A DNA stretch of 20,950 nucleotides. It comes from a virus. The position numbers and the translations under genes were made by a program. Where the stretch lies: the IMG/VR virus record IMGVR_UViG_3300044511_000114, positions 1 through 20,950 of that record; one strand, given 5' to 3'. Shown one piece after another: positions 1 through 20,950 of this stretch. Below the pieces are notes generated by a model. It worked only from the letters and a program-made list of their open reading frames with translations, ran no database searches and was not told the DNA's origin. Each line of letters starts with the position of its first letter. Positions within the stretch are counted from its first letter, which is position 1.

Positions 1-3000
1 TCTTTTTCCCTTCGTAAGAAAACGACATTCCTACATAGTCGAAATGATTGGCCGTAGTGTCAGTTTTGGCTGAATCAACAGCGCCGCCGAGTACCTCGCT
101 AATTACACTGCGAACAAAGTTCTGTATTCCTGGTTGAGAAGACTCACGATGTCCAGCGACGTTAAGTGTTTTGGCTTTGGTCGTATCAAGGAACTCAGTA
201 AGCTGCTTAACCGCTTCAGCGACGTTCTTGGTGCGAATTACTAGAATAGGGCGATGTGCACCTTTGATCTGAGTCGTAGACCCCGGTATCCATCTTCCAG
301 TCTGAGCATAACCAATGGTTTTCGTGGTGCCAACACTCGGTCCCCAGAGAAATGCGACTGTCGCATCTGCATCATCGATGTTTTTTATAGTTCGTGGCAC
401 GTAGTCAGATTCTGCATGCTCAACCAGACCAAACTTGGCGAGCCCTGGATTACTACCTTTATCAGTACGCCACCCTTTAGGTGCGGTTCCACCAGTTTCT
501 ACACCAGCATCCTTGGCACCCCGAAGCGCGCCAAAATCACCACCGGTTTGACCCCCAGAAATAACCTTGGTAACAGTAGTACGGTTTTTGGGCTTGCTAC
601 TTTCTTCCGTCGCCAGTTCAAACAGCGCGCGTGCCTGACTGATTTCTGAAGTTGCATGCTTATCAGTCAGAACATGACCAGCAGCTTTAGCTTTTAGTTC
701 AGCAAAAAGCTCCGGGTTTTCTTTCACCCATTGTCGCCACAGAGCCTTGTACTCTTCGTAAAGCTGCTCACGCGACTTCCCGTTAAGGGGAGGCTTCCTC
801 TTACCCAGGTGCCAATCAGAGCCTTGCGCTCGATACCCCTTTACATCCAGCTGATAGGCTTCTTCAATAGTTCGACCGTCCTGTAACTTGGCTTTCAGCG
901 CAGAGAACCGACTATCCCCTTTTGTAGACACCTCGTAAGAAGGAGTATCAGCGGGAGGGTATCTACGCCAACCAAGAATCGAAGGGGTTGTATCAACCTT
1001 AGCAGGTTTAGCAACCTTATCTGCTACCGATAATTTCCCAAAGGTAGGCCATTTCGATTCCAGAGCAAATCCATGTTGGCCCTTGTTGGCTGCACTTATC
1101 AGCCCTCGTATCCTGCCGTTTATGAAATCAAGATACTTCGGGCTGAGTTTGGCCAATCCAGTCCCCAGGCCATCCGCAGGGAAAACAACCTGCTTGCCAT
1201 CCTGCACGAGCTTGTTCAGTTCATCGAACGCCTTGGCTATGACCTTGCTGTTCCGGTCGAAGTCCACATCCTTGTAAGACTCGTATGGTGACTTCTTCGT
1301 GGGGATACCAAAGGCGTTCGGCTCACCGCGCATCTCAGCGGCTTGGCCTGCTTTCCCCCACCGGGCTTCATTGTCGCCAAAAACGTAGATGACTGAAGGA
1401 TTGCTCTTCAGGTCGTTCCGCGTAATACGCGCCTGGAACGACACTTGCGGAGTAGTGGTGTTGACGTGCGAAGGAAGCGGCTCTTTGACTGCGGACTTAC
1501 CTTCGTCTTTTTTCACCTTCTTCGTTTCAGCTTTATCAGCACCCGGTATGCGCGCTGGCGGGTTAATACGCGCTGGCTGGTTAGAGGGACCGATTGGCGC
1601 TGCTACCGGTTTCGCCAGTTCACCAGCAGCCTCAACATCTGTAAGAGAAGAACTGCCGAACGACTTGGCGAACTCCCGGTTGAGCGACTCAGTTACCCGA
1701 TCTACGTCAGAATCGCTAAAACGCTGTGAAGCCGTTTGATCAACTGCAACCTGCATCGTAGGCACGAACGCCGTGTTCTGCTGCTGGAGATATCCCAGGA
1801 AATTCTTGAACAACAAAGCTGCGACTGTATTCACTCTATTGGCAGCGAGGTACTTTTCCGTCGCCAAGGAAGCGCCAAAAGTCCCAGCCAACTCCCTCAG
1901 CGCATCAGTAAGCTCTTCTGGCAATCCGTGCTCCAAACTGGCCCAGTCAGTTTGAGAAAAACCCTCCTGCTCTCCAATCTTTACTTCAGACAACCTGTCC
2001 AAGAGCAGCCCCAGCATGCCCAGGTTGTCCGCTATATCAGCATCACGAGCCGTTTCTTTTTTGTACGGATTGGCCAAAGCGCTAACTATCAGCTGCAATG
2101 CCTCAAACCGTGTCTTTTCCTTGTCAGTCAGGGGCTTCTTTTTTCCCTTCAACTGCTTGAGCTCATTATTAAGCTTTTTGTAATTCAGAAGATGCCCGAG
2201 ATTCCGTATGCCTGTATGAAGCCTGTGCAGCTTGCCAACGAGCTCAAATTTCTCCTTGGCAGTGCGTATTCTTTTTTCCTTCAAGCGCTCGATGGTCTCT
2301 TCCATGCTCTTGACGATTCCCTCAGCCTCTTTGCGCATCTTCTGGTTTACTCGCGCCACCGAGCTAACAGGGTCACTGCTGAACAGAACATTTGAGTAGT
2401 GCTCAATTCGCTGCGTACGCCCGACCTTCGAGTAGTACACAATTACCGGGTTCTTTTTCAGATACTGGCTGAACGCTTCGACCTGCTCCTTGGAGAACTT
2501 GATTTCAGGTTCGCCTTCGATAGAAAAAAGGCTCGTAATGGCGTCAAACAAAGCATTCTGGATGTCCGGCAAAGAGTGCAGCTTCACGAGCTGACCGTTG
2601 TTGGCTTTGCGAACAGCAAAATTCACCAGACGCGGCATGTTTATTTCATACTCAACCCCACGAGTATCTGTAATCGGAGCGGCATATCTTGGAACCTGAT
2701 AATCCCGCTTGAGGTACTGCAAACGATCTTTGAGACGCTTGGACTTTCCGTGCGACGTATCCTTGGCTAAAAGCTCAAATTGCTGCACCGTGAGACTATC
2801 AAGCTTCGCTTCTGGCTTGGCTGTACGAACCGGCACTTGCAACATCTTGAGGAAGTTCTGAGCCCCATGGGTTCGATACAATTCATAGAGCTGGCCGGAT
2901 ACAGTAGATGCGACTGGGGACTTGCTCCGGTATTCAGTGAGGTAATTCCGAGCAACCAAATCAAACGTGCCATCGTCTACAGGCGCATTGGCAGTTTTCT

Positions 3001-5218
3001 TAACCGCCTCGAACAAACTCATCGGCTCGTAGGTAAACTTGGGGTTCTTGGCCTCGCTCTCAGACACCTTGGTAGCGAAGCCTTTCCCGAAATACGCCTC
3101 GTTCTTCTCTGGTGTGTTTCTCGGGTAGAGAAGCGCTGCCAATTTCGCAGTTGGTCGCGCTTCAGCCAGATCCATGTACGACCGCTGAGTTTCAGAACTG
3201 GTCGTCTTTATCCCAGGCGGTTGCCCAGACTCGTCGGACCCATCATCGTTGGGCTCACCATAATCCTCCTCGGGCGTCTCTGGAGCACCTTCAGTGTCGC
3301 CCGTAGTTTCAGACATCCTCTCGCCCTTGCCGCCAGCGCCGGTAAATGCAGCGTACAGATGGTCGTATGCAGCCTTGATGTCATCTCCAAAATTGTATCG
3401 CCCAGTCTTTTCAAGGTCATTCAACAGAAGAGATATTTGCCCATAATCTTCAGCAGTCAGAAATTCACTTGGCAGCTTGTCAGCTGTAGTATCAGCCTGA
3501 GCATCGAACACACCTTTTCTAAACTCAGCGGGCATACGACCTGCGACATCAGCAGCGATACGTCGCTTCTTCATTGCGATTTCGATCAACGCACTGAAAG
3601 CCTTCATGTCGCCTTTCAATGTCGTCGCGGCTGTATCCTCATCTGCAAAGTCCTTCGCCTCCGTATTCACGAACGGAGCCACAGCGTTGAGCAGCAGATA
3701 ATCAGAGCTGGCCAGCTCATTCGAGTACGCATCGCGCACCGCTGCCAGACTGACGTTCGCCTTTTCTTTGATCCGCGCATCCAGCGCAGCGTTAAACTGA
3801 GGACCACCTTCGCCAGTAACGATGCTACGGGCGATGGCGTTCACAAGCTGCGATCTGTTCGCTGGATTTGGGGTGTCAAAGATAGAGCTGACACTATCCT
3901 TGTCAGAAACAGGCACCAACAGGCTGTTATGGAAAAGCCCCTTCAAGGTTTCTTCCACAACAGACGAATCTGCATCCAGAAGGTTTCGAAGATTGGCTCT
4001 GAACTTGCGCTGTTCAGCCGCATTCTGTTTACCTGTTGAAGGACGACCTGGTGCTTCTGCACCCTCCAACGGCAAACCGAACAGCTCGTGCAGTGCCTTT
4101 CTATTCGGATCGAAAGACTTGCTCTCATCAACCCCCTGCTCCCTGATAAGACCGTACTGCTGGGTCAGAGCGTCCAGCCCTTCATGGTCTTCATCATCCG
4201 CCAGAGTATCAATCAGCTCTGAGTCTTCTGGCGCGAACTGTTTTAACGTGGCTGCTTTGCGATTTATGTCGTAGGAGTTCAGTTCTTCTTCCGCATCTAT
4301 CGTTTCAGCAGCTTCATCGAACTTCCTATACCCGGAAGCAGGCACCAAGGCACCCAAGCTCGACAACGAAGCGCCAGTAAGCCCGCCAACAGCCGCTGAA
4401 TTGAGGATTTCATCTGCGTCTTCCGGGCGCAGCCGGAAGCGGTTTTCATTGACGAGATTGACCGTCGCCTGCTCGATTGCAGCCTGTATGCCCTCAGTAG
4501 TTGCCTCCTGAGTGCCAGAAACAAGCGCGTTGTTGACAACCCGGCGCAACAACGACCTGCCGACTGAAGGAAGTCCCAGTCGTTTGAGAGCGCTGTACAC
4601 AGGAATGACATCGAGGACCGATTCACCAGCACCGGTTACGACGGCCTTTTCAGCAACCTCTTGCTGCGAAATCGGGCGCTCAGACTCCGCCATCAACTGG
4701 TTGACCATAGCGCCAGTGTTCAACGCAGTCGCTGCGCCGTAAGCACCGGCTGCCGTTGCCTGTGTCCGCGACAGTACATTGCCTGCCGCACCAAGCATCG
4801 ACTTCCCAGCGAGCCCAGCGATACCACCAAGAGCGGTGGTGAAGATGTTCGGTAGCTGGTTGCCAAAATTCCACGTCAGCCAATCCATGAAGGCTTCCGG
4901 TGTCTTCGCATCCTTGATATTGGCGACCCGTGGAGGGTTCTGCTGTATCGCTGAGCTAAGGTCGGCGTTACCAGACTCGATCAGCTGTTGTCCTGTCTCA
5001 TCGAAACCAGCCAGAGTAGCCAGTGAACCGGCGAAATTCTTGGCCAACCCTGGCTGCTGCTGTATGCCGGCCCGCAGACCAGCGTCGAACTGAGACGGCT
5101 TTGGAAGACGAACTGGAGCCGAGTTACCCCTGCCGGCAAAAGGAGGTTCAACGCCCGAGGGAAGGAGAGGGCCAAACCCTCGGGACTGAATAATCAGGTC
5201 ATTGAATGGACTTGCCAT
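1..5218 (-). CDS. Giant virion polyvalent/ejection protein with SLOG and other nucleotide-type modules (C-terminus beyond window)
   Basis: An uninterrupted minus-strand frame runs from ATG at 5218 to base 1 with no stop: at least 1739 residues. The start lies 2 bases after the TAA of the 907-residue gene, with no clear Shine-Dalgarno, so translation is probably coupled. Seen in order: residues 110-180 and 275-295, Gly/Ala-rich hydrophobic stretches (e.g. GGIAGLAGKSMLGAAG); about 637-669, an acidic Pro/Gly linker; about 950-1045, a charged coiled coil; about 1203-1252, a Pro/Ala/Lys linker; about 1255-1375, a phage domain with VIYVFGDN, RGEPNAFGIPTKKSP and GLGTGLAKL (I believe DUF7831-like); about 1425-1540, a domain with GDSRFSALKAKLQDGRTIEEAY; about 1548-1705, a circularly permuted YpsA-type SLOG domain (ISGGQTGGD, GGTAPKGWRTDKG, LNVAGHRES). 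The position after two other internal-type proteins and the hydrophobic N-terminus suggest a DNA-ejection protein carrying enzymatic or ligand-binding cargo. That role is inference; the SLOG assignment is by motif memory. Confidence 0.9.
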   Translation of the reverse strand, partial: MASPFNDLIIQSRGFGPLLPSGVEPPFAGRGNSAPVRLPKPSQFDAGLRAGIQQQPGLAKNFAGSLATLAGFDETGQQLIESGNADLSSAIQQNPPRVANIKDAKTPEAFMDWLTWNFGNQLPNIFTTALGGIAGLAGKSMLGAAGNVLSRTQATAAGAYGAATALNTGAMVNQLMAESERPISQQEVAEKAVVTGAGESVLDVIPVYSALKRLGLPSVGRSLLRRVVNNALVSGTQEATTEGIQAAIEQATVNLVNENRFRLRPEDADEILNSAAVGGLTGASLSSLGALVPASGYRKFDEAAETIDAEEELNSYDINRKAATLKQFAPEDSELIDTLADDEDHEGLDALTQQYGLIREQGVDESKSFDPNRKALHELFGLPLEGAEAPGRPSTGKQNAAEQRKFRANLRNLLDADSSVVEETLKGLFHNSLLVPVSDKDSVSSIFDTPNPANRSQLVNAIARSIVTGEGGPQFNAALDARIKEKANVSLAAVRDAYSNELASSDYLLLNAVAPFVNTEAKDFADEDTAATTLKGDMKAFSALIEIAMKKRRIAADVAGRMPAEFRKGVFDAQADTTADKLPSEFLTAEDYGQISLLLNDLEKTGRYNFGDDIKAAYDHLYAAFTGAGGKGERMSETTGDTEGAPETPEEDYGEPNDDGSDESGQPPGIKTTSSETQRSYMDLAEARPTAKLAALLYPRNTPEKNEAYFGKGFATKVSESEAKNPKFTYEPMSLFEAVKKTANAPVDDGTFDLVARNYLTEYRSKSPVASTVSGQLYELYRTHGAQNFLKMLQVPVRTAKPEAKLDSLTVQQFELLAKDTSHGKSKRLKDRLQYLKRDYQVPRYAAPITDTRGVEYEINMPRLVNFAVRKANNGQLVKLHSLPDIQNALFDAITSLFSIEGEPEIKFSKEQVEAFSQYLKKNPVIVYYSKVGRTQRIEHYSNVLFSSDPVSSVARVNQKMRKEAEGIVKSMEETIERLKEKRIRTAKEKFELVGKLHRLHTGIRNLGHLLNYKKLNNELKQLKGKKKPLTDKEKTRFEALQLIVSALANPYKKETARDADIADNLGMLGLLLDRLSEVKIGEQEGFSQTDWASLEHGLPEELTDALRELAGTFGASLATEKYLAANRVNTVAALLFKNFLGYLQQQNTAFVPTMQVAVDQTASQRFSDSDVDRVTESLNREFAKSFGSSSLTDVEAAGELAKPVAAPIGPSNQPARINPPARIPGADKAETKKVKKDEGKSAVKEPLPSHVNTTTPQVSFQARITRNDLKSNPSVIYVFGDNEARWGKAGQAAEMRGEPNAFGIPTKKSPYESYKDVDFDRNSKVIAKAFDELNKLVQDGKQVVFPADGLGTGLAKLSPKYLDFINGRIRGLISAANKGQHGFALESKWPTFGKLSVADKVAKPAKVDTTPSILGWRRYPPADTPSYEVSTKGDSRFSALKAKLQDGRTIEEAYQLDVKGYRAQGSDWHLGKRKPPLNGKSREQLYEEYKALWRQWVKENPELFAELKAKAAGHVLTDKHATSEISQARALFELATEESSKPKNRTTVTKVISGGQTGGDFGALRGAKDAGVETGGTAPKGWRTDKGSNPGLAKFGLVEHAESDYVPRTIKNIDDADATVAFLWGPSVGTTKTIGYAQTGRWIPGSTTQIKGAHRPILVIRTKNVAEAVKQLTEFLDTTKAKTLNVAGHRESSQPGIQNFVRSVISEVLGGAVDSAKTDTTANHFDYVGMSFSYEGKK

Positions 5219-5220
5219 GC

Positions 5221-7944
5221 TTATTTATTAAACGTGTTCGCGAATCGAGCTAGACGGTCCATAGTCATATAATCATCCACAGTGCTGGGGTTACCTGCAC
5301 GCACTGCGTCAGCTGCTGTCTTATCCAGCAAAAGATTCACTTTTGCTGGATCAATGGCATTCGCCGCTGCTTGTCTAACTTGTTGTATATAAGCATTAAG
5401 ATCTTGAGTGTTAACATTGCTGCCATCACCTATGGCTGTATCTCCATAATACAAATCCCCAGTTTGAGGGTCAGTTCGCAGCGCACCCAATAGGGTAGGC
5501 ATATCATTGGGGAAGTCCGTATCGAAGACACTAAATTTTCCTAGTTCGGAATAAAACCCTTCGTTGGACAATCTGTTCAGCAAAGCTTGCATGTAGTCAC
5601 CAGATTGCTGTGCCTTTGGGTGCTCCAGAACAAACTGTCGCTGTGCCGATTCCCTGTCACTTTCGGGCAATTCATTGATGGCAGCTACCTTCTCAACCAA
5701 ATCAGGGCGAAGAAGACCCTCAAGCCCCTGCACATCGGTCATATTTATCGGCATGTTGGACTTAGCGCCTGTACCCCCGGATTGTGCTCCTTGGAGCCCA
5801 GTCAACAGCTGAAGAGTGGCGTTAAGCCGGGACTGCGTGTCCATCGACTTGCCTACATGCGGGAACAGCTCCAGCGCAGTTTGCGTGAAGTTGGCCCCAC
5901 GCTCGTCTGCAACCTGCATGGCATATCGAAGCTCATCCGGCGACAGTTCGCGCATAATCGAATCGCTCGCGTCACTACCGCTGAAATCAACAGCAGTATT
6001 GCTTAGAGCGGGCATGCTGCTGATGTCTGCCGGGGTATAGGAGGCCATATTGGTGGCGTCTGTACCCAACGGGACATCAGACAAGGACAGCTCACCAAAC
6101 GCTCCGCGACCAGCAAGCACCTGTCGATTCCCAGAAAGATTAACTATCCCCTCGCCATTTCGGTCCACAAACTCTTCGAGGCTACTGGAGGGGAACTGAG
6201 CCTCCTGTTCCGGGCCGATATTGATTGAATCAAACCTCGGTAAAATATCCGTAGGCACCCCCGCTTTATTGAGCTGATCTGTAACTAGATCGCGCAGCCT
6301 GAACTCTGGCGCGGACGCCCCGAGAACCTCTCCTTCTGCCGCAGCAGGTTGATTACCGGCAGGTTTTGCTTCCAGACTCTTTGGCAGCTTACCCGAGCTA
6401 CCCTTGTACCCTGACGCTGCGAGACTTTCCTGAAGTGCACGGAGCCCACTTCGCCCGTCAGGCATCGTCATGCGCTTCAATTCTTGTATGGCATCCTGGT
6501 CACCCTGAACTGCCTTTAACGACAAAGCATCGAACTTATCCAAGTTACGCCCAACGCTCGCCCCAGGAACAAGAAAGTCATTTACCGCATCTACAGTAGA
6601 AGCAACTAAGTTTCGACCAAAATCAGTGTCCATGAACTTGTTGGTAGCTAAATTCAAAGCAAAAAGCGGAAGACCGGCAGGTCCAGCAAACGCTGTGGTT
6701 GCTAAACCAGGTGCTGTGAGGCCAGTCAAAAGCTTCTGCTGATCCAGAGTAAGACCCCGCATATCAGCCTGTCGTTGCAGCTCTTCTTCACCAGCTTCAT
6801 TGGGGAATATCAAAGGGCGAGCCTGATAGGCCGCATCAAGAAGCGAAAGGGGCTTGGCAAATAGGTTAGCAAGCCTAAGCCCTTGGCCAACAAACTTCCC
6901 AGCACTGGATGCAAATCCTCCTTTGGCAGCAGCATCAGCCGTTTTAGCAACGTCGTCAGCACCACCAGCTGCGTATTCATTCATCCGCGCAGTAGCTTGT
7001 TCGACTTTATCCAGCCCTTCATGCCCTGCTTTGCTAAAAAGCCGTCCGAGAGCCTCTCGTAATCCTCCGAAGGTTCCCTTCACCCTCTCAAGAAATGGGG
7101 GCCTCTTGGTACCTGAAAAGGAGCGAGCTTCATCGGCATTGGCAGCTACATCTGCCGCAGGCGCAGCTGACGCAGACGCAGCTGATTTCGGCGCACCCAT
7201 GTAAGCATTCTTGGCACTACGGAAGAAGTCATCCACTGTCCTACGAAGCCCCCCGCCAGTCTTAGGGGCTTCAACGGGCTGCTTGGGCGCTAAAGAATCC
7301 CTATAAGCGTTGCTATCCCTCCGTATGTTATTCCTGACAGTCTGCATCCGTTCAGTGTGCCCTATCTCTTCGCTGATCTTGGCAACGTCACCAGTACGCA
7401 GGGCGTTGAAAAACGAGCTACCGCTCGTAGGACGCTTACCCTTCAAAGAGTCGTAATACGTAGCAGCATCATGAATCTTGTTGGCAAGCGCGCTATTGCC
7501 ACTCTTATGCGCTGCTCGATACGCCTTCTGAACAGACTTAAATTCAGCATCGCTCAGTCCACTGAGCTGCGTAGCCTTGGCAACACCTTCATGAATTGCC
7601 CCCGTAGCGCGGTTGGCAGCTACCTCAGCAGCAAACGCATTGCGTCTGAGAAGCGGGTTTTCTTTGAATAACTTCTCAGTAGTAGCAGCCGCGTCATCAC
7701 TAGCCTGTTGGGCGAACTTACCAGCATCGTCATAAACCGACTTTATAGCGTCTTGTAAATTATTGTAGTTACCAGTAATACCTTTCCCAAGTCGCCTTTT
7801 AAGGTTTTTTATCGCATCGCTTATCTTCTTCGGAGTCCCTTCTGGAACATCAACGTCACCAGTAAGTTTGAACGTACCGTCTTTTAGGGTCTCTAAGCCC
7901 AGAGAAACCCGTGGCCCATTATCACCAAACTGAATCGTAGCCAT
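5221..7944 (-). CDS. Large internal virion (ejection-type) protein, 907 aa
   Basis: Not recognised as a named family. ATG at 7944 has a good ribosome site (GGAGG at 7953-7949) and lies 11 bases after the previous stop. Visible features: a lysine-rich N-terminal segment; a long Ala/Lys/Asp-rich helical region (residues about 20-390) including a low-complexity Ala/Ser stretch near 248-275; a Gly/Ala/Pro hydrophobic segment at about 405-440 (TGLTAPGLATTAFAGPAGLP) that could touch or cross a membrane; then an acidic, polar C-terminal half ending in RLARFANTFNK. There are no cysteines to suggest secretion and no catalytic motif I can point to. It sits between a helical 329-residue protein and the giant polyvalent protein, the usual place and size for the inner-core proteins that short-tailed phages eject to extend the tail through the envelope (as T7 gp15/gp16 or P22 gp16/gp20 do). 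The role is inferred from position and composition only. Confidence 0.8.
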   Translation of the reverse strand: MATIQFGDNGPRVSLGLETLKDGTFKLTGDVDVPEGTPKKISDAIKNLKRRLGKGITGNYNNLQDAIKSVYDDAGKFAQQASDDAAATTEKLFKENPLLRRNAFAAEVAANRATGAIHEGVAKATQLSGLSDAEFKSVQKAYRAAHKSGNSALANKIHDAATYYDSLKGKRPTSGSSFFNALRTGDVAKISEEIGHTERMQTVRNNIRRDSNAYRDSLAPKQPVEAPKTGGGLRRTVDDFFRSAKNAYMGAPKSAASASAAPAADVAANADEARSFSGTKRPPFLERVKGTFGGLREALGRLFSKAGHEGLDKVEQATARMNEYAAGGADDVAKTADAAAKGGFASSAGKFVGQGLRLANLFAKPLSLLDAAYQARPLIFPNEAGEEELQRQADMRGLTLDQQKLLTGLTAPGLATTAFAGPAGLPLFALNLATNKFMDTDFGRNLVASTVDAVNDFLVPGASVGRNLDKFDALSLKAVQGDQDAIQELKRMTMPDGRSGLRALQESLAASGYKGSSGKLPKSLEAKPAGNQPAAAEGEVLGASAPEFRLRDLVTDQLNKAGVPTDILPRFDSINIGPEQEAQFPSSSLEEFVDRNGEGIVNLSGNRQVLAGRGAFGELSLSDVPLGTDATNMASYTPADISSMPALSNTAVDFSGSDASDSIMRELSPDELRYAMQVADERGANFTQTALELFPHVGKSMDTQSRLNATLQLLTGLQGAQSGGTGAKSNMPINMTDVQGLEGLLRPDLVEKVAAINELPESDRESAQRQFVLEHPKAQQSGDYMQALLNRLSNEGFYSELGKFSVFDTDFPNDMPTLLGALRTDPQTGDLYYGDTAIGDGSNVNTQDLNAYIQQVRQAAANAIDPAKVNLLLDKTAADAVRAGNPSTVDDYMTMDRLARFANTFNK

Positions 7945-7955
7945 AAAGCCTCCAG

Positions 7956-8945
7956 TTAACCGCCCTTAACAGTCTGTTCAGTGGCACCAACATGGGCCAA
8001 GCTGTTCTGAGCTGACAGTGCCGCAGCCGCCACATCACCCATGACCTTGGCAGCGGTCACAGCAGCTGTTACTCGCCCGTTCAGTGCGCCTACAGTGTAG
8101 TCAGCAACAATCTTATGCTCTTGTACTGCTGCGTTCACATCAACTTCGCTCGCTTTCAACAGCAACTGTTGGGCTGCGATCAGGGCCGTGTAGTAAGCCG
8201 ATGAGCTCTGCCAGAGCGTAGCCTTGGCATCGGACAACGCTTTGGCTTTGGCTATCGCCAATTCAGGCACTGTCAGCCATGCGCGTACGTAAGAGACCAG
8301 CGCTGCAATCGCTCCAAGACGCAATTGAACCGCCTGACCTACGGCAAAACGAATGTTCTCGATCTCAATCTCGACATTCTTTATGGCGACCTCACGACTG
8401 GCTTTGGAAACTTCCATCGAAGCGTTGTCGTCGATGTGCTGTAGCTGCTGGGTCAAAACACCAGCTGGTACATTGAAACCCCGGGAAGCATAGAAGTTCA
8501 TCGCTTCCATCTTGGCCCGATTGGCCTCTGCGTACACCCGCGCGCGTTCACGCTCGTAAATCTGATTCTCCACTACAGCCGGGATGCCGGTCCCTCCATT
8601 ATTGATGGTGTTGCATATCCAGGTGTCGGAAGAGCTGCGCACACAGCCTTCAAAATCGGGGAACCACCGATTCACGAAATCGGTTATGGCAGCCCGGGCG
8701 TATGGGTTGAAATCCGTCAATGCCGCGTTGTAATTCTTGACAAACTCAGCAGCCAAGTCCTCCTTCGGGTTAAATGGTGGAATCTCAACCTCTGGCCAGT
8801 ATGTCGGAGGAATAGATCCGAGGTGCAACATCGTTGATGCAGCAGTCTGAGCTGCGCTGGAATACCCAAGTGCAGCCTGTTGCGACGAAGACGCCAGACT
8901 CTGCGCTGCGTTGATGATTTGGGTCGCTGTGGATTCAGCGCTCAT
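7956..8945 (-). CDS. Alpha-helical virion protein, possible internal/ejection protein, 329 aa
   Basis: Start ATG at 8945 overlaps the TGA of the preceding gene (ATGA), the normal coupling in this operon. The protein is Ala/Ser-rich and almost entirely predicted helix. The central segment (about residues 127-165), with YERERARVYAEANRAKMEAM followed by NFYASRGFNVPAGVLTQQLQ, resembles a conserved stretch I know from structural proteins of podoviruses and lambdoid-type phages of Proteobacteria, in which a helical rod is broken by a 'ARGF-PPG' turn. The C-terminal 150 residues are long amphipathic helices. No signal peptide, no enzyme motif. It heads the run of three genes (329, 907, more than 1739 residues) that I read as the internal core or ejection set. 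Alternative: a tail-complex helical-bundle protein. Family function unknown; structural role moderately likely. Confidence 0.8.
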   Translation of the reverse strand: MSAESTATQIINAAQSLASSSQQAALGYSSAAQTAASTMLHLGSIPPTYWPEVEIPPFNPKEDLAAEFVKNYNAALTDFNPYARAAITDFVNRWFPDFEGCVRSSSDTWICNTINNGGTGIPAVVENQIYERERARVYAEANRAKMEAMNFYASRGFNVPAGVLTQQLQHIDDNASMEVSKASREVAIKNVEIEIENIRFAVGQAVQLRLGAIAALVSYVRAWLTVPELAIAKAKALSDAKATLWQSSSAYYTALIAAQQLLLKASEVDVNAAVQEHKIVADYTVGALNGRVTAAVTAAKVMGDVAAAALSAQNSLAHVGATEQTVKGG

Positions 8946-9967
8946 TGGATCTTCCTCTTCAGTATCACAGGAACGAAGTTAACCCCGCGCAGATTGAAAT
9001 CACCACCATTCTGATTGGCGACCTCAGCCTGCCAGTAATGGGCCTTCAATCCTCTGCCTATCTTCACACGCTCGCGCTGCACCTTGTCGCCCATCGCGGC
9101 GCGCAGCTGGTACGTATAAACCACACCATCGTCGTCATTGATGATGCGCAACTGCAACTCGGAATCCGACGTACCCGTCAGGTACGCGCGGAACATCCTG
9201 GTGACATTATCCGTCTTCAGCGCGTCTCTGCCCAACATTATCGAAGCGTCAATGTCAGTACCGTTGTCCGTGTCCCCAGAGAGGGCGAATATGCCATCGC
9301 TCGACGCTGCGTAGTTAACGTTGTTGAACGAAGCAAAGGAGTTGAAGTTGTAGTTCTCATACCGCGACGCTGCGTACGTAGGGTCTTGTGTAATGATGTT
9401 CGGAGTAAGGGTCACCGCCCAGATTTCGTAGGTACTCCCCGTATCGAGAAACCCGTGGCCAACTTGAACCGAAAATTCAAGCAACTGAGTGAACGTTGCA
9501 TTGACCAACATCTGGCTGATTACGCCCACCAGCGAGTTAACGTCACCCTCCAGCTCCTTGAGACGAGTAAGCGATAACGCTGCGTTGTACACCGAAGCGA
9601 AGAGCGCATTCAGCTCGCTCAACGAAGACACGTTGCTGGTGGCGTTGAACACGGAACTCAGAAGGCCATCGTAGAACCCACCAAGACTGTACAGATATGA
9701 TGTCGCGCCATACTGACGAGCGTACGCAGTAAGTGAGTAAAGCGACGACACATACCCATACAAAATCGTTCCAGCGCCCATGCGAAGGGCAGTCGCCTGG
9801 AACGCCGCAGTCCACGGCATGAACGAAGTCCGTATCGATGTTTCGGGCTGCCATATCTCCATGAGCCCATTATCCTGCCCAATGTGCAGAAACGAATCGG
9901 CGAAATAGCTCTCCGTAGTGGTAGCTGAGGTACCGAGATACGAAGTATTTCCGCCAAATTTGAGCAT
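8942..9967 (-). CDS. Virion structural protein, tail-complex candidate, 341 aa
   Basis: The frame opens with TTG ATA ATG; I choose the ATG at 9967 because the TTG at 9973 merely overlaps the upstream TGA and the ATG has a GAG-type ribosome site about 11 bases upstream. The N-terminal two thirds are Ser/Ala/Tyr-rich with helical segments. The last 110 residues are beta-rich and end with a pattern (GRGLKAHYWQAEVANQNGGD, then LRGVNFVPVILKRKIQ) that I recognise from the C-termini of large podovirus tail proteins in which repeats of measured 'colour' and 'range' strands form a propeller or jelly-roll edge. The stop overlaps the start of the 329-residue gene (ATGA). No chaperone or depolymerase motifs, so it is not an obvious receptor-binding spike. 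Called a tail-complex protein with moderate confidence; the exact role is not known. Confidence 0.75.
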   Translation of the reverse strand: MLKFGGNTSYLGTSATTTESYFADSFLHIGQDNGLMEIWQPETSIRTSFMPWTAAFQATALRMGAGTILYGYVSSLYSLTAYARQYGATSYLYSLGGFYDGLLSSVFNATSNVSSLSELNALFASVYNAALSLTRLKELEGDVNSLVGVISQMLVNATFTQLLEFSVQVGHGFLDTGSTYEIWAVTLTPNIITQDPTYAASRYENYNFNSFASFNNVNYAASSDGIFALSGDTDNGTDIDASIMLGRDALKTDNVTRMFRAYLTGTSDSELQLRIINDDDGVVYTYQLRAAMGDKVQRERVKIGRGLKAHYWQAEVANQNGGDFNLRGVNFVPVILKRKIQ

Positions 9968-9969
9968 TA

Positions 9970-10851
9970 TCAATTACTCGCTATGAACACCTGGCCATTG
10001 AAAACACCACCTGATGCAACAGCCGACGCTGAATGATAGAGCATTGAAAGATGGGCGTCGTTAAAAATACGCGGGAGTCTCGGCGTATGTAAAACAAGAT
10101 CACGTTCTGTCCATGCGTACTGTGTCATTGATGGGATTGAAGCAATTATCTTAAATAGAACCAGTTGTATGTTTGTAGTACACCAAGTACCGCCAAAAGA
10201 AACAGACTGAATGCTTTTAATACCTACATCACCAGTTGCTAAAGGAATGAACAACGAAGTGTGCAGAAAACGGGAATTAGGAATTGCCGTTCCACCTGAA
10301 AGCGTAGCCGTTCCTGACTGCCGAGATCCTACGCCTGTGCTATTCGTATAGGTGAAAAAAACCGACGAAGGTGACGTAGCAGTAGTTGCAGACCCGATAT
10401 TATTAACGAAACACGCCAGAACCCCTGGCTCACTGTCAGCCATGCCACCTCGTATCGTAGACCAAGCAGGAGTTGTTCCTAATATGTTAAAAGGAGAAGA
10501 AGCGCCACCAGAAATAGTGTAGAACCCAAGGCGATCCACCAGAAATAAATTCCCCATCGACGTAGCGGCAGTACAATTAAGCCCTAATGAAATCGCGTGC
10601 ATGTACTTACCAGCTGCCGCATTGGAATAAGCCAAACCCCCAGCATCAGTTGCCTGCAAAGTAGTCCAGTACGCTCCGGTACCAGGGGCTGTACCAGGCT
10701 CAGGATTACCAACGTATTTCCACATGTCATAGTAATTACCCGCAACCGCAGCTGCGCCTATGCCGTTTTGCTTACTGAACTGCAAATCCTGCCCTGCCCC
10801 GTTCGTAGTCAAAGCATTGATAATCTGATCGTAGCTGTTAAACCCCGCCAT
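9970..10851 (-). CDS. Virion structural protein, 293 aa
   Basis: ATG at 10851 carries the clearest ribosome site of the window (AGGAGGT, about 5 bases upstream), and this site overlaps the TAG of the previous gene. The N-terminus (FNSYDQIINALTTNGAGQDL, then QFSKQNG and a WKYVGNPEPG turn) matches a pattern common in structural proteins of siphoviruses and podoviruses that follow the tail genes: a short helix, a strand, then a 'W/M-YVG-P-PG' loop. The rest is Gly/Ser/Thr/Ala-rich beta sequence with few charges, including TATLSGGTAIPNSRFLH, typical of capsid- or tail-surface beta-sandwiches. No enzymatic motif. A separate strong ribosome site suggests it is made in more copies than its ATGA-coupled neighbours. 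Function otherwise unknown. Confidence 0.75.
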   Translation of the reverse strand: MAGFNSYDQIINALTTNGAGQDLQFSKQNGIGAAAVAGNYYDMWKYVGNPEPGTAPGTGAYWTTLQATDAGGLAYSNAAAGKYMHAISLGLNCTAATSMGNLFLVDRLGFYTISGGASSPFNILGTTPAWSTIRGGMADSEPGVLACFVNNIGSATTATSPSSVFFTYTNSTGVGSRQSGTATLSGGTAIPNSRFLHTSLFIPLATGDVGIKSIQSVSFGGTWCTTNIQLVLFKIIASIPSMTQYAWTERDLVLHTPRLPRIFNDAHLSMLYHSASAVASGGVFNGQVFIASN

Positions 10852-10859
10852 AAGACCTC

Positions 10860-11693
10860 CTACACAAGTAGAGTGAACTTGAACATTGAAGTGTTGAGCG
10901 GAGTAGAAGTTGCAACTCCGCTAGGGCAAGTACGACGTATCCAGACCGGTATATACGCATCTGGAACAAACGTAGCATTGGCCAACGTGCTTGGCACACC
11001 AGCAACTACGGAAAGAGGTATCGCAGCGGTTTCGTTCATCGGTGATGAGAAAGCAACGCCGGCTGGAACGCTGTACTGGTTCGTAGACAGAGAAGTCGCA
11101 CTGCCCGTAGTAGCTGGCCATGTAGCAACATTTGTATCCAATCCGATGGCCAGTGTATCCGCGCCCGGAGTATCCGCGTCTATCCATAGAGCAGCGTAGG
11201 TGCCAGAATCAACAGTATTCGTATTTTTTAGATACACACAGCGGTATGAAGTTTCTCCAGCAAGCGTTCTGGTCTTATCCAGGTCATCCCACAGGTTATT
11301 CGCCACATTGGTAACGACCCCAGAACCAGATACATCGGACGTAGGTAAATTGACAGCAAATACCGAAATTACTGCGTATCCAGCCTGCGAACCCGCTGAA
11401 CCAGAGCGAAGCAGGTAATCCCCATTACCAGACAAAACCACCGAATTCGCAGCAGCGTCGGGCGTCGGAGGAGTCCAGGTCAATGTGCTAGTAGCCGCGA
11501 CGAACGAGAAAGTCCCAGTGCCAAGGGTGAACCCAACCGCATATAGCAACGTAACCCCGGTAAGCGCTGCTGGAATAGTGATGTTCTGCGCTGACAGCAG
11601 CGCCCCGGTATTGATGCCTCCACCAAGACTAGCAACCCCACCAAGCGTCGTTGAAGACTTGTAAAACAGCATCTGGGTAATTTGGACAGCCAT
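10860..11693 (-). CDS. Beta-rich virion structural protein, 277 aa
   Basis: ATG at 11693 overlaps the TGA of the 701-residue gene (ATGA); a GGGAG sequence lies about 8 bases upstream. The protein has very few charged residues and is rich in Thr, Ser, Ala, Gly and Val, typical of all-beta phage surface or tail proteins. The stretch around residues 137-180 (TLAGETSYRCVYLKNTNTVD, then YAALWIDADTPGADTLAIGL) resembles a beta-sandwich family of phage structural proteins that carry 'YR-x-YLKN' followed by a 'W-x-DTPG-D-x-x-IGL' strand pair. C-terminus PVWIRRTCPSG to KFTLLV is compact and beta-like. A role in the tail tip, fibre base or capsid surface cannot be separated from sequence alone. Confidence 0.75.
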   Translation of the reverse strand: MAVQITQMLFYKSSTTLGGVASLGGGINTGALLSAQNITIPAALTGVTLLYAVGFTLGTGTFSFVAATSTLTWTPPTPDAAANSVVLSGNGDYLLRSGSAGSQAGYAVISVFAVNLPTSDVSGSGVVTNVANNLWDDLDKTRTLAGETSYRCVYLKNTNTVDSGTYAALWIDADTPGADTLAIGLDTNVATWPATTGSATSLSTNQYSVPAGVAFSSPMNETAAIPLSVVAGVPSTLANATFVPDAYIPVWIRRTCPSGVATSTPLNTSMFKFTLLV

Positions 11694-13798
11694 CAGGGCA
11701 CTCCCACAAAAATGTTGGACGATGCAGTCTTGAGCGGATACCCGTGGTCAGACGGGCCAATTTCACTAGATGCCCCATATAAACTGGTACTTAATTCGTA
11801 ATGCTTATCATCAAAAGCATCACGAGACACATATAAATACTGAGCCACATTAGGATCAATCATGTTAATCCAATGGGCAAGCGGTTCTTTAGGGGGAATA
11901 AATTCAAAATTAACACCACCCGATGCAAATACTTTTACCACTTTATCGGTTGTACGATCATCACTAGAACTGGACGCAGTATTTGGAGCTAGTTTGATAT
12001 TAGAAATAAGTTCAACACTTGTATCATCATAGCCTCCGCATATGTCGTGTTCTTTCTCAGGCCAAGGGCCATCGCTTTTTATATACCGATAAGTACCTCC
12101 ATCATACGAAGTCATGTACACAGTAGGCCCTCCCCCCGACGTATACGATATATTGCAATCACTGCTACTTCTATTAACAAACTTGAATGACATAACATGA
12201 CAGTTAGTAGGCTCTTCAAGATAACAGCAAACATCACCGTTATGCTCAAGAGTATAGACGTCACCAGTAACTACTTCCTCTTTATAGTATGTATCAGTAG
12301 ACGCTATATATACTGATCGAAAAGACGCTAAATATACAACTTGTCTATCGTTTGCAGGAACCAATAAACAGGCGCCTGTGCTCGCTGTTGCCCCGTAAAA
12401 CGTAGAATTTGTTTGCCCACTGATATATAACTCGGTAAATGTAGCGCCTAGCGGAAACGAACTGGACGTTCCAGAAGAAACGTATACAGCTTTTTTACTG
12501 TTCTCTTTGAAACTATAAGACACTACAGACGTCACAGTAGTTGTGAATTCTCCAAAATGAGTTTCATATGAAGCTGCGCCTTTTACAACAAAAGATGGAC
12601 CATCTGAGCCCGAATACCCACCTGGATAATAACAAGTGCGCCCGCTTTTAGATAAGCACGGGCAATCAGGAAAACCACCAATACGATCTGCTCCAGGACT
12701 AAACGTAAAATAGCAAATTACTTCATTGTCCCCGTCAAAAAACGCATATACCGGAGCGTAGCAAGGAACCCACCGCTGATAAGGATCGTAGTCCAATGAA
12801 AACGAGTAAAGCGTGCCATTAGGAAGCGCTGGATATTTCATGTGGTACTGAGGAGGAGCCAACATGGGGTCTTCCTCGCGCATCATGAATTCGGCAGAAG
12901 CAGGAACGTTATTGCCTTCAGTTATTTTAATTTCAAGTAGAGCACCATAAACAAAGCGGCCTTTGAATTTCTGCGCAACATTTATGGCTCTGTCTCCTTT
13001 CGTATTAAATGCCCACCCGCAATGAGAAAAGAATGGAAGGTAGTCCTTAAAAATATGCTGGGCTACGTAATCTCCCGACAATAAAACAATCAGCCCGTCT
13101 CTGGTCCTTCTTGGACGAATAGTGTTTTTCGGAACATAACCGAGGGTATTCCCAGAGTCATTCCCCGGTCCTGCGCACATATTCATTCTGTACGCAAAGA
13201 CACCAAGCATGCCAATTTCAATAATCCATTTACTCCCATCGTTCGCTGTATAAACGCCATGAGTAAGGTAGAACAAAGGAGCATAGGACACAGAATCGAC
13301 ATTGGTGGCAGTCAGGATTTGAACGACCTTTCGCATCTCTCCTGAGTATTGGCTACCCCGATAATGCGTAGCAACGTTCTCAACACCAGCAAGCTGTAAC
13401 GCAGGGCTCGGATCAGCGTTCAGTTCTTTACAATCAAACCAATCCCGAGGAATGTTCTGCGCCGTTGCGTAGCGCTTCGAAGGATATACTGATCGAAAAG
13501 CCCGCGTGCCATCAGGAAGAGTGACTACGGGTTGTAGAGGAAACTTAGGATTCAGTATTCCGCTGACATACGGAACACACTCATTCGTATCGATATAAAT
13601 AAATGTATCGTCTCCTGAGATGCGAACGCGAACAGATATGTTGGGGTTCTCTGCTGTACTGAACTCAAAGTATCGCGTCTCATATCTACTGACACGCCGC
13701 ATGATGCGCGCCTGCTCCAGCGCAAAAGGCAAAAACTGACCAGCGTTTTTTCCTAGAAGAAAACGATGAACTCTTGTTTTCGATTCAAGCAGGGTCAT
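11693..13798 (-). CDS. Cysteine-rich virion-locus protein of unknown function, 701 aa
   Basis: Not recognised. Start ATG at 13798 overlaps the end of the 76-residue gene (14 bases) and follows a GAAGATGA region with only a weak ribosome site. It has about 15 cysteines, including a CPC motif and a cluster near residues 386-398 (PDCPCLSKSGRTCYYPGGY) and a CC pair; neighbours have almost none. It is rich in Tyr, Phe, Ser and Gly and is probably beta-rich, with a Pro/Tyr-rich central part (YDPYQRWVPCYAPVYAFFDG). FRSVY occurs twice, each encoded by the same 17-base sequence. The gene is noticeably AT-richer than its flanks and uses more ATA and TTA-type codons, which suggests a module exchanged with another phage. 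By place in the operon it may be a tail-tip, adhesin or fibre protein, but no known adhesin motif is visible. Confidence 0.75.
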   Translation of the reverse strand: MTLLESKTRVHRFLLGKNAGQFLPFALEQARIMRRVSRYETRYFEFSTAENPNISVRVRISGDDTFIYIDTNECVPYVSGILNPKFPLQPVVTLPDGTRAFRSVYPSKRYATAQNIPRDWFDCKELNADPSPALQLAGVENVATHYRGSQYSGEMRKVVQILTATNVDSVSYAPLFYLTHGVYTANDGSKWIIEIGMLGVFAYRMNMCAGPGNDSGNTLGYVPKNTIRPRRTRDGLIVLLSGDYVAQHIFKDYLPFFSHCGWAFNTKGDRAINVAQKFKGRFVYGALLEIKITEGNNVPASAEFMMREEDPMLAPPQYHMKYPALPNGTLYSFSLDYDPYQRWVPCYAPVYAFFDGDNEVICYFTFSPGADRIGGFPDCPCLSKSGRTCYYPGGYSGSDGPSFVVKGAASYETHFGEFTTTVTSVVSYSFKENSKKAVYVSSGTSSSFPLGATFTELYISGQTNSTFYGATASTGACLLVPANDRQVVYLASFRSVYIASTDTYYKEEVVTGDVYTLEHNGDVCCYLEEPTNCHVMSFKFVNRSSSDCNISYTSGGGPTVYMTSYDGGTYRYIKSDGPWPEKEHDICGGYDDTSVELISNIKLAPNTASSSSDDRTTDKVVKVFASGGVNFEFIPPKEPLAHWINMIDPNVAQYLYVSRDAFDDKHYELSTSLYGASSEIGPSDHGYPLKTASSNIFVGVP
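12308..13500. repeat. 17-base direct repeat inside the 701-residue gene
   Basis: The identical 17-base word atatactgatcgaaaag occurs at 12308-12324 and at 13484-13500. In minus-strand frame both encode FRSVY, at about residues 492-496 and 100-104. The amino acids around them differ. It may mark an internal duplication or a shared structural motif, or be chance; no other copy was noticed in the window. Confidence 0.7.
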
Positions 13799-14015
13799 CT
13801 TCGTTCATAACCCCAGTTAAAAACTGATGAAGAAATTCAGTCGCCTCGTCTACTGTTGCGCAGTACCGGGCAAACGTAATTAAGTCCACAACCGGCGGGA
13901 GAGTTTGCCCCATGACCCCATTATGTGGATTAGGGCGATTAACACGAGCAACAAACTCCACAAGCAAACCGTTTTCCAGTATTAAAACACGCGCTCGATT
14001 AGCAAAAGGTTTCAT
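13785..14015 (-). CDS. Small conserved-looking protein B, probable paralogue of the preceding gene, 76 aa
   Basis: ATG at 14015 overlaps the TGA of the upstream small gene (ATGA). The protein (starting MKPFANRARVLILENGLLVE) has a strand-turn-strand front with ENGLLV and a helical back half with CATVDEATEFLHQFL, ending in an acidic NEDD tail. The same layout is found in the 64-residue gene just upstream: NG-x-LV near the N-terminus, then a [CF]-A-[ST]-V-x-[EQ]-x-x-EF-x-x-x-FL helix and a terminal ED. I therefore read the two as a tandem duplication that diverged. No known family; the size and hydrophobicity suggest a chaperone-like or structural accessory of the large gene that follows. Confidence 0.65.
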   Translation of the reverse strand: MKPFANRARVLILENGLLVEFVARVNRPNPHNGVMGQTLPPVVDLITFARYCATVDEATEFLHQFLTGVMNEDDPA

Positions 14016-14206
14016 TTCTTACACCCGCAATCTCTGGTCGCATCTTCCGCAGATATGAACCCGAGGAACTCAGAAACGAATTCCGACACCTGCGGCACCG
14101 AAGCAAAAAATCTGTGCTTCTGCACAAGATCTTTTTTTACGTACTCCAATGAAGTAACCAGATACCCGTTTTTCAATGGAGCCACGAATACCCTGTTTGT
14201 ACTCAT
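14012..14206 (-). CDS. Small protein A, probable paralogue of the following gene, 64 aa
   Basis: The frame starts with TTG ATG; I use the ATG at 14206, which overlaps the upstream TGA as TGATG. Sequence: a short beta front (NRVFVAPLKNGYLVTSLEYV), then a charged turn and an amphipathic helix (ASVPQVSEFVSEFLGF), then a C-terminal DCGCKK with two cysteines. The helix and the NG-x-LV turn match the 76-residue gene next to it. No ribosome site of note, so it probably depends on coupled translation. Function unknown. Confidence 0.6.
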   Translation of the reverse strand: MSTNRVFVAPLKNGYLVTSLEYVKKDLVQKHRFFASVPQVSEFVSEFLGFISAEDATRDCGCKK

Positions 14207-14694
14207 CAAGTGCTCGTCATGGTGATCTCAGCAGCAATGCGCAGAATATCGCCGTTATCCACGACCTTGGCTGTACTGAACCGAGCCGCTGAAACCAAAG
14301 TCCCAGTTATGGCGCTCTTCACCGAATCGCTACTGAGGAACCCACCATAGATGGTCTTGGTCGCATTGAACGTAAAGACCGCCTTATTGGCTACGTTGGT
14401 AATCACGCCCCCACTGGCAGGCGCTTCGACGTACGTCTGTCGAACCGATTCACTGTAAGCAGTGCATTCAAACGCAGAACCGGGGAACGTCGCCGCAGTG
14501 TCACTAGCAACAGGCGTGTAGTTGCCCTCAAAGACGCCCACGTACCACGTCGTTACCTGTGTACCTGCCGCGAAAACAGTATTGAGGATGTGGTTTAACC
14601 CCTCAGTCGGGACAATGTTGCTGCACGTCTCGACAGAAAGGACTTCACCATTACGAATATGCTCAACGGTATAAACAGCGCCAATTGTATTCAT
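14206..14694 (-). CDS. Beta-rich phage structural protein, 162 aa
   Basis: ATG at 14694 overlaps the TGA of the 408-residue gene (ATGA). The motif NIVPTEGLNHILNTVFAAGT followed by TWYVGVFEGNYTPVASDTAA is characteristic of a widespread phage structural family in which a short helix (N-x-[VI]-[PT]-x-[EG]-GLN-x-[LI]-L) precedes a 'WY-[VL]-G-[LVI]-x-[EG]' strand and an N/YTP-x-A-x-D-T loop. The rest is Thr/Ala/Ser-rich beta sequence ending DILRIAAEITMTST. Such proteins lie next to neck, tail-fibre or capsid-decoration genes, and their exact place in the virion is generally unknown. I regard the family match as good and any finer role as open. Confidence 0.8.
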   Translation of the reverse strand: MNTIGAVYTVEHIRNGEVLSVETCSNIVPTEGLNHILNTVFAAGTQVTTWYVGVFEGNYTPVASDTAATFPGSAFECTAYSESVRQTYVEAPASGGVITNVANKAVFTFNATKTIYGGFLSSDSVKSAITGTLVSAARFSTAKVVDNGDILRIAAEITMTST

Positions 14695-15917
14695 GATGCC
14701 CTCACGATTTCAGCTTCGTAGTAATCGGAAGCAGCCACGGGGTTGGCTGAAGAAGTGGACACATACGCCCCGATGATCTGCTGGAGCCCATTCTCTTCGC
14801 GCACCATGGACGCACCTGATGCCTGTGGAAAAGAAAAGACCAATTTCTGGTCAGTCACATTTTTCGCTTCACCGTTTTCACCAGCCATGACAAGCCCCCG
14901 AGTGGAAAACCAGAAATTGCCAAAAGGAGTGACCCTCGCAGTCCCTCTGATCATTGGGTATTCAAGGACAACGGACACCGTTATCTTGTCCACATCCAGC
15001 CCGCTCAACCAGTAGGTTTTGCTGTCAGTAGACACGTACATGCCAGAGGTCACTGCAAACAGATCAGTAATCGGTTCTTCAAAAGAGAAGTAATTGCGTA
15101 CTTTGCTCCGGTTCGGCGTGAACAACTCAGTGAAGTACAGAGAGTTGCCAGTGCCGATCCACAACCGACCAGCGAAGGATTCGAGGCACGAGCCAACCGG
15201 CGGCGGAATGGAGTTCAGCGACTGAATTTCATGCCCAAGGGTCGTGGATGCAGTGATCGTAACGGATACAGTCCCCAGCGAGACCTCGCTGTACATGTAA
15301 TAAGTCTCGCTGTTCGTTGAAGTCACGTAGATGCGGACGCGGTTCACATCGGCAATTGACGTGGTTGGCAGAGTCACCACGATGCCACCTGTCGTCACGA
15401 GCGTAATGGCCCCCGGTATGGATCCGCTCGACTCTTCGCCCGTCGCCGTGAGGAACGTCAAAGCAACGTGGTAGCGCCCGGGTGGCAGCGCTCCTACACC
15501 CGCAGCGACACCGTCAATGAGCGGAATCGGGAGCCCCCACGCACGAACCTGGCCATTCAGCAGCTTCCCGTTCAGCGTCCCGTTGGTGTAGTAGATGACC
15601 CCATCGAGCTTGGTGTATGCAACAGGAGCAGTGGAGAACCCGGTAGCCAGCGCAGTTTCAGTCAGAACGCCGAGCGCTGAAACGTTGATCTTCATCAGAC
15701 TGCCAGCCTTCACCGCAAGCAGAAACGCACCAGCGTTGTACAGGCTGTGGTACGCACCAGCCAGCTTCGAAGTGTACCCCTTTCGCCGGCGCACGGTGCC
15801 TTCTGCTGTGATGTCCACGTTCACTGCGTTTCGCAGCGTCCTGGAAGACAGCTCATGGTCCTCGTGGATGTTGTCCATCCCGTAGGGCCAAGGACCATTG
15901 GAGGCCAGCTTATCCAT
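14691..15917 (-). CDS. Tail-complex protein, candidate tail nozzle/stabilising protein, 408 aa
   Basis: ATG at 15917 overlaps the upstream TGA as TGATG. The N-terminus (GPWPYGMDNIHEDHEL followed by NAVNVDITAEGTVRRRKGY) is a pattern known from podovirus neck/tail proteins: a 'G-x-x-N' start, an 'L-R-x-A-x-N-V-D' strand and an 'R-R-x-G-Y' turn opening a set of short beta blades. The repeating strand units ('SLYNAGAFLLAVKAGSLMKI', 'VIYYTNG', 'LWIGTGNSLYFTE', 'GMYVSTDSKTYWLSGL', 'NFWFSTRGLVMAGENG') look like propeller blades of the type that build the distal tail nozzle of short-tailed phages. A middle part (about residues 140-230) reads as an Ig-like insert (PPGRYHVALTFLTATGEESS). It directly follows the adaptor gene, as expected for a tail-tube or nozzle subunit. 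Blade reading is my inference; a fold prediction would decide. Confidence 0.75.
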   Translation of the reverse strand: MDKLASNGPWPYGMDNIHEDHELSSRTLRNAVNVDITAEGTVRRRKGYTSKLAGAYHSLYNAGAFLLAVKAGSLMKINVSALGVLTETALATGFSTAPVAYTKLDGVIYYTNGTLNGKLLNGQVRAWGLPIPLIDGVAAGVGALPPGRYHVALTFLTATGEESSGSIPGAITLVTTGGIVVTLPTTSIADVNRVRIYVTSTNSETYYMYSEVSLGTVSVTITASTTLGHEIQSLNSIPPPVGSCLESFAGRLWIGTGNSLYFTELFTPNRSKVRNYFSFEEPITDLFAVTSGMYVSTDSKTYWLSGLDVDKITVSVVLEYPMIRGTARVTPFGNFWFSTRGLVMAGENGEAKNVTDQKLVFSFPQASGASMVREENGLQQIIGAYVSTSSANPVAASDYYEAEIVRAS

Positions 15918-16600
15918 CAGAGCCCACCATAAGTTGTCGTGGCAGCAGGAGAACGCTTGCGCCGAAATTCGCGCGAGCGCTTGTCCGTATAAGCCGTGAA
16001 TATCCCACGATGGTTGTCGGCAGTATTCGGGTCGTACGTGTCCACGTCCTGCTTCGAATACGCCTTGAACGCCATCCAGTGAAACAACATGCGCTGGTCT
16101 TCAGTGTCAGCGAGCTCGAATAGCGCCGCACCAGGAACGAGGTCAGTCAACGGCAACCGAACTACGGAAAGACTGAGGGTGTCATTGGCCACCGGAATGG
16201 GCACCAATCGGCCAGTACCGACATTCATGTCAGTGATGACACATCTGGGAACGCCGGTCAGGTCTTCCCAGTTACTGGAGGAGAAAAGATTCCTGTAGTC
16301 ATCCGGCATGTTCCTCGTCCCGATGTCGTACAGCTTGACCGGCTCAACATACGTCTTGGCGTTGACCAATCGAGCCTTCCGAATTTTCAGAATGAGGTCG
16401 CTGAGCACCACGGAAGGGTTACCAGCAGTAACTGTCAGCCCTGAGTACGTCGTCGAGTCCACGAAGTAATCCGTCTGTCGGGCAAACGCCTTCTGCGCCG
16501 AGTCCATATAGGCGTAGACCTCATCCTCCGACCACAGATACGGTGTAACTACGTCATCGATCTGCGATCTAAACCACTCATGCAGATCATCAGGAGTCAT
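15917..16600 (-). CDS. Head-to-tail adaptor-like protein, 227 aa
   Basis: ATG at 16600 overlaps the TGA of the 123-residue gene (ATGA). The N-terminal helices (FRSQIDDVVTPYLWSEDEVY, then AYMDSAQKAFARQTDYFVDS) carry the 'W-[ST]-x-x-[EL]-x-x-x-[WY]-[IM]-[DN]-x-A-Q-x-x-x-[AV]-R' signature of phage adaptor proteins grouped as DUF6682-like, which bind the underside of the portal ring and connect it to the tail. The middle is a strand block (SGLTVTAGNPSVVLSDLILK, then RKARLVNAK) that fits the beta-arm of such adaptors. The C-terminal helix 'LFHWMAFKAYSKQDVDTYD' with a following FxxxxxKRSREFRRKR basic tail is also typical: late residues insert between portal subunits. Size (about 200-240 residues) is normal for the family. 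Assignment good; no biochemical activity expected. Confidence 0.8.
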   Translation of the reverse strand: MTPDDLHEWFRSQIDDVVTPYLWSEDEVYAYMDSAQKAFARQTDYFVDSTTYSGLTVTAGNPSVVLSDLILKIRKARLVNAKTYVEPVKLYDIGTRNMPDDYRNLFSSSNWEDLTGVPRCVITDMNVGTGRLVPIPVANDTLSLSVVRLPLTDLVPGAALFELADTEDQRMLFHWMAFKAYSKQDVDTYDPNTADNHRGIFTAYTDKRSREFRRKRSPAATTTYGGL

Positions 16601-16968
16601 GTCAGGGTGCTCTGAAGCGAATCCCAGATTTCGTTGCGTTCATCCAATTCAACGGGGAACCCAAGGAGCGTCTTCAGCACTTTCCTGCTCGGACGCCCCT
16701 GAGAGTCAAACGAGTCACGGTTCCCCTCGGCAGTCATTTTCAACATGGTGTCGATGATCGCCTGCTTGCGGGCTTCACCGACCGGGAGTTCAGGCTCTTT
16801 CGGCTGCACCGTCAGTACGTCGTCACCATCGATAAGGACCGCACCGATGGCCGACGCTTCGGGCACTACAACAGATGGAACATGGCAGGCAGTGCCTGCG
16901 GTAAACGCCACGGAAAACCCAAATTTACTGCGCAACAAAAGGTCACGATTGAGCTGCATTTGTGGCAT
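16597..16968 (-). CDS. Conserved phage protein between decoration and adaptor genes, 123 aa
   Basis: ATG at 16968 has a strong ribosome site (AGGAGGG, 6 bases upstream) that lies just past the intrinsic terminator, so this gene is served by read-through transcript. The N-terminal 40 residues (starting MPQMQLNRDLLLRSKFGFSV) form a 'L-R-S-x-x-G-x-[ST]-V-x-F' strand followed by TACHVPSVVVPEA, a pattern I know from small phage proteins encoded between the capsid and the neck genes. The back half is helical with basic and acidic residues (GEARKQAIIDTMLKMTAEGN, then a 'DSxGxPS-x-K-V-L' turn and LDERNEIWDSLQ). These small proteins are usually listed as hypothetical; a head-completion role is possible from position but not shown. 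Confidence 0.7.
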   Translation of the reverse strand: MPQMQLNRDLLLRSKFGFSVAFTAGTACHVPSVVVPEASAIGAVLIDGDDVLTVQPKEPELPVGEARKQAIIDTMLKMTAEGNRDSFDSQGRPSRKVLKTLLGFPVELDERNEIWDSLQSTLT

Positions 16969-16980
16969 AAGCCCTCCTGT

Positions 16981-17010
16981 TAAAAAAACGGGGGGATACT
17001 ATCCCCCCGA
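16981..17010 (-). terminator. Intrinsic (rho-independent) terminator after the decoration gene
   Basis: In minus-strand sense the transcript forms a perfect 9-base-pair stem (CGGGGGGAT pairing with ATCCCCCCG, loop AGT, bases 17009 to 16989), followed at once by seven U (16988 to 16982). This is the textbook form. It lies 30 bases downstream of the stop of the 151-residue gene and 13 bases upstream of the next start, with no room for a promoter between, so genes to the left are expressed by partial read-through. The plus-strand copy lacks a trailing T tract and is not expected to terminate. Confidence 0.92.
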
Positions 17011-17039
17011 TCAAAGTTACAACACCCCACCAAACCTGA

Positions 17040-17495
17040 TTACGGAGCGGTATTTTCCGACGCCCGATCCAGCATGACGTACATCACCCGAATCGAGAAC
17101 GTTCCGGCAGTCGCCGCAGTGCCAGTAGTGGCAGTGGTTATCCGAATATCGTCACCGTTCGTATTACGATTGAGCCCCGTAAGAGTAAACGCGGTGCGCG
17201 CACCAGCAACAGTGGGCGCCATGATAACTGCCGCATTCACGTAACGAGTCGCTAACGCACTGTCACCAATGGAGATAGTGTGAGTAGTGCCTGCGTTCGA
17301 AAGCGTTTCAACGAGCAGCTCACCGCTGATAACGAGCGCATTGGGCGGAAGACGAATCACATCCGCAGCCAAGGCGGTGTTTAGCGCAACCACAGCACCT
17401 GCCGTATTGGTAACCGTATCGGTCACGCTGAAACGGAATTCCGCAACCAGCGGGTACTGCGCGGTGCGGGTTTTCTGAAGAGTAGGAATTGGCAT
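17040..17495 (-). CDS. Probable capsid decoration/head protein, 151 aa
   Basis: ATG at 17495 has a GAGG ribosome site about 10 bases upstream and starts 21 bases after the capsid stop. The protein has almost no acidic clusters and is an all-beta Thr/Ala/Val-rich chain: an N-terminal basic arm (PTLQKTRTAQYPLVAEFRFS) then strands such as DVIRLPPNALVISGELLVE and SIRVMYVMLDRASE. This 'arm plus beta-sandwich of about 130-160 residues immediately after the capsid gene' is the usual form of phage decoration or cementing proteins. It shares the capsid promoter and is closed off by the terminator, which fits a protein needed in hundreds of copies. The family name is not certain; decoration is inferred from place, size and fold type. 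Confidence 0.75.
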   Translation of the reverse strand: MPIPTLQKTRTAQYPLVAEFRFSVTDTVTNTAGAVVALNTALAADVIRLPPNALVISGELLVETLSNAGTTHTISIGDSALATRYVNAAVIMAPTVAGARTAFTLTGLNRNTNGDDIRITTATTGTAATAGTFSIRVMYVMLDRASENTAP

Positions 17496-17516
17496 GTTAG
17501 CTGATCCTCATTCAAG

Positions 17517-18629
17517 TTAGATGGCGTGGTCAACACACATTACGCCAAAGTCCTCGTCCGTATTGGTTACAGCCGAACGGAACCTCGGGCGCAGCATGCC
17601 AACGATCTTACCGACAGAGATACCCGGCTGATTGTCGTAGTCGAACTCCTTCTCAACCCAGCGGGCTGGGCCAATGTCGGCGAAACCGAGCGCCTGCGCG
17701 CCACACAGCAGGGTGCGCGAGCCGTCAACCGTACCACTGCCCCACTTGCTGCTGGTAACGCCAGAAGCGCCAAGCGTGTTGTAAACATACCGGTGCTCAT
17801 AGATCGCCAGGCCATCGACGTAGATGACATCAGCGCCCTTGAACAACGGGTTGTTCGCATCACGCGGCATCGCGTGCCGCCATGCCTGCAAGAAGTCAGG
17901 GTTCATCTTCAGCTTGGCAATGGCCTTCGGGTGCATGAACACGTTGTACATCTCGGTGCCGTTCTCACCACGCAGCGGCTTGATGTACTGCTGCTTGGCG
18001 TGCGCCTTCATGTCAACGAGCATCTGCCACGTCGGCGTATCAGCGGCGACAAGAGAAGTGTTGGACGTGTTGGAAAAGAGGCCGTTGGTCGCATCCCAGA
18101 CAAGATACCGATTACCGGACGGAGCGCTTACATCAGCAGCGAACTCCAGATTGGTAAGGTCGGATCCGGTACGAGCGACGCCGTTGTTCTTCATGTTGAA
18201 CGAAACGCCTGACAAGGCGAGCAGCGCTAACTGGTCAATGCGGTCGGACATCCAGAAGCCGAGAACATCACGAGAGTTCTCACGGAAGTCCACGACCGAC
18301 TTCTGCTCCGCCATGCGGCCTTCGTGCCGGTTGGCATGACGCAGCTGGTCGATGCGAATGACCTGATCGTAGGACTTCATCGCCTCTTCGTTGCCTTCCA
18401 GCTGGCGATCACCTGCGACGCCATCGCCTTCGAGGTCAGCTACGAGAGTGATTACCGCGCGCGCACCCTTCTCGGACTTCTTGAGATCGGTGATGCGCTG
18501 AATCATTGCGTTGTTCCCGGTACCCAGGAAACGGTTGATGAACATCGATTCACGCGCCGCTTTCCACACGTCGCGTTGCCAAACAGTAAGCTGTTCAGCT
18601 GTGAGCAGAGCAAAGTTGGTATTGGACAT
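17517..18629 (-). CDS. Major capsid protein, phage N4 gp56 / DUF4043-like, 370 aa
   Basis: Forms the icosahedral head shell. Residues about 10-145 carry the family hallmark: an N-terminal helix with VWKAARESMFINRFLGTGNN, then IQRITDLKKSEKGARAVITL, the invariant DLEGDGVAGDRQLEGNEEAM block, and RIDQLRHANRHEGRMAEQKS leading into DFRENSRDVLGFWMSDRIDQ. That block (G-D-G-V-x-G-D-x-x-L-E-G-N-E-E) and the following 'D-Q-L-R-H-A' are what I use to identify the N4 gp56/DUF4043 capsid type, an HK97-fold protein that is usually 350-400 residues; 370 fits. The rest holds a typical spine helix (YNVFMHPKAIAKLKMNPDFL) and C-terminal domain with GISVGKIVGMLRPRFRS. Start ATG 18629 has GGAG 6 bases upstream. 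Own strong promoter and a two-hairpin leader precede it. Highly confident. Confidence 0.95.
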   Translation of the reverse strand: MSNTNFALLTAEQLTVWQRDVWKAARESMFINRFLGTGNNAMIQRITDLKKSEKGARAVITLVADLEGDGVAGDRQLEGNEEAMKSYDQVIRIDQLRHANRHEGRMAEQKSVVDFRENSRDVLGFWMSDRIDQLALLALSGVSFNMKNNGVARTGSDLTNLEFAADVSAPSGNRYLVWDATNGLFSNTSNTSLVAADTPTWQMLVDMKAHAKQQYIKPLRGENGTEMYNVFMHPKAIAKLKMNPDFLQAWRHAMPRDANNPLFKGADVIYVDGLAIYEHRYVYNTLGASGVTSSKWGSGTVDGSRTLLCGAQALGFADIGPARWVEKEFDYDNQPGISVGKIVGMLRPRFRSAVTNTDEDFGVMCVDHAI

Positions 18630-18784
18630 GACAGTCTCCGAAAATGGATTGGGTTTGGTTGTCTACCGGACTATCGTGCCGGAAAACCCGTCATGCGACT
18701 CTTTTAGGTGGTTGCGATACACCCCCGCGCTGTCGTGGCGGGAAACGATTCAGGCTTAATGATAATCCCGCAAAAAACGTAAAG
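18630..18784 (-). promoter_or_regulatory. Capsid promoter and structured 5' leader
   Basis: This 155-base gap is the longest non-coding stretch of the window. A sigma70-like promoter reads on the minus strand: -35 TTGACT (18788 to 18783, overlapping the TGA of the upstream gene), an 18-base spacer, -10 TATCAT (18764 to 18759). Each box matches the consensus at 5 of 6 bases. Transcription should begin near 18752. The leader, about 120 bases, then holds two similar hairpins (18742-18724 and 18682-18666) and ends with CGGAG, 6 bases before the capsid ATG. Hexamer matching alone is weak evidence, but the place right before the most abundant virion gene supports it. Confidence 0.75.
18666..18742 (-). 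repeat. Pair of look-alike hairpins in the capsid leader
   Basis: Two stem-loops lie in the leader in the same orientation. The first (18742-18724) has a 5-bp stem GGGCG-type (CCCGC with GCGGG) and the second (18682-18666) a 4-bp stem (CCGG with CCGG) with an additional outer GGTT/AACC pairing at 18688-18657. Both have nine-base loops fitting CACGAYAGY in RNA sense, and both are preceded by a run TTTYC. The loop-closing base pair is swapped between copies (C-G against G-C), so pairing, not just sequence, is retained. Confidence 0.6.
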
Positions 18785-18997
18785 TCAACTCGTCCATCCT
18801 TTGCGCTGCAACGAAAACTTGGCCAGCTCCAGCGCTCCGACCACTTCAAACTCGTTGCGCGTCCCGGAGAAGAGCACATTTACGTCGTTGCCCCGGAAAC
18901 CGAGCACGAAGACACTGTCAAACCCGGTATTCAGCGCCTCCTCCAGCGTCGCGCGAACGTCCGTGTCCGCGCGCTTGTTGAACTGGATGATCTCCAT
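18785..18997 (-). CDS. Small conserved-type phage protein, 70 aa
   Basis: The frame begins GTG ATG; I take the ATG at 18997, which overlaps the TGA of the scaffold gene as TGATG. The protein opens with EIIQFNKRADTDVRATLEEA and continues with strands SVFVLGFRGNDVNVLFSG and a C-terminal helix EVVGALELAKFSLQRK. That 'strand-[LIV]-G-[FY]-x-G-x-D-V-x-[VF]-[LF]-S-G' plus helix layout is common in 60-90 residue phage proteins beside virion genes, none with a proven role. Its stop codon lies inside the -35 box of the capsid promoter. Confidence 0.7.
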   Translation of the reverse strand: MEIIQFNKRADTDVRATLEEALNTGFDSVFVLGFRGNDVNVLFSGTRNEFEVVGALELAKFSLQRKGWTS

Positions 18998-19905
18998 CAC
19001 ACGAGGTCACCACGCAGACGGGCGAGCGTGGACGCCGGCAGCGCCGCAAACTCCTCCTCCGTCAGCTTGGCCGGATCGATGTCGCGCTTCATCCCCGCCG
19101 CGTTGCCGTCCATGCCCGCACTCTTGAGAGACGGCGCTGCCCGCTTGGCTGCGTCCAGGTTCTTCGCCACGTCGAGCTTCGGTTTGCCACCTCTGGCCTG
19201 ACCAGCCCCCGCGTCATCCGCTTCGGAGACCCGGGCGGCATGGGCGTACTTGAACGCCTTCATCATGGCCGTCGATGCAGCCGTGCCTTTGGCCACTGCC
19301 GCTTCGTACAGGTCCATCACCTCGTCCACGAACTCCTTGTCGTAGGACTCATCGTCCGGGTTCACGAACGGGTACTTCTCTTCGAGCGCCGTAATCACCG
19401 AGTCCAGCCGCACCTGCTCCACCGCGATGCGGGCCGTCTCCTGCGCCGAGTCCTGCACGGCGTTGGTCATGAACGCGCGCTCGAACCGGCGCTGCTCCTT
19501 GAGCAGCTTGATCATGGCGTCCGTGTCGCCGTCCTTCTCGGCCTCGGCGATCTTCTTGTCGTAGGCGACGATGGCCTCCGCCAGCTTCTGCGCGTTGGTG
19601 GGCTTCTGCGCGTTCTGTTCGTCGAGCTTGGCCTCCAGCTCCTGGCGCTTCTGCCGCTCCTCGTTCAGCATGCGCGACTTGGCGTCGAGCCGCGACTTCG
19701 GAATCATCGGCTCCTTGTCTTTGCCCCCCTCGCCGTCATCGGCGTCCTTGGCATCTTCAGTGCCCTTGGCATCTTCAGCGCTTTTGGCATCTTCAGCGCC
19801 CTTGGCATCGGCATCCTCAGCGCCTTTGGCGTCCTTGGTGTCCTCGGCCTTGTCATCGTTCACCTTCTCGTCCTCGAACAGATTCTCCAGCGTATCTTCA
19901 GCCAT
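18997..19905 (-). CDS. Scaffold-like capsid assembly protein, 302 aa
   Basis: Scaffold proteins fill the procapsid, guide capsid subunits and leave before DNA is packed. Supporting features: it lies between portal and capsid, the usual scaffold place; it is highly acidic and almost purely helical. Residues 1-65 are a disordered acidic arm with tandem 6-residue repeats (AKGAED, AKSAED, AKGTED). Residues about 70-150 form a coiled coil (RMLNEERQKRQELEAKLDEQ, later EAEKDGDTDAMIKLLKEQRR). A globular helical part follows (EEKYPFVNPDDESYDKEFVD) and the end, LTEEEFAALPASTLARLRGD, is a motif I know from scaffold-like proteins of related phages. ATG at 19905 overlaps the portal end by 8 bases and has GAGGTG 7 bases upstream. 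No protease domain visible. Role by inference from position and form. Confidence 0.85.
   Translation of the reverse strand: MAEDTLENLFEDEKVNDDKAEDTKDAKGAEDADAKGAEDAKSAEDAKGTEDAKDADDGEGGKDKEPMIPKSRLDAKSRMLNEERQKRQELEAKLDEQNAQKPTNAQKLAEAIVAYDKKIAEAEKDGDTDAMIKLLKEQRRFERAFMTNAVQDSAQETARIAVEQVRLDSVITALEEKYPFVNPDDESYDKEFVDEVMDLYEAAVAKGTAASTAMMKAFKYAHAARVSEADDAGAGQARGGKPKLDVAKNLDAAKRAAPSLKSAGMDGNAAGMKRDIDPAKLTEEEFAALPASTLARLRGDLV
19747..19848. repeat. 18-base tandem repeat in the scaffold gene
   Basis: About five imperfect copies of an 18-base unit (plus strand form CTTGGCATCTTCAGCGCC) run in frame, the fourth with a 6-base insertion and the fifth more diverged. They code for the acidic repeat KGAEDA. 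This is slippage-prone coding DNA, and the repeat number probably varies among relatives. It is not a CRISPR: there are no spacers. Confidence 0.8.
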
Positions 19906-20950
19906 TTGTCTTCACCTCGTTTTGGGGGGGTTTGGTTCTCGCCTCCATGACAGCCTTGACGCGCTCCAGCTTCATCTTGGCCTGCATTTCTTCACGCTTT
20001 ATCGCAATGTTGGCTATCATTTCTTCGCGTTTCAGCTTGTTGTTCTCCTCCATCTCCATGCGACGCAGCCTGGCATCCGACAGCTTCTCGGCGGCCCTCA
20101 GCTGCATCTCCTGAGCCTGCATCTCCGCTGCCTTCGCCGCCGCGCCGGCACCATCGGCGTCGCCCGCCGCTTCGGCCTGCGCCTTGGCGAGCGAGAGCGC
20201 AGCGTCGGCCTTGATCTTCATGATCTCGGCCTCCTTCTCCTGCAACTCCAGCTGCTTCAGCTTGATGCCGAGTTCCCTCAGCGCCTGCGCCTCCGGCGAG
20301 TCCTGCATCGACTTGATGATCTCGTGCTTGCGGTGCAGATGGCTGTGTTCGAGGATGAACTCATCGGGGATCGGTATGCCGACCTCGGTGCGCAGCCGCA
20401 CCGCCTCGTCGAACACCTTGTCCTCGAACGTATCGCGACTCGGCACGTTCACCACCACGACCGCGTATTCACCGAGCGTCAGGTCGTTGATGATGCGCCC
20501 GGTCGCCTCGTCCACCTGGTTGACCTCCAGCTGCTGGCTCTGCCGTCCGGTCTCGCTGTTGCCGAAAATGTGGAACATGCGCTCGCCCGTGTAGAACTGC
20601 TGCACGAGGTCGAGCACCCGCTCGGCGAGCAGACGACGGGTGTAGGTCAGATTCTGGAACGCCTTCACCAGATTGACGTGCCCAGCCTGCTGCTTGTACT
20701 TGATGGCCTTGGCCGCCACGTCGGCACGGTCGAACCCGCGCTGCGAGTCGCTGATGCCGAACAACTCCTTCATGAACTCATCGGCCTTGTAACTGAGCCG
20801 GTCGATGCCGGTCGGCACCTGATTGGGCTGAATCTTCTCCAGCGGCAGCGTGCCCTGTTTGCGCACCAGCACGAGCCCGGTCTCCGCGCCCCTGGCCTCC
20901 AAGTCCTCCTCGTCCATGTTGATGAGCTGCCCGGCCTCCATCTGCCAGCC
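19898..20950 (-). CDS. Portal protein, C-terminal part (start beyond window)
   Basis: The dodecameric portal ring is the DNA entry and exit gate of the head. The frame is open to the right edge (GGC TGG CAG precede the first in-window ATG at 20941), so the true start lies outside. Visible: a crown/wing part with IDRLSYKADEFMKELFGISD followed by QRGFDRADVAAKAIKYKQQA, then FQNLTYTRRLLAERVLDLVQ and QFYTGERMFHIFG, all typical of podovirus portals (P22/N4-type): a portal helix with 'G-[IV]-[ST]-D-x-x-x-G', a tunnel segment and the 'L-x-x-x-x-R-x-x-x-x-I/L-x-Q-x-[FY]-[YT]-x-x-R' signature. From about 20270 to 19930 comes a long Lys/Glu/Met-rich coiled coil (about 110 residues), which forms the barrel in P22-like portals. 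It overlaps the scaffold gene by 8 bases. Confidence 0.9.
   Translation of the reverse strand, partial: GWQMEAGQLINMDEEDLEARGAETGLVLVRKQGTLPLEKIQPNQVPTGIDRLSYKADEFMKELFGISDSQRGFDRADVAAKAIKYKQQAGHVNLVKAFQNLTYTRRLLAERVLDLVQQFYTGERMFHIFGNSETGRQSQQLEVNQVDEATGRIINDLTLGEYAVVVVNVPSRDTFEDKVFDEAVRLRTEVGIPIPDEFILEHSHLHRKHEIIKSMQDSPEAQALRELGIKLKQLELQEKEAEIMKIKADAALSLAKAQAEAAGDADGAGAAAKAAEMQAQEMQLRAAEKLSDARLRRMEMEENNKLKREEMIANIAIKREEMQAKMKLERVKAVMEARTKPPQNEVKTNG

Follow-up and report, generated by a model that had tools for sequence, protein, structure and literature searches.

A giant ejection-type gene of a KPP25-like podovirus carrying DUF7831, phrog_9995 and SLOG modules as putative ADP-ribose-related cargo

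The window, meaning the whole stretch of DNA analyzed here, is an entire IMG/VR record of 20,950 bases. Its genes lie on one strand in the order portal, scaffold-like protein, major capsid protein, small structural genes, head closure protein Hc3, further genes, a 907-aa protein, and finally a giant gene whose ATG is only 2 bases past the end of the 907-aa gene upstream. An earlier note on this DNA had described a stop-free frame of 1739 codons still open at the window edge, and this was confirmed. The frame runs on the minus strand and exits the record at base 2, so that the gene is incomplete. Given the base composition, stops should occur about once in 25 codons, and the chance of a random open frame of 1739 codons is about 1e-31. 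The features of the window are as follows.

2..5218, minus strand: giant gene, ATG at 5218, 1739 codons seen, open at the window edge
92..565, minus strand: circularly permuted YpsA (cpYpsA) SLOG domain (PF12694), residues 1552-1709, Pfam E 1.5e-26
602..946, minus strand: phrog_9995, residues 1425-1539, E 4e-42
1076..1450, minus strand: DUF7831 (PF25176), residues 1257-1381, Pfam E 1e-34
1499..4228, minus strand: middle region, residues 331-1240, no recognized domain, acidic low-complexity stretch at about 601-700
4229..5125, minus strand: N-block, ejection/virion structural region, residues ~32-330, phrog_6958, common to the phiA008 and KPP25 giants
5221..7944, minus strand: 907-aa protein directly upstream of the giant; in the gene order it takes the place of KPP25 ORF001 (structural protein, 809 aa)
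14691..15917, minus strand: head closure Hc3, phrog_8040 E 1.5e-55, 26% identity to KPP25
17517..18629, minus strand: major capsid protein, phrog_334 E 4.5e-87, 57% identity to KPP25
19898..20941, minus strand: portal protein, C-terminal part, running off the right edge, phrog_156 E 5.7e-33, 42% identity to KPP25

Pfam and PHROG profile searches gave no significant match for the 907-aa protein, nor for a 701-aa protein within the structural cluster (11693-13798). PADLOC matched no defense-protein model in the window. The same virus is also represented by another IMG/VR contig (L221, 1-13622), which is 99.99% identical over 13,465 bases (~13.5 kb). It stops at window base 7486 and hence does not extend the giant gene.

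By capsid, the closest cultured relatives are the KPP25-like Pseudomonas podoviruses, at 57% identity, and the portal, Hc3, and several small structural genes occur in the same order in the window and in KPP25. Giants of about 2000 to 2250 aa sit at the same gene position in KPP25, phiA008, and the uncultured MW202615. The KPP25 giant, ORF088 (Kochitakasuvirus; phrog_30152/phrog_6958), resembles that of the window in position and N-block, as its phage does in capsid, portal, and Hc3, and its depositors labeled it a "structural protein," some of its neighbors staying "hypothetical." The two giants differ in that the KPP25 protein has no Pfam cargo domain over the 1825 residues scanned, whereas the window giant has three modules. 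They differ also in a rear block, the C-block, which is present in KPP25 but is not visible in the window, whose contig ends inside the gene. In KPP25 itself (L236, NC_024123), the giant apparently starts near base 1270 on the minus strand (~221-1270), in frame with the annotated start at 550, as profile positions 1-350 align with bases 1270-221. The annotated KPP25 giant therefore probably lacks its first ~240 residues.

The virion structural family phrog_6958 matches residues 32-306 of the window giant at E 9e-12 (E 2e-15 in a six-frame search), and relaxed blastp aligns the N-block with the giants of phiA008 (E 2e-6) and KPP25 (E 5e-4). Together with the gene's place in the ejection-protein position, this upholds the earlier description of an ejection-type, structural front. 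That description had also called the front membrane-active and Gly/Ala-rich. Residues 1-200 are indeed 24 to 31% Gly/Ala, but the membrane-active part is weakly supported, the front having one borderline hydrophobic stretch at residues 274-292. It took PHROG profiles and relaxed blastp to reveal the shared blocks; blastp of the giant front against the loci that bear modules, at E 1e-4, and tblastn of residues 1-1240 against annotated phages returned no match. Domain and motif scans of the visible part revealed no zincin metallopeptidase, LPD, or ART domain, and the window protein gave no match to RNA polymerase.

Three modules were said to occupy the last third of the open frame, and they do, filling the final 28% of its visible part. 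The description of all three as nucleotide-type fits the SLOG domain but does not carry over to phrog_9995, which matched no solved fold, or beyond a suggestive macrodomain likeness to DUF7831. SLOG is the best-assigned of the three. It scores 93 bits against a Pfam cut-off of 26 and covers profile positions 1-144 of 145, a SLOG profile built from 41 sequences retrieves the solved structure 3IMK at E 1e-39, and the columns invariant across those 41 sequences are kept in the window. Judged by these profile matches, the SLOG identity of module 3 is firm. The label "putative molybdenum carrier," under which 3IMK of the SLOG family formerly went, is treated here as a legacy one.

The other two modules were modeled with AlphaFold2 from alignments built from loci found here, and both models are confident, with pLDDT values of 94.6 for phrog_9995 and 93.2 for DUF7831. 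The checks by profile and structure prediction called for in the earlier note gave confident models for both of these and, by profile, a solved relative for SLOG; phrog_9995 found nothing in the PDB at E<=0.001. The confident match of phrog_9995 was to its own family alone, with weak DUF4326 fold matches next, and the residues invariant across 33 of its sequences are kept in the window. Its classification as DUF4326 was ruled out by hhalign (probability 0.7%). In phiKZ (L010), a phrog_9995-matching frame of about 121 codons lies at 2977-3342 (gene 082.1), and the annotated CDS corresponds to the last 38 only.

The DUF7831 model had no significant match among solved structures. TARG1 (2lgr) ranked third by E-value (probability 0.69, E 0.14), and the macrodomain of Mycobacterium tuberculosis DarG (5m3i) aligned at TM 0.51 (E 0.61), a likeness to macrodomains that is suggestive but weak. 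Membership in Pfam Macro (PF01661) at the sequence level was unsupported (hhalign probability 9.6% and 0.2%), in a comparison with two very shallow alignments (5 and 7 sequences) representing MacroD-like proteins and one other Macro group only. The residues invariant across 76 DUF7831 sequences are kept in the window, and a T1307-K1308 pair and D1349-G1350 are conserved. The roles of TARG1 K84 and DarG K80 have been described (PMC9967889), and by analogy we propose Lys1308 as their counterpart and a candidate catalytic residue.

Scans of IMG/VR with the module alignments yielded 47 phrog_9995 loci and at least 80 loci each for SLOG and DUF7831, of which the best 80 each were taken. Frames of at least 1000 aa held 22 of 84 DUF7831, 11 of 47 phrog_9995, and 19 of 82 SLOG occurrences (best 80 loci for SLOG and DUF7831), fractions that come from loci picked by similarity to the window and are not population estimates. 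Among the matches listed, no open frame besides that of the window contained all three modules, and a single-sequence search of IMG/VR with the module region gave no close relatives. When 16 giants were scanned as a set, DUF7831 was found in 11, SLOG in 8, and NADAR in 2. DUF7831 and NADAR share one open frame in four records, with NADAR above the Pfam cut-off in one. In a viral protein of 368 aa (L052, 5644-6747), DUF4326 and phrog_9995 are fused to a C-terminal segment that is SLOG-like by eye.

Elsewhere the modules are usually small stand-alone genes in nonstructural regions. A module gene adjoins a DNA ligase gene and a SLOG gene in vB_PpS_SYP, and one lies near the RNA polymerase genes in N4-like phages. 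Most DUF7831 genes in the bacterial genomes examined are likewise small and stand alone. The 55 proteins near bacterial DUF7831 included 7 SSB, 3 YAcAr SLOG, 3 DprA/LDcluster4-type SLOG, and 2 DUF4326 proteins, counts in which three of the 55 were included for prior SLOG resemblance and several loci are from Acidobacteria closely related to one another, representing few independent events. Several of these related acidobacterial genomes (L266, L259, L261, L265, L277) have a chromosomal DUF7831 gene near SSB and a weak SLOG-like gene. The fusions to and neighborhoods with SLOG, NADAR, and DUF4326 in relatives support the claimed connection between the modules and ADP-ribose/NAD chemistry, and at least one of the three is tied to that chemistry.

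Five IMG/VR giants with modules share the C-block, of about 350 aa, with the giants of KPP25 and phiA008. They are G003 (4036 aa), G004 (3255 aa), G008 (~3070 aa), G010 (2939 aa), and G014 (1983 aa). The phiA008 giant has both an N-block (phrog_6958, 56-344) and a C-block (650-1005), with about 1200 residues between. Among 41 other giant-bearing records searched, the phrog_334 capsid was found only in those of G003, G004, G008, and G010, and in these four the giant is on the capsid strand, downstream of the capsid, with its modules upstream of the C-block in converted coordinates. G003 alone of the four gave an N-block profile match, and its layout is N-block at ~401-553, SLOG at 1008-1179, DUF7831 at 1221-1344, and C-block at ~3635-3992. 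G014, which comes from a 15.5-kb fragment, has its modules after the shared block, and a layout with cargo between two blocks is therefore not universal. Since the modules precede the C-block in four full-length relatives, the window probably ends mid-protein. By this comparison the rear of its giant is probably missing from the contig and the cargo would lie in the middle of the protein; the modules, previously regarded as C-terminal, need not be so.

The cargo itself is shuffled among these giants. DUF7831 is present in all five sister giants and SLOG in two of the five, and in G003 their order, SLOG-DUF7831, is the reverse of that in the window. The SLOG region of G003 is 48% identical to that of the window over 228 aa despite capsids that are only 26% identical, a sign of module exchange rather than of simple inheritance. 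The 3255-aa giant of G004 (L246, 1384-11148, minus strand) carries an AlkB-like 2OG-Fe(II) oxygenase, DUF7831, and NADAR in a row. HExxH motifs occur in the giants of G003, G004, phiA008, and MW202615. An SNase-like nuclease domain lies in the N-terminal part of the phiA008 giant (E 8e-7), with a weak match in that of G003 (L238, L242).

The recurrence of these fusions bears on what the modules are for. They might be structural passengers whose function has been lost, and DUF7831 and phrog_9995 do lack a known activity; we consider this very improbable, because invariant residues are kept in all three window modules and the modules are swapped rather than decayed. They might instead act late or in metabolism, for example in NAD salvage or RNA repair, and never be injected, the structural fusion merely providing late expression. 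That the modules elsewhere are usually small nonstructural genes, as in vB_PpS_SYP and the N4-like phages, agrees with such a role, but at least five related phages, differing in cargo, have modules fused within an ejection-type protein, and we regard this explanation as improbable. The recurrent fusions, with modules swapped and reordered, suggest rather that related phages inject anti-defense tools along with their DNA.

Several known systems resemble the window giant in part. Polyvalent proteins (PMC5512222) are also very large, combine several unrelated domains, are encoded among virion genes, and are predicted to be injected. The window giant likewise has several unrelated domains in one polypeptide and is encoded among virion genes. 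The main text of that paper mentions neither SLOG nor NADAR, and the metallopeptidase and LPD domains of polyvalent proteins have no counterpart in the visible part of the window giant, whereas HExxH motifs occur in several sister giants. Phage SLOG, Macro, NADAR, and DUF4326 proteins are predicted to counter ADP-ribose-derived signals, and some are predicted to be virion-packaged (PMC9503650). A counter-defense role for such domains is plausible and already a published prediction. As presented in the passages on these networks in PMC9503650 and PMC7824862, overlapping families are combined and proposed to act against ADP-ribose-based defense. In those passages the proteins are typically stand-alone, whereas the window modules form the cargo of an ejection-type podovirus giant. 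Neither DUF7831 nor phrog_9995 is named there. The N4-like virion RNA polymerase (phage DEV, 3398 aa; PMC10925440) is a precedent for a virion-associated protein of such size, with an enzymatic cargo that differs from that of the window giant. Neither the domains nor the concept of injected polyvalent proteins is new; such cargo in a KPP25-type ejection giant, recurring in shuffled form, was not found in the passages considered from the polyvalent-protein and phage SLOG-network literature.

In light of these findings, we favor, at somewhat better than even confidence, the view that the window giant is a polyvalent ejection protein from a KPP25-like podovirus, with an ADP-ribose cargo that is injected and blunts an ADP-ribose-based defense. 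The conserved front block and, by analogy, a rear block beyond the contig would make the giant part of the ejected internal proteins of the virion, and the space between the blocks would carry swappable cargo, here DUF7831, phrog_9995, and the cpYpsA SLOG domain. Most likely the giant would enter the cell together with the DNA. There DUF7831 may strip ADP-ribose from a target, a nucleic acid being more likely than a protein, and SLOG may bind or cleave an NAD- or ADP-ribose-derived nucleotide, so that an ADP-ribose-based defense would be blunted ahead of phage gene expression. Counting against this view, the macrodomain likeness of DUF7831 falls short of significance, phrog_9995 lacks an assigned chemistry, the G014 giant departs from the layout, PADLOC matched nothing, and no DarT, Thoeris, or similar target was linked to the window phage.

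The same injected chassis could have a soluble target, with SLOG, together with DUF7831, binding or degrading the cyclic ADP-ribose-type signals of Thoeris-like defenses. SLOG domains of the YpsA-like clade have been proposed to counter such signals in phages (PMC9503650), and in the window SLOG is the module with the best assignment. However, SLOG is not the constant element of the sister giants, as DUF7831 is, and the pairing of DUF7831 with NADAR and an AlkB-like oxygenase in G004 is a better fit to nucleic-acid repair; we judge a soluble target rather unlikely. Removal of ADP-ribose from guanine and thymidine in DNA has been demonstrated for NADAR and the DarG macrodomain (PMC11543638). 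The NADAR and AlkB partners make removal of ADP-ribose from nucleic acid by an injected giant seem somewhat likelier than removal of a soluble signal.

If the giant is ejected, ADP-ribose-processing enzymes would arrive with the genome, before expression, in time for defenses that act by DNA ADP-ribosylation and NAD signals. DUF7831 and phrog_9995, two widespread phage families of no known function, become concrete, testable candidates, and the related giants with swapped cargo form a natural series for comparison. For the KPP25-like podoviruses as a group we offer, tentatively and at less than even confidence, the picture of the giant as a cargo bay. Its conserved ends may deliver swappable enzymes (DUF7831, SLOG, NADAR, AlkB-like) that would clear the incoming genome of ADP-ribose or alkyl marks, or quench signals derived from NAD, ahead of any phage gene expression.
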